64,000 bases of DNA. It comes from Oscillatoria sp. CS-180. GTDB taxonomy: Bacteria; Cyanobacteriota; Cyanobacteriia; Phormidesmidales; Phormidesmidaceae. Below are positions 1 through 64,000 of this stretch, piece by piece. How positions within the stretch are numbered: the stretch's first letter is position 1; each line of letters begins with the position of its first letter. The translations under genes were made by a program, and so were the position numbers. The DNA is taken from NCBI RefSeq assembly GCF_028330965.1, contig NZ_JAQMUB010000031.1, positions 1 to 64,000 on the forward strand, read 5' to 3'. The notes under the pieces were generated by a model. It was not told where the DNA came from, searched no databases, and was given only the letters and a program-made list of their open reading frames with translations.

Positions 1-40
1 AGCGTGGTGAGACGGCAAAAAGTATTGAATGGTAATCACT

Positions 41-287
41 GGGGATTCCTCCAAGAATCATGTTGGGTTGGAATCCCCGAAGATTCAGTCGCCCTTAGAC
101 GAAGCGCTTCGGTGGGGCGACCTAAAATAGGCAAAGCCCGTACGACAGATTGTTCCTGTCTATGGGTTAGGCGCTGGTTTGTGTTACGACCACTTGCCAG
201 TGCCGCCGACCAAATGTTCGGGGAAGCAAGCTGCACGGATGCAGCTATGGTTGCCGATGATAATTCATTTGATCCTCCAGAGCAACC
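41..287. ncRNA. Candidate structured RNA or dyad-rich non-coding region
   Basis: No convincing gene lies in the first 340 bases. Instead there is a run of stem-loops: GGGGATTCC (41-49) with GGAATCCCC (70-78), extended by CCAA/TTGG; TCGCCC (89-94) with GGGCGA (115-120) around the inner dyad GAAGCGCTTC; GACAG (144-148) with CTGTC (156-160); GGCGCTGG (170-177) with CCAGTGCC (197-204, one G-T pair); and AGCTGC (229-234) with GCAGCT (241-246), or alternatively GGTTGC (249-254) with GCAACC (282-287). So many compact dyads suggest a folded RNA. I could not match it to tmRNA, RNase P RNA, SRP RNA or a known riboswitch; 6S RNA cannot be excluded. The strand is undetermined and the element may start left of the window. 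Confidence 0.35.
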
Positions 288-341
288 GTACTGTTCGACT
301 GAGCTTGTGGGCAAAGGCTAAATCCTATCCCTCATCACCAA

Positions 342-1406
342 CTACCGACACACGACAGATTCATCAATTTCACCTTCCATCAAGTCGTCAAGCTGATGGC
401 GCAGCAGATCATTGATCAGCGAACCGGGCTGGCGATCGTGGGGCCAAGCAAAGGCGTGACGAAACGCTGCGGCCTGACAGGCTTGAAGCTGCTCGAAGCT
501 GATGATGTCCTGCGTCAGCAAGCTTTCATACTCAAAGGGCAAGCGAACGTTGTGCAAGCCTGCGTTATCGGTGCAAATGGCAATATCAACCCCGGCCTCA
601 AAGCAGCGATCGAACACAGGTTTTAGCTCTTTGATTTCGTCTAAGGTGCCCGTCTTGATGTAAGTCGTGGGACACACTTCCAAACACTGGCCTCTAGCCG
701 CAATTTCCTTCAGCAAGTCGGGTCTTTGAAGTGGAATCTGAATGCCGTGTCCGATTCGCATCAAATAGGGCAGCAGCTCTGGATAGCAGCCGTCCTTAGT
801 TTCAAACAAATGGCCTGTGGTGCTCAGTCCTAAGCTTCTGGCACGGGAATACAGCGCCGCAAATTCGTCGAGGCGATCGCCATACTGTGCGTCTCCTCCA
901 GCAATATCTACAGCACAGACATAGTGACGATACTGACCAGCCAAGTCGACGATCGCCCGATTAACTTCATAGGGCAAGCGTGAATGCATACAGAGAATCT
1001 GGCGCGTGACCACAGGATACTCTGTTTGCTGGCTAGCCTGTCCCACCACCTCAATAATGTCTGCCATCTTGTCGATCCGTTCATGCTGAGGCAGATGCTC
1101 CGGCGTCCTTAAATAAGGGGTATAGCGAAGTTCAAGGTAAGCCAAATTCTCAAAAATATAGGCTCCACGAATGAGCCGATAGATAAAGTAAGGCAGTGCC
1201 TCGTGGGTTTGCACACTTTCAACTAAGGTGTGCAGTTCCAGATACTCCGCCAGTGTGTTACGGGGGCGGGTGTAAAAATCCTCGAATTCTAGATAACCTG
1301 CAAAGCGATCAGCGACATCAGGCCGATTACGCTGGAAATAACGCCACAAAATCCTAGGGACAACAGACCCACCTAAGTGACGGTGAAGCTCAGCATAAAG
1401 ACTCAT
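342..1406 (-). CDS. Adenosine deaminase-like amidohydrolase
   Basis: A 354-residue TIM-barrel amidohydrolase of the adenosine/AMP deaminase family, expected to deaminate adenosine or a related purine in salvage. Seen directly: an N-terminal zinc motif LHRHLGGS at residues 7-14, a central VCPTTY stretch, and the late metal-ligand region CTDNAGLH, where classical enzymes have TDDP. The start at 1406 (MSLYAEL) is chosen because AAGGGG lies just upstream on the minus strand; a longer frame to 1463 lacks family similarity in its first 19 residues. It is convergent with nothing and divergent from purA, a purine gene, which fits a salvage role. The substitution around the second Asp means the exact substrate is uncertain. 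Confidence 0.8.
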   Translation of the reverse strand: MSLYAELHRHLGGSVVPRILWRYFQRNRPDVADRFAGYLEFEDFYTRPRNTLAEYLELHTLVESVQTHEALPYFIYRLIRGAYIFENLAYLELRYTPYLRTPEHLPQHERIDKMADIIEVVGQASQQTEYPVVTRQILCMHSRLPYEVNRAIVDLAGQYRHYVCAVDIAGGDAQYGDRLDEFAALYSRARSLGLSTTGHLFETKDGCYPELLPYLMRIGHGIQIPLQRPDLLKEIAARGQCLEVCPTTYIKTGTLDEIKELKPVFDRCFEAGVDIAICTDNAGLHNVRLPFEYESLLTQDIISFEQLQACQAAAFRHAFAWPHDRQPGSLINDLLRHQLDDLMEGEIDESVVCR

Positions 1407-1621
1407 GAAAACCCCTTGGCGATGGAACGAACAGCCTCCAAGATATAAAGTTTTGCAAAACAACTCGGAAGTTATCTACTGTTCTACCGCAAAAAATGTC
1501 GAAAGAAGTATATGATGAAAAATTTTATTTTTCGTTCATTGTGCACCTAATAACAGCAATCACTCCGTTGAGGTAGAAGAGAAGCGTTGTGGAAGGTATC
1601 CCAAAGTTGTTTATTCAACGC

Positions 1622-1651
1622 TTGACAAGGTTACAAAAACCCGGAGATAAT
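1622..1651 (+). promoter_or_regulatory. Sigma-70-type promoter upstream of purA
   Basis: TTGACA (1622-1627) is followed after 18 bases by GATAAT (1646-1651). The -10 box ends about 32 bases before the purA start codon. Close match to consensus; no experimental support. Confidence 0.5.
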
Positions 1652-1665
1652 GGTCATTTGTGTGA

Positions 1666-3021
<1,356 letters not shown>

Positions 3022-3074
3022 TTGTTAGATTGTTTGTTTGCCCAATAGATCATTCTGAGTTGTAAGTAAGTCCT

Positions 3075-3692
3075 ATGGAACTGTCGATTGAATGCAGTAA
3101 GCGCCAAGATGGTGCCAACCCCAGAGCATTGCGCCGAGAGGGATTAGTCCCTGCTGTTTTGTACGGCCACGATGGTGCTAACTCTGTTTCCTTGCTTGTG
3201 AATGAGCGAGAAGCCCAGAAGCTAGTGAGACAGGCTTCGGTCAATAACTCGTTAATTACAGTCAAGGTTCCTGACATGCCTTGGAGCGGTCAGGCGCTAT
3301 TGCGCGAGGTCCAAACGCATCCCTGGAAAGGCAATCTCTATCATTTGAGTTTCTTTTCTATCGCCAGTCAGTCCAGTGTGCAAGTGGAGGTGCCCCTCCA
3401 CTTCACAGGAACTGCGAAAGGCGTTAGGGACGAAGGGGGTGTCCTCGACATTATCGTGTCTCAGCTAGGGATTCAATGTGCACCTGGTGCTATTCCAGAA
3501 ACTGTGGACGTTGATGTTTCTGACCTAGCAGTTGGAGACAACCTGCATATTAGTGACCTCAAGCTACCTAAAGGGGTAGAAGCGATTTCTGATACTGATA
3601 AAACAGTGGTGATGATAGCTGCTCCTAGAACGGTTGCTTCTGAAGAAGCTGAAGAAGCGGTTGTTGAAGTTATTCCAACGCTTGAGGCATAA
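3075..3692 (+). CDS. rplY: 50S ribosomal protein L25/general stress protein Ctc
   Basis: Binds 5S rRNA in the large subunit. At 205 residues it is the long, two-domain Ctc form: an N-terminal L25 domain (ELSIECSKRQDGANPRALRR, about residues 2-95) and a C-terminal TL5-type beta domain (about 95-190). The tail is rich in Glu and Ala (SEEAEEAVVE), common in Ctc proteins. It lies 53 bases after purA on the same strand, so read-through from the purA promoter is likely. Confidence 0.95.
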   Translation: MELSIECSKRQDGANPRALRREGLVPAVLYGHDGANSVSLLVNEREAQKLVRQASVNNSLITVKVPDMPWSGQALLREVQTHPWKGNLYHLSFFSIASQSSVQVEVPLHFTGTAKGVRDEGGVLDIIVSQLGIQCAPGAIPETVDVDVSDLAVGDNLHISDLKLPKGVEAISDTDKTVVMIAAPRTVASEEAEEAVVEVIPTLEA

Positions 3693-3767
3693 GTCGTCTT
3701 TCCCATAGGTCCTAATCGGGTTGCCTCTAGGAGTTGTCACATTCAAATAACGTCTCCCAAACACAAT

Positions 3768-3792
3768 AGGGGTGTGGTACTGCCGCACCCCT
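3768..3792 (+). terminator. Hairpin after rplY
   Basis: AGGGGTGTGG (3768-3777) pairs with CCGCACCCCT (3783-3792) with one G-T pair and a 5-base loop. It lies 76 bases beyond the rplY stop and before the next gene. There is no T-run after it, so it is a terminator or RNA-stabilising stem rather than a clear intrinsic terminator. Confidence 0.45.
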
Positions 3793-3834
3793 ATGATGTA
3801 TGAGTATTGCTCTAACCTTTAAAGAAAGTTTGCT

Positions 3835-5364
3835 ATGGCTGATGTCTCGCTTCCTCCTCTGATTCAACACATGCTTCAGCCGGAGTTTTATCCTCATCCG
3901 GTGATAGAACCTATCCGCCTCATGCAAACTCACGTTTCCTACGTCACGCTGACTGGAGATTATGCTTACAAGGTCAAAAAGCCGGTTGATTTTGGGTTTC
4001 TTGATTATTCAACCTTGGAACGACGCCAACATTTTTGTGAAGAAGAACTGAGACTCAATCAGCGAGCAGCGGCGTCCATCTATCTAGAGGTGTTGGCGAT
4101 CGCCCAGTCCGATAAAGGTTATAGCTTGGGCACCGAAGACACTGTGGTGGAATACACCATCAAAATGCGGCAGTTTCCCCAATCGGCCCTTCTAAGCCAA
4201 ATGTTTGAGCAGGGCGACCTGACAGAAGCGCTATTGCGACAGCTCGCTGAAGTCATCGCTCAGTTTCACCAAACGGCCAAAACCAACGACTATATTCGTG
4301 CTTTTGGCACCGTTGCAAACATTCGCCAGTCGATTGACGAAAACTACGAACAGACTGAAAGTTTCATTGGTGGACCCCAAACTCAACAGCAGTTTCAAGA
4401 AACTCAAGCCTATACCGACAGCTTTTTCAGTACCCAGCAGGAACTGCTACAGCAGCGCATTAACCAGGATAGAATTCGGGCCTGCCATGGCGATTCGCAC
4501 CTCAACAACATTTGCTATTGGCAAGATCAATTACTCCTGTTCGACTGCATTGAATTCAATGAGCCTTTTCGCTTTGTCGATGTCATGTTCGACATCGCCT
4601 ACATCATCATGGATTTAACCGTTGAAGGCCGCCAAGATTTGGCGGCCACGTTCCTTAGTCACTATGTGGAACACACGGGAGACTGGGAAGGACTCCAAGT
4701 ACTCCCACTTTATGTGAGTCGTCAATCCTACGTCAGGGCCAAGGTGACTTCTTTCCTATTAGGCGATCCGTCTATCGATGAGGCTGAAAAACAAAGGGCT
4801 TCTGCTAAAGCCGCTAAATATTACACACTGGCTTGGTCATACACGCAGCCTCGAACGGGCCGACTGCTCATTATGTCTGGGCTGTCAGGCTCTGGGAAAA
4901 GCACTGTTGCCCGTGAACTGAGTCGCAAACTGGGAGCAATTCACATTCGGTCAGATGCGGTTCGGAAGCATCTGGCTGGCATTCCACCTCAACAACGGGG
5001 TGACGATAGTCTTTACACCCCAGAAATGATGCAGAAAACTTACGAGCGTTTGATTCGCCTAGGAACCCTACTAGCCCAGCAGGGCTACACCGTCGTGTTG
5101 GATGCCAAATTTGACCGTGAGGCAATGCGCCGTTTGGCGATCGCTCAAGCACAGGAACAAGCGATCACTTTTCAGGTTGTTTTCTGCGACGCACCACCAG
5201 AGATTTTGAAACAGCGGGTTGAGCAGCGCGAAGGTGATATTGCCGATGCCACGGTGACCGTACTAGAAAAGCAGTCTATGGACCCCTTTACTGATGCAGA
5301 GCGCGAGTATGTTATCTCCCTGGATACGACTCAGTCCTTGTCCTCTCAATTGGGGACTATATAG
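3835..5364 (+). CDS. Aminoglycoside phosphotransferase-like/P-loop kinase fusion
   Basis: A 509-residue cytosolic protein made of two kinase-like modules. The first (about residues 20-320) has the APH/choline-kinase fold signature: catalytic loop HGDSHLNNI followed by FDCIEF and the DxxFD-type metal region. The second (about 340-505) starts with Walker A GLSGSGKST and resembles gluconate kinase-type small-molecule or nucleotide kinases, with HIRSDAVRK after it. This two-domain architecture is known as a family annotated AAA/aminoglycoside phosphotransferase; the substrate is unknown and antibiotic resistance should not be assumed. The ATG start at 3835 gives a full N terminus. It stands alone between the rplY hairpin and a small membrane protein gene. 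Confidence 0.85.
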   Translation: MADVSLPPLIQHMLQPEFYPHPVIEPIRLMQTHVSYVTLTGDYAYKVKKPVDFGFLDYSTLERRQHFCEEELRLNQRAAASIYLEVLAIAQSDKGYSLGTEDTVVEYTIKMRQFPQSALLSQMFEQGDLTEALLRQLAEVIAQFHQTAKTNDYIRAFGTVANIRQSIDENYEQTESFIGGPQTQQQFQETQAYTDSFFSTQQELLQQRINQDRIRACHGDSHLNNICYWQDQLLLFDCIEFNEPFRFVDVMFDIAYIIMDLTVEGRQDLAATFLSHYVEHTGDWEGLQVLPLYVSRQSYVRAKVTSFLLGDPSIDEAEKQRASAKAAKYYTLAWSYTQPRTGRLLIMSGLSGSGKSTVARELSRKLGAIHIRSDAVRKHLAGIPPQQRGDDSLYTPEMMQKTYERLIRLGTLLAQQGYTVVLDAKFDREAMRRLAIAQAQEQAITFQVVFCDAPPEILKQRVEQREGDIADATVTVLEKQSMDPFTDAEREYVISLDTTQSLSSQLGTI

Positions 5365-5478
5365 AGGCGTAGTGCTGAGTTGTTGGCCTCCGCTGTGTGC
5401 GTTACCCTTGGCACAGATTAAAATTGCTTGGATAACAAGGTTTTTGAAACTTTGGAGAGGTCATTCCTCCTATAAGCT

Positions 5479-5781
5479 GTGACTGATAAGATCTTTCCCA
5501 TTGCCCTACGGCTGTGGCTGCTGTTTCTACTAACGTTCTTGGTACTGGGATATACCATTCCAACTAGTATTATTCTGGGGGCGATCGGCGGTTTTGCTGG
5601 AGGAACGGTCTCTGCTTGGTGGCAAACTCCTGGCGGTGAGCCTAAGGAAGAAGAATTGGAGCCTACCGCATTGGACAAACTTGCAGACAGATTACGGACG
5701 CCTCAGGTACGCACCCGTTTGCCTTTTTTGAAATTGTTCACGCGCCGCGATCGCCGTCACCCTGGGTCTCGTCGCCTGTAG
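5479..5781 (+). CDS. Small conserved membrane protein
   Basis: A 100-residue protein starting at GTG. Residues 8-30 (LRLWLLFLLTFLVLGYTIP) and 31-50 (a Gly-rich segment ending AWW) form two membrane-spanning stretches, followed by a Pro/Glu-rich linker and a strongly basic tail (FTRRDRRHPGSRR) that should stay in the cytoplasm. It lies 14 bases ahead of a GNAT gene on the same strand, so the two are probably co-transcribed. I do not recognise a function. Confidence 0.7.
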   Translation: MTDKIFPIALRLWLLFLLTFLVLGYTIPTSIILGAIGGFAGGTVSAWWQTPGGEPKEEELEPTALDKLADRLRTPQVRTRLPFLKLFTRRDRRHPGSRRL

Positions 5782-5794
5782 TTGACCCTAATTC

Positions 5795-6292
5795 ATGACC
5801 TTCAAAATTCGCGATATTCAGGCGCAAGACAATACGAGGATGGCCGAAATCATTCGGCAAGTACTAACTGAATTTGGTGCCAACCGTCCCGGCTTTGCGT
5901 GGACCGATCCTGAAATTGATACCCTATTTCAGGCTTATGGAAAACCGGGTTCTGTCTACTTAATTGCAACGGTCGACGATGCCGTTGTCGGTGGTGGAGG
6001 CATCGCTGCGTTTCCGTGCGAGTATCCCCAAATATGTGAACTGCAAAAGATGTATGTTCTACCAGAGTTTCGAGGACGGGGTATTGGCACCTACCTGCTT
6101 AAGCAACTCCTCAAAGTCGCTCAAGATCAACACTATCAGGGCTGCTACCTAGAGACATTTGGACCGATGCAGGGAGCTATCCGACTCTACGAGACGTTAG
6201 GATTTACCCGCCTATCCCAACCTTTGGGCAATTCAGGTCACTGCGCCTGTGACAGGCCCTATCTGCTTTGGTTTAACCCGCCGAGGGCTTAG
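5795..6292 (+). CDS. GNAT-family N-acetyltransferase
   Basis: A 165-residue acetyl-CoA-dependent acyltransferase. The acetyl-CoA pyrophosphate-binding motif A is seen as VLPEFRGRGIGTYLL (about residues 88-102), preceded by the ELQKMYV beta strand and followed by the typical AIRLYETLGF motif B. Acceptor substrate unknown; the architecture fits small-molecule or amino-acid acetylation rather than ribosomal proteins. Start ATG at 5795, 14 bases after the small membrane protein gene. Confidence 0.9.
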   Translation: MTFKIRDIQAQDNTRMAEIIRQVLTEFGANRPGFAWTDPEIDTLFQAYGKPGSVYLIATVDDAVVGGGGIAAFPCEYPQICELQKMYVLPEFRGRGIGTYLLKQLLKVAQDQHYQGCYLETFGPMQGAIRLYETLGFTRLSQPLGNSGHCACDRPYLLWFNPPRA

Positions 6293-6331
6293 GCAAAAGG
6301 ATGAAGGCAAAACGAAACCTTTAACGTCTCA

Positions 6332-7495
6332 CTAAAGTTTTTTCTCGGTTGATTCAGAACTTTCAACAAAGGCTGTTTTAGCACCAGGGTTAGGATATTC
6401 GCCTTCTACATGGGTGTATACGCCATAGCTAGCGAGTCCAAACAGCATCAAACCCATAATGGCTCCACTACTTAAGCAGAGCTTTCTGACCGCTTGAGAA
6501 GCTCGGGCCGCGATGGGATAATCACCACGTCGATAAGCAGGTTTGACTTGAGCTGCTAAAACCAATGCGACTACGCCAAACGGAGGAAAGAGTAGAAGCG
6601 TTGTGGCAAATGCATCGCGCCAGCGAGACGGTGGACAAGGAGCCTTATCGTAAATGCCGTAGGTTTGGTCCCATTCCGACAATGAAGATTCACCCGCTTT
6701 AGCAACTAGACGAAATCGTCTTACTTCCGGGATTTGTAGTTCTACAAGGCGATCGCGCAGCGTATTAGGTAGTTTGAAGTAGTTAATGGGTGTACCGACT
6801 GGACGATGAAGCGTTAAAACAAGCAGCGTGCCCTGTTGTTCAGCCGTTAACCAAAAACCATCTGGCAGCAGGTCAGCAAACTGGTCTTGCAGAAAAACGT
6901 TTTCGGTTTTCTCCTGCGTTTTTGCCAATAAATGGTGAGCTTCATCAAGTCGCAAGTCGTTACACAATGCAAGTTCCCAATCTTTTACAGCTCCAATGGA
7001 ATCGCCTAATTCCTGCTTAACCTTGCCCCTGTGAAGATAGGCTTCTGCTAGCAGTGGATTTTTATCAATAGCGACGTCAAAATCAGCTAATGCTGCTTCA
7101 TATTGCTTCTTTTGAGCAAAAATAAGACCCCGATTGTAGCGCACGTCGGCCTCACCGGGCTGCAAGCTAAGCGCCATTGCCCAATCTTCCAATGCGCCAT
7201 CCTCATCATCCATTTGATAGCGTACTAAGCCACGATGTCCATAGGCTCGTGCATCTTGAGGATCCAACGCGATCGCCTGATTAAAGTCAGCTAATGCTTC
7301 TGCGAAAGCATCCTGCTGGAAGTAAGCGACGCCACGCTTGAGATGAACCTCTTGGGGTTGGGGATGAAACGCTAGCGCTCGTGTTAACGTTTCGATAGCT
7401 CCATTTAAGTTGCCCTTCTGTATCAAACTTAGCCCGTGTCTCAGCAAATATTTGCCCTGCTGTTGCTGCACCCAAGATTGCAGTGATCGTGTCAT
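6332..7495 (-). CDS. TPR protein with C-terminal CD225/dispanin-like membrane domain
   Basis: A 387-residue protein with about four to five tetratricopeptide repeats in residues 15-170 (for example AIALDPQDARAYGHRGLVRY and VRYNRGLIFAQKKQYEAAL), a linker domain, then two membrane helices near the C terminus. The segment FPPFGVVALVLAAQV, then RRGDYPIAARAS, then a second helix is the pattern of CD225/dispanin domains. The start at 7495 is chosen because GAGG lies 8 bases upstream on the minus strand; frames extending to 7522 or 7585 have no such site. Likely a membrane-tethered scaffold; no specific role is visible. Confidence 0.75.
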   Translation of the reverse strand: MTRSLQSWVQQQQGKYLLRHGLSLIQKGNLNGAIETLTRALAFHPQPQEVHLKRGVAYFQQDAFAEALADFNQAIALDPQDARAYGHRGLVRYQMDDEDGALEDWAMALSLQPGEADVRYNRGLIFAQKKQYEAALADFDVAIDKNPLLAEAYLHRGKVKQELGDSIGAVKDWELALCNDLRLDEAHHLLAKTQEKTENVFLQDQFADLLPDGFWLTAEQQGTLLVLTLHRPVGTPINYFKLPNTLRDRLVELQIPEVRRFRLVAKAGESSLSEWDQTYGIYDKAPCPPSRWRDAFATTLLLFPPFGVVALVLAAQVKPAYRRGDYPIAARASQAVRKLCLSSGAIMGLMLFGLASYGVYTHVEGEYPNPGAKTAFVESSESTEKKL

Positions 7496-7748
7496 CGCTC
7501 TTGCCTCGTTGGACAATTCCATAATGCCCACTACCAAGCTTGACAAACTGATTCCGCAATAACAATACTGTTTCTTGAAAAGCAATAGTTTCTGCTCCTC
7601 TAAAGGAACAAAATATACCTTGAGACAGGTCTTAACGCTGCCAATGCAGCCCTATCTTTCGTTTCCTTGCGGCCTTGCAACAATGCTGATTGGCAATATT
7701 TCTTGCCCGCGTCATAACAGAAGCTGAAGAATTAGCGTCATAGATGCC

Positions 7749-8240
7749 ATGAATGAGAAAGCAACTGCATTAGCCACTTTTGGAGCAGGCTGTTTTTGGG
7801 GCACCGAGGCTGCTTTTCGTCGGTTATCAGGCGTTGTTGAAACCTCTGTCGGATACATGGGTGGCCATTTCGAAAATCCTTGCTATCTAGATGTGCTTTC
7901 TCGAATTACGGGTCATGCAGAGGTTGCCCAAGTGTGCTTTGTGCCAGAAGAAATCAGCTATCAAACCCTGCTTGACGTGTTCTGGACAATCCATGATCCC
8001 ACTAGCTTGAATCGTCAGGGTGCAGACCGGGGGGACCAATATCGCTCCGTTATTTTCTATCACTCATCAGAGCAGCAGACGATCGCTCAGCGCTCCAAAA
8101 CCGAACTAGACAGATCGGGGAGGTACGACAAAGCGATCGCAACTCAAATTGAGCCCGCAAGTCCTTATTGGCTAGCGTCCGAGGAGCATCAGCAGTATTT
8201 TGAAAAACAGGCCCTCAAGCAAGCAGCCTCTCCCCATTAA
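7749..8240 (+). CDS. msrA: Peptide methionine-S-sulfoxide reductase
   Basis: Reduces the S-epimer of methionine sulfoxide in oxidised proteins. The catalytic GCFWG motif is at residues 14-18, with Cys15 the nucleophile, followed by GYMGG, GHAEV and the DPTSLNRQGADRGDQYRS core of the family. Length (163 residues) is normal. The short C-terminal tail contains no further cysteine, so recycling may depend directly on thioredoxin through a sulfenic intermediate. Start ATG at 7749. Confidence 0.95.
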   Translation: MNEKATALATFGAGCFWGTEAAFRRLSGVVETSVGYMGGHFENPCYLDVLSRITGHAEVAQVCFVPEEISYQTLLDVFWTIHDPTSLNRQGADRGDQYRSVIFYHSSEQQTIAQRSKTELDRSGRYDKAIATQIEPASPYWLASEEHQQYFEKQALKQAASPH

Positions 8241-8265
8241 ATTTGGGACACTCTTTTGCTGTCCC

Positions 8266-8808
8266 CTATTCCTTCTCACCAGCCGGTACAAACCGCTTCC
8301 GCAGCGAGCTGGCCCGCCGCTTAGCCGTTTCATTCTCAGGCTCGTGGTTAAGCGCTGTCTCATAAGATTCAAGGGCCTGAGCAGTCAGTTGTTTACGCTC
8401 ATAGCTATGGCCCAAATTATTCCAGGCCGTCACGTAGCCCGGTGCGATGTCTAGCGCCTCTTTATATTGGCGAATCGCCAGGTCGTATTGCTCTTGGGCA
8501 AAATATGAAAATCCCAGCGCATTGTAGATGAGAGCTGCCTTATCGGAATCTTCTTCTTCCAACAGCTTGAGTGCCTGCTTAAGATGAAGCACTGCTTGAG
8601 AGTAAAGCTTTTTGTCCAACATTAAACTACCCAACTCGTAATATTCCTGGGCAGTTCCCGTTTCTTGACTCAACTTATTCTGCAGGCGATTAAGGTTGCC
8701 CTCAACCCGTCGAGTCTTAAAGACCTGACGAATGACCAACACCGTAGCGACACTTAGCAGGACGACGAGCGTCACTAGATAGATCAACAGCAGATTGGTA
8801 TCTTCCAT
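8266..8808 (-). CDS. Membrane-anchored TPR protein, Ycf37/Pyg7-like
   Basis: A 180-residue protein with one N-terminal membrane helix (LLLIYLVTLVVLLSVATVLV, residues 6-25) and three TPRs from about residue 54 to 170 (AQEYYELGSLMLDKKLYSQA, ALIYNALGFSYFAQEQYDLA, VTAWNNLGHSYERKQLTAQA). One helix plus three TPRs in about 175 residues matches the photosystem I assembly factor Ycf37 of cyanobacteria and algae. That identity is inferred from architecture; other short membrane TPR proteins cannot be excluded. It is convergent with msrA, with only 25 bases between the stops. Confidence 0.75.
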   Translation of the reverse strand: MEDTNLLLIYLVTLVVLLSVATVLVIRQVFKTRRVEGNLNRLQNKLSQETGTAQEYYELGSLMLDKKLYSQAVLHLKQALKLLEEEDSDKAALIYNALGFSYFAQEQYDLAIRQYKEALDIAPGYVTAWNNLGHSYERKQLTAQALESYETALNHEPENETAKRRASSLRKRFVPAGEKE

Positions 8809-8939
8809 ATCACCGCTTTCAAAAACTCAGCTTTAACGTTTAGTTCTATATGGACTATCCTGACACGTCGGCATCCATCCTCATTCAGCCGTCCTTCCTC
8901 ACCCTATCACTGTCATACCTCTGCACTTGTACATTTTCT

Positions 8940-9710
8940 CTAAGGTAATCCCCAATAAGTCGCTCGCTCTTCTAACCAACCCTCTTCGTGCCACTGCTCT
9001 AAGGTCATGTTGATGAACCGTCGGAGTTCCCCATACTGGTTCCCTTTGGGCAGAGTGATGGCAAGCGGCTCAGCGGTCAGGATGCTGGGCAGCAATCTGT
9101 ATTCTGGATACTCTTGAACCCAGCCTGCGAGAACAGTGACATCCCCTGCGATCGCGCTTACCTGCCCTGCTTCAGCCGCTTCATAGGCCGCTTTATAGGA
9201 AGGAAAGCCAACCAAGTCAGCCAGCGGCAGGGTGTAATCAACATGGGTTACCGCATCGGATCCTTCAATTAAGGCGATCGTTTCCTGCCTCAGATCTGTA
9301 ATGTCTTGAATGTCAGGGGACGGGGTGACAAATGCCGTGCCGTCAAGATAGTAAGGCGTGCTGAAAGTGACAATACGCTGTCGCATGGCAGTAATCGAGA
9401 TGCCTGCGATCGCAATATCCGCTTCGTCGTTCAGCACAGCAGGAATGCGGTCCTGATTAGAAACTGGATAGAACTGCACGGCTGAGGCGTCATCAAACAG
9501 GGTTTCAGCAAGCCTTGAGGCAATATCAATTTCAAAGCCAACCAAATCACCGTCCTCATCAATGAAACCTAAAGGACGCCAGTTATCCTTTACTGCTACA
9601 ACCAGATAGCCTCGCTCTTGAATAGTTTCTAAGTCAGCAGAAACAACAACTGGGGACGCAACTAAATGCATCCCCAGTAAAACGCCGCAGCCAAGTAATG
9701 AAAAACGCAT
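8940..9710 (-). CDS. Periplasmic solute-binding protein, family 3 (amino-acid type)
   Basis: A 256-residue secreted protein. Residues 1-25 form a Sec signal peptide ending near VVVSA-D. The mature protein has the bacterial family 3 extracellular-binding pattern: GYLVVAVKDNWRPLGFIDEDG, then FEIDIASRLAETLF, then DIAIAGISITAMRQRIVTFSTPYY. Ligands are usually amino acids or organic acids. No ABC permease or ATPase gene lies next to it, so it either serves a transporter encoded elsewhere or acts as a stand-alone sensor. It follows rplT on the same strand after 30 bases, a chance or weak operon link. Confidence 0.87.
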   Translation of the reverse strand: MRFSLLGCGVLLGMHLVASPVVVSADLETIQERGYLVVAVKDNWRPLGFIDEDGDLVGFEIDIASRLAETLFDDASAVQFYPVSNQDRIPAVLNDEADIAIAGISITAMRQRIVTFSTPYYLDGTAFVTPSPDIQDITDLRQETIALIEGSDAVTHVDYTLPLADLVGFPSYKAAYEAAEAGQVSAIAGDVTVLAGWVQEYPEYRLLPSILTAEPLAITLPKGNQYGELRRFINMTLEQWHEEGWLEERATYWGLP

Positions 9711-9740
9711 GTGGTTTGCTGGCAGGTCAACCCCAAAAGT

Positions 9741-10091
9741 TTATGCCTTACTGGCAATTTCGACCACTTTGCTAAATCCTTCTGGATCGAGGACGGCCAT
9801 CTGAGCCAGCATCTTACGGTTGATCTCAACGTTTGCCTTTTTCAGCTGACCAATCAGCTGACTGTAGCTCATGCCCTGCTGACGAGCAGCAGCGTTGATA
9901 CGAGTAATCCATAACCGTCGAAAATCGCGTTTACGACGACGGCGATCGCGATAGGCATATCGCAATGCCTTCATAACCTGCTGATTAGCTGTCCGAAAAA
10001 GCTTCGAATGAGACCCTCGGAAGCCCTTCGCCAGCTTTAAGACCTTTTTGCGGCGCTTGCGGGCGACATTACCGCGCTTAACCCGTGCCAT
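9741..10091 (-). CDS. rplT: 50S ribosomal protein L20
   Basis: A 116-residue basic protein that binds 23S rRNA early in assembly. The N terminus [19 protein letters not shown] and the [10 protein letters not shown] and LDPEGF motifs are diagnostic. It forms a two-gene operon with rpmI, 89 bases upstream; infC, the usual third partner in many bacteria, is absent here. Confidence 0.98.
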
Positions 10092-10180
10092 TGTTGTTTA
10101 ACCTTTGTAATTACTACTTTACGCTGTGTCCAAATGTCGTGGAGAACGCCAGACTAGGCGCCAATTCTCCTGCTAAGCCT

Positions 10181-10378
10181 CTAGGAATAAGGAAGCATCA
10201 GCTCAACATTGGGAGCATCGACCTCAGCGACAACCACTTTCTGGCCCAAACGAACTTTACGTTTGGTCTTCTTCTTCTCTAGCAGGTGATTTCGGAAAGC
10301 TTTACGGCGCATAAACTTGCCACTACCAGTGCGCTTGAAGCGTTTAGCAGCCGCTCGACGGGTTTTTAGCTTCGGCAT
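10181..10378 (-). CDS. rpmI: 50S ribosomal protein L35
   Basis: A 65-residue protein with the family signature [20 protein letters not shown] at its N terminus and a basic middle (KKTKRKVR). First gene of the rpmI-rplT operon. A probable promoter lies 36-63 bases upstream. Confidence 0.98.
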
Positions 10379-10413
10379 AACGACGTTTTCTTGTTTTCGA
10401 CACAGTCTTGTAT

Positions 10414-10441
10414 CTTATACTGAACATCTCTATATGCACAA
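10414..10441 (-). promoter_or_regulatory. Probable promoter of rpmI-rplT
   Basis: On the minus strand TTGTGC (10441-10436) is followed after 16 bases by TATAAG (10419-10414), about 36 bases before the rpmI ATG. The -10 box is good and the -35 box partial. Confidence 0.4.
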
Positions 10442-10600
10442 GCCCCAACTGGAGTCTTCAATCCAATAAATTATTGATTTTTGCGCAAGTTTTTGGGTCG
10501 CAAGCTAAAGTGGTACTGAGTATGGGTTGATAGCTTGGTATAAGCTGATTGCAGAGGTGCGATCGCGATTTGAAAGGAGCACTTTCCTGTAAAAGCATTC

Positions 10601-10644
10601 TATAGTTGTCGCCAGTTCCATTGGAACTAGATGACTAAAGCTAA
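10601..10644 (+). repeat. R1 repeat, internally deleted 44-bp derivative
   Basis: It begins TATAGTTGTCGCCAGTTCC, which matches the left end of the R1 family, then jumps to CTAGATGACTAAAGCTA, which matches its right end. The middle ~60 bases are missing, which leaves the dyad AGTTCC-ATT-GGAACT (10614-10628). It lies about 70 bases before the perR-like gene, so the remnant may sit inside that promoter region. The rest of 10442-10715 shows nothing else clear. Confidence 0.55.
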
Positions 10645-10715
10645 ACCAACTTAAAGTTAACGGTCAGACCAATTTTTGGGGGTCGGCCTAGATGTGATAG
10701 AAACGCGGAGTAGAT

Positions 10716-11162
10716 TTGATGCAAAGCCCAATGGCACCCACTCCAATTCGTTCTTTAGAAGATGCGCTAGAGCGATGTCAAAATTTGGGCATGCGTCTCA
10801 GTCGCCAACGCCGCTACATTCTGGAATTACTTTGGAACGCTAAAGAGCATCTTTCAGCTCGTGAGATTTACGACCGTCTTAGCCGTCAAGGTTGTGACAT
10901 TGGTCATACATCGGTGTATCAAAATCTTGAGGCGCTCTCCGAGCAGGGTATTATCGAGTGTGTTGAGCGATCAGATGGCCGATTGTATGGTCATATCAGC
11001 GATGCTCACAGCCATGTGAACTGCGTTGACACGCAGCAGATCATTGATATTCATGTGGAACTGCCCGAAGCTCTGATCCAACAGGTCGAGGCCCAAACGG
11101 GGACTAAAATTACTGAGTACCGCGTTGACTTCTTTGGCGTACGCCAGTCAGAGCAGTCTTAA
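10716..11162 (+). CDS. perR: Fur-family regulator, FurC/PerR-like
   Basis: A 148-residue DNA-binding metalloregulator. The winged helix covers about residues 10-95 (SREIYDRL-like ARE IYDRLSRQG, then GHTSVYQNLEAL recognition helix), and the dimerisation domain has the metal-ligand motif HSHVNC. It lacks the paired CxxC structural zinc motifs of Fur and Zur. The N terminus TPIRSLEDALERCQNLGMRL closely resembles the cyanobacterial FurC/PerR group as I remember it, so peroxide-responsive repression is the likely role; this subtype call is inference. The start at ATG 10716 could also be the second Met. An R1 remnant lies just upstream. Confidence 0.8.
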   Translation: MMQSPMAPTPIRSLEDALERCQNLGMRLSRQRRYILELLWNAKEHLSAREIYDRLSRQGCDIGHTSVYQNLEALSEQGIIECVERSDGRLYGHISDAHSHVNCVDTQQIIDIHVELPEALIQQVEAQTGTKITEYRVDFFGVRQSEQS

Positions 11163-11245
11163 GTCCTGTTTAGCCAAAGGCCCGTTTGATTAGGGCAGCA
11201 GAGAAGAGGAGATGTTGTAGTCGTGTTTGCGTAGAGGCTTCTTTC

Positions 11246-11938
11246 ATGACCGAGATTCGCATCATTATTGTTGAAGACCATGATCTAACTCGCATGGGTC
11301 TCAAAGCTGCTCTCCAGCAACAGCCTCAGATCTCGGTTGTGGGCGAAGCAGCGAACGGGAAACAAGGACTAGCGCTGCTACAGCAGCTTCAACCGGATGT
11401 CGCCATCGTGGACATTGGGCTTCCAGATATTGATGGTATCGAGGTGACACGGCAGTTCAAGCAGGCAGAAGGCGAGGAAGCTCCAGCGGCAACTCGAATT
11501 TTGATGCTGACCATGCATGATACTGAAGAGTCCGTGATGGCATCGTTTGCGGCAGGCGCTGATTCCTATAGCGTCAAAGATGTAGACATCCAACAGCTAG
11601 TTGAGGCCATTCGCTTGACCCACGAGGGTCAGGTATGGATCGATCCAGCGATCGCTCGCATTGTTCTCAACCAGGCAAAGCGCATTACGCCATCTACTGC
11701 TATCGCAGGTACTGAGGATGGCTACGCCCAAGTTTTAGAAATGTCGCCCTTGACGGAGCGAGAATTAGAGGTTTTGGAGCTCATTGTGGCGGGCTATAGT
11801 AATGCTCAGATTGCGGAAGAGCTTTACATCACTGTAGGAACAGTTAAAACTCACGTTTGCAACATTCTAAATAAACTTAGTGCGAGCGATCGCACCCAAG
11901 CCGCTGTTCGTGCTCTTCGCACAGGCCTTGTTCAGTAG
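11246..11938 (+). CDS. NarL/FixJ-family response regulator
   Basis: A 230-residue two-component regulator. The receiver domain (residues 1-125) has the acidic pocket VEDHD, the phospho-acceptor Asp in DVAIVDIGLPDIDG, and the conserved Lys in YSVKD. The C-terminal LuxR-type helix-turn-helix is seen as LTERELEVLELIVAGYSNAQIAEEL followed by TVKTHVCNIL. The start at 11246 (MTEIRIIIVEDHD) is preferred because AGAGG lies 8 bases upstream; an upstream frame from 11186 adds unrelated residues. No histidine kinase is adjacent. It lies 83 bases after the perR-like gene on the same strand. Confidence 0.92.
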   Translation: MTEIRIIIVEDHDLTRMGLKAALQQQPQISVVGEAANGKQGLALLQQLQPDVAIVDIGLPDIDGIEVTRQFKQAEGEEAPAATRILMLTMHDTEESVMASFAAGADSYSVKDVDIQQLVEAIRLTHEGQVWIDPAIARIVLNQAKRITPSTAIAGTEDGYAQVLEMSPLTERELEVLELIVAGYSNAQIAEELYITVGTVKTHVCNILNKLSASDRTQAAVRALRTGLVQ

Positions 11939-12162
11939 GCTCTAACCAAAATAGTTTTGCAGGTTGTTAAGCACGACTTTCCAAGCAAAGCTCTTCAGCG
12001 CTCCTCAATTAACCTTTTTCCTGATTATCTACCCCTACTATCCACAGTTACAAATCACTCGTTTGTCACGTAACACTTATCAGCCAGTGTTTCCAGGATT
12101 TTTCTCTCGCCACAGATCTTCCCCTCGAAGGATGTGTAATTGGTGAGGATCCTAGATGCTAG

Positions 12163-13149
12163 ATGAACATCCGTAAAGTCCTCATGCATCCTATGCGAAA
12201 CACTAAATCTTCTGACGCTGTTTATTCTTACCTCAAATCCATTGGTCGCGTTCCCCTTTTGACTCACGAACAAGAGATCAAGTTGGGCAAGCGAGTGAAA
12301 GAACTTATGCCTCTTGAAGCTGTTCAGGCGGAACTGGTTGAGGCGTTAGATCGTGAGCCATCTATGGAAGAGTGGGCGGACCGAGCAGATGTTGATGTAC
12401 AAACGCTGAAGAGGATTGTCCGTTCAGGCAATGCTGCTAAGCGCAAAATGATTGAGGCCAACTTGCGTCTGGTGGTCTCGATCGCCAAGAAGTACACAGA
12501 CCGAAACTTAGACCTGTTAGATCTGATTCAGGAAGGTTCCATTGGTCTGAACCGAGCGGTTGAGAAGTTTGATCCCGCCAAAGGCTATCGCTTCAGTACT
12601 TATGCCTATTGGTGGATTCGTCAAGCCATGACGAGGGCGATCGCTGAGAAAAGTCGCGTTGTTCGCCTTCCCATCCACATCACAGAGACCCTCAACAAAA
12701 TCAAAAAGACGCAGCGTCAACTCACTCAAAAGTTAGGACGTACGGCCTCAGTTGAAGAAGTTGCTGAGCACCTAGATCTTACGCCCAAACGGGTTAGAGA
12801 TTGCCTGCGCCACGCTCGTCGTCCCCTCTCGTTAGAAATTCGGGTAGGTGACAATCAGGATACTGAGCTGGCTGACCTGCTGGAGTCCGACGAAGATTCA
12901 CCCGAGGACTTCGCTGCTCAGCGAGCATTAAAAAGCGACCTGAACGATTTAATTGCCTCCCTTACACCCCAGCAGCAAGAAGTCTTATCTCTAAGATATG
13001 GGTTACGGGATGGTAATCCTCTGTCCTTAGAGAAAGTAGGCCGACGGTTAAATATCAGTCGCGAACGGGTTCGGCAACTTCAAAAGCAGGCTGTCAGCAA
13101 GCTGAGACAGCATCGCAGCGAGCTAAGAGATTACTTAGCAGCTGTCTAA
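12163..13149 (+). CDS. RNA polymerase sigma factor, group 2 (RpoD/SigA-like)
   Basis: A 328-residue sigma-70 family protein. Region 1.2/2 is seen in [22 protein letters not shown] and [33 protein letters not shown]; region 2.4 in [19 protein letters not shown]; region 3; and region 4.2 in the helix-turn-helix [18 protein letters not shown]. It lacks the long N-terminal extension of the essential SigA, so it fits the non-essential group 2 sigma factors of cyanobacteria that act in stress and nutrient responses. I cannot assign it to SigB, C, D or E by eye. Start ATG 12163; GAGG lies 13 bases upstream, wider than ideal. Confidence 0.92.
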
Positions 13150-13231
13150 GTCCTAATCGAGTTGCGATCGCTGCTCGCACCCAAGGGAAACACCTATTAA
13201 GCTAAATGGGAAAGTTTTCTTCTGAGTGGAA

Positions 13232-13981
13232 ATGTTGTCGCAGATTAAGTCATCGGTTCGGTTGTTGTTAGTTAGCCTTGCTAGCCTGGTTTTGTTAAGC
13301 TGCCAGGCAAACGGCATTATCAATGGCAGCAATCTTGGCGGCAGCGTTTATCAACAGCGACAGCCGAGTCATGATGGCATCGGCAAAATTTACTTGGGTC
13401 GTGAGATTGCTCAAGTTATGGGACATGAGGGTGCGTATTGGCTGGAGCGTCCAAGCCGAGAGCTTCAGGAACATCCGCAGTCAGTTGTAGACCTGCTGAC
13501 GCTCGATCCGACGGATGTCGTTGCGGATATTGGCGCGGGTACTGGATACATGACCGTCAGGTTGGCGGAGCAGGTACCTAACGGCAAAGTTTTTGCGGTA
13601 GACGTTCAGCCCGAGATGCTAGCTTTGCTCAATCAGCGTCTTCAAGAACAGGGAATTACCGTCATTCAGCCTGTTCAAGGCGACACTGATGACCCAAATT
13701 TGCCGTCTGAGAGCGTTGATTTAGCCTTGATGGTGGATGCTTATCATGAGTTTGAGTATCCCCACGAAATGATGACGCATCTGAAAGAGGCTATTAAACC
13801 AGGTGGGCAAGTCGTTCTTGCAGAGTACCGAGCCGAGAATCCCCTGATCTTGATCAAACGCTTACATAAGATGAGTGAAAAGCAGGTGAAGCGTGAGTTG
13901 CAGGCGGTCGGCTTTAAGTGGCTCAAAACAGACGAGACTTTGCCGCAGCAGCACCTACTCTTTTTTGAAAAGCCTGCCTAA
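13232..13981 (+). CDS. Lipoprotein SAM-dependent methyltransferase
   Basis: A 249-residue protein with a lipoprotein signal (LLLVSLASLVLLSC, Cys at about residue 24). The class I methyltransferase fold follows from about residue 85: motif I VVADIGAGTGYMTVRLAE, motif II FAVDVQPEML, and the later PGGQVVLAEYR. A lipid-anchored methyltransferase facing the periplasm is unusual, since SAM is cytosolic; the family occurs in bacteria but the substrate is unknown. ATG 13232 is chosen over GTG 13226 because it places the positive signal-peptide residues normally. Confidence 0.82.
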   Translation: MLSQIKSSVRLLLVSLASLVLLSCQANGIINGSNLGGSVYQQRQPSHDGIGKIYLGREIAQVMGHEGAYWLERPSRELQEHPQSVVDLLTLDPTDVVADIGAGTGYMTVRLAEQVPNGKVFAVDVQPEMLALLNQRLQEQGITVIQPVQGDTDDPNLPSESVDLALMVDAYHEFEYPHEMMTHLKEAIKPGGQVVLAEYRAENPLILIKRLHKMSEKQVKRELQAVGFKWLKTDETLPQQHLLFFEKPA

Positions 13982-14046
13982 GTTCAGTATTTCTCCCATG
14001 AAATGAGAAGATAGGACATGGCGATCGCACCTCTTTCAGAAGACCT

Positions 14047-14586
14047 ATGCTAAAACGTTTTGCTACTGCATTCCTCATCCTGACTGCTCTTGTTCTTCAG
14101 AGTTGTGTAGGGGCAGGCGTTGGATTGCAGCCCTATACGGACAGCTACGACGGATACCGCTTCCTCTATCCCACAGGGTGGACTGAGGTCAAAGTGATGG
14201 GCAATACTGATGTCGTTTTTCATGACATTGTGAATGAGACTGAAAACATTAGCGTGGTTATTAGTGACGTGCCGGAAGGACAAACACTAACAGATCTAGG
14301 AACCCCGACTGAGGTAGGCTACAAACTCTCCAAAAGCATCAATGCGATGACTGGCGATGATCGAGATGTTGAGCTAGCTAATGCGATTGAAATTGAGCGA
14401 GACGGTCAGCCATACTACATTCTGGAATACATTGCCGATCTCCCCTCTGGTGTGCGCCATAACTTGGCTAGCGTAGTGGTCCGGCGCGACAAACTCTTTA
14501 CCTTTAACGCCTCGACAGAAGAAGCGCGCTGGGATAAGGTCAAGGATTTGATGAAACAAGCGGTTGCTTCCTTCTCGGTTGACTGA
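14047..14586 (+). CDS. psbP: CyanoP, PsbP-like photosystem II lipoprotein
   Basis: A 179-residue thylakoid-lumen protein of the PsbP family, which in cyanobacteria (CyanoP) is a lipid-anchored photosystem II assembly factor. Seen: lipobox LVLQSC with Cys at residue 20; then the PsbP core [33 protein letters not shown] and the C-terminal [17 protein letters not shown]. Length is normal. Its stop TGA overlaps the ATG of maf by one base, which implies translational coupling; psbP-like and maf genes may be conserved neighbours, but I recall this only loosely. Confidence 0.93.
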
Positions 14587-15194
14587 TGCAGCTTCCAGAA
14601 CTCCAGTTCGTTCTCGCGTCTGCTTCCATTGCCCGCCGTAAGCTTTTAACGGATGCGGGCATTTCGGTCTATGTTTGTCCCAGTAATTTTGACGAGGATC
14701 AGATACAGCTTGCTGATCCGGCAGCGTTAGTCACTGCTCTCGCGAAATCCAAAGCAGAGGCTGTTGCTCCCCAGTTCAGCAATGCCTTAGTGCTTGGATG
14801 CGATTCGGTTCTCGCTTTTCAAGGCAAGATTTACGGCAAACCTGAGACACCGGATGATGCAATTGCTCGCTGGCATCAAATGCGTGGCAATATCGGTGAA
14901 CTCTATACGGGTCACGCTCTGATTGATACTCTACGTCAGCAAGCCGTCGTACGGTGTCGAATGACTGAGGTGTTTTTTGCTCAGGCCAGCGATCGCCAAA
15001 TTGAGGACTACGTTGCGACAGGCGAGCCTTTGCGGTGCGCGGGTGCCTTCGCGATCGACGGGCGAGGCAGCGTCTTTATTGAAAAGCTAAACGGTTGCCA
15101 CACCAATGTCATTGGTCTAAGTATGCCGCTCCTCCGTCAGCTTATTCATGAATTGGGCTATGACATCACTGACTTTTGGTCAGTCGCCCCGTAG
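14586..15194 (+). CDS. maf: Maf-like nucleoside triphosphate pyrophosphatase
   Basis: A 202-residue Maf/ITPase-fold enzyme that hydrolyses (modified) nucleoside triphosphates to monophosphates. Family motifs: [14 protein letters not shown] at the N terminus, [13 protein letters not shown] in the middle, [10 protein letters not shown], and the late [14 protein letters not shown]. Start ATG overlaps the CyanoP stop codon. The usual SxSPRR at the N terminus is SASIARR here, a mild variation. Confidence 0.92.
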
Positions 15195-15309
15195 ACACTC
15201 CACCGAAGAATAGTGGGAACTTTGCGAATGACAAACCTGCCCGCTTATCTGCCTTAGTTTTGCAGGGCTTTGCCCTTCCTGGAGGGTATTTTGAATTCCG
15301 CTAGCGTTA

Positions 15310-16065
15310 CTAGTCAAAGTCTTCACCCCAGTCCTCTCGCTCCTTCAAATCTGCATCCACCAGGGTTTGCCGGAGGCTGGCCCAATCGACGGCTGAAGTA
15401 GCTTTGTCCGACAGAAGACGACCTTGTTCTACGTAAAGGATGCGATCGCAAAATTCTTTGACTAGGTCAATCTGGTGGTTGCTCATTATCACTGTCATGC
15501 CTTGCTCTTGAATACGGGACTTAATCATCGACAGGATGCGGGATGCCGATCCTAAATCCAGAGCTGACGTTGGTTCATCCATCAGCAATAAGGCTGGACG
15601 AGTGACCAGGGCACGAGCGATCGCGACTTGCTGCTGTTGCCCTCCTGATAGCTCAAGCTCCGTTTTCTCTAGCCATTCTGTCGGTATCCGCAGCATATCA
15701 ATACACTCAGCAACTCTACGGTTTCGCTCTGCAACTGGCAATTTCTGTAGCACCAGTGGATAGTGCAGCGCCTCCATTGCTGTCATCCCCAATAGGCGAA
15801 CGTCCTGGTTCAACAGCATGGCCTGGCGGCGAAGTTCATAGACCGCGATCGCTTCTATCGGCTGTCCCTGAAAGCGAATCACCCCAGACGACGGGCTTTG
15901 AAGACGATTCAACAGCCTTAGCAAGGATGATTTGCCAGCTCCAGAGGGACCTAATAGAGCGACTAACTCACCCGAGCCAACGCTCAATGAAATTGAATCT
16001 AGGATAAGGTGATTGCCGGTAGTGGCTTTTAAGGAGACGTTATCGAGTTCCAGTAGTGTACTCAA
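15310..16065 (-). CDS. ABC transporter ATP-binding protein
   Basis: A 251-residue nucleotide-binding subunit. Walker A GPSGAGKSS at residues 39-47, Q-loop LLNQD, signature LSGGQQQQVAIARAL, Walker B LLLMDEPTSALD and the H-loop in VIMSNHQ are all present. The compact size and sequence style recall the YbbL/FetA and PstB groups. No permease with the classical fold is next to it; the membrane protein gene 4 bases upstream is the only candidate partner. Transported substrate unknown. Confidence 0.9.
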   Translation of the reverse strand: MSTLLELDNVSLKATTGNHLILDSISLSVGSGELVALLGPSGAGKSSLLRLLNRLQSPSSGVIRFQGQPIEAIAVYELRRQAMLLNQDVRLLGMTAMEALHYPLVLQKLPVAERNRRVAECIDMLRIPTEWLEKTELELSGGQQQQVAIARALVTRPALLLMDEPTSALDLGSASRILSMIKSRIQEQGMTVIMSNHQIDLVKEFCDRILYVEQGRLLSDKATSAVDWASLRQTLVDADLKEREDWGEDFD

Positions 16066-16069
16066 AGGT

Positions 16070-16675
16070 CTAGCTCATCCCTGAAAAATGAGCGGCAGTC
16101 CAGAGGGTCCAGGCATCTACTAGCAACAAAAGGACGCTAAATCCAAGCAGGATGATGTACATCCAGGGCTGAGCTAGTGGCTTCACGTCCTGAGTATCCA
16201 GTTGAGTGTACGCTTCAACATAGCGCAAGAGCTCCGCAAACCCAGCAATTCTCATCGGCAGCAGATAGGCTTGCTGGTGGCGATCGCTAGTGAAGTAATA
16301 GACCAGTCCACCTTGGCCCGTTGTGCGCGGTTTCAACGCTCGGATATCTCGCCAATCTAACTGCCACTTACGGCGTAGTAGCCACCCAATCCATTGGGGA
16401 TATCGCACTTCAATCCCTGTTTGATCAACACGGACTTGCTCGCTTAATCCCCCATAGAGCAGAGCACTACCGATTAAGATCCCTGTCCGAAGCATCCAAG
16501 CAGGCACTGGAGCACTGGTAACCGTCGCTAATGTTGGCAGCGGCAGCGTTAGAGCAATGTAAAGCGTCAACAGCGTTAGCCGAATCAGAGGAGAAATACT
16601 AAACGTTTTTGGGGGCAAATTCTGCTGGCTTGATTCGGCTACAGATGAAGGCTGAGTAAGACGATTGTCGGACAT
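16070..16675 (-). CDS. Conserved membrane protein of unknown function
   Basis: About 201 residues with hydrophobic stretches near residues 28-48 (LIRLTLLTLYIALTLPLPTLA), 60-75, and the C terminus (MYIILLGFSVLLLLVDAWTLW). Between the second and third helices is a soluble, PH-like segment (GIEVRYPQWIGWLLRRKWQLDWRDIRAL), a pattern seen in cyanobacterial proteins of unknown function. Start 16675 (MSDNRL) is preferred; the frame is open to 16762, and no clear ribosome site decides. It ends 4 bases before the ABC ATPase on the same strand, so the two are an operon. Confidence 0.65.
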   Translation of the reverse strand: MSDNRLTQPSSVAESSQQNLPPKTFSISPLIRLTLLTLYIALTLPLPTLATVTSAPVPAWMLRTGILIGSALLYGGLSEQVRVDQTGIEVRYPQWIGWLLRRKWQLDWRDIRALKPRTTGQGGLVYYFTSDRHQQAYLLPMRIAGFAELLRYVEAYTQLDTQDVKPLAQPWMYIILLGFSVLLLLVDAWTLWTAAHFSGMS

Positions 16676-16762
16676 AACAGTGGATAGTGAAGACAGTTCG
16701 GCTGGGTCGAAGTTCAATACCGAAATAGTACGACTTTTAAGCGCTAGCAAGGTAGTGAACAC

Positions 16763-17066
16763 AGTTCAAATCAGTGCTTTTGAGCAGCGCGGCAGTCACT
16801 GATTACTTCGCAAATTGAATCTGAGCGTTCCTGAAGGAAGAGCCAATCACAGCGCTTTCAGTTTAAAGTTTTTGTATGCTTCATGACTGTGATATCGGGA
16901 TTCCTAGCAGCAACGGCTAAGCTGACGAAGGAACTTTGGCAATAGTTTGGGCCTCTCCTATTGACTATTCCGAGTTTTTAGGGAGCGTAATAGCTTAGTT
17001 ACTCGGGAACTCTTTGCTAAGCACTTGAGACTGATTGTTAAGCAATGTACTTTTAAGACTAAGGTT
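16763..17066. other. Gene-free stretch
   Basis: Intergenic region between the divergent membrane-protein and cupin genes. I see no repeat, tRNA or clear promoter pair in it. Confidence 0.5.
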
Positions 17067-17079
17067 GGAGGATTTTCTC

Positions 17080-17505
17080 GTGCCTAAAATGCAGGAACTT
17101 GTTGAACCTAAAGCGAATCTGGCATTGCAGTCTGTCTCTGCGCCAGAAACAGCATCTGAAACGGAATTGCGCCCTTGGGGATCTTTCACCATCCTGGAGG
17201 AAGGCAAGGGCTACAAAATCAAGCGTATTGAGGTGAAGCCAGGACATCGCTTGAGCTTGCAGATGCATCATCATCGCAGCGAACACTGGATTGTCGTTTC
17301 TGGAACAGCCAAAGTCACCTGTGGCGATAAAGAGACGTTGCTGTCCACTAATCAATCAACGTACGTCCCCCCCTGCACCTCTCACCGGCTAGAAAATTCT
17401 GGTGTGATTCCTCTTATTTTGATTGAGGTTCAAAACGGTGAGTATCTTGGGGAAGACGATATTGTTCGTTTCCAGGATGATTACGCACGGACCAGCAAAA
17501 ACTAG
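17080..17505 (+). CDS. Cupin, phosphomannose isomerase type II C-terminal domain
   Basis: A 141-residue cupin with the sequence RPWGSFTILEEGKGYKIKRI, then LQMHHHRSEHWIVVSGTAKV, then PPCTSHRLENSG. This is the mannose-6-phosphate isomerase domain found as the C-terminal part of bifunctional ManC/AlgA enzymes and as a stand-alone protein in cyanobacteria. The HHHRSEHW segment provides the metal ligands. Start GTG 17080 is chosen because GGAGG (17067-17071) lies 8 bases upstream; the frame extends to 17035 without a ribosome site. A role in mannose or GDP-mannose supply for polysaccharide is likely. Confidence 0.88.
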   Translation: MPKMQELVEPKANLALQSVSAPETASETELRPWGSFTILEEGKGYKIKRIEVKPGHRLSLQMHHHRSEHWIVVSGTAKVTCGDKETLLSTNQSTYVPPCTSHRLENSGVIPLILIEVQNGEYLGEDDIVRFQDDYARTSKN

Positions 17506-17650
17506 AGACTGCTATCAATTCTCTGCCCAATGATGACAAGTCTTGAATTCTGCCTTTTGCTGAGGTCATAGATGAATACAGCAACGCACTCCTGTTGAGG
17601 TATTGAAACCTTTAGCACCGCATTGGAGACCTTGCTTCAGGCAGCTGCAT

Positions 17651-17726
17651 TTAGCTTTCTAGGCTAATGCACCTAGTAACGCTGTTCATACATCGTCTTG
17701 ACCTAATAGAACCAACGACGGCTATA
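17651..17726 (-). repeat. R1 repeat, degenerate copy upstream of ileS
   Basis: In reverse orientation it contains TTAGCTTTCTAGGCTAATGC, then after an internal deletion CGTCTTGACCTAATAGAACC and CGACGGCTATA, which follow the R1 consensus. It lies within the 530-base gap between the cupin gene and ileS. Confidence 0.6.
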
Positions 17727-17938
17727 CCTCTGATTCTCTATATTGAATCTGAATGCGCTTGCGGTGATAGACCTGTGAGCGCATTTTCATTGATAAAGAC
17801 CCTATAGCGCCACAGTCTCCAAATCAAAATTCCAAAGTAGGCACGCGGAAATTGCGTCGGCCTTCCGGTATATGAAGATTGGTCAGAGAATTTTTGCAGC
17901 GATCACGTCCAAATACTCCTGTCTGACCTACGCTAGAA

Positions 17939-18003
17939 AGAAGGTTTTCATTGACTGATACTATCTACCCGGTAGAAGAATAGGTCCGCTGTAAAAACCT
18001 TCT
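17939..18003 (+). promoter_or_regulatory. Nested inverted repeats in the ileS leader
   Basis: AGAAGGTTTT (17939-17948) is perfectly repeated inverted as AAAACCTTCT (17994-18003). Between the arms is a second dyad TCTACC-C-GGTAGA (17964-17976), and a possible -35 box TTGACT at 17951. The outer arm ends 33 bases before the ileS start. It could be an operator or a leader structure. No T-box sequence is seen. Confidence 0.45.
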
Positions 18004-18036
18004 GATTCAGTGCAAAAAACATCTGTCTGAGCGACC

Positions 18037-20943
18037 GTGACTGACACTAAAAGCTACAAAGACACCGTTCTCTTACCCAAGACCACATTTGAAATGCGGG
18101 CCAACGCTGCTAAGCGGGAGCCTGAAATTCAAAAATTTTGGAAAGAGAACAACTTTTACGAGAAGCTTGCTGAGACAAATCCAGGCGAGCCGTTCGTGCT
18201 ACATGATGGGCCTCCTTACGCAAATGGCTCGCTGCACATTGGCCATGCACTGAATAAGATTCTGAAAGATATTATCAACAAATACCAGGTTCTTCAGGGA
18301 CGGAAAGTACGCTACGTTCCAGGTTGGGACTGCCACGGGCTACCCATTGAGCTAAAAGTGCTGCAGAAAATGGATGCTGAAGCCCGTGCTAACCTAACTC
18401 CCCTCAAACTGCGATATAAAGCTAGAGCTTTTGCCCTGAAAACAGTTGATGAGCAGCGTGAAAGCTTCAAGCGCTATGGCGTCTGGGGCGACTGGGAGAC
18501 GCCCTACATGACCCTACAGCCCCAGTATGAGGCAGCTCAAATTAATGTCTTTGGGCAGATGTATCTCAAAGGCTACATCTATCGGGGTCTAAAGTCGGTT
18601 CACTGGAGCCCAACATCTCAGACCGCCTTAGCAGAAGCTGAGTTGGAATATCCTGAGGGTCATAAATCTCCCAGTATTTATGCGGCATTTCCAATGGTTA
18701 AGGCTGCTGAAGCCGCAGAGTCAACTCTTGCCCCTTATCTATCTGATTTGGGGATTGCAATCTGGACGACAACGCCGTGGACAATCCCAGCCAATATGGC
18801 AGTGGCCGTCAATCCAGAATTAACCTATGCCGTTGTGGAAGTTGCAGCAGGGCAGCCCTTTAAATATCTGTTGATTGCCAAGGATTTGCGCGATCGCTTA
18901 ACTCAAGTTCTAGAAACGGAGTTGACCATTCACGCTGAACTCAAGGGGGCCGATTTAGAAGGCTGTGAATATCGTCATCCCTTGCAAGATCAGTTACCGA
19001 CTGACAAACGAGGTGAAACCAGTCCCGTTTTGATTGGCGGAGACTATGTCACAACGGAGTCTGGAACTGGGCTAGTTCACACGGCCCCTGGACACGGTCA
19101 AGAGGACTTTCAAGTAGGACAGCGCTATGGTCTGGCTGTGCTGTGTCCAGTAGATGAACGCGGCGACATGACTGAGGAAGCCGGGCCTTTTCAGGGCATG
19201 AACGTGTTGAAGGACGCCAATCCTGCGGTCATTGAGGCCTTAGAACAAGCCGGTTCTCTGCTAAAGCAGGAACTCTACGAGCACAAATATCCTTACGACT
19301 GGCGAACCAAAAAACCGACCATTTTCCGAGCCACCGAACAGTGGTTTGCGTCCGTAGAAGGCTTCCGGGAAGAAGCCCTGAAGGCCATTCAAAATGTGAC
19401 ATGGATTCCCGCTCAAGGTGAAAACCGGATCACGCCGATGGTAGGCGATCGCTCAGACTGGTGTATTTCTCGTCAGCGGACTTGGGGTGTGCCGATTCCC
19501 GTTTTTTATGATGAGGCGACTAACGAACCGCTCATCACCGAAGAAACACTGGCACACATTCAAGGGATTTTTGCCGAGAAAGGATCTGATGCTTGGTGGG
19601 AGCTGCCTGTAGAGGAGTTGCTGCCAGAATCCTACCGCAACAACGGTCAGACCTACCGAAAGGGTATGGATACGATGGACGTTTGGTTTGACTCAGGTTC
19701 CTCTTGGGCGGCGGTGGCTGATCATCGAGATGGCATGAGCTATCCCGTTGAAATGTATTTGGAAGGTACGGATCAGCATCGAGGCTGGTTTCAATCGAGT
19801 TTGCTCACGAGCGTTGCTGTGAACGGCTGTGCGCCTTACCGCCAGGTGCTGACTCACGGATTTACCCTGGACGAGCAGGGACGCAAGATGAGTAAATCGC
19901 TAGGGAACGTCGTTGATCCTCGCATTGTGATTGAAGGCGGCAAAAATCAGAAGAAAGAACCGGCCTATGGTGCAGATGTGCTGCGCCTTTGGGTTTCGTC
20001 GGTGGATTATTCTTCGGATGTGCCTTTGGGAGGCAATATCCTCAAGCAGATGGCTGATGTCTATCGCAAGATCCGCAACACAGCGCGATTTCTGCTCGGT
20101 AATCTGCACGACTTTGATCCAGCTAAAGATGCAGTTCCCTACGCTGAACTGCCTGAGTTAGACCGCTATATGCTCCATCGGGTTACTGAAGTGTTCGACG
20201 AAGTGACTGATGCCTTTAATACGTATCAATTCTTCCGATTCTTCCAAACCGTGCAAAATTTCTGCGTTGTCGATCTGTCGAACTTCTATCTTGATGCCGC
20301 TAAGGATCGCCTCTATATCAGCGACGCTAATTCACTTCGCCGCCGTACCTGTCAGACGGTGTTGGCCATCATTATTGAAAATTTGGCGTCGGCGATCGCA
20401 CCTGTCCTCTCTCACATGGCAGAAGATATTTGGCAAAACCTGCCCTACACCACGTCCACGCAGTCTGTGTTTGAGTCAGGTTGGGTGAAGCTAGAAAGCG
20501 AATGGCGGCAGCCCACTCTCGCTGAGAAGTGGGAGCAGCTTCGCGATGTCCGTCAGGAAGTGAACAAAGTGCTAGAGCAGGCAAGGGCTGAAAAGGCAAT
20601 CGGGTCCTCTTTGGAGGCCAAGGTGCTGCTATATGTCGCGGATGCTGATCTACGACAGACCCTCAGAGCAATGAACCCAGAGAATAGCATTGCTTCCGAC
20701 AGCATCCACGTCGATGAACTCCGATACCTATTTCTGGTGTCTCAGGTGGACATTTTGGACACCCCAGATAGGCTGGCTAACGTCAAGTACCGCAGCGAAA
20801 CCGACCACCTTGGCGTAGGCGTCGTGGACGCAAACGGTGAAAAGTGCGATCGCTGCTGGAACTACTCGACTCATGTCGGGGAATCGCCAGAACATCCCAC
20901 TATTTGTGAGCGCTGTGTGGAAGCCTTAGCGGGTCGATTCTAG
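18037..20943 (+). CDS. ileS: Isoleucyl-tRNA synthetase
   Basis: A 968-residue class Ia synthetase that charges tRNA-Ile. HIGH signature at residues 67-70, editing (CP1) domain with TTPWTIPANMAVAV and the downstream DYVTTESGTGLVHTAPGHG, KMSKS at about 617-621, and a C-terminal zinc finger (CDRCWNYSTHVG then CERC). Translation starts at GTG 18037, consistent with N-terminal family similarity (KTTFEMRANAAKREPEIQKFW). A dyad-rich leader lies upstream. Confidence 0.97.
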   Translation: MTDTKSYKDTVLLPKTTFEMRANAAKREPEIQKFWKENNFYEKLAETNPGEPFVLHDGPPYANGSLHIGHALNKILKDIINKYQVLQGRKVRYVPGWDCHGLPIELKVLQKMDAEARANLTPLKLRYKARAFALKTVDEQRESFKRYGVWGDWETPYMTLQPQYEAAQINVFGQMYLKGYIYRGLKSVHWSPTSQTALAEAELEYPEGHKSPSIYAAFPMVKAAEAAESTLAPYLSDLGIAIWTTTPWTIPANMAVAVNPELTYAVVEVAAGQPFKYLLIAKDLRDRLTQVLETELTIHAELKGADLEGCEYRHPLQDQLPTDKRGETSPVLIGGDYVTTESGTGLVHTAPGHGQEDFQVGQRYGLAVLCPVDERGDMTEEAGPFQGMNVLKDANPAVIEALEQAGSLLKQELYEHKYPYDWRTKKPTIFRATEQWFASVEGFREEALKAIQNVTWIPAQGENRITPMVGDRSDWCISRQRTWGVPIPVFYDEATNEPLITEETLAHIQGIFAEKGSDAWWELPVEELLPESYRNNGQTYRKGMDTMDVWFDSGSSWAAVADHRDGMSYPVEMYLEGTDQHRGWFQSSLLTSVAVNGCAPYRQVLTHGFTLDEQGRKMSKSLGNVVDPRIVIEGGKNQKKEPAYGADVLRLWVSSVDYSSDVPLGGNILKQMADVYRKIRNTARFLLGNLHDFDPAKDAVPYAELPELDRYMLHRVTEVFDEVTDAFNTYQFFRFFQTVQNFCVVDLSNFYLDAAKDRLYISDANSLRRRTCQTVLAIIIENLASAIAPVLSHMAEDIWQNLPYTTSTQSVFESGWVKLESEWRQPTLAEKWEQLRDVRQEVNKVLEQARAEKAIGSSLEAKVLLYVADADLRQTLRAMNPENSIASDSIHVDELRYLFLVSQVDILDTPDRLANVKYRSETDHLGVGVVDANGEKCDRCWNYSTHVGESPEHPTICERCVEALAGRF

Positions 20944-21011
20944 AACAACGAAGCTGGCTGTTCAATTGCCATAGCAGATGGACAGCTGCAGATGGACAGC
21001 TGGTGACCGTC

Positions 21012-22631
21012 TTAGGCGATCGCAAAACTGGCTAGGTCACCGGTATACCCGGTAATCTCAATCACTGCATCGCTAACAGCTTGGAAACCAGCAACTTCAT
21101 TATTCAGGGCAACGAAAGTCCTTTCCTCGACAGTAAATGTGGCTGCTCCCAAAGCGGGGAACAGATCATTAGTTAAAACAGCTCGAAGACCGGCCTGATG
21201 TAGCGCCCGAACAGGACCTAGCTGGAGAAGTTCTTCAGCAGAAACAGCCGAAGGTGCATCGATGATATCTATTCCGATTTCAAGATCCACAATAATGTCG
21301 AATCCGCTGAGCAGTGAATGCTCCAACGTACTGTAGAAAAAAGTGTCGCTATTAAGGACGGTCACAGGATCGGGAGGCTGTTCAACGGTGACTCCATCTT
21401 CGATGGGTGAAACAACCGGATCGGGAGCTGCTATGGCAGGTTCTTCATCCACAGTGGGGGCGTCAGGAGCGATCGCAGGTGGTTCGATAGGCACAACAAT
21501 CGGTTCCGGGATGATCAGAGACGATTCGTCATCCGCAACCGGTGCCTCGGCGACGTCAATGGGTACTTCGAGAGGTGTCGGAGGACCTTCCAGTATCAGA
21601 GACTCCTCAGCCGCAGGACCTTCGATGGTGACTAGAGAATTCTCCAAAGATGGAGCAGCTTCAGTCGTAGATGCTGAGACAATCGCTGCGCCTTCCGGTG
21701 ACACAATATTCTCTTTGACCAATTCCTGCTGTAGGGAGTCATCAGCCGGCACATTCGTCGGCTCTACAGGTCGAGCGTCTACTGTCCGTGGCTCCGCAGG
21801 CGCTAAGCCTTCAGAATTCTCAACAGGTAGCAACCCTTCGGGTGCACTTTCAGCAGTAGTGCTCTCTGACGATGACGTCGCCGCACCCCCAGAAGCTGTA
21901 GGTGCCGACACCAATTCATCATCCGCTGTCTCAAATGGTGCTGCGGGCGGTGCACTGAATTCTCCTGTATCCGGTAGGATATCCGGCACGGTATCTAGCT
22001 CATCAACACTATTGGGAGGATCTGCATCGGTTCTCCCATCTGAAATCAATGGCTCGTCTTCGATGATCGATGGTTCGCCCTCAATTTCCTCTGGTTCAGG
22101 AATGAAACTTCTGTCCCCTTCCAAACGATCTGACCCAAAGCCGCCCTCAAGAAAATCGTTGCCTTCGCCGCCAATTAAAATATCGTTGCCGAAGCCGCCA
22201 ATAAAGGTGTCATTGCCTTCGCCACCTGATAAGGAAACACTAAATAAAACACTTGTGGCATCGATGAGATCGCCGAACTGTGAACCGATAAATGCCTCAG
22301 TATTGGTGAGTCCAAAAACAGAGGCTGACAACCTAATTGGCTCAATAGCGTCGACGGCATTGATAGTGTCGTTTCCGTCTTCACCATTTAGGGGAAACAG
22401 CCGGGTTGGATTGAAGAAATAGACAACTTCGTTGAGGCCGTTGCTGTCAGTCAGGTATAAGACGTCATCTCCGTTTCCACCCAAAACTGTATCGAAACCT
22501 GGGCCATCGTAGATAGCGTCATCGCCGTCACCACCATACAGTAGATCATCCCCCTCATTGCCAAATAGGATGTCAGATTCGGGAGTTCCTTGAAGAAACT
22601 CGGATTCAATACCACCAATTCTCGTTGCCAT
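21012..22631 (-). CDS. RTX-type calcium-binding repeat protein
   Basis: A 539-residue, very acidic protein (many Glu, Asp, Pro, Ser). Residues 18-55 and 130-172 hold RTX nonapeptides of the form GGxGxDxxx (LFGNEGDDLLYGGDGDD, GGEGNDFLEGGFGSD), which form calcium-binding beta rolls. Between about 175 and 420 lies a low-complexity linker rich in E-P-S-A. The last ~110 residues are more ordered (TFFYSTLEHSLLSGFDIIVDLEIGIDIIDA, then FTVEERTFVALNN), resembling the C-terminal segment of cyanobacterial RTX proteins. No N-terminal signal peptide, as expected for type I secretion. Probably an exported surface protein. Confidence 0.87.
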   Translation of the reverse strand: MATRIGGIESEFLQGTPESDILFGNEGDDLLYGGDGDDAIYDGPGFDTVLGGNGDDVLYLTDSNGLNEVVYFFNPTRLFPLNGEDGNDTINAVDAIEPIRLSASVFGLTNTEAFIGSQFGDLIDATSVLFSVSLSGGEGNDTFIGGFGNDILIGGEGNDFLEGGFGSDRLEGDRSFIPEPEEIEGEPSIIEDEPLISDGRTDADPPNSVDELDTVPDILPDTGEFSAPPAAPFETADDELVSAPTASGGAATSSSESTTAESAPEGLLPVENSEGLAPAEPRTVDARPVEPTNVPADDSLQQELVKENIVSPEGAAIVSASTTEAAPSLENSLVTIEGPAAEESLILEGPPTPLEVPIDVAEAPVADDESSLIIPEPIVVPIEPPAIAPDAPTVDEEPAIAAPDPVVSPIEDGVTVEQPPDPVTVLNSDTFFYSTLEHSLLSGFDIIVDLEIGIDIIDAPSAVSAEELLQLGPVRALHQAGLRAVLTNDLFPALGAATFTVEERTFVALNNEVAGFQAVSDAVIEITGYTGDLASFAIA

Positions 22632-23162
22632 GTTCGTGAAATGCCAATCGCTAAATCAACCAATGTCAATCAGGATCCAAACAGCAGCTACCACCCTTTC
22701 AGAAGGAGCCTTTGCTCAAGATGTATAAACCTTCAAGGTGAACCTATCCGTACTTCTGTCAGGCTCAGACTCTATCACAATTGTTGCCAGGGCCAATGAG
22801 ATCCACTTGACCAACCTCTCATCCTTGGAGACTTATTCCTGTAAGCGTAGATGCACAGACAGCAGACCCTACTAACATCAAAGAACGTCTAGATCCAGCT
22901 TCTGCACAATCCCTGATTGCTAAACCTATGCGGTTATCAGCGATCGCTGACTTGCTAACACCTTAATCGATCTTCCATGTCCCGCGTCGAAGAAATGAAG
23001 TAGTCTTTATGAAGGATTCGTAGGTATTTCACACTAGATTCATGATTTCTTGACATAGCGGATAGAGCTTGCGTCTTTAGAACCGAGCTTCTACGCTTTT
23101 GCAGCAGTGCCCGCCATTGTTCACCCCTTTTGTGCTAGTCTATTCGAGCAGTAAAAAAACAC
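22632..23162. other. Gene-free stretch upstream of the RTX gene
   Basis: About 530 bases between the RTX gene and tRNA-Pro. Only a HIP1-like site and AT-rich bases near the tRNA are visible; no gene, repeat or clear promoter could be supported. Confidence 0.5.
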
Positions 23163-23236
23163 CGGGGCGTAGCGCAGCTTGGTAGCGCACCACTTTGGGG
23201 TAGTGGGGGTCGTGGGTTCAAATCCCGCCGCTCCGA
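23163..23236 (+). tRNA. tRNA-Pro (anticodon GGG)
   Basis: A 74-base cloverleaf: acceptor CGGGGCG (23163-23169) with CGCTCCG (23229-23235) through one G-T pair; D arm GCGC...GCGC; anticodon stem CCACT/AGTGG around loop TTGGGGT, which gives anticodon GGG (reads CCC); T arm GTGGG-TTCAAAT-CCCGC; discriminator A. CCA is not encoded. Confidence 0.93.
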
Positions 23237-23242
23237 TTGGTT

Positions 23243-23276
23243 AAAACCTGCTCAATGAGCAGGTTTTGCTGTTTTT
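23243..23276 (+). terminator. Intrinsic terminator after tRNA-Pro
   Basis: AAAACCTGCTCA (23243-23254) pairs perfectly with TGAGCAGGTTTT (23256-23267) and is followed by GCTGTTTTT. It begins 7 bases after the tRNA. Confidence 0.85.
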
Positions 23277-23417
23277 ATAGAGCGTCGACAGTAGCACTTC
23301 AGCACAAACCTGAATGTGTCAAATGTGTTCATTTTGCGTCAACCATACTCAGAAATTGAGATTCGATTGAGATTACACACAGAGTTGAGATCTCAATGAG
23401 TAAAGCTAAGAAAGGAA

Positions 23418-23732
23418 CTAAGATTTTTGCTCCCAGATCGACAGTACTTCGGTCGGACAACGGATCTCAATTAGCCAGTCCGGTGCGGCTTGCAAATGCC
23501 CTGTTTCGGGTAAGCGAGCTTCAACCACTACAGCAATATCAGGAACTGGCGATAGATTACCCACGTTGCAGCGAAGTTCTTGAATGGCTTCATAGGAACT
23601 GTGGGCCGCGTTGATCAGATTAGTCAAATTGCGCTGTAGCCGCGAGTGCTCGACGGTAGGCATAGGTTTTTGAACAGCCCCCTCGGCCAACAACTCCCAA
23701 GCCGGACTCGCCTCAATATCTGGGAGTTGCAA
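23418..23732 (-). pseudogene. Uma2-family (DUF820) nuclease remnant
   Basis: The reading frame gives AEGAVQKPMPTVEHSRLQRNL, then ELRCNVGNLSPVPDIAVV and APDWLIEI, which matches the middle of Uma2-family PD-(D/E)XK proteins common in cyanobacteria. The normal N-terminal ~20 residues are missing; a TAA stop occurs two codons before the F-LQLPD segment. After DWLIEI the similarity continues in another frame (SDRSTV...KIL), showing a frameshift, and then stops. The gene is truncated at both ends and frameshifted. Confidence 0.65.
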
Positions 23733-23795
23733 AAAACTGCTTTAAGGAAAAAAGAGTAGCGGCTGACATAAGACGAGCTTAGGCAATTTCATTCC

Positions 23796-24053
23796 CTAGA
23801 TTGTGGCATGAGCCAAGAGGACTTTTCTCATTGGAGGCTCGCACCTTGTTCTATTCTCGTCCAAGGATGATGTGTTTTCATCCAGATCAAAGAAGCGTTG
23901 AACAAATCCCTCTCTTCCGGCAGTGAGTTCATCGATCTGATCTAGCAATGGCTTCCACTGGTCGGTGACTTCGGTGTCTTTGATTAGCTAGTTCTCATAC
24001 GTGAAATACATGAAAGCACCCATTAGTTCTGTCAAAAACTGTTCGTAAGTCAT
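23796..24053 (-). pseudogene. Small unknown gene interrupted by an in-frame TAG
   Basis: From an ATG at 24053 the frame reads MTYEQFLTELMGAFMYFTYEN, then TAG, then LIKDTEVTDQWKPLLDQI, DELTAGREGFVQRFFDL and on to a stop at 23796: 85 codons with one internal stop at codon 22. The two parts look like one acidic, mostly helical protein (a CAG-to-TAG change would give YENQLIKD). I do not recognise the family and no ribosome site is clear. It may be a decayed gene next to the Uma2 remnant. Confidence 0.4.
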
Positions 24054-24233
24054 TTTTTGTGCGTATGAATTTGTGGGATAGAGCAACTACTCGGACTAAA
24101 ACACAGGGTTTCCGGTAGTTTAATTTCCTAGCAGGAAAATGGAATTCGTTCGTACTTTCTATGTTGCACCCCTTGACCCTAGAGTCGACTAGAGATTTCA
24201 AGATGGAGATATCACTCATTAAAAAGGGTTGTG

Positions 24234-24425
24234 ATGAAACTCGATTTGTACGTTTCTGACCTTGCCTGCTCTGCCTACATTGAAACTGTAACCCGAGCTG
24301 TTCATTCTGTAGATGCTACAGCTCAAGTTGCTGCGAATCCTCAAACTGAGGTCAGCGTTGTCATGAGAGCAGCTGAAGCCGACATCAAAGCGGTCATCAC
24401 AACAGCGGGATATACGATCGCATAA
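24234..24425 (+). CDS. Atx1-like heavy-metal-associated protein with one Cys
   Basis: A 63-residue HMA-fold protein whose length and layout match the cyanobacterial copper chaperone Atx1. In Atx1 the metal loop is CxxC; here it reads [11 protein letters not shown], with Tyr in place of the second Cys, so normal two-Cys copper binding is not possible. The rest of the beta-alpha-beta-beta-alpha-beta fold is intact ([26 protein letters not shown]). ATG 24234 is preceded by AAGGG; a GTG at 24231 is an alternative. The gene is 10 bases ahead of copA and surely co-transcribed, so a copper-related role (regulatory, or a lost chaperone) is inferred. Confidence 0.8.
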
Positions 24426-24435
24426 GGACGCCACA

Positions 24436-26694
24436 ATGGATAGTCAAACCTTTAAGCTACACGGCATGAGCTGTGCTGCTTGTGCCAGCAACATTGAAGC
24501 AGCGATTCGCTCCGTTCCCGGAGTCAAGACTTGCAGCGTTAACTTTGGGGCCGAGCAAGCTACGGTTGCCTATGACGCTGACCGCCTGAGTGCTGCTGAT
24601 ATCCAATCAGCGGTCGATGCGGTAGGCTATCGCGCTCAGCCCGTTGACGATAACCCGCTAACAGCTGGAGACGATGCTGAACGTCGCGAGCGAGCCACTC
24701 GGCATCGAGAATTGACGCACAAAGTGATTTTTAGTTTGGTCATCAGTGGCGTACTCATGGTGGGTGCACTGCCGATGATGACTGGGTTGGACATTCCGCT
24801 GATTCCAGACTGGATGCACAACCCTTGGCTACAGTTGATGCTGACTTTGCCCGTCATGGTGTGGGCCGGGAGTGATTTTTTCATCAATACCTGGAAAGCC
24901 CTGAAACATCACTCGGCTACCATGGATACTCTCGTCGCTGTGGGTACCGGCACAGCTTACTTGTACTCGCTATTTCCAACGGTGTATCCCCAGTGGTTTA
25001 TCAATCAGAGGCTGCAACCTGATGTTTATTTTGAGATTGCGGCGACCATTGTTTCCTTGATTTTGCTCGGCAATTTATTGGAGAACCGAGCCAAGGGACA
25101 AACTTCGGAAGCGATTCGTCAGCTGATGGGGCTGCAGGCGAAAACAGCGCGGGTGATTCGCCAGGGTGAAACCATCGATATTCCGATTTCAGAAGTCGTT
25201 TTAGGAGACATTGTACTTGTCAGACCGGGTGAAAAGGTGCCGGTAGATGGGGACATTATTGAGGGCGCCTCGACGTTGGATGAGGCGATGGTGACGGGTG
25301 AGAGCATTCCTGTCCAAAAGCAGGTGGGCGACGAGGTGATTGGTGCCACTCTTAACAAGACGGGGAGCTTTAAGTTTCGAGCAACCCGAGTGGGCAAAGA
25401 TACCTTTCTAGCTCAAATCGTCAAGCTCGTGCAGCAGGCCCAAGGATCTAAAGCGCCTATTCAACGATTGGCCGATCGCGTGACGGGCTGGTTTGTCCCG
25501 GCGGTGATTGCGATCGCCATTCTCACCTTTGTTATCTGGTTCAACCTTGTGGGCAACGTGAGCATAGCCCTGATTACCACGGTGGGAGTGTTGATTCTCG
25601 CCTGCCCTTGTGCCCTGGGACTGGCGACTCCGACCTCAATCATGGTGGGGACGGGTAAAGGAGCCGAAAACGGCATTTTGATCAAAGGGGCGGATAGCCT
25701 AGAGCTGGCCCATAAGATTCAAACCATTGTGTTGGACAAGACCGGCACCGTGACCCAGGGCAAACCAACGGTAACGGACTACATTACCATCAGGGGAATC
25801 GCCAACAGCCATGAACTGCCCCTGCTCAGATTTGCGGGTTCCCTAGAGCAAAACTCCGAGCATCCTTTGGCAGAAGCGATCGTGCAGTATGCCCAAGAGC
25901 AAGGGGCAACACTCACAGCGCCCACCGGATTCGAAGCTGTAGCCGGAAGCGGCGTTCAGGGTCAGGTTGAAGGATACCGAGTGCAAATCGGCACCTATCG
26001 CTGGATGCATGAACTTGGTATTGAGACCCAACGCCTTAAACCCGAATGGGATCAGTTAGAGTCGCAGGGCAAAACCGCCGTTTGGCTAGCAGTAGCGGGG
26101 CAGGTAGAAGCCATCATGGGCATTGCTGATGCGGTTAAACCCTCCTCTAAGAACGCCATTCAGACGCTACAAAAAATGGGACTGGAGGTCGTCATGCTCA
26201 CGGGTGACAACCGTCGCACCGCTGAGGTGATTGCCCGTGAAGTGAATATTCAGCGCGTAATGGCGGAGGTGCGTCCCGAGCAAAAAGCTGATCAGGTATT
26301 GGCATTGCAGCAAGAAGGCAAATTAGTCGCAATGGTGGGTGATGGCATCAACGATGCTCCTGCCCTGGCGCAAGCCGATGTTGGCATGGCCATTGGCACA
26401 GGCACCGATGTGGCGATCGCCGCTAGCGATATCACACTCATTTCCGGCGATCTGTGGGGTATTGTGACGGCCATTCAGCTTTCCCGCGCCACGATTCGCA
26501 ACATTCGCCAAAACCTATTTTTTGCCTTCATCTACAACGTGGCGGGCATTCCTATTGCTGCGGGTATCCTCTACCCAATTTTGGGTTGGTTGCTCAACCC
26601 CATCATTGCAGGAGCAGCCATGGCCTTTAGCTCCGTCTCAGTAGTCACCAATGCCCTGCGACTGCGCAACTTTCGCCCCAAAACGCAGACCTAG
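24436..26694 (+). CDS. copA: Copper-exporting P1B-type ATPase
   Basis: A 752-residue Cu(I)-translocating ATPase of the plasma or thylakoid membrane. The N-terminal HMA domain has MSCAAC (Cys13, Cys16). Eight membrane helices are expected; the transmembrane metal site is seen as the CPC in [24 protein letters not shown] in helix 7 and MAFSSVSVV in helix 8, the YN and MxxSS pattern that defines class 1B-1 (Cu+). The actuator TGES, phosphorylation [17 protein letters not shown] and [16 protein letters not shown] hinge are intact. Preceded by the Atx1-like gene and followed by a peptide gene and a cupredoxin gene, it is the core of a copper locus. The Synechocystis PacS would be the nearest named relative. 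Confidence 0.95.
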
Positions 26695-26699
26695 AGAAC

Positions 26700-26787
26700 C
26701 CCTTACCCACTACTCCCCACCTCCCCATTCCCCCATCTCCCTACTCTCCATTCCTCCATTCCCCCATTCCCCATCTCCCCATCCCAC
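26700..26787 (+). repeat. Pyrimidine-rich low-complexity tract
   Basis: Immediately after copA there are about 90 bases almost free of G, made of irregular units like CCCCATT, CTCCCC and CCATCTCCCC. Such CT-rich tandem tracts occur between genes in some filamentous cyanobacteria; function unknown. It separates copA from the small peptide gene. Confidence 0.7.
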
Positions 26788-26800
26788 AAAGGATCTAACC

Positions 26801-26908
26801 ATGACCTACCCCCTCTCCTTCCTCGCCCTACTCGTCGGTGCAGGCTTTTTACTCGGAGCCCTTTCCGGCATTTTGGGCAATTTCATTATCTTTGGCATCG
26901 TTAGCTAG
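26801..26908 (+). CDS. 35-residue single-span membrane peptide
   Basis: ATG at 26801, preceded by AAGGAT, encodes 35 residues that are almost entirely one hydrophobic helix with small residues (SFLALLVGAGFLLGALSGIL, then GNFIIFGIVS). It lies between copA and the cupredoxin gene, all on one strand, with AGGAGG of the next gene starting 4 bases after its stop. A gene of this size is easily missed. A role as an accessory subunit of the copper machinery is inferred from position only. Confidence 0.55.
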   Translation: MTYPLSFLALLVGAGFLLGALSGILGNFIIFGIVS

Positions 26909-26923
26909 CTCAGGAGGTTGACC

Positions 26924-27487
26924 ATGCGTTGTTTTCACAAACTAGCTTTGAGTAGCTTGACCAGTTTAGGGCTACTGCTGACGGTGGCTACTGGCTCTCC
27001 AGCTCAAATGACCCATGAGCCAAGGTCTGAATCTAACGGTGGATTTCGTCGGATTGAACAGCCGCTGTGGGCAAAAGCCCTTGTAACGACAGGTGGCTTG
27101 GGTTTGATTGGACTAGAACTGTGGTGGTTTGTTTTCAGTCAACCCAAATTGAGCCAAGTCAAGGCCCAAGACGGCATACAGGAAATCACTATCGAGGTAG
27201 ATGGCGGCTATGAACCGAACCAAATTGTGGTGCAAGCCGGTTTACCCGTACGGCTCAACTTCCATCGTACTGACCCGAGTAGTTGTCTAGAAGAGGTTCG
27301 CCTACCTGATTTTCGCATTGCTAAAGCCCTGCCGGTGAATCAAACCACCGCGATCGAGTTCACCCCGGATGAGCCTGGACGATATGAATTTGCCTGCGGC
27401 ATGAATATGTTTCGCGGCATCGTTGAGGTCGTGGACCACTCCCTGAAAACTAACTCTACTGATTTGGCTACAGTAGCTGAATCGTAG
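26924..27487 (+). CDS. Membrane-anchored cupredoxin-domain protein
   Basis: A 187-residue exported protein. An N-terminal signal (LALSSLTSLGLLLTVATGSPA), a short linker, a membrane helix (LVTTGGLGLIGLELWWFVF, about residues 47-65), then a cupredoxin-like domain: ITIEVDGGYEPNQIVVQAG, LNFHRTDPSSCLEEVRLPDF, and GRYEFACGMNMFRGIVEV. The Cys, Met and His-poor pattern (C-L-E-E and FACGMNMF) matches the type fused to or found beside copper/silver P-type ATPases, so binding and handing over copper outside the membrane is likely. Start ATG 26924 has AGGAGG (26912-26917) 6 bases upstream. Confidence 0.85.
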   Translation: MRCFHKLALSSLTSLGLLLTVATGSPAQMTHEPRSESNGGFRRIEQPLWAKALVTTGGLGLIGLELWWFVFSQPKLSQVKAQDGIQEITIEVDGGYEPNQIVVQAGLPVRLNFHRTDPSSCLEEVRLPDFRIAKALPVNQTTAIEFTPDEPGRYEFACGMNMFRGIVEVVDHSLKTNSTDLATVAES

Positions 27488-27922
27488 CTCCGGCTTACTG
27501 ATAACACCGAAGAATAATGTCTTGAAAACGGCAGCGGCGATCGCGATCGCTCTGGCAACAACAAAATCTAATCGCTTCAAGCGTGCTAGGGCTTTCGCTC
27601 CTGGTGTACGTTTAGGTATCGCATCAAGGGAACATGCGGCACTATAACTGGTTTGGCTTACAGGATATTATCCGTATCGTTGAGTAGTTGTTCACTAGCC
27701 CAAAAAGGGCCACTATCAGATCGTCGTTATTGCTTTCAGTACGCTATCTGAAGTGCTTCTACTGGGTTGGGAGTTCGTTAGATTGCCGCCAGAAGTGCTT
27801 CGCTATAGTAAAAGATAAGCCGATGATGGACAATTTCTGCAATCCTTTAAGAATGTTGGATAGAGCCTCCGGAGCAGAATTCACCTGCTAGTGCAGACGG
27901 CAACTTGATGGATTGTTAATCT
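27488..27922. other. Gene-free stretch in the copper locus
   Basis: About 435 bases between the cupredoxin and PepSY genes. Overlapping HIP1 sites occur at 27538-27552. Short open frames here have no family similarity. I see no repeat or clear promoter. Confidence 0.45.
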
Positions 27923-28219
27923 ATGAAATTGCAGCCACTGTTTCGAAAACTACATCGTACCCTTGCGCCCATTGTGCTGTTGCCTCTTTTAACGACAGCC
28001 ATTACAGGGGTTGTCTATCGTCTTTCTAAAGACTGGTTCGGTTTATCCCGCGACCAAGTTCACATCCTCATGACGATCCACGAAGGAGAATATTTAGGCC
28101 CGACCCTGGAACCGTTCTACGTCCTGCTTAACGGATTAGGATTATTGTGGATGCTGGTAACGGGCAGCGTTATGGCCTTTCAACATTTCATGCGTTCTCG
28201 AAAATCGGCCAAGTCGTGA
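27923..28219 (+). CDS. PepSY-associated membrane protein
   Basis: A 98-residue protein of the PepSY-TM group: KLHRTLAPIVLLPLLTTAITGVVYRL is the typical first helix, followed by a short loop and a second helix (PFYVLLNGLGLLWMLVTGSVMAF) with a basic tail. Such proteins commonly accompany copper or iron handling genes. It is probably part of the copper locus although 435 bases separate it from the cupredoxin gene. Start ATG 27923. Confidence 0.75.
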   Translation: MKLQPLFRKLHRTLAPIVLLPLLTTAITGVVYRLSKDWFGLSRDQVHILMTIHEGEYLGPTLEPFYVLLNGLGLLWMLVTGSVMAFQHFMRSRKSAKS

Positions 28220-28320
28220 GCGCCATCACCAGTTCCCTTAGAACAAGACGGTGAGTCATCTGGCTGCACCTCCAGCACCACATGCGGTTAGGTGCACAAG
28301 CCCAGATAGCTAAAGCTACA
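28220..28320 (+). repeat. R1 repeat copy
   Basis: GCCATCACCAGTTCCCTTAG, ACAAGACGGTGAGTCATCTGG and the end AGATAGCTAAAGCTA follow the R1 family, with a divergent middle. It begins right after the PepSY gene stop. Confidence 0.65.
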
Positions 28321-28504
28321 AACGGAGAGAAATTAGGTTTTGAGAATTGGGCCAGCGCGTAGCTGCAATCGAGACGATCATTTGCTCAAGACTTCTCAAT
28401 ATTTATTCGAAAAACTTTGATGAATGTTCGCTAGATCCAAGCTTAAACAGCCGCTCCTAAGGGCTTGTGTTAACATCAGTAAAATATTCTCTAAGCAATC
28501 ACCG

Positions 28505-29002
28505 ATGAGTAAGGTTCTAGTGCTTAATGCCTCCTACGAACCGCTCAACATCACTAGTTGGCGTCGAGCGATTGTCCTTGTCATCAAAGGTAAGGCTGAG
28601 GAGGTTGAACATAACGGACGGTTCATCTATCCAAATATTCCATTACCGACTGTTATTCGTTTGAGGCACTATGTTCGAGTGCCCTACAAGGAAATCCCCC
28701 TTACTCGTCGCAACATTCTTCAACGAGACACCCACACCTGCCAGTACTGCGGTTACTCAGGGGATGGTCTAACCCTTGATCACGTACTACCGCGATCGCG
28801 GGGTGGTGGTGACACTTGGGAAAACATGGTGACTGCCTGCGTACGCTGTAATGTTCAAAAGGGCAATCGCACACCTCGCGAAGCCTCCATGCCGCTGCAA
28901 AATCCGCCTCGTCGTCCTCACAGCAGTCTATATTTCGAAGTGACGCGACAAGTGCGAAGTGGGACTCATGAAGAGTGGAAAAAGTACGTCATCGGGGTAT
29001 AG
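28505..29002 (+). CDS. HNH endonuclease-family protein
   Basis: A 165-residue protein with a zinc-supported HNH domain: CQYCG (about residues 77-81), the catalytic LTLDHVLPRSRGG, and CVRCNVQKGN. The N terminus SKVLVLNASYEPLNITSWRRA is typical of a widespread bacterial HNH family usually annotated without function. ATG 28505 is chosen because similarity begins at that residue; the frame is open back to 28424. It stands alone and is far from the integron's HNH gene, which belongs to another subgroup. Confidence 0.88.
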   Translation: MSKVLVLNASYEPLNITSWRRAIVLVIKGKAEEVEHNGRFIYPNIPLPTVIRLRHYVRVPYKEIPLTRRNILQRDTHTCQYCGYSGDGLTLDHVLPRSRGGGDTWENMVTACVRCNVQKGNRTPREASMPLQNPPRRPHSSLYFEVTRQVRSGTHEEWKKYVIGV

Positions 29003-29128
29003 ACAGTGGCTGTTATCGGTTGAATGAAAGGGCTGTCATTCCTGACATGCCCTTCAATGTGTGGCTTTAGAGGGGTACGCTTGCGATCTGAGGAAGTTAT
29101 CCTAAAGAGGAAAGCTAAGTAATTACTT

Positions 29129-30370
29129 GTGACTAACTCCAACAAAGCATCATCCGCTACAGTTAAGGATTCTGACACTTCGGCTACGAATCAATCTACG
29201 AAGACAGTTTCAGCTTCGGTAGGACAGCGGGCGATCAGTAAGAGAGCTAATGACGAAGAGCGTAGCCTTGTTTTTCAGCTCAGTAAGTTGTTGTCAGAGC
29301 GCTCGGGCCATCGTCATTTAGTGCTCATTCAGGATTTCCCCGACCCTGATGCGCTTTCGTCGGCGTGGACCTATCGATTAATCTGCAAGAATTACAACAT
29401 TGACTGCGATATCTACTACGGCGGCACCTTGAGCCATCAAGAAAATATTGCGCTGGTGCGCCTGTCGGGGATGCCAGTTCGCCGTTGGAATTTACAGACT
29501 AACAGTGGACCGGACCTGAGTCAGTATCAAGCTTACGTGCTGTTAGATACGCAAGGAACGACGAGTCAGCTCATTCACCTTGTCGAAGCAGCAGAACTCC
29601 CCCTATTTTTGGTTGTCGATCACCATGCCCCCCAGCACGAGATATCCGCTAGTTTGGTAGACTTGCGGCCTCATATTCGAGCGACGGCAACGATTCTGAC
29701 GCAGTACTTGCAGAGTGAGCAGCTATTAACGCTAGATCGAGGTAACAGCACTCATGTTAAATGTGCTACGGCTTTGATGCATGGTCTGCGGGCTGATACA
29801 AATAACCTCATGCATGCAGCTGAGGCCGATTTTGAAGCAGCCGCATACTTGAGTAATTATTACGATCCACAGCTGCTGGCAGCGATCTTAAGGGCCTCGC
29901 GATCCAAGCGGGTAATGGATGTCATTGAGCGATCGCTGCGCAATCGTCAGGTGCAAAACAACTTCTCGATTGCAGGGGTGGGCTACCTGCGATACGAAGA
30001 CCGAGACGCCATTCCGCAAGCAGCCGATTTTCTTGTCACTGAAGAAAACGTGCATACTGCCGTCGTTTACGGCATTGTTCACGATGAAGATGAAGAAAGA
30101 GAAGTTGTCATCGGCTCACTTAGAACAAGCAAGATCACCCTCGATCCAGACGAGTTTATCAAGGAAGCCTTTGGTCGCGATACAGAGGGACGGTTCTTTG
30201 GGGGTGGGCGCACGACGGCAGGTGGCTTTGAAATTCCCATTGGGTTCCTGTCCGGTTTTTATGAAAATAGCGACTACAACCGCCTAAAATGGGAGGTCTT
30301 CGACATTCAAGTCAAGCAAAAGCTACTGCGTCTCATTAATCCAGAAGATGGCCTCATCTCCACAGACTGA
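29129..30370 (+). CDS. DHH-family phosphoesterase (NrnA-like)
   Basis: A 413-residue metal-dependent phosphoesterase, probably a nanoRNase/oligoribonuclease or pAp/cyclic-dinucleotide phosphatase. Seen: VLIQDFPDPDALSSAW (first metal motif), VLLDTQG, LVVDHHAP (DHH motif), and the DHHA1 substrate domain with GGGRTTAGGFEIPIG near the C terminus. The first ~40 residues are Ser/Thr-rich and low in complexity, so they are probably disordered. Starts at GTG. The stop overlaps the sixA start by 23 bases, so the two are co-expressed. Confidence 0.87.
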   Translation: MTNSNKASSATVKDSDTSATNQSTKTVSASVGQRAISKRANDEERSLVFQLSKLLSERSGHRHLVLIQDFPDPDALSSAWTYRLICKNYNIDCDIYYGGTLSHQENIALVRLSGMPVRRWNLQTNSGPDLSQYQAYVLLDTQGTTSQLIHLVEAAELPLFLVVDHHAPQHEISASLVDLRPHIRATATILTQYLQSEQLLTLDRGNSTHVKCATALMHGLRADTNNLMHAAEADFEAAAYLSNYYDPQLLAAILRASRSKRVMDVIERSLRNRQVQNNFSIAGVGYLRYEDRDAIPQAADFLVTEENVHTAVVYGIVHDEDEEREVVIGSLRTSKITLDPDEFIKEAFGRDTEGRFFGGGRTTAGGFEIPIGFLSGFYENSDYNRLKWEVFDIQVKQKLLRLINPEDGLISTD

Positions 30371-30860
30371 TCTGTATTTCATCCGCCACGGTATCGCAGC
30401 AGAGCGAGGCACCTACGACAATGATGATGAGCGTCCCCTGACAGAAAAGGGGCGATCGCGAACGAAAAAAGTAGCTCGACGTTTGAAGGAGCTAAACCTT
30501 GAGTTTGATTTGGTACTCACTAGTCCCCTCATTCGCGCCTCTCAAACCGCAGAGATCTTGTTGAAAACGGGCCTGGCACCTATATCAGAAACCAGGCTGG
30601 AACTGGCTCCAGGAGGTAGTCTCCAAGCCTGGTTGCCTTGGCTAGCTCAATGGCAGACCTGCCATTCTGAAAGTCGCCTCGCGTTGATCGGCCATGAACC
30701 CGATCTGACTATGTGGGCGCAGCAGCTGGTGATAGGACAGATTAGCGATCGCTGGCACCTTAAGAAAGCCGGCATTGTTGGAGTGCAGGTCTTAGCGGCA
30801 GAAGAGGCGATCGCCAACAGCATGCTCTTCTGGTTCACACCGCCGCGACTGATGCTGTAG
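30348..30860 (+). CDS. sixA: SixA-like phosphohistidine phosphatase
   Basis: A 170-residue histidine phosphatase. RHG motif YFIRHGIA at residues 10-17 carries the nucleophilic His; the second His is in ALIGHEPDLTMW. It lacks the longer phosphoglycerate-mutase inserts, which fits SixA. Substrate may be the phosphorelay His of a sensor kinase or a metabolic phospho-His protein. It overlaps the preceding DHH gene. Confidence 0.88.
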   Translation: MASSPQTDLYFIRHGIAAERGTYDNDDERPLTEKGRSRTKKVARRLKELNLEFDLVLTSPLIRASQTAEILLKTGLAPISETRLELAPGGSLQAWLPWLAQWQTCHSESRLALIGHEPDLTMWAQQLVIGQISDRWHLKKAGIVGVQVLAAEEAIANSMLFWFTPPRLML

Positions 30861-31306
30861 CAAAACTTGGGTAAGTTCCCCAAAGCCTTGACAACAGAGT
30901 GTTTGTCCTCACGTTCCGCTTCCGTTGATAATAGGTGGGAATTGTCCCTGTTGGAAAAGCGATGGCAAAACACAAAAGGAGCACGGCAGAAAGCAGAACA
31001 AATCCTGTATGCAGTGCGGATTTTGACATTCTTGACTCTCTTGAACTTGATAGCTACGGCTCCCAAAAGCCAACCTTTTCTAGTCTTGAGACAACTAAAA
31101 ATCAATATGCGTTCAATCAAAACAGATTGAAGGACCCAACTTCTGTTACTGAAAGTTTTGTAGCAGAGTGACTCCACAATAGCAGCACAGTATTTTGAGT
31201 TCTATCGCCTAACTAAGCCATTATCGATAATGAGGTGTCTCACGATGTACTGCTGGAATCTGGAGATTTAAAGGTATCAACTAACGCATGGGAGCGATGC
31301 ACCACA
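30861..31306. other. Gene-free stretch upstream of gltA
   Basis: About 445 bases between sixA and the chosen citrate synthase start. The frames here are short and without recognisable similarity; I see no tRNA, R1 copy or convincing promoter. Confidence 0.45.
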
Positions 31307-32482
31307 ATGACAGTCTGTGACTACAAACCTGGTTTAGAGGGGATTCCAGCAACTGAATCAGCCATCAGCTATGTCGATGGCCAGCAGGGAATTCTGGAAT
31401 ATCGAGGTATTCGCATTGAAGACTTAGCTCAAAGCAGCACCTTTTTAGAGTCTGCATACTTGCTGATTTGGGGCGGTTTACCCACCAAAAAAGAACTGGA
31501 AGAATTTGAATACGAGATTCGACATCACCGTCGATTGAAGTATCGAATTCGAGACATGATGAAGTGCTTTCCTGAGGGTGGACATCCGATGGATGCGCTA
31601 CAAGCCTGCGCTGCTGCCCTAGGGTTGTTTTATTCCAAACGGGATTTAGATGACCCGGTCTACATTCAGCAAGCCGTTGTTCGCCTGCTTGCCAAGATTC
31701 CGACGATGGTGGCCGCTTTTCAGCTGATGCGAAAGGGAAATGATCCGGTCACGCCGCAGGATGATTTGGGATATGCGGCAAATTTTCTTTATATGCTGAA
31801 TGAGCAAGAACCGGACCCGTTAGCAGCCCGAATTTTCGATATTTGTTTGACGCTACACGCAGAACACACCATCAATGCGTCCACGTTCTCAGCAATGGTG
31901 ACTGCATCCACGCTAACGGACCCCTATGCAGTTATTGCATCTGCGGTAGGCACGTTAGCAGGTCCTCTTCACGGTGGTGCCAATGAAGAAGTCATTACCA
32001 TGTTGGAAACCATCGGCAGCGTCGAGAATGTGCGGCCTTATATTGACGACTGCATTAAGCACAAGAGGAAGATTATGGGCTTTGGACACCGAGTCTACAA
32101 AGTCAAAGACCCACGGGCTAAGATTCTGCAAAAGCTGGCAGAGCAGCTATTCGAAAAGTTCGGTGGGGATGAGTATTACGAGATTGCGCTGGAGCTGGAG
32201 CAAGTCGTTACTGAGCGCCTGGGTGAGAAGGGCGTCTACCCTAATGTCGATTTCTATTCTGGATTGGTGTATCGTCGCCTCGGGATTCCGACAGACCTAT
32301 TTACGCCCGTCTTTGCGATCGCCCGTGCCGCAGGTTGGTTAGCTCACTGGAAAGAGCAGCTCAAAGAGAACCGTATTTTTCGCCCTACCCAAATTTACAC
32401 GGGGTCGCATGGGCAGCAGTACATTCCTATTTACAATCGCCCACAAATTTGGGACAAAGCCTCTAAAAACGGCCACATGTGA
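31307..32482 (+). CDS. gltA: Citrate synthase
   Basis: A 391-residue enzyme joining oxaloacetate and acetyl-CoA to citrate in the incomplete/branched cyanobacterial TCA cycle. Catalytic and binding motifs: HAEHTINAST, GPLHGGANEEV and GFGHRVYKVKDPRA, which give the conserved His residues and the late Asp. Start ATG 31307 (MTVCDYKPGLEG) fits cyanobacterial homologues; the frame is open back to 31235 but those residues look unrelated. A strong terminator follows. Confidence 0.95.
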   Translation: MTVCDYKPGLEGIPATESAISYVDGQQGILEYRGIRIEDLAQSSTFLESAYLLIWGGLPTKKELEEFEYEIRHHRRLKYRIRDMMKCFPEGGHPMDALQACAAALGLFYSKRDLDDPVYIQQAVVRLLAKIPTMVAAFQLMRKGNDPVTPQDDLGYAANFLYMLNEQEPDPLAARIFDICLTLHAEHTINASTFSAMVTASTLTDPYAVIASAVGTLAGPLHGGANEEVITMLETIGSVENVRPYIDDCIKHKRKIMGFGHRVYKVKDPRAKILQKLAEQLFEKFGGDEYYEIALELEQVVTERLGEKGVYPNVDFYSGLVYRRLGIPTDLFTPVFAIARAAGWLAHWKEQLKENRIFRPTQIYTGSHGQQYIPIYNRPQIWDKASKNGHM

Positions 32483-32556
32483 AGGGTTTCACCCCTCTTG
32501 TCACTATGAGACAAAGGCCGCAATATTACTCCAGTGACGATTTTCAGGAACTCCAG

Positions 32557-32581
32557 TCCCTCCATTCGTGGAGGGATTTTT
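32557..32581 (+). terminator. Intrinsic terminator after gltA
   Basis: TCCCTCCA (32557-32564), tetraloop TTCG, TGGAGGGA (32569-32576), then TTTTT. A textbook stem with a stable UUCG loop. Confidence 0.92.
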
Positions 32582-32599
32582 CGTTCTATCGTTTTTTCA

Positions 32600-32690
32600 A
32601 ATAGCCGTCGCCAATTCCGTTAGGACAAGCGGCCAGCCATTGGGCTATCGCCCCGGCTGCTGTTGCGGCCACAAGCCCATAGCACTATGG
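32600..32690 (+). repeat. R1 repeat copy
   Basis: ATAGCCGTCGCCAATTCCGT and TAGGACAAGCGG match the R1 left half; the right half is divergent but ends ACTATGG after CACAAGCCCATAG. It directly follows the gltA terminator. Confidence 0.65.
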
Positions 32691-32734
32691 CGCAAAGTAT
32701 GGCAGAAAGGTTGATTCGCCCTTGTGCTCTTGAA

Positions 32735-33844
32735 CTATAGCTGGCTGGTCAAAAAGTCATTGATCGCTTTTGTCCAAAAAGATTTATCGACAGTGACTAA
32801 CAAGCTGTGACCTGTGTCAGGAAAGAGCGCTAATTCCTTTGTGCCCTGAAGGTTCTCATAGATAGTCCTAATCTCATCAACCGTTGTCCAGCGATCGTCT
32901 TCTCCGTGAAGAATAAGCGTTGGCACTTCAACTGATTTAGCGTATCGAGCCGGATTGTGAACGAAGCCATTGTAGCCGTGTTGCACACTGCCCCAAAACA
33001 CGATTAATTCAGCAATTCCTAAGGTTGGAAAATCTTGGGCTCTCATCCGCGATTTCACTGCGCTCATGAAATAAGCGAAGGGCGCTTCCAGAATGGTCGC
33101 ATCCGGTTGTAGGCCATCTCTTACGGCTTTCAAGATGGCCGCACTCCCTGCTGAGACGCCATATAAGACGTACGGTTTGGGTAAGCCAATGTCTTCAGCG
33201 TGCTGCATTGCGTAAGCCACATCATGGGCTTCTCTCATGCCAATGGTTGTGCTGTTGCCGCTTGATCCGCCTTGCCCGCGAAAGTCCACCATCAGAGTGT
33301 GATAGCCCAGTTGGTTAAAGACGCTAGCCGGCAGCATGAGCTGATGGGCTTTATTGCCTCCATTGCCAGGAAACAGTAGGACCGTTCCTTTGGATTCACC
33401 ATAGACTGGAATGCGCCAAGCCTCTAGCCACTCATCTTCATTAATTGCAATTCGCTCAGTGGCGTAATCCAAACCGAAATCTGCGGGTTTGCGGGCGTTC
33501 TCAGGCTTGGGCGCGAATGCTAAACCGGGTAGCAGCGAGTCGTTGAAGTGCGTCAGCGTATAGGCCCCAAAGAAGGCGAGACCATTCAGCAGCACCAACA
33601 GAACACTTATGCAAAACAAAATATAAGTTCGACTTTTGCGACTCAATAGTCCCGCCAGAAAAAATGCGATCGCTCCTGTTCCCCCCAACCAAAGCGCAAT
33701 GGTCACTAGCGGCAGACGACTCATCGAAAACCGTGCCTGGGGTTGCAAAAGCAAGAAAACAATGACGCCCAAGGTCAAGATTCCCCAAGCAAAGAATCCA
33801 ATCTGAAGCAACACCAAACGAGTCTTAGAACGAGAGCGAATCAT
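32735..33844 (-). CDS. Membrane-anchored alpha/beta hydrolase
   Basis: A 369-residue protein with three N-terminal membrane helices (about residues 10-33, 43-66 and 73-98) followed by an alpha/beta hydrolase domain. The nucleophile elbow is GVSAG, the oxyanion region FPGNGGNKAH, the acid Asp in LHGEDDRWT and the His in DTGHSLL. Related proteins are annotated as serine aminopeptidase S33-type or YqkD/FrsA-like hydrolases; substrate unknown. Convergent with gltA, with an R1 copy between. Confidence 0.85.
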   Translation of the reverse strand: MIRSRSKTRLVLLQIGFFAWGILTLGVIVFLLLQPQARFSMSRLPLVTIALWLGGTGAIAFFLAGLLSRKSRTYILFCISVLLVLLNGLAFFGAYTLTHFNDSLLPGLAFAPKPENARKPADFGLDYATERIAINEDEWLEAWRIPVYGESKGTVLLFPGNGGNKAHQLMLPASVFNQLGYHTLMVDFRGQGGSSGNSTTIGMREAHDVAYAMQHAEDIGLPKPYVLYGVSAGSAAILKAVRDGLQPDATILEAPFAYFMSAVKSRMRAQDFPTLGIAELIVFWGSVQHGYNGFVHNPARYAKSVEVPTLILHGEDDRWTTVDEIRTIYENLQGTKELALFPDTGHSLLVTVDKSFWTKAINDFLTSQL

Positions 33845-33920
33845 GGCTAGATGACTGAAGGTAGCAGGGCGGATAAGTAGGGAGTTTGGAGGCTCGGAAG
33901 GCAGGTGAGGTCTCTATGCT

Positions 33921-36338
33921 CTATTGCAAGTCCCCGATGGGTTGCGTTTTGAGCAGTAGGGAATTGACGACGACGGTCACTGAGCTGAAGGCCATGAGGC
34001 CACCTGCAACGGCAGGACTGAGACTGATGCCATAGACGGGCAGCAGAACGCCAGCAGCAGCGGGAATGCCAATGAGGTTATAGGCAAAAGCCCAAACCAG
34101 ATTTTGCCGAATTTTAGCAACAGTTGCTCGCCCTAGATGCAAGGCCACAGAAATTTCTGTGAGGCGATCGCTCATCAGCACCATATCAGCGGCTTCGGCA
34201 GCAATATCAGTCCCGGAACTGAGGCTAATGCCAACATCGGCTTGAGCAAGGGCTGGCGCGTCGTTGATGCCGTCACCCACTAGAGCAACGTGATGCCCTG
34301 CGGCCTGAAGGTCTGCAATAGCTTGAGATTTATCGGCTGGAAGAACTTCGGCAATCACACGGTCGGCTGGGATGCCAACGGTCTGAGCAACGGTTTTGGC
34401 GACGGGAGTGCGATCGCCTGTCAACACATGAAGGGAGAGTCCTTCTGCTTGAAGCGTGGCTAGGGCGGCTTGCGCATCAGGACGAATAGTGTCAGCAACC
34501 GCGATAATACCAACAACTTGGTCGGCAATCACAACGTAGACTGCCGTTTGGTCCTCCGAAATTTGAGCCATTGCGTCTGAGGCAGCCTCTGAAATAGCAA
34601 TCCTTTGCTTTAAAAGCCAAGTTGAATTGCCGAGCAGTACGGTTTGGGATTGTCCTTGCCAAAGAACAGCAGCAGCAACGCCTAGACCGGCTTCCGTTTG
34701 AAAGTCAGTGGCTGTAGGCAGATCCAAATCACGGTCTTGTGCGGCCTGCTGAATCGCGATCGCCAGGGGATGCTGAGTGCCGCTTTCGACTGCCGCCGCA
34801 ATCCGCAGCAGATCAGTTTCGGTCAACGTATCATCCAAGACCCGACAGGCAGTGACCTGCGGTGTTCCTCGGGTCAGCGTCCCTGTTTTGTCAAAAACAA
34901 CAGTGTCAACTTTGCTCAAAGACTCCAAGACATCACCGCCCCGGATGAGCAGTCCCCGCTCTGCGCCAATTCCTGACCCCACCAAAATGGCTGTTGGGGT
35001 AGCCAGTCCCAAAGCACAGGGACAAGCAATCACTAGGACAGCGATCGCCAGCTTCAAACTGATGAGTGAAGTTGAAGATTGCAAGGTCATGTGATGATGG
35101 GCATGAACCGATCCCAGAGCGCTGGTGAGCACGTCCGGCCACAGGTTGAGACCGATAAAATACCAGAACACGAACGTCAAAGCCGCAAGGGTCAGAACGC
35201 CGTAAGTGAAGTAGCCGGAAATAATATCTGCTAAGCGCTGAATGGGAGCTTTGCGAGTTTGGGCCGCTTCCACCAAGCGAATCATTTGCGAAAGAACCGT
35301 ATCGCTGCCAGTTTCAGTCACTTTGAGAGCGATCGCGCCCGTTTGGTTGAGAGTTCCGGCAGTAACGGTCGTTCCTGGCTGCTTTTCGACCGGGATCGAT
35401 TCACCTGTCAGCATGGATTCATCGACCGTGGTTTGTCCAGCGACGACTTGCCCATCGGCTGGAATCGTCTCTCCGGGCAACACTCGCAACCATTCCCCGG
35501 ATTGCACCGCGCTCACAGGAATCTCAACGCCGGGCTGGGTGGCACCGTCGGTTTCCGCTGTGCCAATGAGTCGAGCTTTAGTAGGCTGAAGGGCAATCAG
35601 CGATCGCAATGCATCAGTTGCTCGAAAACGTGCCCGCTGCTCCAAGGTTCGTCCCAGCAGAATAAAGCTGAGCAGCATGACAGGTTCGTCAAAAAAGCAC
35701 TCCCATCCCAGACCAGGAAACACCAGCGCGACAACACTGGCACTGTAAGCACTCAAGGCCCCTAATGCTACAAGCGTATTCATATTAGGTGCCCCGTTCC
35801 GGATTCCTTGCCAACCATCAAGGACGATTTCACGGGCCGGAAACAATAGAGTTACCGTTGCTAGCACGAAGTGGAACCAGAGATTGCTTAAAACGGGAAT
35901 CGTCACCCAACCGAAGTGATGGAGGTGTCCTACGGTAGAGAGCGCAAGAAGCGTAAGGGCGATCGTCAATTGCTGGGTCTGACTTTGATTCTCCGCCTGT
36001 TTTCGAGCTAGCCAGTCTGTCAGACCAGTGTTGGGGCCGTCAGCGTCATCTGCAGCCCGTCGAACTTGAGACGGAAAGCCCGCTTGAGTCAGGCGATCAG
36101 CCAGATCAGTGGGATCCACTGCGGATTTGGGCTCGGTTTTGACAACCGCAACTTCTGTGATTAAGTTAACCGTTGCGTTCATCACCCCTTCGCAGGCTGT
36201 GAGCTGTTTTTCAACGGTTCGCACACAGCCAGCACATTTCATACCACTGACATCGAACACAAAAGATTGAGTCGCGGCAGGCTGTGGAGGGGTCTGATCC
36301 TGACGGTCTGTAGACGGCGCGGAGGGGGCTTTTACCAT
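33921..36338 (-). CDS. ctaA: Copper P1B-type ATPase, CtaA-like
   Basis: An 805-residue Cu(I) ATPase. HMA domain with MKCAGC (Cys35, Cys38), actuator TGES, CPC in [30 protein letters not shown] and [16 protein letters not shown]. Helix 7/8 metal ligands appear as AFAYNLIG and [12 protein letters not shown]. The stretch [37 protein letters not shown] in pieces resembles cyanobacterial CtaA, which imports copper for plastocyanin and cytochrome oxidase, rather than PacS. An extra loop AHHHM sits between membrane helices. It lies about 9 kb from copA, consistent with two copper pumps of different roles. Confidence 0.9.
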
Positions 36339-36451
36339 TACGGAAGAAAAATGGACTGTATTGTATAGTTTGAGCGTAAAGGTGAATATTTATAGTTGTG
36401 GAGAATTATTGAGTTTTCTTTGTGATTGAGAAGCAGGAAGATGACTTAAAT

Positions 36452-37639
36452 TTAAGCGATGCTGCCGCGCTTACGAGCTTCTTTGTAGGAAGTCCCCACA
36501 TTCTGTAGCCCTACTCGAATCATTTCTCGTTCCAGCAGGGCAAAGAAGCGGGTGCGATCACCCCCTCTAACCACGGCCTGATTGTGCGCCTCTGCTAAAG
36601 CAACGGGATAACCATAGCCTTTCTGAACCTGAGTAATCATCATCTCTAGGGCGGCATTTCGCAAAGTGTCATCTAGGGCAACCCATTCGGGCATCTCTAC
36701 CCGCGCCACCTCCGCTCCAACATGGACATAGCAAAAATAAACGCGATGGTCGCCATAGCTCTCCAAGATATTGGCTGAACTGCGGTAGAGAGGACCACGC
36801 TGGCCCGGAGTCAGGTCAGTTGCCCACAGTGCAACATCTCGCAGGGGATCAAAAACCTGACAGGGGAGGCGATCGCGCTCAGCAGCACAGTGGGTTAAAC
36901 AGTCTGGGGTCTCAAAAGGACAACTCTGCAACCGCAAAAAGTTGAGCGCTTCGCCGCTGCGGGACGCGCTGACATAGCCGATGAGGGGAATACTCGCGGC
37001 CTGCAGTTGGTCCCAAGCAGACAGGATAGGCGGTAGGATGCGATCGCGAGCGTTCCCTGGCAAATCCTCTAAAAACCAATAGATTAGAGAACCATCAGTT
37101 AAGGCAAGAGTCGGAGCTGTGCCAAAGCGATCGCCGTGGGCAGAAATAGCTAGTTCGGACAGAGCGACTGCCTCCGAAACCGTGCGCCGATGCCCCATCC
37201 ATTCCTCGGTACGAATCCCCCACTGGCGAGACACGTGAAGATCTTCGGGCCGATAAACCACTTCCGGCAGGCTATCCAGCAGGGGATAACGGCTCTGACC
37301 ATAGTGCAGCACGACTCGCCCAATATTGAGCAAATAGCAGTAGGCAATCTCGTGATGGCTGGGGGAAATTTGAGAGCCGTCTGTAGCAAGTACGGTGTGG
37401 GCTTCAGGAGCTGTTTGAATGTCGATGCGCGTATTAAGCGGTTCGATAGGTTGGGCGATCGCAAAGGGGATGCGATCGCGAAACGCCTCTAGCTGCTCCA
37501 CCAACTCAGTCTGACGGGTCTGCGCCTGGGACATAAGCTTGGTGGCAATGGACACGCGCCGTCCTGCGGCTTCTGCCTCGTTTCGCAGGTGATTACTAAT
37601 ACCCTGCATCTGCTGGGCTAGCTTCATCAGATCCAACAT
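36452..37639 (-). CDS. NurA-domain 5'-3' nuclease-like protein
   Basis: A 395-residue protein with the NurA fold: HTVLATDGSQISPS gives the metal Asp, LALTDGSLIYW the second acidic residue, and the end has VALAEAHNQAVV. NurA nucleases act in DNA end processing, in archaea and some bacteria with HerA helicase; no HerA gene is nearby. Start 37639 (MLDLMKLAQQ) is chosen because the frame extending to 37681 runs into an R1 repeat copy that supplies those extra codons. Confidence 0.82.
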   Translation of the reverse strand: MLDLMKLAQQMQGISNHLRNEAEAAGRRVSIATKLMSQAQTRQTELVEQLEAFRDRIPFAIAQPIEPLNTRIDIQTAPEAHTVLATDGSQISPSHHEIAYCYLLNIGRVVLHYGQSRYPLLDSLPEVVYRPEDLHVSRQWGIRTEEWMGHRRTVSEAVALSELAISAHGDRFGTAPTLALTDGSLIYWFLEDLPGNARDRILPPILSAWDQLQAASIPLIGYVSASRSGEALNFLRLQSCPFETPDCLTHCAAERDRLPCQVFDPLRDVALWATDLTPGQRGPLYRSSANILESYGDHRVYFCYVHVGAEVARVEMPEWVALDDTLRNAALEMMITQVQKGYGYPVALAEAHNQAVVRGGDRTRFFALLEREMIRVGLQNVGTSYKEARKRGSIA

Positions 37640-37655
37640 GGCAAACCACCGTTTA

Positions 37656-37761
37656 GATACAGCTTTAGCCTTGAGGCTCATGCAGCCAATAGCGCCTGGA
37701 TGCTTGGCTCATAGCCTAATGGCTGGCCGTCTTGTTCTGACAGAACTGGCGACGGCTATGG
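37656..37761 (-). repeat. R1 repeat copy overlapping the nurA 5' end
   Basis: In reverse orientation: ATACAGCTTTAGCC at 37656, then TGGATGCTTGG, TGGCCGTCTTGTTCTGACAG and ACTGGCGACGGCTATGG. Full-length R1 layout. The nurA frame stays open through its first part. Confidence 0.8.
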
Positions 37762-37840
37762 GTGCTCAGAGTTTGGCCGTAGCCGTGAACTCGGACTGGT
37801 GGGCGTGCTCACCCTACTGGTATCTAATCCAATGTAGGCA

Positions 37841-38638
37841 CTAGGGGATCGATAGCCATTCTGAGAACCCACGTACTAGCTGAGACAACGATAACAGATG
37901 AATGCGGGGATCGCTCGCAGCGCTGTCCTTTTCTGCTGTGGTGTTGTAGCCCCAGTCCACTAAAAAGAGCGTAATGTCTTGCAAATTAGCTTCAGCTTTT
38001 ACCTTAGTCAGCGTCTTTAGCCGATCTTCGACAAACCAGATAGGCTGCTTGCGGGATGCTTCGGCAGGAGGGGACTGCTGGAGTTGTCTGAGAGTGACTG
38101 ATTTAGATTGCTTGTTTTCTTTACCAATAATCCGTTCACGAGGCAGATCTATCCCTTCTTGCGCCAGCAGTGCGTGGATAAAGCGTCCTTCCTTGGTGGA
38201 AATGATGAGTGGAAAAACGTCGGAGGCGATCGCTTGCTGCAGTCGTTCAATCACACCAGGATAAAAGCGATGAAGGCTGAGCCAACCCTGTAAATCCTCT
38301 TTTATCCAGCGATCACGGGTGCCGTCTACCGCTGTCATCGCCTCGTCAGGGTTAACACCCGTCTCTTGAAGAATATCCTGCACGATGGACTGCCAGTGAT
38401 CCAGTACTGCTGTATCTTGAACGCCCTGTTGCAGGGCATGGAGCAGCAGTGGCATTTCCCATCCCGTTTCGATCACCGGACGCAGCGGATAGAATTGCTC
38501 CGCCAGTCCGTCAGGAGGGGCTTTTTCGCGATCTAGAAAAAGCTGACAGTAGGCTTTCCAAGCGGTTTGAAAATACTCTACTAGCCCATCACACAAAACC
38601 CCATCAAAATCCAAAGCCAAAATTCCTGGAGCAGCCAT
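37841..38638 (-). CDS. HAD-superfamily hydrolase
   Basis: A 265-residue haloacid-dehalogenase-type phosphatase. Motif I LALDFDGVLCD at residues 7-17 has the two catalytic Asp; motif II PLIISTKEG, motif III around GKENKQSKS, and IWFVEDRLKTL motif IV. The helical cap lies between residues 20 and 140. ATG 38638 is chosen because GAGG lies 8 bases upstream on the minus strand; the frame runs open to 38866 but crosses the malQ start. Divergent from malQ; phosphosugar or glycolate phosphate substrates are possible but not shown. Confidence 0.85.
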   Translation of the reverse strand: MAAPGILALDFDGVLCDGLVEYFQTAWKAYCQLFLDREKAPPDGLAEQFYPLRPVIETGWEMPLLLHALQQGVQDTAVLDHWQSIVQDILQETGVNPDEAMTAVDGTRDRWIKEDLQGWLSLHRFYPGVIERLQQAIASDVFPLIISTKEGRFIHALLAQEGIDLPRERIIGKENKQSKSVTLRQLQQSPPAEASRKQPIWFVEDRLKTLTKVKAEANLQDITLFLVDWGYNTTAEKDSAASDPRIHLLSLSQLVRGFSEWLSIP

Positions 38639-38752
38639 CTCACAATCCTCATACGTTGATTGGTTATCCCTCTTTGAGATTAAATCTATCTGTGGATTAT
38701 TGAGGCGGTTGGCGGTCAGGGCTATGTTTGGGGAGTTGCTTGCAATCAGACT

Positions 38753-40249
38753 ATGCCCTTCCAACGCTCCAGCGGAATTATTTTGCATCCCACCAGCCTC
38801 CCCGGTCGTTTCGGTATCGGTGATCTGGGTAAGGCTGCTTATGAATTTGTGGATTTTTTGGAACAAAGTGGTCAGAAAATTTGGCAGATATTGCCCTTAG
38901 GCCCTACGGGATACGAGCACTCGCCCTACACGATGAACTTCAGTGCTTTCGCCGGTAATCCATTGCTAATTAGTCTGGAGCAGTTAGCTAAAGAAGGGCT
39001 GTTGCAAGCAGACCAGTTAGAGCCACTATCAAATTCAGAGACAAGCAACCGGGTCGATTTTGATCAGGTCATTCCGTACAAAACCCAATATCTCAAACAG
39101 GCGTTTCAGAAGTTCCAGCCTGATGATGCTTTTCATCAGTTTTGCCAAGAGCAGGCCTATTGGCTGGATGATTACGTATTGTTCATGGCGCTGCTGGAAG
39201 CTAACGATGGCAAAGAATGGAGCGATTGGGATAAGGCGATAGCTCGACGAGAACCCGATGCTCTTAAGGCACAGGCCGAGGCGCTGAAGGACGAGATTCA
39301 GTACCACCGTTTTGTTCAATTCAAATTCTTTGAGCAGTGGAAGGCGCTGCGGGCTTACACGAACCATAAAGACATTCAGATTGTCGGGGACGTTTCCATC
39401 TACGTTTGCTATAACAGCGCCGATGTTTGGGCCGATCCGCAATGCTTTAAACTCGATCCAGAAACGCTGAAGTCTACCTACATTGCAGGCGTTCCTCCCG
39501 ACTATTTCAGTGCCACCGGACAGCTCTGGGGCAACCCAGTTTACGACTGGGACTATCTTGAGCGCACCGACTTTAGCTGGTGGGTAAAGCGGTTCAGAGC
39601 TACCTTAGAATATGTAGACATCGTTCGCATCGATCATTTCCGGGCGTTCGAAGCCTATTGGCAGGTGCCCGCAGGCGAAGAAACCGCCATGAATGGTGAG
39701 TGGGTCGAAGCACCGGGATATGTTTTCTTTGAAACCCTGGGCGATCGCCTCGGCAGCTTACCCGTCCTGGCAGAAGACCTAGGCATCATCACCCCTGAAG
39801 TGGAGGCCCTGCGGGATCACTTTGAGTTCCCCGGCATGAGGATTCTGCTGTTCGCTTTTGGGGACACCGCTGAAAATCTCTACCAGCCCCACAACTATGT
39901 CCAGAACTGTGCCGTGTATGTAGGAACCCACGACAACGATACGGCAATGGGCTGGTGGGAACAGGGCGCAACCGACCCAGAGAAGGCGGCGATCGCCCGC
40001 TACCTCGGCCTGCCTTCCCCCGATGCCATTCAGGAAATTAACTGGACGCTGTTGCGGTTAGCCTTTGCCTCAGTTGCGGATCTGGCGATCGTGCAGCTGC
40101 AAGATGTGATGGGTCTTGGCCACGATGGTCGCATGAACGATCCCAGCACTCCCTACGGTAACTGGCGCTGGCGCTATCCCCGCTCCGAGGACATCACTGA
40201 GGCCATGACGCAGCGACTGCTAGAGGTCACTCAAACCTACCGACGTTAG
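38753..40249 (+). CDS. malQ: 4-alpha-glucanotransferase (amylomaltase)
   Basis: A 498-residue GH77 enzyme that transfers alpha-1,4-glucan segments in glycogen and maltodextrin metabolism. N terminus RSSGIILHPTSLPGRFGIGD; catalytic nucleophile Asp in DIVRIDHFRAFEAYW; acid/base Glu in VLAEDLG; third acid in VGTHDNDT. Length is normal. Start ATG 38753. The divergent HAD gene shares its upstream region. Confidence 0.96.
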   Translation: MPFQRSSGIILHPTSLPGRFGIGDLGKAAYEFVDFLEQSGQKIWQILPLGPTGYEHSPYTMNFSAFAGNPLLISLEQLAKEGLLQADQLEPLSNSETSNRVDFDQVIPYKTQYLKQAFQKFQPDDAFHQFCQEQAYWLDDYVLFMALLEANDGKEWSDWDKAIARREPDALKAQAEALKDEIQYHRFVQFKFFEQWKALRAYTNHKDIQIVGDVSIYVCYNSADVWADPQCFKLDPETLKSTYIAGVPPDYFSATGQLWGNPVYDWDYLERTDFSWWVKRFRATLEYVDIVRIDHFRAFEAYWQVPAGEETAMNGEWVEAPGYVFFETLGDRLGSLPVLAEDLGIITPEVEALRDHFEFPGMRILLFAFGDTAENLYQPHNYVQNCAVYVGTHDNDTAMGWWEQGATDPEKAAIARYLGLPSPDAIQEINWTLLRLAFASVADLAIVQLQDVMGLGHDGRMNDPSTPYGNWRWRYPRSEDITEAMTQRLLEVTQTYRR

Positions 40250-40433
40250 GAAGGGAAAGCTTCATTAGGGAACGGAATAGATTTGGACTGTAGCATTTCC
40301 GCTTGTCAGCCCAACGGTTGTGGTTCATGGCTGAATCCGAACTCTATAAGCTGCACTGAAAATGCAGATCAGATGGATTCTGCCTTCGGTCATCCCCTCT
40401 AATTTCCTCTGATTTGTGATTAATTCGCGATTA

Positions 40434-40476
40434 TATAAAAAAGTAGAGCGCTCCGATCAACGATCTGGAGCGCTCT
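40434..40476 (-). terminator. Intrinsic terminator of the fasciclin gene
   Basis: GGAGCGCTCT (40467-40476) and AGAGCGCTCC (40445-40454) form a perfect 10-bp stem; on the minus strand it is followed by ACTTTTTTATATAA. It lies 33 bases beyond the stop of the minus-strand fasciclin gene. Confidence 0.9.
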
Positions 40477-40508
40477 GCAATGACCAAATTAGGGAACTCT
40501 TTCAGCGT

Positions 40509-41261
40509 TTACCAGAGACCACGTACAGGTTCAGGTTCAGGTTCGGGCTCTGGCTCTGGTTCAGGCTCTGGCTCTGGTTCGGGCTCTGGCTCTGGTTCGG
40601 GTTCGGGTGTCATAGGCTCAGTCGTTTCAGGAGGTTCAGCAGCTGCTTCTTCGCGGCCTTCTTCGAGTGCCGCAACGACACCGTCTGGTAAAAGCACACT
40701 TTCAATAACGTGGATGACACCATTGGTAGCGGGGACGTCGAAAGCGGTAACGACGACACCATTAACGTCAATATCTTCATCGGTTCGGTTGACCTGTAGC
40801 GTGCTTCCGTCAACAGCTTCTAGGGGTGTAGCGCCGTTGGGAATATCACCGGAGGCGACCGCAGCTCCAGGCACAACGTGATGCGTAAGGACCTCCGTTA
40901 AGAGCTCACGATTTTCTGGCAGCAATAAATCAGCGACTCCAAGCTCATAGCGAGAACGGAGCAAGTCATCCAACTCTGCAAAGGCATCGTTGGTGGGCGC
41001 AAACACCGTGAAAGGACCTGGACCTTGTAAGGTTTCTTCAAGTTCCGCCGTGCGAATGGCTTGCACGAGCGTGGTGAAATCATCAACACTGCTGGCTACG
41101 GTGACGATATCGGCGTCGGGAAGGGTCTCAACCTGTGCAACAAGCTCACCTTGAATAATGGAGGCGTCCTTCTCTGGAATCGCTATAGCCAAAGGTGCAA
41201 TGCCAAAACTGAAAGCACCCGCGATCGCGATACCCTGCAAAGCAGAAGATAAGTAGACCAT
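40509..41261 (-). CDS. Secreted fasciclin-domain protein with Glu-Pro repeat tail
   Basis: A 250-residue exported protein. Signal peptide residues 1-28 (ALQGIAIAGAFSFGIAPLAIA), then one FAS1 domain: TLVQAIRTAELEETLQGPGPFTVFAPTNDAFAEL (in pieces), LTEVLTHHVVPG, NGVIHVIESVLLP. After residue 215 comes an acidic tail ending in about ten Glu-Pro dipeptides and RGLW. The DNA under the tail is a tandem array of 6- and 12-base units (40521-40610), likely variable in length. FAS1 proteins act in adhesion; the EP tail may form a stiff spacer. Confidence 0.9.
   Translation of the reverse strand: MVYLSSALQGIAIAGAFSFGIAPLAIAIPEKDASIIQGELVAQVETLPDADIVTVASSVDDFTTLVQAIRTAELEETLQGPGPFTVFAPTNDAFAELDDLLRSRYELGVADLLLPENRELLTEVLTHHVVPGAAVASGDIPNGATPLEAVDGSTLQVNRTDEDIDVNGVVVTAFDVPATNGVIHVIESVLLPDGVVAALEEGREEAAAEPPETTEPMTPEPEPEPEPEPEPEPEPEPEPEPEPEPVRGLW
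40521..40610. repeat. Short tandem repeat inside the fasciclin gene
   Basis: About 90 bases built of GGTTCA, GGTTCG, GGCTCT and similar hexamers, encoding alternating Glu and Pro on the minus strand. The hexamer step changes length in frame if units are gained or lost. Confidence 0.85.
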
Positions 41262-41383
41262 CGTTTTTCTCTCGGTTGGTTACACAATCTTTAATTTTAG
41301 TAGTCTATTACGAGATCCCTGTAAATGCGATGAAATCTATTAGAATCCTCCCACATAAACGATTGTTCTTTGTTTTATGACGT

Positions 41384-41424
41384 GACTGTCCGAGACAGTC
41401 TGAGACTTTCAGCACTTGTCTCAG
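41384..41424 (-). terminator. Two adjacent hairpins after the SWIM gene
   Basis: GACTGTC-CGA-GACAGTC (41384-41400) and CTGAGAC (41400-41406) with GTCTCAG (41418-41424). They lie just past the stop of the minus-strand SWIM gene and before the fasciclin promoter. No T-run, so they may stabilise RNA ends or be protein-binding dyads. Confidence 0.4.
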
Positions 41425-41441
41425 TTCTGACAATGACAATA

Positions 41442-42284
41442 TTACTCACTGTTGGGCGAAAGCGCCTTCATCGCTGCCTTTTGGCTGACTGTTTGATAAA
41501 GATCTCGGAAGTAGGCCATCACCACCCGCGCATCATTAACGGGTAGAGGAATGTTATCCAGCCTATCCAGGGCCGTTGAGCTAGAAGGCGTGATGACGAC
41601 CAGTGAAGAATCTAGAGGTTGCTCATACTGCCAAAAGCTGCCGATATCTAGCGATGTCTGCTCCTGCTTCTGATTTTGACTCTTAGAAACGGTTGTGTCA
41701 GGGGTGCCAACTTCAGCTAAACGATCAGCCGATTGCTGACGCTTCTGTCGCAAGGAGTCTAGAATCTGCTGGCGATCGCGTCCTCTCAGTTGAAACAAAA
41801 TGAAGGGATCTTCTCTAAAAAAGTCGCCTAGCTGGTAATACACCGCTGCAATATGCTTACAGGGATTTTTGGGGTCAGGGCAATCGCACTTGGAGTGAAC
41901 CTCAGAAAGTTGAAACGGAAACAGACTCAGGCCATTGGCTGTAAATACCGATTCAATATCATCGGGCATTTCGCCTGCCAGAAGCTGTGCCGAAAACAGG
42001 GCATGTTCTGCAAGGCTTTCGATCACATAACTCCAGTCTTCATCGGTGAAAGCATCTAGCCAAATTGAAAGTTTGTAGGGTTCCTCAGCCGTACCCTGCA
42101 CCAGAGCGATGACTTTTGCACCTTTATAGTCAATATTGAGAATATTGCCTTCGCGGGCATATTTTCGGCCCCGCTCTAAACGCTTTTTGAAGCGATAGTT
42201 GTTCAGCAGATCGACCCATCGCTGCACCCACCAAGCCTCTTCATTGAGTTCAAAGTTGGAAGTGGACTGAAAGCTGCTAGCCAT
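41442..42284 (-). CDS. SWIM zinc-finger protein
   Basis: A 280-residue protein with the SWIM motif CxCx(n)CxH seen as KCDCPDPKNPCKHIAAVYY at about residues 132-150. The N-terminal ARKYAREGNILN-like segment (GRKYAREGNILNIDYKGAKVIALVQG) is the usual partner region in proteins encoded next to SNF2-type helicases. No helicase gene is adjacent here. The C-terminal third is Gln/Ser-rich. Function probably in DNA or protein binding. Confidence 0.83.
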   Translation of the reverse strand: MASSFQSTSNFELNEEAWWVQRWVDLLNNYRFKKRLERGRKYAREGNILNIDYKGAKVIALVQGTAEEPYKLSIWLDAFTDEDWSYVIESLAEHALFSAQLLAGEMPDDIESVFTANGLSLFPFQLSEVHSKCDCPDPKNPCKHIAAVYYQLGDFFREDPFILFQLRGRDRQQILDSLRQKRQQSADRLAEVGTPDTTVSKSQNQKQEQTSLDIGSFWQYEQPLDSSLVVITPSSSTALDRLDNIPLPVNDARVVMAYFRDLYQTVSQKAAMKALSPNSE

Positions 42285-42385
42285 AGTTAAGATGTCCTGA
42301 GGGAAAGATGGAAGGGTTTGCGATTTTAGACTGACGATTTTGAACTAGACGTCGACGACTATTACAGGAAGAGAGACTAGAGAAC

Positions 42386-43084
42386 CTATTCTCGCTGGTA
42401 TAAGTTGATGTCACCAACGTCTACCGCTTTTGAAAGGGAAAGAATCCAGGCGATCGCAGAAATAATATCGCCTAGTGGAATAGGGACTTGTGGTGGGAAT
42501 CGGCCTTCGCTGATATCTGTCAGAACTTCGTCGGTAGCAACATTTTCAGGATTGATAACCGTCAAGCCAACCCCCTGAGGATGCAGAGATCGGCGCAGGG
42601 ATTGTACAGCTCCTCTCAAACTATACTTCGAGGCCGTATTGGCTACTTCAACCGAGGCACAGTTCTCGATGCCTGAAAGCGAGCCGATAAAAATGGCTCT
42701 GGCGTTGCTAGATTTCGAGAGATTTTTAGCTAAGCGTTTTGTCAGTTCAATGGGGGCGATCGCGTTCACAGCAATCACATAGCGGGTCTCAGCGTCAGAA
42801 CTGCTCATGAAGTCATATTGATCGGTGAAAGCATTTTCCTCCCAAACACCGCCCATGAACAGCAGCGCATCCACAACTGAATTTCCCACCGCGTTCACAA
42901 CAGTATCAATGCCTGCTGCTGTTGAAATATCCGCCGATATCCACCGCCCAGCCACTGCCTCACTTCTGGAGATTGAGGTCACCTCGTAACTATCTAAGGC
43001 ATCAAAATGCTGAGCTACAGCTGCGCCGATACCACGACTAGCACCGATGACAACAACCTGTTTTAGTGTCGTTGTCTCTGGCAT
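42386..43084 (-). CDS. Short-chain dehydrogenase-like protein, catalytic Tyr replaced
   Basis: A 232-residue SDR with the nucleotide motif VVVIGASRGIGAAVA (TGxxxGIG type) and the NAG-like VNAIAPIELT and IFIGSLSG segments. The active-site YxxxK motif reads NTASK at about residues 149-153, so Asn stands where Tyr is expected (codon AAT at 42638-42640; one base from TAT). The protein may be a non-catalytic SDR or have altered chemistry. Neighbour 36 bases upstream on the same strand is a DnaJ-like gene. Confidence 0.8.
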   Translation of the reverse strand: MPETTTLKQVVVIGASRGIGAAVAQHFDALDSYEVTSISRSEAVAGRWISADISTAAGIDTVVNAVGNSVVDALLFMGGVWEENAFTDQYDFMSSSDAETRYVIAVNAIAPIELTKRLAKNLSKSSNARAIFIGSLSGIENCASVEVANTASKYSLRGAVQSLRRSLHPQGVGLTVINPENVATDEVLTDISEGRFPPQVPIPLGDIISAIAWILSLSKAVDVGDINLYQRE

Positions 43085-43119
43085 GGGTCCGCTTTCCTAA
43101 TCATTCGCCATAATCCCCT

Positions 43120-44127
43120 TTATAAACTGACCTGACTCAAATGACTACGAGGATTGCTAGATCGTTGAGTCTGAATCTGTTCATAGAGAGTCCGCTCTTG
43201 ATCAGTTAATGTCTTGGGTGGCGTAATCACCACTCGCACCAGTTGATCACCTCTGTCGCCCTTAGGACTCGGCCAGCCTTTACCCTTCAACCGCAACGAC
43301 TGACCAGACTTGACGCCAGCAGGCAAATTCATTGTGACGCTGCCATCCGGCGTAGGAACCTCAATCTTGCCACCCAGAACCGCCTCATCAGGTGCAATTG
43401 GAACTTCGCAGACGAGTTTGTCGCCTTCGAACTGAAAAATGTTGTGAGGCAGCAGATTAACGATCAAGTAAATATCACCCCGCTGCTTAGAATAAGGATT
43501 CAGTTGACCCTTACCGCGCAAACGGATTTTAGTCCCCTGCTTAGCCCCTGCGGGAATGCGAACTTTGACCTCATCACCACCAATATTGAGACGCTTTTGC
43601 GTACCTCGAAAGGCCTCTCTCAAGCTGAGAGAAATATTAGCTTCCTGGTCAAAAGACTGCTGTGAGGAGGGGGCACCTGTATTGAAACCACTGAAGTCAG
43701 TACCAAAACCGCTGCCTCTAGGAGAAGTTCGGTACGAGGTATAGCCACGGGATGCACTGGAACCGCCAAAGCCACCTGTCGTCCCAAACCGCCCTAGCAG
43801 TTCGTTAATGAACTCGTCGAAACTACCATAGTTGCTGAAATCGAATCCACCAAAATCAGCAGCATTGCCGGTGTAGGCTGAGGTCCGATCAGCCTGCTGC
43901 CAATAGCGACCAAACTGGTCATACTTCCGGCGCTTGTCGTTATCTGAAAGGACTTCGTACGCCTCGCTAACCTCTTTAAATTTGGCCTCAGCTGTATTAT
44001 CCCCTGGATTAACATCAGGATGATACTTCCGGGCCAGTTTGCGAAAAGCACGCTTAATATCATCAGCACTGGCCGATTTACTGACCCCTAATATCGAGTA
44101 GTAGTCTTTGAAGTCAGTGGCAGCCAT
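43120..44127 (-). CDS. DnaJ/CbpA-type co-chaperone
   Basis: A 335-residue Hsp40. J domain residues 6-75 with HPD in [10 protein letters not shown]; a Gly/Phe-rich linker ([16 protein letters not shown], residues 108-150); two C-terminal substrate-binding subdomains ([32 protein letters not shown]). The four-cysteine zinc region of DnaJ is absent, which makes it a type II (CbpA-like) J protein. It is probably co-transcribed with the SDR gene downstream. Confidence 0.92.
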
Positions 44128-44221
44128 TCAGATATCTCCTCCAATCAAATCTTAAAAACAGAGCTTTTAGTAGGCTACTTCATACGTCAGATGGGTTTAC
44201 AATCCTCGCTGACGCTATGGG

Positions 44222-44325
44222 GCCGCCGTCGCTAGTTCTGTTAGGACAAGACGGCGAGCATCGGGCTATAGAACTAAGCATCTGGATGCTATCAAGTGCA
44301 CAAGCCTAGACGGCTAAAGCTATAT
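44222..44325 (+). repeat. R1 repeat copy
   Basis: GCCGTCGCTAGTTCTGTTAG, GACAAGACGGCGAGCATCGG, AGCATCTGGATGCTATC, then GTGCACAAGCCTAGACGGC and TAAAGCTATA. Near full length. It is the main content of the 398-base gap between the DnaJ-like and metal-sensor genes. Confidence 0.85.
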
Positions 44326-44525
44326 ATAGGCTACCAAAGGGGTTTATAAATACAAGTTCGGTTTTTTCGCCGATGCGATCGCATTCTCCTACTAAAAGAT
44401 TGGCTGTTCACGGTGCAAGTAGGTGCACCACCGGGTTGCAAAGCTTACCTTCAGCGCTATGCACCTTAAAGCAGGATTTGGAGGAGAAAGCAGTTGAGGA
44501 CAGCTTTGAATTTATAGATAGTAAT

Positions 44526-44915
44526 TTAGGGGAGGAAGCGATCAAGGGCGGCTTTAAGCTCATCAATCTCTGCTTCGATGTTACCTTTCTCAGATGCACG
44601 AGTGATGCACTGGCTGAGATGCTCATCTAGGATGATGCGGGATACTCGATCAAGGGCGCCCCGAACAGCTGCAATCTGAACTAAAACGTCAGGGCAGGGA
44701 CGGCCATCCTGAACCATTGTTTTGATGCCACGAATGTGTCCTTCAATACGGGCAAAGCGATTAAGTATGCGCTGCAGCGATTCTGGATCATGCACGTGCC
44801 CATGGTGATGACCATTAGCATCATGGCTATGAGTGCCGGGGTTATGAGTGCCAGGGTTATGAGCGTGAGGTTTGAGGTTCTCTTCGTGAGAGGATCCAGA
44901 CTTTGCGATCGCCAT
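44526..44915 (-). CDS. CsoR/RcnR-family metal sensor, InrS-like
   Basis: A 129-residue DUF156-type all-helical repressor. N-terminal ~40 residues are His-rich (HAHNPGTHNPGTHSHDANGH, then HHGHVHD), followed by the core IEGHIRGIKTMVQDGRPCPDVLVQI and ILDEHLSQC. The metal ligands Cys (RPCPD), His and Cys (EHLSQC) are conserved. Cyanobacterial InrS, a nickel-responsive repressor of the exporter NrsD, has a similar His-rich N terminus, so nickel or copper sensing is likely. No exporter gene is adjacent. Confidence 0.85.
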   Translation of the reverse strand: MAIAKSGSSHEENLKPHAHNPGTHNPGTHSHDANGHHHGHVHDPESLQRILNRFARIEGHIRGIKTMVQDGRPCPDVLVQIAAVRGALDRVSRIILDEHLSQCITRASEKGNIEAEIDELKAALDRFLP

Positions 44916-44956
44916 ACAGATTTCCTATTACATAGTCGGAGAGAAGCAACAGTTGT

Positions 44957-45361
44957 TTACTGTTCAAAGCCAGAAAGCCTTGCGAGTTCTGCTAAGGGTT
45001 GAGCCCCAATATAGAATTCGCCGTCAATCTCCCAAGTTGGATACCCTTGGATATTTTTTGATTTACAGAGTTCAGGTTGAGCATTCTTTCCATCAGCAGC
45101 ACATTCCACATAGGGAATGTCTTGAACCGCTTCTCCAAACATCTCTTTCTGATCGGCACAGTGAGGACACCAATAGGCACCATACATCGTTGCACCTTGT
45201 TCCGTTAAATGAGCAGCAAGCTGACTTTCATACGAGTTAGCCGATGTGCTATCGGCAACAGATGCACAACCGGCGGCAACGACGCCAGCAATAGCAACCG
45301 TGCCTGTCAGCTTCAAAAGGGAAGAACGCTGCTTTGAAAAAAAACGATGAGCCTGTGTCAT
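44957..45361 (-). CDS. Thioredoxin-fold lipoprotein with CPHC motif
   Basis: A 134-residue exported protein. Signal peptide to AAGC (lipobox Cys about residue 32), then a thioredoxin-like fold with MYGAYWCPHCADQKEMFGE active site, and further cysteines at VECAADG and ELCKSKN, followed by the cis-Pro YPTWEI. This layout equals the periplasmic redox domain fused to VKOR in many cyanobacteria, here encoded alone. A role in disulfide formation in the periplasm or lumen is likely. Confidence 0.87.
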   Translation of the reverse strand: MTQAHRFFSKQRSSLLKLTGTVAIAGVVAAGCASVADSTSANSYESQLAAHLTEQGATMYGAYWCPHCADQKEMFGEAVQDIPYVECAADGKNAQPELCKSKNIQGYPTWEIDGEFYIGAQPLAELARLSGFEQ

Positions 45362-45589
45362 GAATTTCTTGGGGGAAAGACCAATTAAACCTTAGCTAGA
45401 TAGTTTTAATTAATGATGCAGCAGTAGACCACTTGATTATTCGGAAATCCCTGCTTGGGTGAAGAGGAACTCCTCGTCTATCCTAGCTAGTTAACATGAG
45501 ACAGAACGTTTTTCATATGGTAGCGCTCGATAAATATCATTATTGATATTTGAGTGTTTTTTCTTCAATTCAATCCATCGGAGACTTCA

Positions 45590-46768
45590 ATGGCGGTAAT
45601 AGCTTGGCTTCATTCCTGGCGACATCTGCTGGTACGGCTACTGGCGATCGCACTCTGTGCAGTTTTGATGTTGCTTACCGATCAGCGCCCTGTCTTTGCG
45701 CAGGATACTTCTGAAATGGTAAGTCCAGCGCTTTTGGGACGAAGAAGCTTTGTCGCAGCTGCTGTTGAGGATGTCGGTGATGCAGTCGTTCGGATTGACA
45801 CCGAAAAAACAATTGTGCGTGAGACACCTGATTTGTTTTTTGACGATCCCTTTTTTCGAGGCTTTGGTGGCCCCAACGGTTTTCCAAGTTACCCTCAGGA
45901 GCAACTGTTGAGGGGGCAAGGTTCGGGTTTCATCATTTCCGCTGAAGGCGACATTTTGACAAACTCCCATGTCGTTAATGGGGCAGATCGTGTGACTGTT
46001 CGCTTGAAAGATGGACGTAGCTTCGAAGGGATTGTAGAAGGAGAAGATAGCGTAACTGATCTGGCCGTCGTTCGGATTGATGCGGGTAATGAACCCCTAC
46101 CGATCGCTCCTCTAGGTGACTCTAGCAATGTGCAAGTCGGGGATTGGGCGATCGCGGTGGGTAATCCTTTGGGTCTAGATAATACCGTTACCTTGGGGAT
46201 TGTGAGTACCTTGAAGCGCTCCAGTGCCTCGGTAGGCATTCCCGACAAGCGATTGGACTTCATTCAAACTGATGCTGCCATCAACCCTGGCAACTCAGGT
46301 GGACCGTTGCTAAACCAAACGGGACAGGTCATTGGCATCAATACCGCTATTCGAGCTGACGCGATGGGAATTGGATTCGCGATTCCCATCAACAAAGCGA
46401 AGGAAGTCAAAGATCAGCTGGTGCGGGGTGAAAGTATTGCTCATCCCTATTTGGGAGTACAGATTGCAACGCTGACTCCAGATGTGGCTAAACGCAACAA
46501 CGAGGATCCCAATGCGGGTGTGTTGCTGCCAGAGGTTGCAGGCGTTTTGGTCATTCGAGTAATTCCTAATACCCCAGCTGACAATGCGGGACTCCGTCGA
46601 GGAGACGTTGTTCTTGAGATCGATGAGCAAGCTGTGGCCTCGGCAGATGTATTGCAGCGGAAAGTTGAAGCTAGCAATATCGGACAGACTCTACGGCTTA
46701 AAGTACGACGAGGTGACCAGGTCGAGCAGTTGCAGGTGACAACAGCTGAACTGGACAGTAAAAAGTAA
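45590..46768 (+). CDS. HtrA/Deg-family serine protease
   Basis: A 392-residue exported protease. Signal region residues 1-36, then a trypsin-like domain with His in [12 protein letters not shown], Asp in [11 protein letters not shown] and Ser in [11 protein letters not shown]; then one PDZ domain ([24 protein letters not shown]). It acts in the periplasm or lumen in protein quality control. Whether it is HtrA, HhoA or HhoB cannot be decided by eye. ATG 45590 is preferred for GGAG 6 bases upstream; the frame is open to 45554. Confidence 0.92.
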
Positions 46769-46873
46769 TCAAAAGTACTTGGAGTACCGTATAGCCTTTC
46801 TCATGTTGCCTAAGTACAGTCCAAAGGGAACAGCAAGTAGGTGATCGGTAGTCGTTGTCAATCCGAATTACAT

Positions 46874-46983
46874 AGGACTTACGCACGGCCCCCTTGCATC
46901 CCCCAATTTTGGGGGACGTTGCATCTAGCTTCCCCATATTTGGGGATTAAGGGGCCAAAGTCGGATGCAACTGCGTAAGTCCT
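46874..46983. mobile_element. 110-bp MITE-like element with 12-bp inverted termini
   Basis: Perfect terminal inverted repeats AGGACTTACGCA (46874-46885) and TGCGTAAGTCCT (46972-46983). Inside are further dyads such as CCCCCAATTTTGGGGG and TCCCCATATTTGGGGA. One base outside each end is the direct repeat TTACA (46868-46872 and 46985-46989), a possible 5-bp target duplication. No coding capacity, so mobilised in trans if at all. Confidence 0.85.
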
Positions 46984-46984
46984 G

Positions 46985-47085
46985 TTACAGCGATCGCTAG
47001 TGCTATTAAGACAACACGGCAAACTATCGGGCTACAGGCTAAGCACCCAGATGCTACTAGCGCATAAGCCTAGTCGTCTGTCTAG
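46985..47085 (+). repeat. R1 repeat copy next to the MITE
   Basis: TTACAGCGATCGCTAGTGCT, ATTAAGACAACACGGC, AAGCACCCAGATGCTAC and CGCATAAGCCTAGTCG follow the R1 pattern with many substitutions. Its left end abuts the 110-bp element. Confidence 0.65.
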
Positions 47086-47137
47086 CTTGGATTCGTAGAT
47101 ACTGTTTGGTTTCCTAGGGGTCAAGTGCTTTGAGGCA

Positions 47138-47275
47138 CTAAATTTTTGGTCTTGGATAGCCTTTGACGCGAGCCGGATTGACGACGCTGACAGTGGGGTC
47201 CTGCTGATACAGATAGCGCGCTAGCTCATAACCCTAGAGGTTGATCGCTTCCAGGCACCCATGCACTTGCTACGC
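47138..47275 (-). pseudogene. IS110-family transposase fragment
   Basis: On the minus strand the frame reads VHGCLEAINL, stop, GYELARYLYQQDPTVSVVNPARVKGYPRP, then stop. The string LYQQ..VSVVNPARVK is characteristic of the N-terminal DEDD domain of IS110/IS1111 transposases. It is about 45 codons with an internal stop, so it is only a relic. Confidence 0.6.
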
Positions 47276-47359
47276 CTTGAGTGTCTAGCCACTGGCTAAG
47301 CTAGGTACGTGTTCTCAGCGCTAAATCCGGGGTGTCTGAGACAATGGCGGCTCAAAATA

Positions 47360-48115
47360 CTATCCAGTCTGCTTGCGATCGCCCATGTATTGAGATATCA
47401 GCGGATACAGGGGCTCCTTGCCATTCAATTGCCAAAGGCTGATACACAATGCCGTTGCCACAGTAAGCCATACCCAAGACGGGAAAATAATCCAACCCGC
47501 TAGCGGTGCTGTTTGATAGTAGCTGATAGTCAGTATCGCTACGGAGAGAAACGGCCCCAAAATCACTGCTGGTACCGCCAATCCTAAACGACCCTCTACC
47601 GTGAAAATTGTGTTCCAGGTGTCACCTAAGCTGAGGTGGACTACAAAGAGAACTAGAGGCAGGCATAAAAACGTCTGCTCCATCGCTGACCACACTAAAT
47701 AGGCAGACACCACTCGCAACACGGCAATGCTCATCCAGACAATGGGAAAAGCGAGGGGCGGTGGTGCCCAACTAGGTCGCCGAAGCGATGTGTATCGACC
47801 ACTGTTGCGCGTATTGTCTAGCAGGGAAAAGAAGCGAGAACGCAATGTAACAAATGCAAAAAATCCACAGGCGATCGCAATCGGCATCCAATCAGGTAAA
47901 GCTTTGATGTCAAAACGAGCAAACGCGAAATCCGCACTCCAGAGGAGTCCAACTAGCACTGCAATTTGAACCAGTGTTGCACCTATGTACTTCAGCGTCA
48001 CAGCCTTATCCCACTGGGGATTCTCCAAATTAGTCTGAACTGTTCTGTCTTCAGTCACCTCTTTGACACCCATCACGGTATTGATGCCGCCTTTAATAAA
48101 TTTTTGATTATCCAT
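47360..48115 (-). CDS. TspO/MBR-like membrane protein
   Basis: A 251-residue polytopic protein with about five membrane helices. LRRPSWAPPPLAFPIVW is the TspO signature (PxWxPP), followed by YLVWSAMEQTFLCLPLVLF and the N-x-x-W-N-like GDTWNTIF. It is longer than classic 160-residue TspO because of ~90 extra N-terminal residues with one more helix. Start 48115 (MDNQKF) is used; the frame runs open to 48346 but overlaps an R1 repeat. TspO proteins handle porphyrins and stress signals. Confidence 0.82.
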   Translation of the reverse strand: MDNQKFIKGGINTVMGVKEVTEDRTVQTNLENPQWDKAVTLKYIGATLVQIAVLVGLLWSADFAFARFDIKALPDWMPIAIACGFFAFVTLRSRFFSLLDNTRNSGRYTSLRRPSWAPPPLAFPIVWMSIAVLRVVSAYLVWSAMEQTFLCLPLVLFVVHLSLGDTWNTIFTVEGRLGLAVPAVILGPFLSVAILTISYYQTAPLAGWIIFPSWVWLTVATALCISLWQLNGKEPLYPLISQYMGDRKQTG

Positions 48116-48233
48116 CTGTGTTGAAATTGGTGATTGACGTGTGCTGTCGCAGAATCTATGGCTAGAAGAATAGCGAGAAAACGGTTGGGCTGTGTGGGTC
48201 TTATTTCTGGCTAGAGGCAATCGAGCATACTGA

Positions 48234-48338
48234 TATGGCTGTAGCCATCTAGGTTTGTGCATTTCTAATAGCATCCGGGTGCTTGGCATAGGCCAGATGG
48301 CTCGCCGTCTTGTCCTAACGGAACTGGCGACGGCTATA
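48234..48338 (-). repeat. R1 repeat copy (best preserved, reverse)
   Basis: TATGGCTGTAGCCATCTAGG, GTGCATTTCTAATAGCATCC, GGGTGCTTGGCATAGGCCAG, ATGGCTCGCCGTCTTGTCC, TAACGGAACTGGCGACGG and CTATA. The 48116-48639 gap otherwise shows nothing clear. Confidence 0.88.
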
Positions 48339-48639
48339 TCTTGCATTCAGCACAATATCTTACATTTGTGTTTGCCTTCTAGATCCCCTAATTTCTATCT
48401 CTCAGGCAAAAGTCGGTAAAGTCTCAGATGGTAGGGCTTCTGGCTGCTGCATGCAATGGGTCATAAGACGACTCCATCGGTTTCGTTAGGCGGGCTGAGG
48501 GAAATTTTCGTTTTGCCCCAGCCCCCTTTTCCCCGCCAGCAGTGTTCAGCTACTCCAGACATGTTTTCGCATCAATACCCAGATTCTATAATCCGTCCGC
48601 TCCGGCGTAGTGTTTAGGCAGCTAGAGAGAATTCGTGCC

Positions 48640-49620
48640 TCACGAGCTGTGATCGTCGGGGCTCATAGTGACGATTACTTTTCCTTTGGCATGACCCGCC
48701 CCAAGATATTGAAGGGCATGTGATGTTGCCCTTAATGGATAACATCTATCAATCACGGGGATGACTTTGCCAGATTCAAGCAGCTCTCCAATAATAGACA
48801 GGTTCTTTTGCTTTACTTGCGCTATCCCCATAAATGAAAATTGTCGACGTCCAACTTTCGATAGTATGGGTCCCACAAGCACTGCCTGAATAATTTGAGT
48901 CAGCTCTCCTCCAGCTGAGACATAGATGCCCGTAGGACTCAATGCCCTACGATAATCAAAAATCGAGTGATAACCGTTGACAGCAAAAATCAAGTCAAAT
49001 TGCCGCCCATTGGTCGTGAAATCTTCTTGCGTGTAATCGATAACGTAGTCTGCCCCCATTGAGTGAGCGATATCCAGATTTTGGGTGCTACAGACAGCCG
49101 TTACTATGGTCTCGAAGGATTTGGCTATCTGCACAGCGAACGTCCCTACGCCACCAGAAGCTCCATTGATGAGAACCTTTTGACCTGGCTGGATTCGACC
49201 TTTATCGTGAAGTCCTTGTAGCGCTGTCAAGGCCGCTACCGGGGTGGAGGCAGCAGCCTCAAACGACACGTTGGCCGGTTTTCGTACCAACTCATGTTCA
49301 TCAGCACACACATAGTCTGCAAATGAACCTTTGGCTATGCCGAAGACTTCATCCCCTGTCTGAAACTGGGTTACGCGATCGCCTACAGCTTCAACCCGAC
49401 CAGCCACGTCTAATCCAAGTGAAGTCTTTTTGGGTTTGGAAAGTGTACCGTTCGTTAAACGGATCACCGGAGGACCTGTTAGATGATACCAGTCCAACAT
49501 GTTGACAGATGCCGCATGAACCTTTAGCAAAATTTGATTATCTTTGGGTACCGGTTTCTCGGTCTCTATGAGTTCAATAACATCTGGGGAACCATATTTT
49601 GTGTATACAATCTTTTTCAT
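48640..49620 (-). CDS. MDR-family NAD(P)-dependent oxidoreductase
   Basis: A 326-residue zinc-independent medium-chain reductase (quinone oxidoreductase type). N-terminal GroES-like domain (ILLKVHAASVNMLDWY, LGLDVAGRVEAVG), nucleotide-binding Rossmann motif GASGGVGTFAVQIAK and a C-terminal KGKVIVTM strand. No catalytic zinc Cys/His set is visible. It adjoins the DUF4386 gene (stop and start are contiguous) and the MalT-like regulator beyond it, an arrangement that looks like one transcription unit. Confidence 0.9.
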   Translation of the reverse strand: MKKIVYTKYGSPDVIELIETEKPVPKDNQILLKVHAASVNMLDWYHLTGPPVIRLTNGTLSKPKKTSLGLDVAGRVEAVGDRVTQFQTGDEVFGIAKGSFADYVCADEHELVRKPANVSFEAAASTPVAALTALQGLHDKGRIQPGQKVLINGASGGVGTFAVQIAKSFETIVTAVCSTQNLDIAHSMGADYVIDYTQEDFTTNGRQFDLIFAVNGYHSIFDYRRALSPTGIYVSAGGELTQIIQAVLVGPILSKVGRRQFSFMGIAQVKQKNLSIIGELLESGKVIPVIDRCYPLRATSHALQYLGAGHAKGKVIVTMSPDDHSS

Positions 49621-50322
49621 TTAGATGACCTTTTGTTCAAGATTTACACCCTTAATCAACAACGACAAACAGAGTGTTGTCTCCCCAAAAAAACAGGGGA
49701 TAAAGATATAAGGGAATAAACTAACAGCGAATTCAGGGACTAGAAAGTTGGCGAAACTATTAATCAGGTAACACGCTCCCCCTATCGCTAAAAGCAAACC
49801 TATTATTCGAGGAAGGACACCTAATCTAAAAATCAAATAACCAGCTAGAAGGCAATAGCAGCCAAAAAATGCAAGGCTGAGATTAAACCCAATCTCATGT
49901 AGCAGGAAGTGCATATAAGCCGTAGCTTGAAGCTGTTCTGCGGTCATTGTGGCAGCACTCTGTAAAAGGATTAGAGGGACAAAATTATTGAGTAAACTGA
50001 CACCCTCAATAGTTGCTGCTACCAATATAAAAAGCATTACCAGTCGGGAGAGACTCTGGTTTGCAAATTTGAATAGGTCGTAAAAGATGACTGCTAGAGG
50101 GATATTACAAAGAACTACGATGATATGAACTCCGAGTCCGAATCTATAGAGCGATTCGTTTGCCAGAATGTTATTTACCGTAGCTGCTGCATCACCATGC
50201 ACAACAATCGCGGAAGGAACATAGCCCGCACCGAAGAGTCCTCCAATGATAATAATTAAGTATAAGACGCCACCCATTCTTGCCTTGAATGGCAACGAAG
50301 CTTCTGCAATCTGTTCTTTCAT
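49621..50322 (-). CDS. DUF4386 membrane protein
   Basis: A 233-residue protein with about six membrane helices; the first region ARMGGVLYLIIIIGGLFGAGYVP and the later HEIGFNLSLAFFGCYCLLAGYLIF are characteristic of DUF4386. Function unknown. It sits between the oxidoreductase gene (0 bases) and the large LuxR/MalT-like regulator gene, all on the minus strand. Confidence 0.87.
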   Translation of the reverse strand: MKEQIAEASLPFKARMGGVLYLIIIIGGLFGAGYVPSAIVVHGDAAATVNNILANESLYRFGLGVHIIVVLCNIPLAVIFYDLFKFANQSLSRLVMLFILVAATIEGVSLLNNFVPLILLQSAATMTAEQLQATAYMHFLLHEIGFNLSLAFFGCYCLLAGYLIFRLGVLPRIIGLLLAIGGACYLINSFANFLVPEFAVSLFPYIFIPCFFGETTLCLSLLIKGVNLEQKVI

Positions 50323-50469
50323 CTTTCCTTACTCCATTCCTGTTGTAAGTGTTTATCACCGACACAAGAAGCTTACAAATAGGACGGTGTGAGAGTCATA
50401 CCACTGGGGTATTACTCAAGGAGTAATTACCCATTGATCAAGGGGATTAGGTGATGGGAAACCTGATGA

Positions 50470-53235
50470 CTATATTGAGGACAAAATTCCCAAAGTACGG
50501 GCTTTCGCGACGGCATCTGCCCGGTGATGGGCACTCAGTTTGCCGTAAATATTTCGAGTATGCACTTTCACTGTATTTACCGAAAGGAAAAGTGTCTTTG
50601 CAATTTCCTGATTGGTCCGACCATCTGCTATCAGGTGAAGCACTTCAATTTCTCGCTTGCTTAATGGTTCGAGCAGCTCGGCTACTTGAGATTGTGTTTT
50701 TAACGATCTTTTTTGCTCTAAGTCGTTAAGAGGAAACGCAGTTAACACGCGCTGTACATAATTAGAATCAGGGGTTATTTCGCGGGAAAGGGCCTCATAG
50801 AGCAAACGTGCCATGGGTTCGCCTTCATTGACAAAAATGCGGAGGTAACCCTCAGTTTCTGCGAGTGTGAGGGCGCGTTCCAAAAACTTGAGGGCGGAAG
50901 AGAGATTACCTTGTGCTTCATTGATAATTGCTTGCAAGATGAGAATCTCAATCATGCTGCCTGACCTGTTGCCTGCTTCTGCCGCTGAGTACAGCTGTGC
51001 TAGAAGTGCGATCGCTTTTTGAAAGGTCTTTTCTGTTGAGACACGTCTATATTGAGCAATCAGCACTCTGGCTAATGTGATGTACTCGAATTCTTGTAAA
51101 TAGCTGAGCTCATTATCAATAGACAGGCCTTGCTCACGTACCCAACCAAGGGCTTCTGCCAGCCTACCTTGTCGGAGCCATACCCGCGCCTTCAAGGCGG
51201 CTACAGGGCAAAGATTGGGAACAGGACTTCTACGGTAGAGTTGTCCCGCTTCTTCGAGTAACTTGAGGGCATCATCCAGGTCTCCCTGCTCGACCTTTAA
51301 TTGAGCCTGAAAAAGATACAAGCCATAGGGCCATTCCGGTAATGCTGCTCGTTTGTCAAGTGTCTCGCATTTCTGCAGGTGTTGTTTAGCAGCTTCCTCG
51401 TTGCCTTGTTCATGATAAAGCTTGCTCAACCCGAGATGTAAGTCGGTTGTGCCCGGCAATACTGGCTCGCCTTGCGCTGTCGAAAACAGTAAGGTCTCTT
51501 TATAGAGATTGACTGCGTCAAAAAGACGACCCTGGGCAATCTTAATACCAGCCAGCGTATAGGACCCACTGATTGCAAAAAGGAGATGTCCTGTCGTCCG
51601 CAAGCGTGCGATTGCATCCGACATATACTGAACGGCCATCTCCAAATCCCCATTCCTCCAATAAGCCAGACCTAGCAGAGAGCTTGCGAGGCCAGCAATA
51701 TAATGGTTCGTTTCAGATAGGAGGTTGAGTGTTTGCCGGGCATGTTTGATCGTGCCAGCATTATCGCTGAGTGCCTGAGCGTGAAAAGCCCAAGCAACGC
51801 CTAGTAATCCTTGTTGCGAACAAAATATTTTCTCATCCTGACTGCTTGGCGAAGCCTCCAGAGAATCACTTGTCAGTTCCAATAAACGATCTGCGTCCTT
51901 CAGTCGGTTCTCTGCAGCCTGCAACTGACCTGAGAAAAGCAACTCCCAGGCAAGTCCAATACTGAGTGTAGTCCGGGTTCGGACTAACTCGTCTGGCAGT
52001 GTCTGTACCCATTCTGTCCAGGCTGCATTCTGGTAATAAGAGCCACTATTAGCTGACCATTCCAGTTCGATTAGATCCGCCGCACGCTCGAAATGTCGGG
52101 CAGCGAGGGCGTGGTGGATCGCACTGGGTCGAAAATTATTCTGCTCGTACCATGCACATGCTCTTAGATGTAGCTCAGCTACAGGGTCGGGGTGCCCCTG
52201 AGTTAAGCGTACTTGCAGAGCATCTGTAAAAAGATGATGGTAGCGATACCACTCGCGTTTGTTATCGAGCGGAACCAGCAGCAAATTTGTGCGTTCTAGA
52301 TACTCTAAGATTTCTTGGCCTGGGGTAGAAGCTTGGAGCAGAACAGCATCACAAAGAGAGCCACATAGGCGATCGAGAATGGACGTGGATAATAGGAAGT
52401 TCTGGATGCTTTTGGGCTGCTGTTCTAGAATTTCTTCAACCAAATAATCCAGCACAAAGTAATGACTACCGGAGAAAGATTTGATAAAGGTGGCCGTGTC
52501 TTGGTGTCCTTGTAAGGATATTGCTGCCAATTGTAGTCCGGCAATCCAACCTTCAGTACGGTTTTCAAGTGCGGTAATCTCTTCTGTCGAGAGATTAAGA
52601 TTCATCGTTTGGTTAAGAAATTCGGTCGTTTCGACTTGGGTAAAGCGCAAATCGGGGGCTCGCACTTCAGTCAGCTGACCGCGTGCGCGCAGTCGTGCTA
52701 GAGGCAGCGGTGGATCTTCGCGGGTGGCAATGACAAGGTGCATGGATGTTGACGGCAGGTACTGAACCAAAAACTCCAGTGCCTGATCCACTGGTTCGGA
52801 TTCAATGCGGTGGTAGTCATCAAGGACGAGAATGACGTTTTCGGAAACAGCCGTAATTTCATTGATCAACGTCGTTAGAAGCGAATTGAGTGGGGGCAGT
52901 TGGGGTGATTTTAATGCTCTTAAAACTCCTTCACCGAGTTGAGTTTTCCCCTCAACCTTGCTTAGGGTGAGCGTTTGCAAGGCAGACACAACGTAAACCA
53001 GAAAGCGAGTTGGATCATTATGCTCCTCATCCAGCGACAACCATGCCACCGGCTGTTCACAGACGGCAATCCATTCGCTGAGTAAAGTTGTTTTGCCAAA
53101 ACCAGCAGCGGCAGAAATGAGGGTTAGCTTGCGGTGTAACCTTGCATTCAGCCGTTCAATAAGACGTGGACGCACCACAGCGTCGGGTCGTGGTGGAGGG
53201 ATATACAGTTTGCTGGTTAAGATTGGCCTGTACAT
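50470..53235 (-). CDS. MalT-like LuxR-family transcriptional regulator
   Basis: A 921-residue STAND ATPase regulator. N-terminal P-loop SAAAGFGKTTLLSEW (about residues 41-55), Walker B VILVLDDYHRI, NACHT-type helical segments, a long TPR-like region (about 430-830), and a C-terminal LuxR HTH: LSKREIEVLHLIADGRTNQEIAKTL followed by NTVKVHTRNIYGKL. Such proteins sense a small effector and activate nearby genes; the downstream DUF4386 and oxidoreductase genes are the obvious targets. Start 53235 gives the usual N terminus (LTSKLYIPPPRPDAVVRPRL). Confidence 0.93.
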   Translation of the reverse strand: MYRPILTSKLYIPPPRPDAVVRPRLIERLNARLHRKLTLISAAAGFGKTTLLSEWIAVCEQPVAWLSLDEEHNDPTRFLVYVVSALQTLTLSKVEGKTQLGEGVLRALKSPQLPPLNSLLTTLINEITAVSENVILVLDDYHRIESEPVDQALEFLVQYLPSTSMHLVIATREDPPLPLARLRARGQLTEVRAPDLRFTQVETTEFLNQTMNLNLSTEEITALENRTEGWIAGLQLAAISLQGHQDTATFIKSFSGSHYFVLDYLVEEILEQQPKSIQNFLLSTSILDRLCGSLCDAVLLQASTPGQEILEYLERTNLLLVPLDNKREWYRYHHLFTDALQVRLTQGHPDPVAELHLRACAWYEQNNFRPSAIHHALAARHFERAADLIELEWSANSGSYYQNAAWTEWVQTLPDELVRTRTTLSIGLAWELLFSGQLQAAENRLKDADRLLELTSDSLEASPSSQDEKIFCSQQGLLGVAWAFHAQALSDNAGTIKHARQTLNLLSETNHYIAGLASSLLGLAYWRNGDLEMAVQYMSDAIARLRTTGHLLFAISGSYTLAGIKIAQGRLFDAVNLYKETLLFSTAQGEPVLPGTTDLHLGLSKLYHEQGNEEAAKQHLQKCETLDKRAALPEWPYGLYLFQAQLKVEQGDLDDALKLLEEAGQLYRRSPVPNLCPVAALKARVWLRQGRLAEALGWVREQGLSIDNELSYLQEFEYITLARVLIAQYRRVSTEKTFQKAIALLAQLYSAAEAGNRSGSMIEILILQAIINEAQGNLSSALKFLERALTLAETEGYLRIFVNEGEPMARLLYEALSREITPDSNYVQRVLTAFPLNDLEQKRSLKTQSQVAELLEPLSKREIEVLHLIADGRTNQEIAKTLFLSVNTVKVHTRNIYGKLSAHHRADAVAKARTLGILSSI

Positions 53236-53433
53236 TCCTTAAATCATAAAACACTTAAAAACAGCTTCCAGTTTTGCTTCATTCTGAAGGCTTAGGATTA
53301 TCCCACTGAAGTAGTCAGCGAGATCAAAATTAAGTGCTTCAATAAAAATTCCAGATAATCATATTCACGTTAGCTACAAGACTTTTCTCGCTATTGCTAT
53401 GTCAAAAAGAGTGTATGGCCCAGGGTAAAGTCT

Positions 53434-53510
53434 GCCTAACGTTCCGGTTGAGCGGTTGCAAGAACTTTCCGACCAAACTTTGCCAGTCCGCTCCAACCGG
53501 GTTGTTGGGC
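53434..53510 (-). other. attC recombination site (end of array)
   Basis: On the minus strand: R'' GCCCAAC (53510-53504), L'' CCGGTTGGAGCGG (53500-53488), a 32-base spacer, L' CCGCTCAACCGG (53455-53444), then R' GTTAGGC (53440-53434). R boxes fit RYYYAAC and GTTRRRY. The L arms pair perfectly except for one extra base in L'', the hallmark that orients IntI recombination. Length 77 bp is typical. Confidence 0.85.
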
Positions 53511-53621
53511 TGCGTTTACTTTGAACTTAGGAGATTTCTGAAAATGAAAATACCCAGCTATGGTGCATTTCGCTGCGCCAACGACACCTTACTAGCGGTA
53601 AATTCTGTCCTAGAGATTCCC

Positions 53622-54197
53622 TTAGGCAACAGAGAATAGATAACTCATAGCCGCGACGACAAAAAGAATTAAACTCAACCCTGCAAATACAAAGCCAATG
53701 TTAACTGTAAAGTGCTTCTCTCGAACATTCTTTGAAAGAATATAAATTTCTTCTGCCAGTACTCTAAGCTCGAATTTCTCTTCGATAGACTTAATAGTAG
53801 CCTGGAACTTTTGCCGATTCAAACCCTCAATAAACTGAAAAAACCACATTATTTTTTCTGGAGGGTAAACATTAGAGTCTTGATATTCTAACTCGGCTTT
53901 TTTAATAATTCGCTTGACTTCATCGGATGAATACACTCGTGACCGAATGCAAGCTATCGACGATCCAATTGATACTACTAACGACAAAAGCATCGAAGTT
54001 AGAGTTAATCAAGTTACCCAATTAAATTCAGCAAGAATTGCTCGTAGTTTATCAGGTTCGGAAAAAACTGTATTTGTGAGAAATGCTAAGAAGCCAGCAT
54101 CGATTGCTAAAACTACCTGAGCCTTTGAATCCGCACTTTTGTACCAGTCTAAAAGACTTTCATATAGTCTTTGTGCATACTCCAATCTGTTAAACAT
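53622..54197 (-). pseudogene. Pycsar-effector-like membrane protein split by TGA
   Basis: From ATG 54197 a frame of 62 codons ends at TGA (54011-54009), but the same frame continues open to 53622. Read through, it is a ~190-residue protein. The start LEYAQRLYESLLDWYKSADSKAQVVLAIDAGFLAFLT matches the pattern of DUF5706/PycTM effectors (helix, then S-D-x-K-A-Q-V-x-L-A-x-D, then membrane span), and further membrane segments lie at LLSLVVSIGSSIACI and VNIGFVFAGLSLILFVVAAM. Such proteins are membrane-disrupting effectors of cyclic-nucleotide anti-phage systems. The TGA would inactivate it, unless a separate start (ATG 53993) is used. No cyclase gene accompanies it. It is followed by a perfect attC site, so it is a cassette gene. 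Confidence 0.6.
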
Positions 54198-54253
54198 AGT
54201 TGCATATCATACCCAAGCTTTTGTTCTTGAGGCTTCTATTATGCCCGTTTGCA

Positions 54254-54280
54254 GCCCAACGCAGTGTCTAGTGCGGAGCT
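54254..54280 (-). other. Half attC site
   Basis: GTTGGGC (54260-54254 on minus) after the arm GCACTAGACACTGCG. Only 37 bases separate the mazF-like stop from this R' box and no R'' box is seen, so the site seems to have lost half its hairpin. Confidence 0.4.
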
Positions 54281-54297
54281 GTAGCTATTAATTCAAA

Positions 54298-54627
54298 TTA
54301 CAAACCTAACCAGCCTCGCAAAGACTGTTCGAGTTGATCAGCATCGACCTTAACCAACTGACTAATTACTTTAATCACCAAACTTTCATGCACTGTATAT
54401 ACACCTCTTTTGACTGCAGTAGCTACGTTCAATCCGGCTACTGCCCACTCAGACAACACAAACTCCCCAGCCAATAATGAAACTGTTTTGCTTGTTAAAG
54501 GAGTAATGAGAATGTCCTGAGATGGGTGCGACGTACTTATAACAACAGCAGGTCTTACCTTTGAACTCGATAAATCTGAGAAGGAATAGCGCACTAATAT
54601 AACATCACGCTTGGAGTAGCTGGGCAT
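54298..54627 (-). CDS. MazF/PemK-type toxin
   Basis: A 109-residue endoribonuclease-type toxin. The PemK/MazF fold is seen as YSKRDVILVRYSFSDLSSSKVRPAVVIS (RP of the S1-like site), ILITPLTS, and the helical end. Start 54627 (MPSYSKRDV) lies inside the last codons of the upstream antitoxin gene (overlap 23 bases), the typical coupled arrangement. Upstream start codons in frame (54663) are inside the antitoxin and less likely. Cassette gene of the integron. Confidence 0.82.
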   Translation of the reverse strand: MPSYSKRDVILVRYSFSDLSSSKVRPAVVISTSHPSQDILITPLTSKTVSLLAGEFVLSEWAVAGLNVATAVKRGVYTVHESLVIKVISQLVKVDADQLEQSLRGWLGL

Positions 54628-54808
54628 ACACGTCATCCTCAGTATTATCCCAGACTGCATCAAGTGATGCTTGACTTGCTTGTAGCCAGAACTCAGCCTC
54701 GTCGTCAGGTAGGACTGTTACCAGTACTCTTACCCCTTCTGGTAGTTCTGCTGACTCCGATAATTCAATTTTTCCTTGCCGAACCGTAGCCCAAAGTGTC
54801 TTTAACAT
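54605..54808 (-). CDS. Antitoxin of the MazF-type pair
   Basis: A 67-residue protein: LWATVRQGKIELSESAELPEG, then VRVLVTVLPDDEAEFWLQAS and LDAVWDNTEDDVYAQLLQA. The first half has the beta-rich AbrB/MazE-like pattern and the acidic C terminus resembles toxin-binding tails of cyanobacterial antitoxins paired with MazF. It is immediately upstream of and overlaps the toxin gene. Confidence 0.8.
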   Translation of the reverse strand: MLKTLWATVRQGKIELSESAELPEGVRVLVTVLPDDEAEFWLQASQASLDAVWDNTEDDVYAQLLQA

Positions 54809-54859
54809 ATTCGTTGCATGAAACCATGACTTAATTTTACGTCGTAATTACAATTGGCA

Positions 54860-54950
54860 CGACCGCCTCACCAATACCCTCAAGGCAGTGCTCCGCAGAT
54901 AACCCTAGGGTAATTAACCTTCAACACCAACAGCTAACCTTGCGGTACCT
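54860..54950 (-). other. Decayed attC-like element
   Basis: Contains GCAGATAACCC (54896-54906) and AACCTTCAAC (54917-54926), both also present in the attC site at 54971-55054, but clear R boxes are missing. The rest of 54809-55151 has no gene. Confidence 0.35.
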
Positions 54951-54970
54951 TCCCCGCCGAGAGATGGAGC

Positions 54971-55054
54971 AGCCCAACGTTCCCCATCACCCGCCGCAGA
55001 TAACCTTTGCCATGACCGATCAACCTTCAACGGTCGACGCGCATGGGCGTTGCT
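54971..55054 (-). other. attC-like site
   Basis: On the minus strand: R'' AGCAAC (inside GCTAGCAAC), arm GCCCATGCGCG, spacer with GGTTATCTGC, arm GCGGGTGATGGGGAAC, then R' GTTGGGC (54977-54971). The arms pair imperfectly. The shared core GCAGATAACC (plus strand 54995-55004) also appears in two other sites. It lies about 100 bases after the small membrane protein gene. Confidence 0.6.
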
Positions 55055-55151
55055 AGCTGGCTCTCGCTATACGATCTGCTCCCGCCAAACTTCTTTCTCA
55101 GTCTTCACTAGCAAATAGAACCAAAATGAAACAGCGTATAGCTCTGTGGAT

Positions 55152-55415
55152 CTATCCAAGATAAGACATAAAGTCTGATAGCATTGCCACAAATCGTTTT
55201 CCAAATACAGCAGATAATATTCCAGACAGGATAGGCAACGCTACAAGAAACTTAGTGCCAAAGGTATTCCAGTCCATACTGTCACCTAAAAAAACATAAT
55301 ACAAAAAGCTAAGAAATAACGGTATTAATCCAAACAATGTACCGACTAGAAAATTTTGCCCAATGTGGTTTAAACCTCGATCTTTGTCTTGAAGTATTTG
55401 CTCTTTAGGTTGCAT
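55152..55415 (-). CDS. Small two-span membrane protein (cassette gene)
   Basis: An 87-residue protein with two membrane helices (FLVGTLFGLIPLFLSFLYYVFLG and FLVALPILSGILSAVFG) after a charged N terminus MQPKEQILQDKDRG. Start 55415 is chosen because GGAGAG lies 7 bases upstream on the minus strand; the frame is open to 55487. Sole gene of its cassette, between attC-like sites at 55504-55588 and 54971-55054. No recognised family. Confidence 0.7.
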   Translation of the reverse strand: MQPKEQILQDKDRGLNHIGQNFLVGTLFGLIPLFLSFLYYVFLGDSMDWNTFGTKFLVALPILSGILSAVFGKRFVAMLSDFMSYLG

Positions 55416-55503
55416 ATTTGATCTCTCCATAACTAAAAGCTTTTTAGCAGATTTTTCTGTTGAAAAGAACAAGTTTATTATAGCCATCCAATTTCAGTTT
55501 GAG

Positions 55504-55588
55504 AGCTAACGGCAAAGGTCAGCAATTGTAAGGAACTCACAATGCAGCCAGCCATCGCCCCTCAGTCCGCTGCACCATACGTGCTAGC
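55504..55588 (-). other. attC-like site bounding an ORF-less cassette
   Basis: Plus strand: AGCTAACGGCAAAGGTCAGC at 55504 and GCTGCACCATACGTGCTAGC ending at 55588. On the minus strand the right arm GCTGxACC-type pairs with GGTCAGC with one extra base, and R' is GTTAGCT. The ~110 bases between this site and the next one (55698) hold no open frame of note. Confidence 0.5.
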
Positions 55589-55697
55589 TAGAGTATGCAC
55601 TGACAGCCTCTCACTACCGCCTTACCAGCCACTTCCTGGGTAGTTTTGGGCTGACGGGCAACCTCGAAGAAGGAGGGCAAGGACTTTGAGCAGAGCT

Positions 55698-55783
55698 AGC
55701 TAACGGTGGAGTTGTGAGGCGGCAGATAACCCTGAACTCAGCACCAAGATCTCTCGCCCGTCTGCACCAACGCAGTGTTAGCT
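55698..55783 (-). other. attC recombination site after the HNH gene
   Basis: On the minus strand: R'' AGCTAAC (55783-55777), L'' TGCGTTGGTGCAGACGGGC, spacer with GGTTATCTGC, L' GCCGCCTCACAACTCCACC and R' GTTAGCT (55704-55698). R boxes are perfect inverse repeats; the L arms pair imperfectly. It lies 20 bases beyond the stop of the HNH gene, the normal spacing for a cassette. Confidence 0.75.
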
Positions 55784-55802
55784 GGCTGGCATTAACGCAA
55801 TA

Positions 55803-56255
55803 TCAGGCTTGACGCGGATCCTCTACTGGTGGATGTAGTCCAGTTTTTATCCAAAATCGTCTCGTTTCTCGAATAGAATCTTCTTCTGGGTAACGAGTAT
55901 CATTCAAATCAAGGCGAAGGCAGGTTGCGCGGCCAACTGGTGTAGTTCCTTCAATAAAGACGCCTTGAGCTAACCAAACAAAATGCTCACCCCAGTTCTG
56001 CTGACGAGGATTGAAAATGCGAACGATCTCCTGCGTTTTTGGATCTATACCAGCTACAAAGTTGTAGCGCCTCTCATTACAGCGACGGCAGGCAAGTGCG
56101 AGGTTATCAAGTTCATCGGAACCACCCAGAGATCTAGGAATAACATGATCAACGGTAAATCGATTAGCACTCAACCGCTCTGGAGAATGGCAATACTCGC
56201 AGATATATTTAGCACGCTCTCGAATTACTTGCCTGAGTGCATCACTGATTGACAT
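55803..56255 (-). CDS. HNH endonuclease (cassette gene)
   Basis: A 150-residue protein with an HNH domain: CEYCHSPERLSANRFTVDHVIPRSLGG, then DELDNLALACRRCNERRYN, that is zinc CxxC, catalytic DHVIPRS and CxxCN. The remaining ~75 residues (LFNPRQQNWGEHFVW-type, GRATCLRLDLN) resemble HNH proteins common in cyanobacteria paired with a short upstream gene. The start overlaps the end of the 80-residue gene; MSIS at 56255 or MQLK at 56267 are both possible. Confidence 0.87.
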   Translation of the reverse strand: MSISDALRQVIRERAKYICEYCHSPERLSANRFTVDHVIPRSLGGSDELDNLALACRRCNERRYNFVAGIDPKTQEIVRIFNPRQQNWGEHFVWLAQGVFIEGTTPVGRATCLRLDLNDTRYPEEDSIRETRRFWIKTGLHPPVEDPRQA

Positions 56256-56484
56256 TTTGAGCTGCAAGCATAGCGTTTATGTGAGTAAAAATGCGATCTA
56301 GCTCTCCGATCACATCCAATTCGGCAATTTCATCAGGAGTAATTTGGTCAGCCTTCTTCTTTTCTAATAGGCTCTCCATTCGCAGTTGCAGCGACTCACT
56401 AAATTTGAATAAATTCCAGTTGTCTATCCTCTCAAGTTTGATCTCATGAATCAGCGAAGATGGCTTGTTAAGAGTTATAGTCAT
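56242..56484 (-). CDS. Small partner protein upstream of HNH
   Basis: An 80-residue, largely helical protein (SESLQLRMESLLEKKKADQI, then TPDEIAELDVIGELDRIF) whose stop overlaps the HNH gene. Small genes of this type regularly precede HNH genes in cyanobacteria, which suggests a partner or antitoxin-like role; this is inferred from context. Confidence 0.7.
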   Translation of the reverse strand: MTITLNKPSSLIHEIKLERIDNWNLFKFSESLQLRMESLLEKKKADQITPDEIAELDVIGELDRIFTHINAMLAAQNVNQ

Positions 56485-56504
56485 ATTAATTGGTCTTCAT
56501 CCCG

Positions 56505-57365
56505 TTAAATTTTGGTGAACCAGTCAGCATCAACTTCAACGGATTCGATCATTGTTATCTCCACACCAAGCCCTAACTCTTTCAAGCGCTGAACCAGTTG
56601 CTCACCGTCTATCAAGTCAATGGGTGGCGCACCATCTCTGGTTGCTTCTTTAATGGCATCTCTAGTGAACGTCCCCGTTGTGATCAATAATCCCTTATCC
56701 GTTCGTCCTTGCATGGCTCCTCGAAAATCCCGTATCTGGCTTGATGTAACTGATCCTTGATAGCGCTTGCACTGAAAAAGGACATGAAAACTTAGAAACC
56801 CATTAATTCTAGCGATGCCAACTCCATCAATGCCACCATCACCGGATTTGCCTGTAACTTGCACCTGAATGAACCCGGACTCCCGTAGTAAGCGTTGAGC
56901 CAGTCGCTCAAAAGCACTAGGGTCTAGCGATAATAGCATTTGATGAAGCTGCTGCTGCCATGCAAGTTCGTCTGGTGTTTCAATGGCTTCAGAAGGCTCA
57001 TCTGAAGGTTCCGAAGCAATCGATTTCTTTTTATCAACGTCTCGAACCGCCTTAACAATTTCTCTCGCATCAAGATTTGCAGGATTAATGGAAGTAGAGA
57101 CTAATGACCAGACTCCTCGCGCTGAGTTTTCTAGGAGACCATATTTTTTAAGGTAGGTGCGACTCCAAGCCAATCGATATTCGACCTCGCTCTGAGATGT
57201 GCTGCCATGGGTGATTTCCAAAACCTGATCAGGAAGATTAAGAAGTTGCACTACTTGCTCATAGATTTCTTCAATTGTTCCAGATCCTCCTAATGCTTGT
57301 AAGGCTTGAATTGTAGGAATAAGCATTGAATCGAAGGTTGGCACCGAAGACGCTGATCGCTTCAT
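56505..57365 (-). CDS. Mrr-type restriction endonuclease (cassette gene)
   Basis: A 286-residue protein. The N-terminal Mrr winged-helix domain spans about residues 8-90 (MLIPTIQALQALGGSGTIEEIYEQV, WSRTYLKKYGLLEN). The Mrr catalytic PD-(D/E)XK domain runs from about 150: FERLAQRLLRESGF, VTGKSGDGGIDGVG, FQCKRYQGSVTSSQIRDFRGAM, supplying the active-site Asp and QxK. These enzymes cut modified or foreign DNA. First gene of the array after attI, 21 bases before the 80-residue gene, so three genes share one cassette. Confidence 0.9.
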   Translation of the reverse strand: MKRSASSVPTFDSMLIPTIQALQALGGSGTIEEIYEQVVQLLNLPDQVLEITHGSTSQSEVEYRLAWSRTYLKKYGLLENSARGVWSLVSTSINPANLDAREIVKAVRDVDKKKSIASEPSDEPSEAIETPDELAWQQQLHQMLLSLDPSAFERLAQRLLRESGFIQVQVTGKSGDGGIDGVGIARINGFLSFHVLFQCKRYQGSVTSSQIRDFRGAMQGRTDKGLLITTGTFTRDAIKEATRDGAPPIDLIDGEQLVQRLKELGLGVEITMIESVEVDADWFTKI

Positions 57366-57494
57366 GCAGAATTGCTAGTCCTTCTTTGAAAATACTATCT
57401 ACTCAATATTAAACGTTGCACAGACTCCGGATTCTTTGCAACTAATTACTTTTTCACAGCTGATCTGGGCAAACTCCTCAAGTTCAGGAACGAA

Positions 57495-57642
57495 GCCAGC
57501 TAACTATTAAATAGAGGGACACTTTCCACCTAAGATTCCCATACGGGTAAATAGGTAGAAATATTTCCGCCTAAGATCCTGTTTTGGGCAGATAGGTGGA
57601 ACACCGTCCACCTAAGATCTACATGTGGGCAAATAGGTGGAA
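57495..57642. other. attI-like site with three 41-bp-spaced dyads
   Basis: The core-like sequence GTTAGCTGGC (minus strand, 57504-57495) equals the R box of the neighbouring attC site. Beside it lie three units starting at 57523, 57564 and 57605, exactly 41 bp apart: TTCCACCTAAGAT...AAATAGGTAGAA, TTCCGCCTAAGAT...AGATAGGTGGAA, TCCACCTAAGAT...AAATAGGTGGAA. Each unit is an inverted repeat of TCCACCTA with TAGGTGGA. They could be integrase-binding direct repeats of attI, an operator array, or an unrelated repeat. Confidence 0.55.
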
Positions 57643-57723
57643 TGATTCAATATAATCATCCCTTCAATTCCAGGCTGAACCTGTTTAGAGTTTATTCAGC
57701 ATCTCTTTTCAGGCCGTCTACCG

Positions 57724-58020
57724 ATGCAAGCAGAACCTCGTCCAAAGAAGCTACTCGACTAGGTTCCGGACGCGGTTCGCTTAAAGCACTATTCCTACCG
57801 CACAGAACAAACCTATCTGCAATGGATTCACCGCTTCATCTTGTTTCATAACAAGCGTCACCCTCAAGCGATGGGTGTTCCTGAGATTGAGGCTTTTCTT
57901 ACCCATCTGGCTGTGCAAGAGCAGGTGGCGCCCCACCCAAAATCGAGCATTGAGCGCCCTACTTTTCCTGTATCGACATATTTTACAGCTACCGTTGGAT
58001 GAGCGGATTGATACCATTCG
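57724..58020 (+). pseudogene. intI: Integron integrase (IntI) remnant
   Basis: From ATG 57724 the frame gives PRPKKLLD, TAG at 57760-57762 (CAG in relatives, as I recall), then RLKHYSYRTEQTYLQWIHRF and ILFHNKRHPQAMGVPEIEAF and LTHLAVQEQVA. At about 57930-57938 the similarity shifts frame and continues TQNRALSALLFLYRHILQLP, then LDERIDTIR. These strings are the N-terminal SAM-like domain of integron integrases. The catalytic half with the R-H-R-Y residues and the IntI-specific insertion is missing. It is divergent from the cassette genes, as required for an integron. Confidence 0.85.
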
Positions 58021-58186
58021 AGTGATAGCTTCTATAAAGTCTATGCCATCAAGCTGGATGAGTTGGTGCAGGGCGTTATGCTTCTAGAAACACAGGGGCG
58101 ATCGCTTCTGGTTAGCGGAGCGATCACCCTTGGTCTACATTGAATGCTTGGCTTCTGCTCGTTAGAATAGCGTCAACCTTGAATAA

Positions 58187-58213
58187 AGCCCCCTCGGTAA
58201 GCTTAAGGGGGCT
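58187..58213 (-). terminator. Hairpin terminator of the repeat-protein gene
   Basis: AGCCCCCT (58187-58194) with AGGGGGCT (58206-58213); on the minus strand followed by TTATTC. It lies about 100 bases past the stop of the minus-strand repeat protein gene. Between them is a short tandem CTCCTGACTTCTGG/CTCCTGACTTCTAG (about 58256-58290). Confidence 0.6.
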
Positions 58214-58311
58214 AAAGAGTGTGTGAGTGAGTGGAAGTTGGCCTTCGGAATCTAGGAGCCTCCTGACTTCTGGCTCCTGACTTCTAGCTAGGCGATACTC
58301 CGCTGGAGTGG

Positions 58312-58773
58312 CTACGCCACCGCGTCTTTCTCCAAGTTTTCCTGACGCAATTCATCAAAGTCGATCGCAGCGACCACTTCGTAAACCGCATCCTTGTCGA
58401 GATTCTCGCGCCGCAACTCGTCGAAGTCCACAGCGTCTTTGTCTAAGTTTTCACGACGTAGCTCGTCGAAATCAATGGCCGCGACCTCGTAAGCCGCGTC
58501 CTTGTCGAGGTTCTCACGACGTAGTTCGTCAAAATTGACTGCATCCTTATCCAAATTCTCACGGCGCAATTCATCAAAGTCGATCGCTTTCACCTGAATG
58601 GTTTCGACCGCATCCTTGTCGAGATTCTCGCGACGCAGTTCGTCAAAGTTGACGGCGTCTTTTTCCAGGTTCTCGCGGCGTAGCTCGTCGAAGTCAATGG
58701 CAGCGTGGCTAGCGGGAGCAATGGCGATAGTAACAGCGGTCAGAGCAGTGAGGGCAAGTGCAATGCGTTTCAT
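58312..58773 (-). CDS. Secreted protein of seven FDELRRENL repeats
   Basis: A 153-residue protein: signal peptide residues 1-24 (LALTALTAVTIAIAPASHA), then almost nothing but seven repeats of (I/N/D)-D/N-FDELRRENLDKDAV, about 15-16 residues each, in pairs separated by short linkers such as ETIQVKA, YEVAA and YEVVAA. Every unit has the charged pattern F-D-E-L-R-R-E-N-L-(D/E)-K-D. No known domain is recognised. Start 58773 has AGGAG upstream on the minus strand. The DNA repeats are also close to identical (period about 45-66 bases), so unit number may vary. Confidence 0.8.
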   Translation of the reverse strand: MKRIALALTALTAVTIAIAPASHAAIDFDELRRENLEKDAVNFDELRRENLDKDAVETIQVKAIDFDELRRENLDKDAVNFDELRRENLDKDAAYEVAAIDFDELRRENLDKDAVDFDELRRENLDKDAVYEVVAAIDFDELRQENLEKDAVA

Positions 58774-59196
58774 GGTTGAACTCCTGGGTTGATGTGTTGT
58801 TTCAATCATCTTGAGTTCTATAGTGCAGGCCCTCCCTGAGCCGTTCCTGACCACAAAATAAGTCTGCCTTAATCGCTTCCTGAGAAGTCTGAGCGCTGCC
58901 ACATAATGGCCTGAGATGAACTATTGGGAAGGCAATACAGAGGTGAAGGGCGTCGGAGGTGTTGTGTCAGGTGGAGGACAAGGTACGAGCTGGATAGGAA
59001 ACAGGGAAGAGATTTCACTCACAGGGCAAATGATGCTGGATGGGTTTACTTATCACGATGAGCGATACAGCGACACTTGTCTTGATGGGTTTTGCTGGTG
59101 AGGGTTGAGGAGCAGGCGAAGGTGACAAAATTTGGGGCGTGGGCAACTCCTAACGTAACTAAACCATAGGACTATCGACGATAAAGTGGAGCCTGT

Positions 59197-59301
59197 TATA
59201 GCCGTCGCTAGTTCCGTTAGGGCAAGACGGCGAGCCATCTGGTCTATGCTAAGCACCCGGATGCTATTGGGAATGCACAAACCTAAGTGGCTACAGCTAT
59301 A
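59197..59301 (+). repeat. R1 repeat copy (best preserved, forward)
   Basis: TATAGCCGTCGCTAGTTCCG, TTAGGGCAAGACGGCGAGCC, ATCTGGTCTATGCTAAGCAC, CCGGATGCTATTGGGAATGC and ACAAACCTAAGTGG, then CTACAGCTATA. Ends TATAG and CTATA are inverted. It lies in the long gap after the repeat-protein gene. Confidence 0.88.
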
Positions 59302-59387
59302 ACTCAGGAATAGTGATAGAGAAATTTTTCAGAAACTCCTTTTGTGAGAACCAATAAGACCTCTACAGATATTAGTTAATGCCCAAA

Positions 59388-59428
59388 GAAAATGCCCTGG
59401 TTTCTGAAGGCAGAAGCAGGGCATTTTC
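59388..59428. terminator. Strong stem-loop terminator
   Basis: GAAAATGCCCTG (59388-59399) pairs perfectly with CAGGGCATTTTC (59417-59428), 12 bp, with A-rich bases before and TATATATT after. It can work on either strand; the gene that uses it is not clear because the neighbours are distant. Confidence 0.75.
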
Positions 59429-59872
59429 TATATATTGAGTAATGGACAAATCGAAATTAGACAAACCGTTTGCAGCGCTCAAGCTAGTCCGTGAGGGACT
59501 TCCTCAAATGAGTGATATTTTCTAGAGATGTTGAGATACCGTCGTTGAAGCTGGTTGGGTCTCTAGGTATCGGTACAGTGCTCTCTTAGATACAAGTGGA
59601 GGGAGTATCAACAACTGAGTAGAGTGCTGCTGATTTTGATGCGATAGATTCAGACGTTAAATCGATAAGAAACCTCCTTTAACGTGAACTGAACTTATTC
59701 GGAACGAGGGAATATTTATTCACCTCTTAGTTATTAGAATACTCCTGCTATTGGTGAATGTCGCCGCATGATACTAAAGTTTATCTTTCGGCCTATGCAT
59801 TCTGGCAGCTACGCTCATAGCATCCCGTATGGATACCTTGACCGGATGAACAAAACTTTAGGTTTTGGCCGC
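59429..59872. other. Gene-free stretch between terminator and grpE
   Basis: About 440 bases, the left part of the space beside grpE. I see no open frame of note, no repeat and no clear promoter. In many cyanobacteria dnaK follows grpE; none is here. Confidence 0.45.
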
Positions 59873-60583
59873 TTACTCTGATCCAGGTGCCGCCTCAGAC
59901 ACTGGCTCAGTCCCAGGCTCAGGGGGAGCTGCTACCTTGACCATTGCATGGCGGAGCACACGATCGCCAATCATGTAACCGCGTACTAACTCCTCCATCA
60001 CCGTACCTTCAGGATGGTCGCTAGTGGGCTCGCGCATAACAGCTTCATGCAGGTTGGGATCAAATTCCTGTCCTTCTGCCCGCATGGCAGAAACACCCAG
60101 CCGCTTCAGACAATCCACTAACTGCTTGTAGACACTTTGATAACTCTTATGAATAGTCATCTCTGTCTCAGTTTGAGGCTTGATCTGTGCCCGTGCCCGC
60201 TCAAAATTGTCAATGACCGGTAGTAATTCGGTAATCGTGTTTCGTTTGATCTGAACTTCTTGATCTTCTCGCTCTTTGCTATTGCGTCTACGGTAATTCT
60301 CGAAGTCAGCCGCAATCCGCATATACTGGCTAGTGCGATCTTCAAGCTGGGCTTTTAGATCCGAAATCTGAGCTTCTGCTTCAGGTGCGATCGCCTGGTT
60401 GCCTATTGTCCCATCAGCGTCCTCCGCTCCTGAAGAAGCGGCATCCTCTGACAGAGCTGCCTCAATATCAATATTGGTAGCTGCATCTTCCGCGTGAAGT
60501 TCTTCAATGCCTTCCATCGCATCCTCCCCAGCTACATCTGGAGTTTCTTGAGAAGAATCATCAGGCCGAGTTTCATCCACCAT
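59873..60583 (-). CDS. grpE: GrpE nucleotide exchange factor
   Basis: A 236-residue co-chaperone that releases ADP from DnaK. An acidic, disordered N terminus (residues 1-90, rich in Glu, Asp, Ala) leads into the long GrpE coiled coil (EAQISDLKAQLEDRTSQYMRIAADFENYRRRNSKE) and the beta-wing domain (LHEAVMREPTSDHPEGTVMEE, GYMIGDRVLRHAMVKVA). Start 60583 (MVDETRPDD) is chosen; the frame is open to 60778 but those residues do not fit. No dnaK or dnaJ follows. Confidence 0.93.
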   Translation of the reverse strand: MVDETRPDDSSQETPDVAGEDAMEGIEELHAEDAATNIDIEAALSEDAASSGAEDADGTIGNQAIAPEAEAQISDLKAQLEDRTSQYMRIAADFENYRRRNSKEREDQEVQIKRNTITELLPVIDNFERARAQIKPQTETEMTIHKSYQSVYKQLVDCLKRLGVSAMRAEGQEFDPNLHEAVMREPTSDHPEGTVMEELVRGYMIGDRVLRHAMVKVAAPPEPGTEPVSEAAPGSE

Positions 60584-61096
60584 ATCGCTAAATAACCTAA
60601 AGTCTCTACACAGGGTAATCCAAATTACATCATCATCGGGAGCATTTAGAGTCTTGCACCCATGAAAATTTTTCAAGAACGTACCAACATACCAAAGTAG
60701 CAAATATTGAGGCGATCGCTCCTCTACCTCAGGAGCTATTTGCCAACTCAGGCCAATAGTTGGCTCTGTTTGCCCCAAACATCGGTATCACGTCAGCACT
60801 TGCAGCCTTATTTACACAGCTTAAAATGCAGCGCATAGAAGTGTAGACCGATACGCTCTACAGCGATCGTCTAAAACCCAATCTCAAACAATCGTTGTCA
60901 ATTCATAACCACACTTTTGCAGATGAAGTTATTATCGTTTCAGCCATCATGCACGAATCAGAAGTAGTTGAGCTTCCGGGCTGTTGCTCCCAAGGCTTGT
61001 TGTTCCGACAATGAGTTTGAGGGGCACACTGTGCACTAGCAGTTTGAACTTCTAATTCGGTATATCCTCCTTAAACCTAGATCTTTCGCATCCGCT
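60584..61096. other. Gene-free divergent region between grpE and pilB
   Basis: About 513 bases that must contain the grpE and pilB promoters. I did not find a CIRCE-type inverted repeat (TTAGCACTC with GAGTGCTAA) or a clear promoter pair. Confidence 0.4.
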
Positions 61097-63103
61097 ATGA
61101 CGAATTCTTCACAGCGTCGCGCCCTTGTTATACAACGTAGTTTTTCCCCCTTCGGCAACAAGCTAATTCAAGCGGGTTTTGTCGATGGTGAGCAAATGCA
61201 GCAGGCTCTAGCGGAAAGCAGGCGTTCAGGACGTGCTCTAACGGATGTCCTTGAGTCCATTACAGGACAACAGCTTTCGCCCGAATTGTTGCGTCAGTAC
61301 AAGAAGCAGCAGCTTTTTGAGCTTAAGATCCTCTACGGCATTGAATCTGTTGATCCGGAACTCGATTCGGTTTCTTCTCAACAAATCGGTCGATTCATTG
61401 ACACACTCATCCCAGTGGATATCTGTCGTCGTCATCAGCTAGTGCCGCTCTCGCGCGATGACGAAGAAGAGGATCCTTCTGTCTTGGTCGCAATGGTCGA
61501 TCCAGAGAATCTGGAGGCTCAGGATGATCTGAATCGTATTCTGCGGCCTCAGGGCTTGCGTCTAAGGCGCATGGTAATCACGGTTGAAGATTATCAGCGG
61601 CTCATTTCTAGCTACCTGGATGAGAAGGTTGCCCGTGAAAAACAGCGGGATATGGAACAGGCTGTCGATGTTCAATCTGACTTAGAAGATCTCGACTTCG
61701 ATGGTTCTGCTCTTCAGGACATCAGCGAAGAAGAGCCTGATCTGAATGATGCATTACAGGATGCAGGGGCGGCTCCAGTTATTGCGCTGGTTAACAAGGT
61801 TCTCGTAAAGGCACTACAGGATGGTGTTTCTGATATTCACGTTGAACCGCAGGAAGAAGCTCTCAGAATTCGCTTTCGGAAAGATGGGGTTCTACGAGAA
61901 GCTTTCCAAAAATTCCCTAAAAAGATCATTCCCGCCGTTACAGCCCGCTTCAAGATTATTGCAGAGCTAGACATTGCTGAGCGTCGTCTGCCTCAAGACG
62001 GTCGTATTCGGCGTATGTTCCAAGGTCGTAAGATTGACTTTCGAGTCAGCACTCTGCCCAGTCGATATGGCGAGAAAGTTGTTCTACGAATTCTTGACAA
62101 TTCAGCAACTCAGCTGGGCATTGATAAGCTCATCACGGACAATGATTCCTTGAATATTGTCCGAGAAATGGCTTCTCGTCCGTATGGACTAATCTTAGTG
62201 ACGGGACCCACCGGATCGGGTAAAACGACGACTCTCTATTCGTTGCTTTCTGAGCGAAACGATCCAGGCATCAACATTAGTACGGCTGAAGACCCTATCG
62301 AATATGCGTTACCAGGGATTACTCAGGTCCAGGTGATTCGTGAAAAGGGAATGAATTTTGCATCTATCTTGAGAGCTTTCTTGAGACAAGATCCAGATGT
62401 CATTCTGGTTGGTGAGACCCGCGACCCTGAAACAGCCAAGACGGCTATTGAGGCAGCCCTAACTGGACACCTCGTATTGACCACCTTGCATACCAATGAT
62501 GCGGCAGGCGCGATCGCTCGTTTAGAAGAGATGGGTATGGAAGGGTTTCAGGTGTCTAGTTCGCTAATCGGCGTTTTAGCCCAGCGTCTGGTCCGCCGAG
62601 TTTGCACTGAGTGTCGTGTGCCTTATACACCGACCTCAGAGGAACTCGCTCGTTTTGGATTAACGGCCATTGGTGACACTGACCTCACCATCTACAAAGC
62701 CAATGTTCTTTCCATTGATCAGTTTGAGGAAGCGCGTGCTGCAGGAAACTTCTGCGAGGTTTGTCAGGGCGTCGGCTACAAAGGAAGAGTCGGTGTTTAT
62801 GAAGTCATGCAAATCACAGAAAGCATTCAGAAGATGATTTCTGAGAACGCTCCGACTGAGCAGATCAAGGAAGTGGCCGTTGAGGAAGGCATGAAGACGC
62901 TCTTGTCCTACAGCTTAGATCTGGTTCGACAGGGGTACACGACACTCGACGAAGTTGAGCGGGTAACCTTTACCGATAGTGGACTGGAAGCCGAGCTAAA
63001 AGCTAAACGGAAGAGTTCTTTGACCTGTGATTCTTGTCAAGCGGAGTTGAAACAGGATTGGCTAGACTGCCCATATTGCTTAACTCCTCGCTTTAAGACC
63101 TAA
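61097..63103 (+). CDS. pilB: Type IV pilus assembly ATPase PilB
   Basis: A 668-residue secretion ATPase of the GspE/PilB family that powers pilus extension in motility and transformation. The N-terminal MshEN/GspE-N domain spans about residues 20-170 (LTDVLESITGQQLSPELLRQY). The ATPase core has Walker A TGPTGSGKTTT (about residue 368-378), the Asp box, Walker B LRQDPDVILVGETRD and the His box TLHTNDAAGAIARL. Metal-binding CxxC pairs: CTECRVP, CEVCQG, and the C-terminal CDSCQAELKQDWLDCPYC. Cys-rich extra zinc region at the end is notable. pilT follows on the same strand. Confidence 0.96.
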   Translation: MTNSSQRRALVIQRSFSPFGNKLIQAGFVDGEQMQQALAESRRSGRALTDVLESITGQQLSPELLRQYKKQQLFELKILYGIESVDPELDSVSSQQIGRFIDTLIPVDICRRHQLVPLSRDDEEEDPSVLVAMVDPENLEAQDDLNRILRPQGLRLRRMVITVEDYQRLISSYLDEKVAREKQRDMEQAVDVQSDLEDLDFDGSALQDISEEEPDLNDALQDAGAAPVIALVNKVLVKALQDGVSDIHVEPQEEALRIRFRKDGVLREAFQKFPKKIIPAVTARFKIIAELDIAERRLPQDGRIRRMFQGRKIDFRVSTLPSRYGEKVVLRILDNSATQLGIDKLITDNDSLNIVREMASRPYGLILVTGPTGSGKTTTLYSLLSERNDPGINISTAEDPIEYALPGITQVQVIREKGMNFASILRAFLRQDPDVILVGETRDPETAKTAIEAALTGHLVLTTLHTNDAAGAIARLEEMGMEGFQVSSSLIGVLAQRLVRRVCTECRVPYTPTSEELARFGLTAIGDTDLTIYKANVLSIDQFEEARAAGNFCEVCQGVGYKGRVGVYEVMQITESIQKMISENAPTEQIKEVAVEEGMKTLLSYSLDLVRQGYTTLDEVERVTFTDSGLEAELKAKRKSSLTCDSCQAELKQDWLDCPYCLTPRFKT

Positions 63104-63268
63104 CGTGAGCGATCGCGTAGCCGCGAATTTGTCCTTTTAGGACGTACGCAGGATGTCTACAGGTAGGGCGGGCACTACCCACCATAGGGTTACCGCTAGA
63201 GACTAAACAGCTTGTTCGCGAAAGTTCTGCTTGTATCAATCAGGAATAACCCAAAAAGAGGTGATGCT

Positions 63269-64000
63269 ATGGAATTAATGATTGAAGACCTAATGGAGGA
63301 AGTCATTGAACGGGGAGGATCAGACCTTCACCTCTCAGCTGGACTCCCCCCTTACATTCGGATTAGCGGTAAATTGACGCCGACCGATCATGAGCCGATG
63401 ACGCCGGAAGCGTGTCAGCGTCTCATCTTTAGTATGTTGAACAACAGCCAGCGAAAAACGCTAGAGCAAACCTGGGAACTGGACTGTTCTTATGGGGTCA
63501 AGGGGCTAGCTCGCTTTAGGGTTAATGTTTACAAGGACCGGGGCACATATGCAGCTTGTCTGAGAGCGCTCAGCTCTAAGATTCCTAGTATGGATTTGCT
63601 AGGACTGCCTCCCATTGTGCGAGAGCTGTCTGAAAAGCCCAGAGGCCTTATCCTTGTGACGGGACCTACGGGGTCGGGTAAGTCAACAACCCTGGCATCG
63701 ATGATAAACGAGATCAATATGACTCGTCCAGAGCATATTCTGACCGTTGAGGATCCCATTGAATTTGTTTACGAACCTATCAAGAGCTTGATTCATCAGC
63801 GCCAGATTGGAGAAGACACCAAGAGTTTTGGAAATGCGCTAAGAGCAGCCCTGCGGGAAGATCCCGATGTCATCCTGGTGGGTGAGATGCGGGACTTGGA
63901 AACCATTTCTCTGGCTATCTCCGCGGCTGAAACAGGTCACTTGGTCTTTGGAACGCTGCACACCAGTTCAGCCTCTCAGACTGTTGACCGGATGGTTGAT
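63269..64000 (+). CDS. pilT: Twitching motility ATPase PilT (5' part)
   Basis: The hexameric ATPase that retracts type IV pili. The frame starts at ATG 63269 with AGAGGTGAT just upstream and runs past the window edge (244 codons seen). Motifs: GGSDLHLSAGLPPYIRISGKL at the N terminus, Walker A TGPTGSGKSTT, ILTVEDPIEFVYEP (Asp box), LREDPDVILVGEMRD (Walker B), and HLVFGTLHTSSA (His box). Lies 166 bases after pilB on the same strand, and a pilC gene would be expected next, outside the window. Confidence 0.95.
   Translation, partial: MELMIEDLMEEVIERGGSDLHLSAGLPPYIRISGKLTPTDHEPMTPEACQRLIFSMLNNSQRKTLEQTWELDCSYGVKGLARFRVNVYKDRGTYAACLRALSSKIPSMDLLGLPPIVRELSEKPRGLILVTGPTGSGKSTTLASMINEINMTRPEHILTVEDPIEFVYEPIKSLIHQRQIGEDTKSFGNALRAALREDPDVILVGEMRDLETISLAISAAETGHLVFGTLHTSSASQTVDRMVD

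Follow-up and report, generated by a model that had tools for sequence, protein, structure and literature searches.

RESULTS

A secreted protein of seven repeat units

The window analyzed here comprises the first 64,000 nucleotides of contig NZ_JAQMUB010000031.1 of the cyanobacterium Oscillatoria sp. CS-180. Its minus strand carries an open reading frame at 58312-58773, the translation of which starts MKRIALALTALTAVTIAIAPASHAA and continues with seven FDELR(R/Q)ENL units (Table 1). The signal peptide and the seven units described in an initial annotation of this DNA were both located in the protein, referred to here as P0001, and the signal peptide is of the Sec type, in agreement with the secretion proposed there. 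The unit consensus is FDELR(R/Q)ENL(D/E)KDA, and one 9-mer is present six times in the mature protein (maximum in 20,000 shuffles, 1). In the DNA, the seven repeat copies are spaced alternately by 45 and 63 to 69 nt, which identifies two 15-residue units plus a short linker as the true module. Thus, of the repeat initially described as a 15- to 16-residue unit, the seven copies stand, but the real repeat is the doublet, and the protein is laid out as three doublets plus one single, slightly diverged unit. The initial annotation described alternating acidic and basic residues in the unit; overall, the charge is unbalanced (43 D+E versus 21 K+R; pI 4.2; GRAVY -0.93).

Pairwise comparison of the units within the gene revealed 166 synonymous and 22 nonsynonymous codon differences, and 182 of the 218 base differences fall at third codon positions. 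The units therefore differ mainly at silent positions, implying that selection acts on the protein.

Table 1. Features of the P0001 gene and its flanks (window coordinates)
Feature	Position	Strand	Remarks
Repeat-protein CDS (P0001), 153 aa	58312..58773	-	Signal peptide plus seven repeat units; stop included
Sec-type signal peptide MKRIALALTALTAVTIAIAPASHA	58702..58773	-	From sequence and conserved MK-start signal peptides in homologues; putative cleavage after SHA
Doublet 1 (units 1 and 2)	58606..58692	-	
Linker ETIQVKA	58585..58605	-	
Doublet 2 (units 3 and 4)	58492..58578	-	
Linker YEVAA	58477..58491	-	
Doublet 3 (units 5 and 6)	58384..58470	-	
Linker YEVVAA	58366..58383	-	
Unit 7, single, FDELRQENLEKDAV	58318..58359	-	
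Ribosome-binding site (C)AGGAGT	58780..58786	-	Kept as AAGGAGTTCAA in paralogues
Family promoter	58811..58896	-	CTCAG/TTAAG/TTATT/TCAGG direct repeats, 11-bp period, plus CTATAG element; response-regulator-type array
Terminator-like hairpin AGCCCCCT...AGGGGGCT, then TTTATT	58187..58213	-	-16 kcal/mol, z -2.6

The terminator-like hairpin, which is absent from a terminator scan with a loop limit of 8, suggests that the gene is transcribed alone and probably forms a single transcription unit. The gene separates an HNH ORF and a restriction-endonuclease-like ORF from grpE and pilB-like genes (all named from translations); none of these neighbors recurs beside the relatives elsewhere (34 signal-peptide loci). 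The surrounding genes in the window are unrelated, and neither a transposase nor an exporter gene adjoins the P0001 gene there. Two further features of the window lie nearby. A 41-bp repeat is present in three tandem copies at 57516-57647 (CCACCTAAGATT...GGGTAAATAGGTGGAA), flanked by the endonuclease-like gene and by what may be an integrase remnant at 57740-58090, where frames judged by eye resemble the broken N terminus of an integron or phage-type integrase (RHPQAMGVPEIEAFLTHLAVQEQVA).

Paralogues share a dedicated promoter

The genome of Oscillatoria sp. CS-180 contains eight signal-peptide members of this family, the P0001 gene included, and one double-glycine (GG) member, located on different contigs. 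In the genomes of relatives, the number of copies ranges from none to more than ten, and counting of repeats, as advised in the initial annotation, yielded chains of 2 to 13 units. Named relatives belong to Leptolyngbya, Halomicronema, Nodosilinea, and Shackletoniella, accompanied by related metagenome bins. Convincing matches are limited to one taxonomic family, with few and weak matches beyond it. Both the ribosome-binding site and the signal peptide are conserved among signal-peptide members. No recurrent operon partner was detected among the 34 signal-peptide loci, and no conserved enzyme neighbor was found at these or at the GG loci. In one Shackletoniella member (L091/L143), the repeat array is frameshifted and includes a masked stretch, its units being LREENLDKVDFGK with an 11-residue period.

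One conserved promoter is present upstream of seven of the eight copies in the own genome, including the P0001 gene. More generally, YTCAG/TTAAG half-sites with an 11-bp period form a common array upstream of the signal-peptide genes, and in both sequence lineages base identity at 11- and 22-bp offsets is 0.38 to 0.52, compared to about 0.25 in shuffles. Direct repeats spaced by 11 bp are typical for response regulators of the OmpR/PhoB type. A 51-nt pattern of this promoter, searched in six genomes, matched almost only upstream of the repeat-protein family and gave no control matches, and a promoter profile search in five genomes agreed with this result. Three of the matches (G000:C30, G000:C92:95051, and G005:C1:601838) resemble promoters that have lost their gene. 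Window positions 59195-59285, near the P0001 gene, resemble L313 (G000:C92, about 95,100) over roughly 80 bp (CATCCGGGTGCTTAGCA...CCAGATGGCTCGCCGTCTTG), and the L313 copy of this stretch directly follows a decayed family promoter.

A similar CTCAG array of 11-bp period was also observed upstream of secreted YHS-domain proteins with (N/D)PCAA repeats (L314 [G001:C1:1585873], L315, L317, and L318), and these proteins may for this reason belong to the same regulon as the repeat-protein family. The YHS/PCAA array in G005 was matched at an E value of 7.5e-4 by a promoter model that was built including the corresponding array in G001 but leaving out that in G005.

Double-glycine peptides carry the same doublet beside exporter genes

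P0001 has a Sec signal and no double-glycine leader, but relatives sharing its unit do carry such a leader. G000:C7 and G032:C2 each encode a peptide of 55 to 56 amino acids, in which a leader ending LSDDQLKDVSGG (or LSDDELKEVSGG) is directly followed by one doublet. These genes are divergent from TIGR03896, TIGR03794, TIGR03796, and TIGR03797 genes, the TIGR03794 assignments at both loci being short ORFs below the cutoff. At 8 of 13 loci inspected, the GG peptide gene adjoins TIGR03796/TIGR03797 genes of NHLM-type bacteriocin exporters, the other five loci being on short contigs; contig coordinates add G242, G276, G365, and G033 to the exporter-adjacent peptides. Doublets with a GG leader next to TIGR03796/TIGR03797/TIGR03896 genes thus occur in several genera. 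In three precursors (L088, L092, and L098), two doublets are separated by a second GG leader.

A TIGR03797 gene scored above the cutoff in 28 of 65 genomes of the taxonomic family. In G001, G002, and G004, which belong to one genus, the signal-peptide form is present and neither a GG peptide nor a TIGR03797 gene above the cutoff was detected, so the two forms are not strictly interdependent. Among the neighbors of 13 GG loci and 34 signal-peptide loci, no recurrent modification enzyme was found, a result that would still allow for one encoded at a distance, nor was a recurrent immunity gene found at either kind of locus. The leader models for NHLP (TIGR03793) and Nif11 (TIGR03798) gave no match above the cutoff; the best leader likeness was to NF038167, with 24.4 bits against a cutoff of 32.

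Units group by lineage rather than by export route

In a sister group of four genera (g2, g3, g5, and g13), many signal-peptide copies carry a second unit variant of 18 residues, [KS]AVDDIQxTRLEHLDNQ(S/T)K. The GG peptides of g2 and g13 carry the IQxTRLEHLDNQ[ST]K unit as well, and the GG peptide gene of g2 frequently lies divergent to one resembling NHLM HlyD in sequence. Within a lineage, units of the two export routes are 75% and 57% identical, compared to 31 to 34% between lineages within one export route, so that unit similarity follows lineage and not the route of export. Matching unit variants were found in all 14 genomes possessing both forms, the permutation result on this matching being dominated by lineage and thus not an independent proof of contact. 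It does show that units have been exchanged or have coevolved between the signal-peptide and GG gene types.

Family, fold, and literature searches

No profile of Pfam, NCBIfam, or PHROGs matched P0001 above the cutoff, and no curated family matched the GG peptides above the cutoff, in accordance with the initial annotation, the author of which knew of no described family with this unit. In other members, ERM_C, PqqA, and DUF5388 did score above the cutoff, yet these matches look like charged-repeat artifacts. Searches of the PDB by sequence and, with the GG peptide model, by fold, as well as a literature string search for the unit sequence, returned no match. A viral or phage origin was rejected, with no relative among viral contigs; the better of two huge-phage matches is a different YSEYIAENLDKNI coiled repeat, and the single plasmid match was spurious (20%).

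In the GG peptide model, a helix at residues 30 to 55 is predicted to span the whole doublet (block means, 68 to 73 pLDDT). The P0001 chain model places a helix at each unit with poor confidence (pLDDT 44). Of the amphipathic helical adhesive considered initially, the helical part is consistent with these short predicted helices, with low confidence.

DISCUSSION

A possible coat of chains and free doublets

The P0001 gene belongs to a lineage-restricted cyanobacterial family of coregulated, Sec-exported repeat proteins, in which the doublet may serve as a short acidic alpha-helical element acting outside the cytoplasm. The Sec route would deliver this element as a chain of 2 to 13 units, and the route via a C39-peptidase ABC exporter would deliver it free, as a peptide of about 29 residues. 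We propose, with a probability of roughly 0.4, that the acidic helical module binds its own kind and that chains and free doublets together build a cell surface or matrix coat. Such variation in unit number would be expected of a polymer-like part rather than of an enzyme.

A matrix function of this kind can be likened to that of the EbfG proteins of Synechococcus, and the cyanobacterial precedent of GG-exported biofilm proteins lends support to the coat reading: small proteins exported in this manner, three of which form amyloid, are required for biofilm formation (PMC4997328, PMC9981879). EbfG1-4 of Synechococcus elongatus work in a way that might be analogous to that of the GG relatives, being small, GG-exported, and structural outside the cell (PMC4997328, PMC9981879). 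Unlike the P0001 family, they have not been described as Sec-signal-bearing tandem chains, and an amyloid (cross-beta) structure is predicted for them instead of a helix. We do not claim that the repeat proteins are members of the EbfG family; the suggested likeness concerns export motif and role.

A somewhat less probable extension of this idea is that free doublets and Sec chains recognize each other, so that the sequences of both forms change in step and provide a lineage-specific coat or kin-recognition signal. The lineage-matched units could alternatively stem from a single past switch and subsequent gene conversion, with no physical contact between the two forms.

Competing explanations

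The strongest rival to the coat reading, which we nevertheless consider rather doubtful, is a multicopy peptide precursor: periplasmic proteases would cut the chain at its linkers, the doublets would act as signals or bacteriocin-like peptides, and the NHLM exporter would release the same peptide. It ranks above the other rivals because the core of the GG peptides equals one doublet and because most long linkers (68 of 85) end in a small-x-small motif, immediately before the next doublet. The internal second GG leader of three precursors, as in multicore precursors, points in the same direction, and the one-doublet GG peptides beside exporters lend indirect support to the cleaved precursor suggested in the initial annotation. 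However, linkers are missing from several members (e.g., L026 and L029) and from the entire second lineage, the cores of each lineage are conserved, which most bacteriocin cores are not, and the loci lack a recurrent immunity or modification gene. P0001 might instead act as a LEA-like hydrophilic protectant, in the periplasm or in the sheath, and be switched on under stress via the shared response-regulator-type promoter. Group 3 LEA proteins are built of hydrophilic, charged, helical tandem repeats with an 11-residue period, and P0001 has such hydrophilic (GRAVY -0.93), charged repeats, predicted to be conditionally helical, in many copies under one dedicated promoter. Its period differs, it has no sequence match to these proteins, no LEA model appeared among Pfam matches up to an E value of 10, and protection would not account for the presence of the same doublets in NHLM precursors, which makes this an improbable role.

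Binding of cations or metals by a secreted protein, with the unit or the junction (LDKDAVDFDEL) as a degenerate EF-hand-like site, seems slightly less probable again. The acidic character of the protein (pI 4.2), a weak match to EF-hand_5 (E value, 0.002), and the similar promoter array of YHS-domain/PCAA proteins in G001 and G005, the ligands of which may be metals, would fit; yet the EF-hand score is 18 against a gathering threshold of 25.9 bits, the loop lacks about three residues compared with the 12-residue DxDxDG loop, and most of the Asp pattern is missing in the second lineage. That the scattered copies spread as selfish or mobile DNA, with an incidental reading frame, is very improbable, even though the promoter is copied along with the genes and gene-less promoter remnants exist in two genomes. 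Such an element is contradicted by the codon pattern, with its mostly silent differences, and the conserved ribosome-binding site and signal peptide, as well as the position of the window copy among unrelated genes with no adjoining transposase, also argue against it.

Relation to known exporter systems

Many cyanobacterial bacteriocin-type exporters have products without known function. Here, the exporter product is a simple repeated helix, as predicted, that the same cells also make for Sec export, from many copies with one dedicated promoter. This offers a direct handle on the purpose of at least one such exporter, and its role might be structural or social rather than killing. We did not find a description of a shared module with lineage-matched variants across two export routes; secreted repeat proteins and NHLM peptides are each of a known kind. 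With NHLM/NHLP systems (TIGR03794, TIGR03796, TIGR03797; group V clusters, Wang et al. 2011, PMC3140520), the same-unit relatives share the GG leader and the position divergent from such an operon. In contrast to these systems, P0001 has a Sec signal peptide in place of a GG leader, the family loci contain no modification enzyme, and the core is a conserved, putatively helical acidic doublet and not a variable Cys/Ser/Thr-rich sequence. The MXKDX pentapeptide repeat proteins (TIGR02953) are, like P0001, small, secreted, and built of repeats, and they share KDA motifs and a similar signal peptide with it, but P0001 scores 34.4 bits against a cutoff of 41, its period is 15 residues and not 5, and it has no Met pattern.

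At two exporter loci, NHLM HlyD-type ORFs (L053:8057-8815 and L054:7885-8442) are 185 to 252 amino acids long, compared with 421 model positions, and score below the cutoff, but are conserved across genera; a reduced HlyD-type adaptor may thus be usual for these exporters. Upstream of the GG-type genes, e.g., in L053 before 9920, a different element, ATTTTTTCAGGCAGACA, is conserved at about 80 bp from the start.
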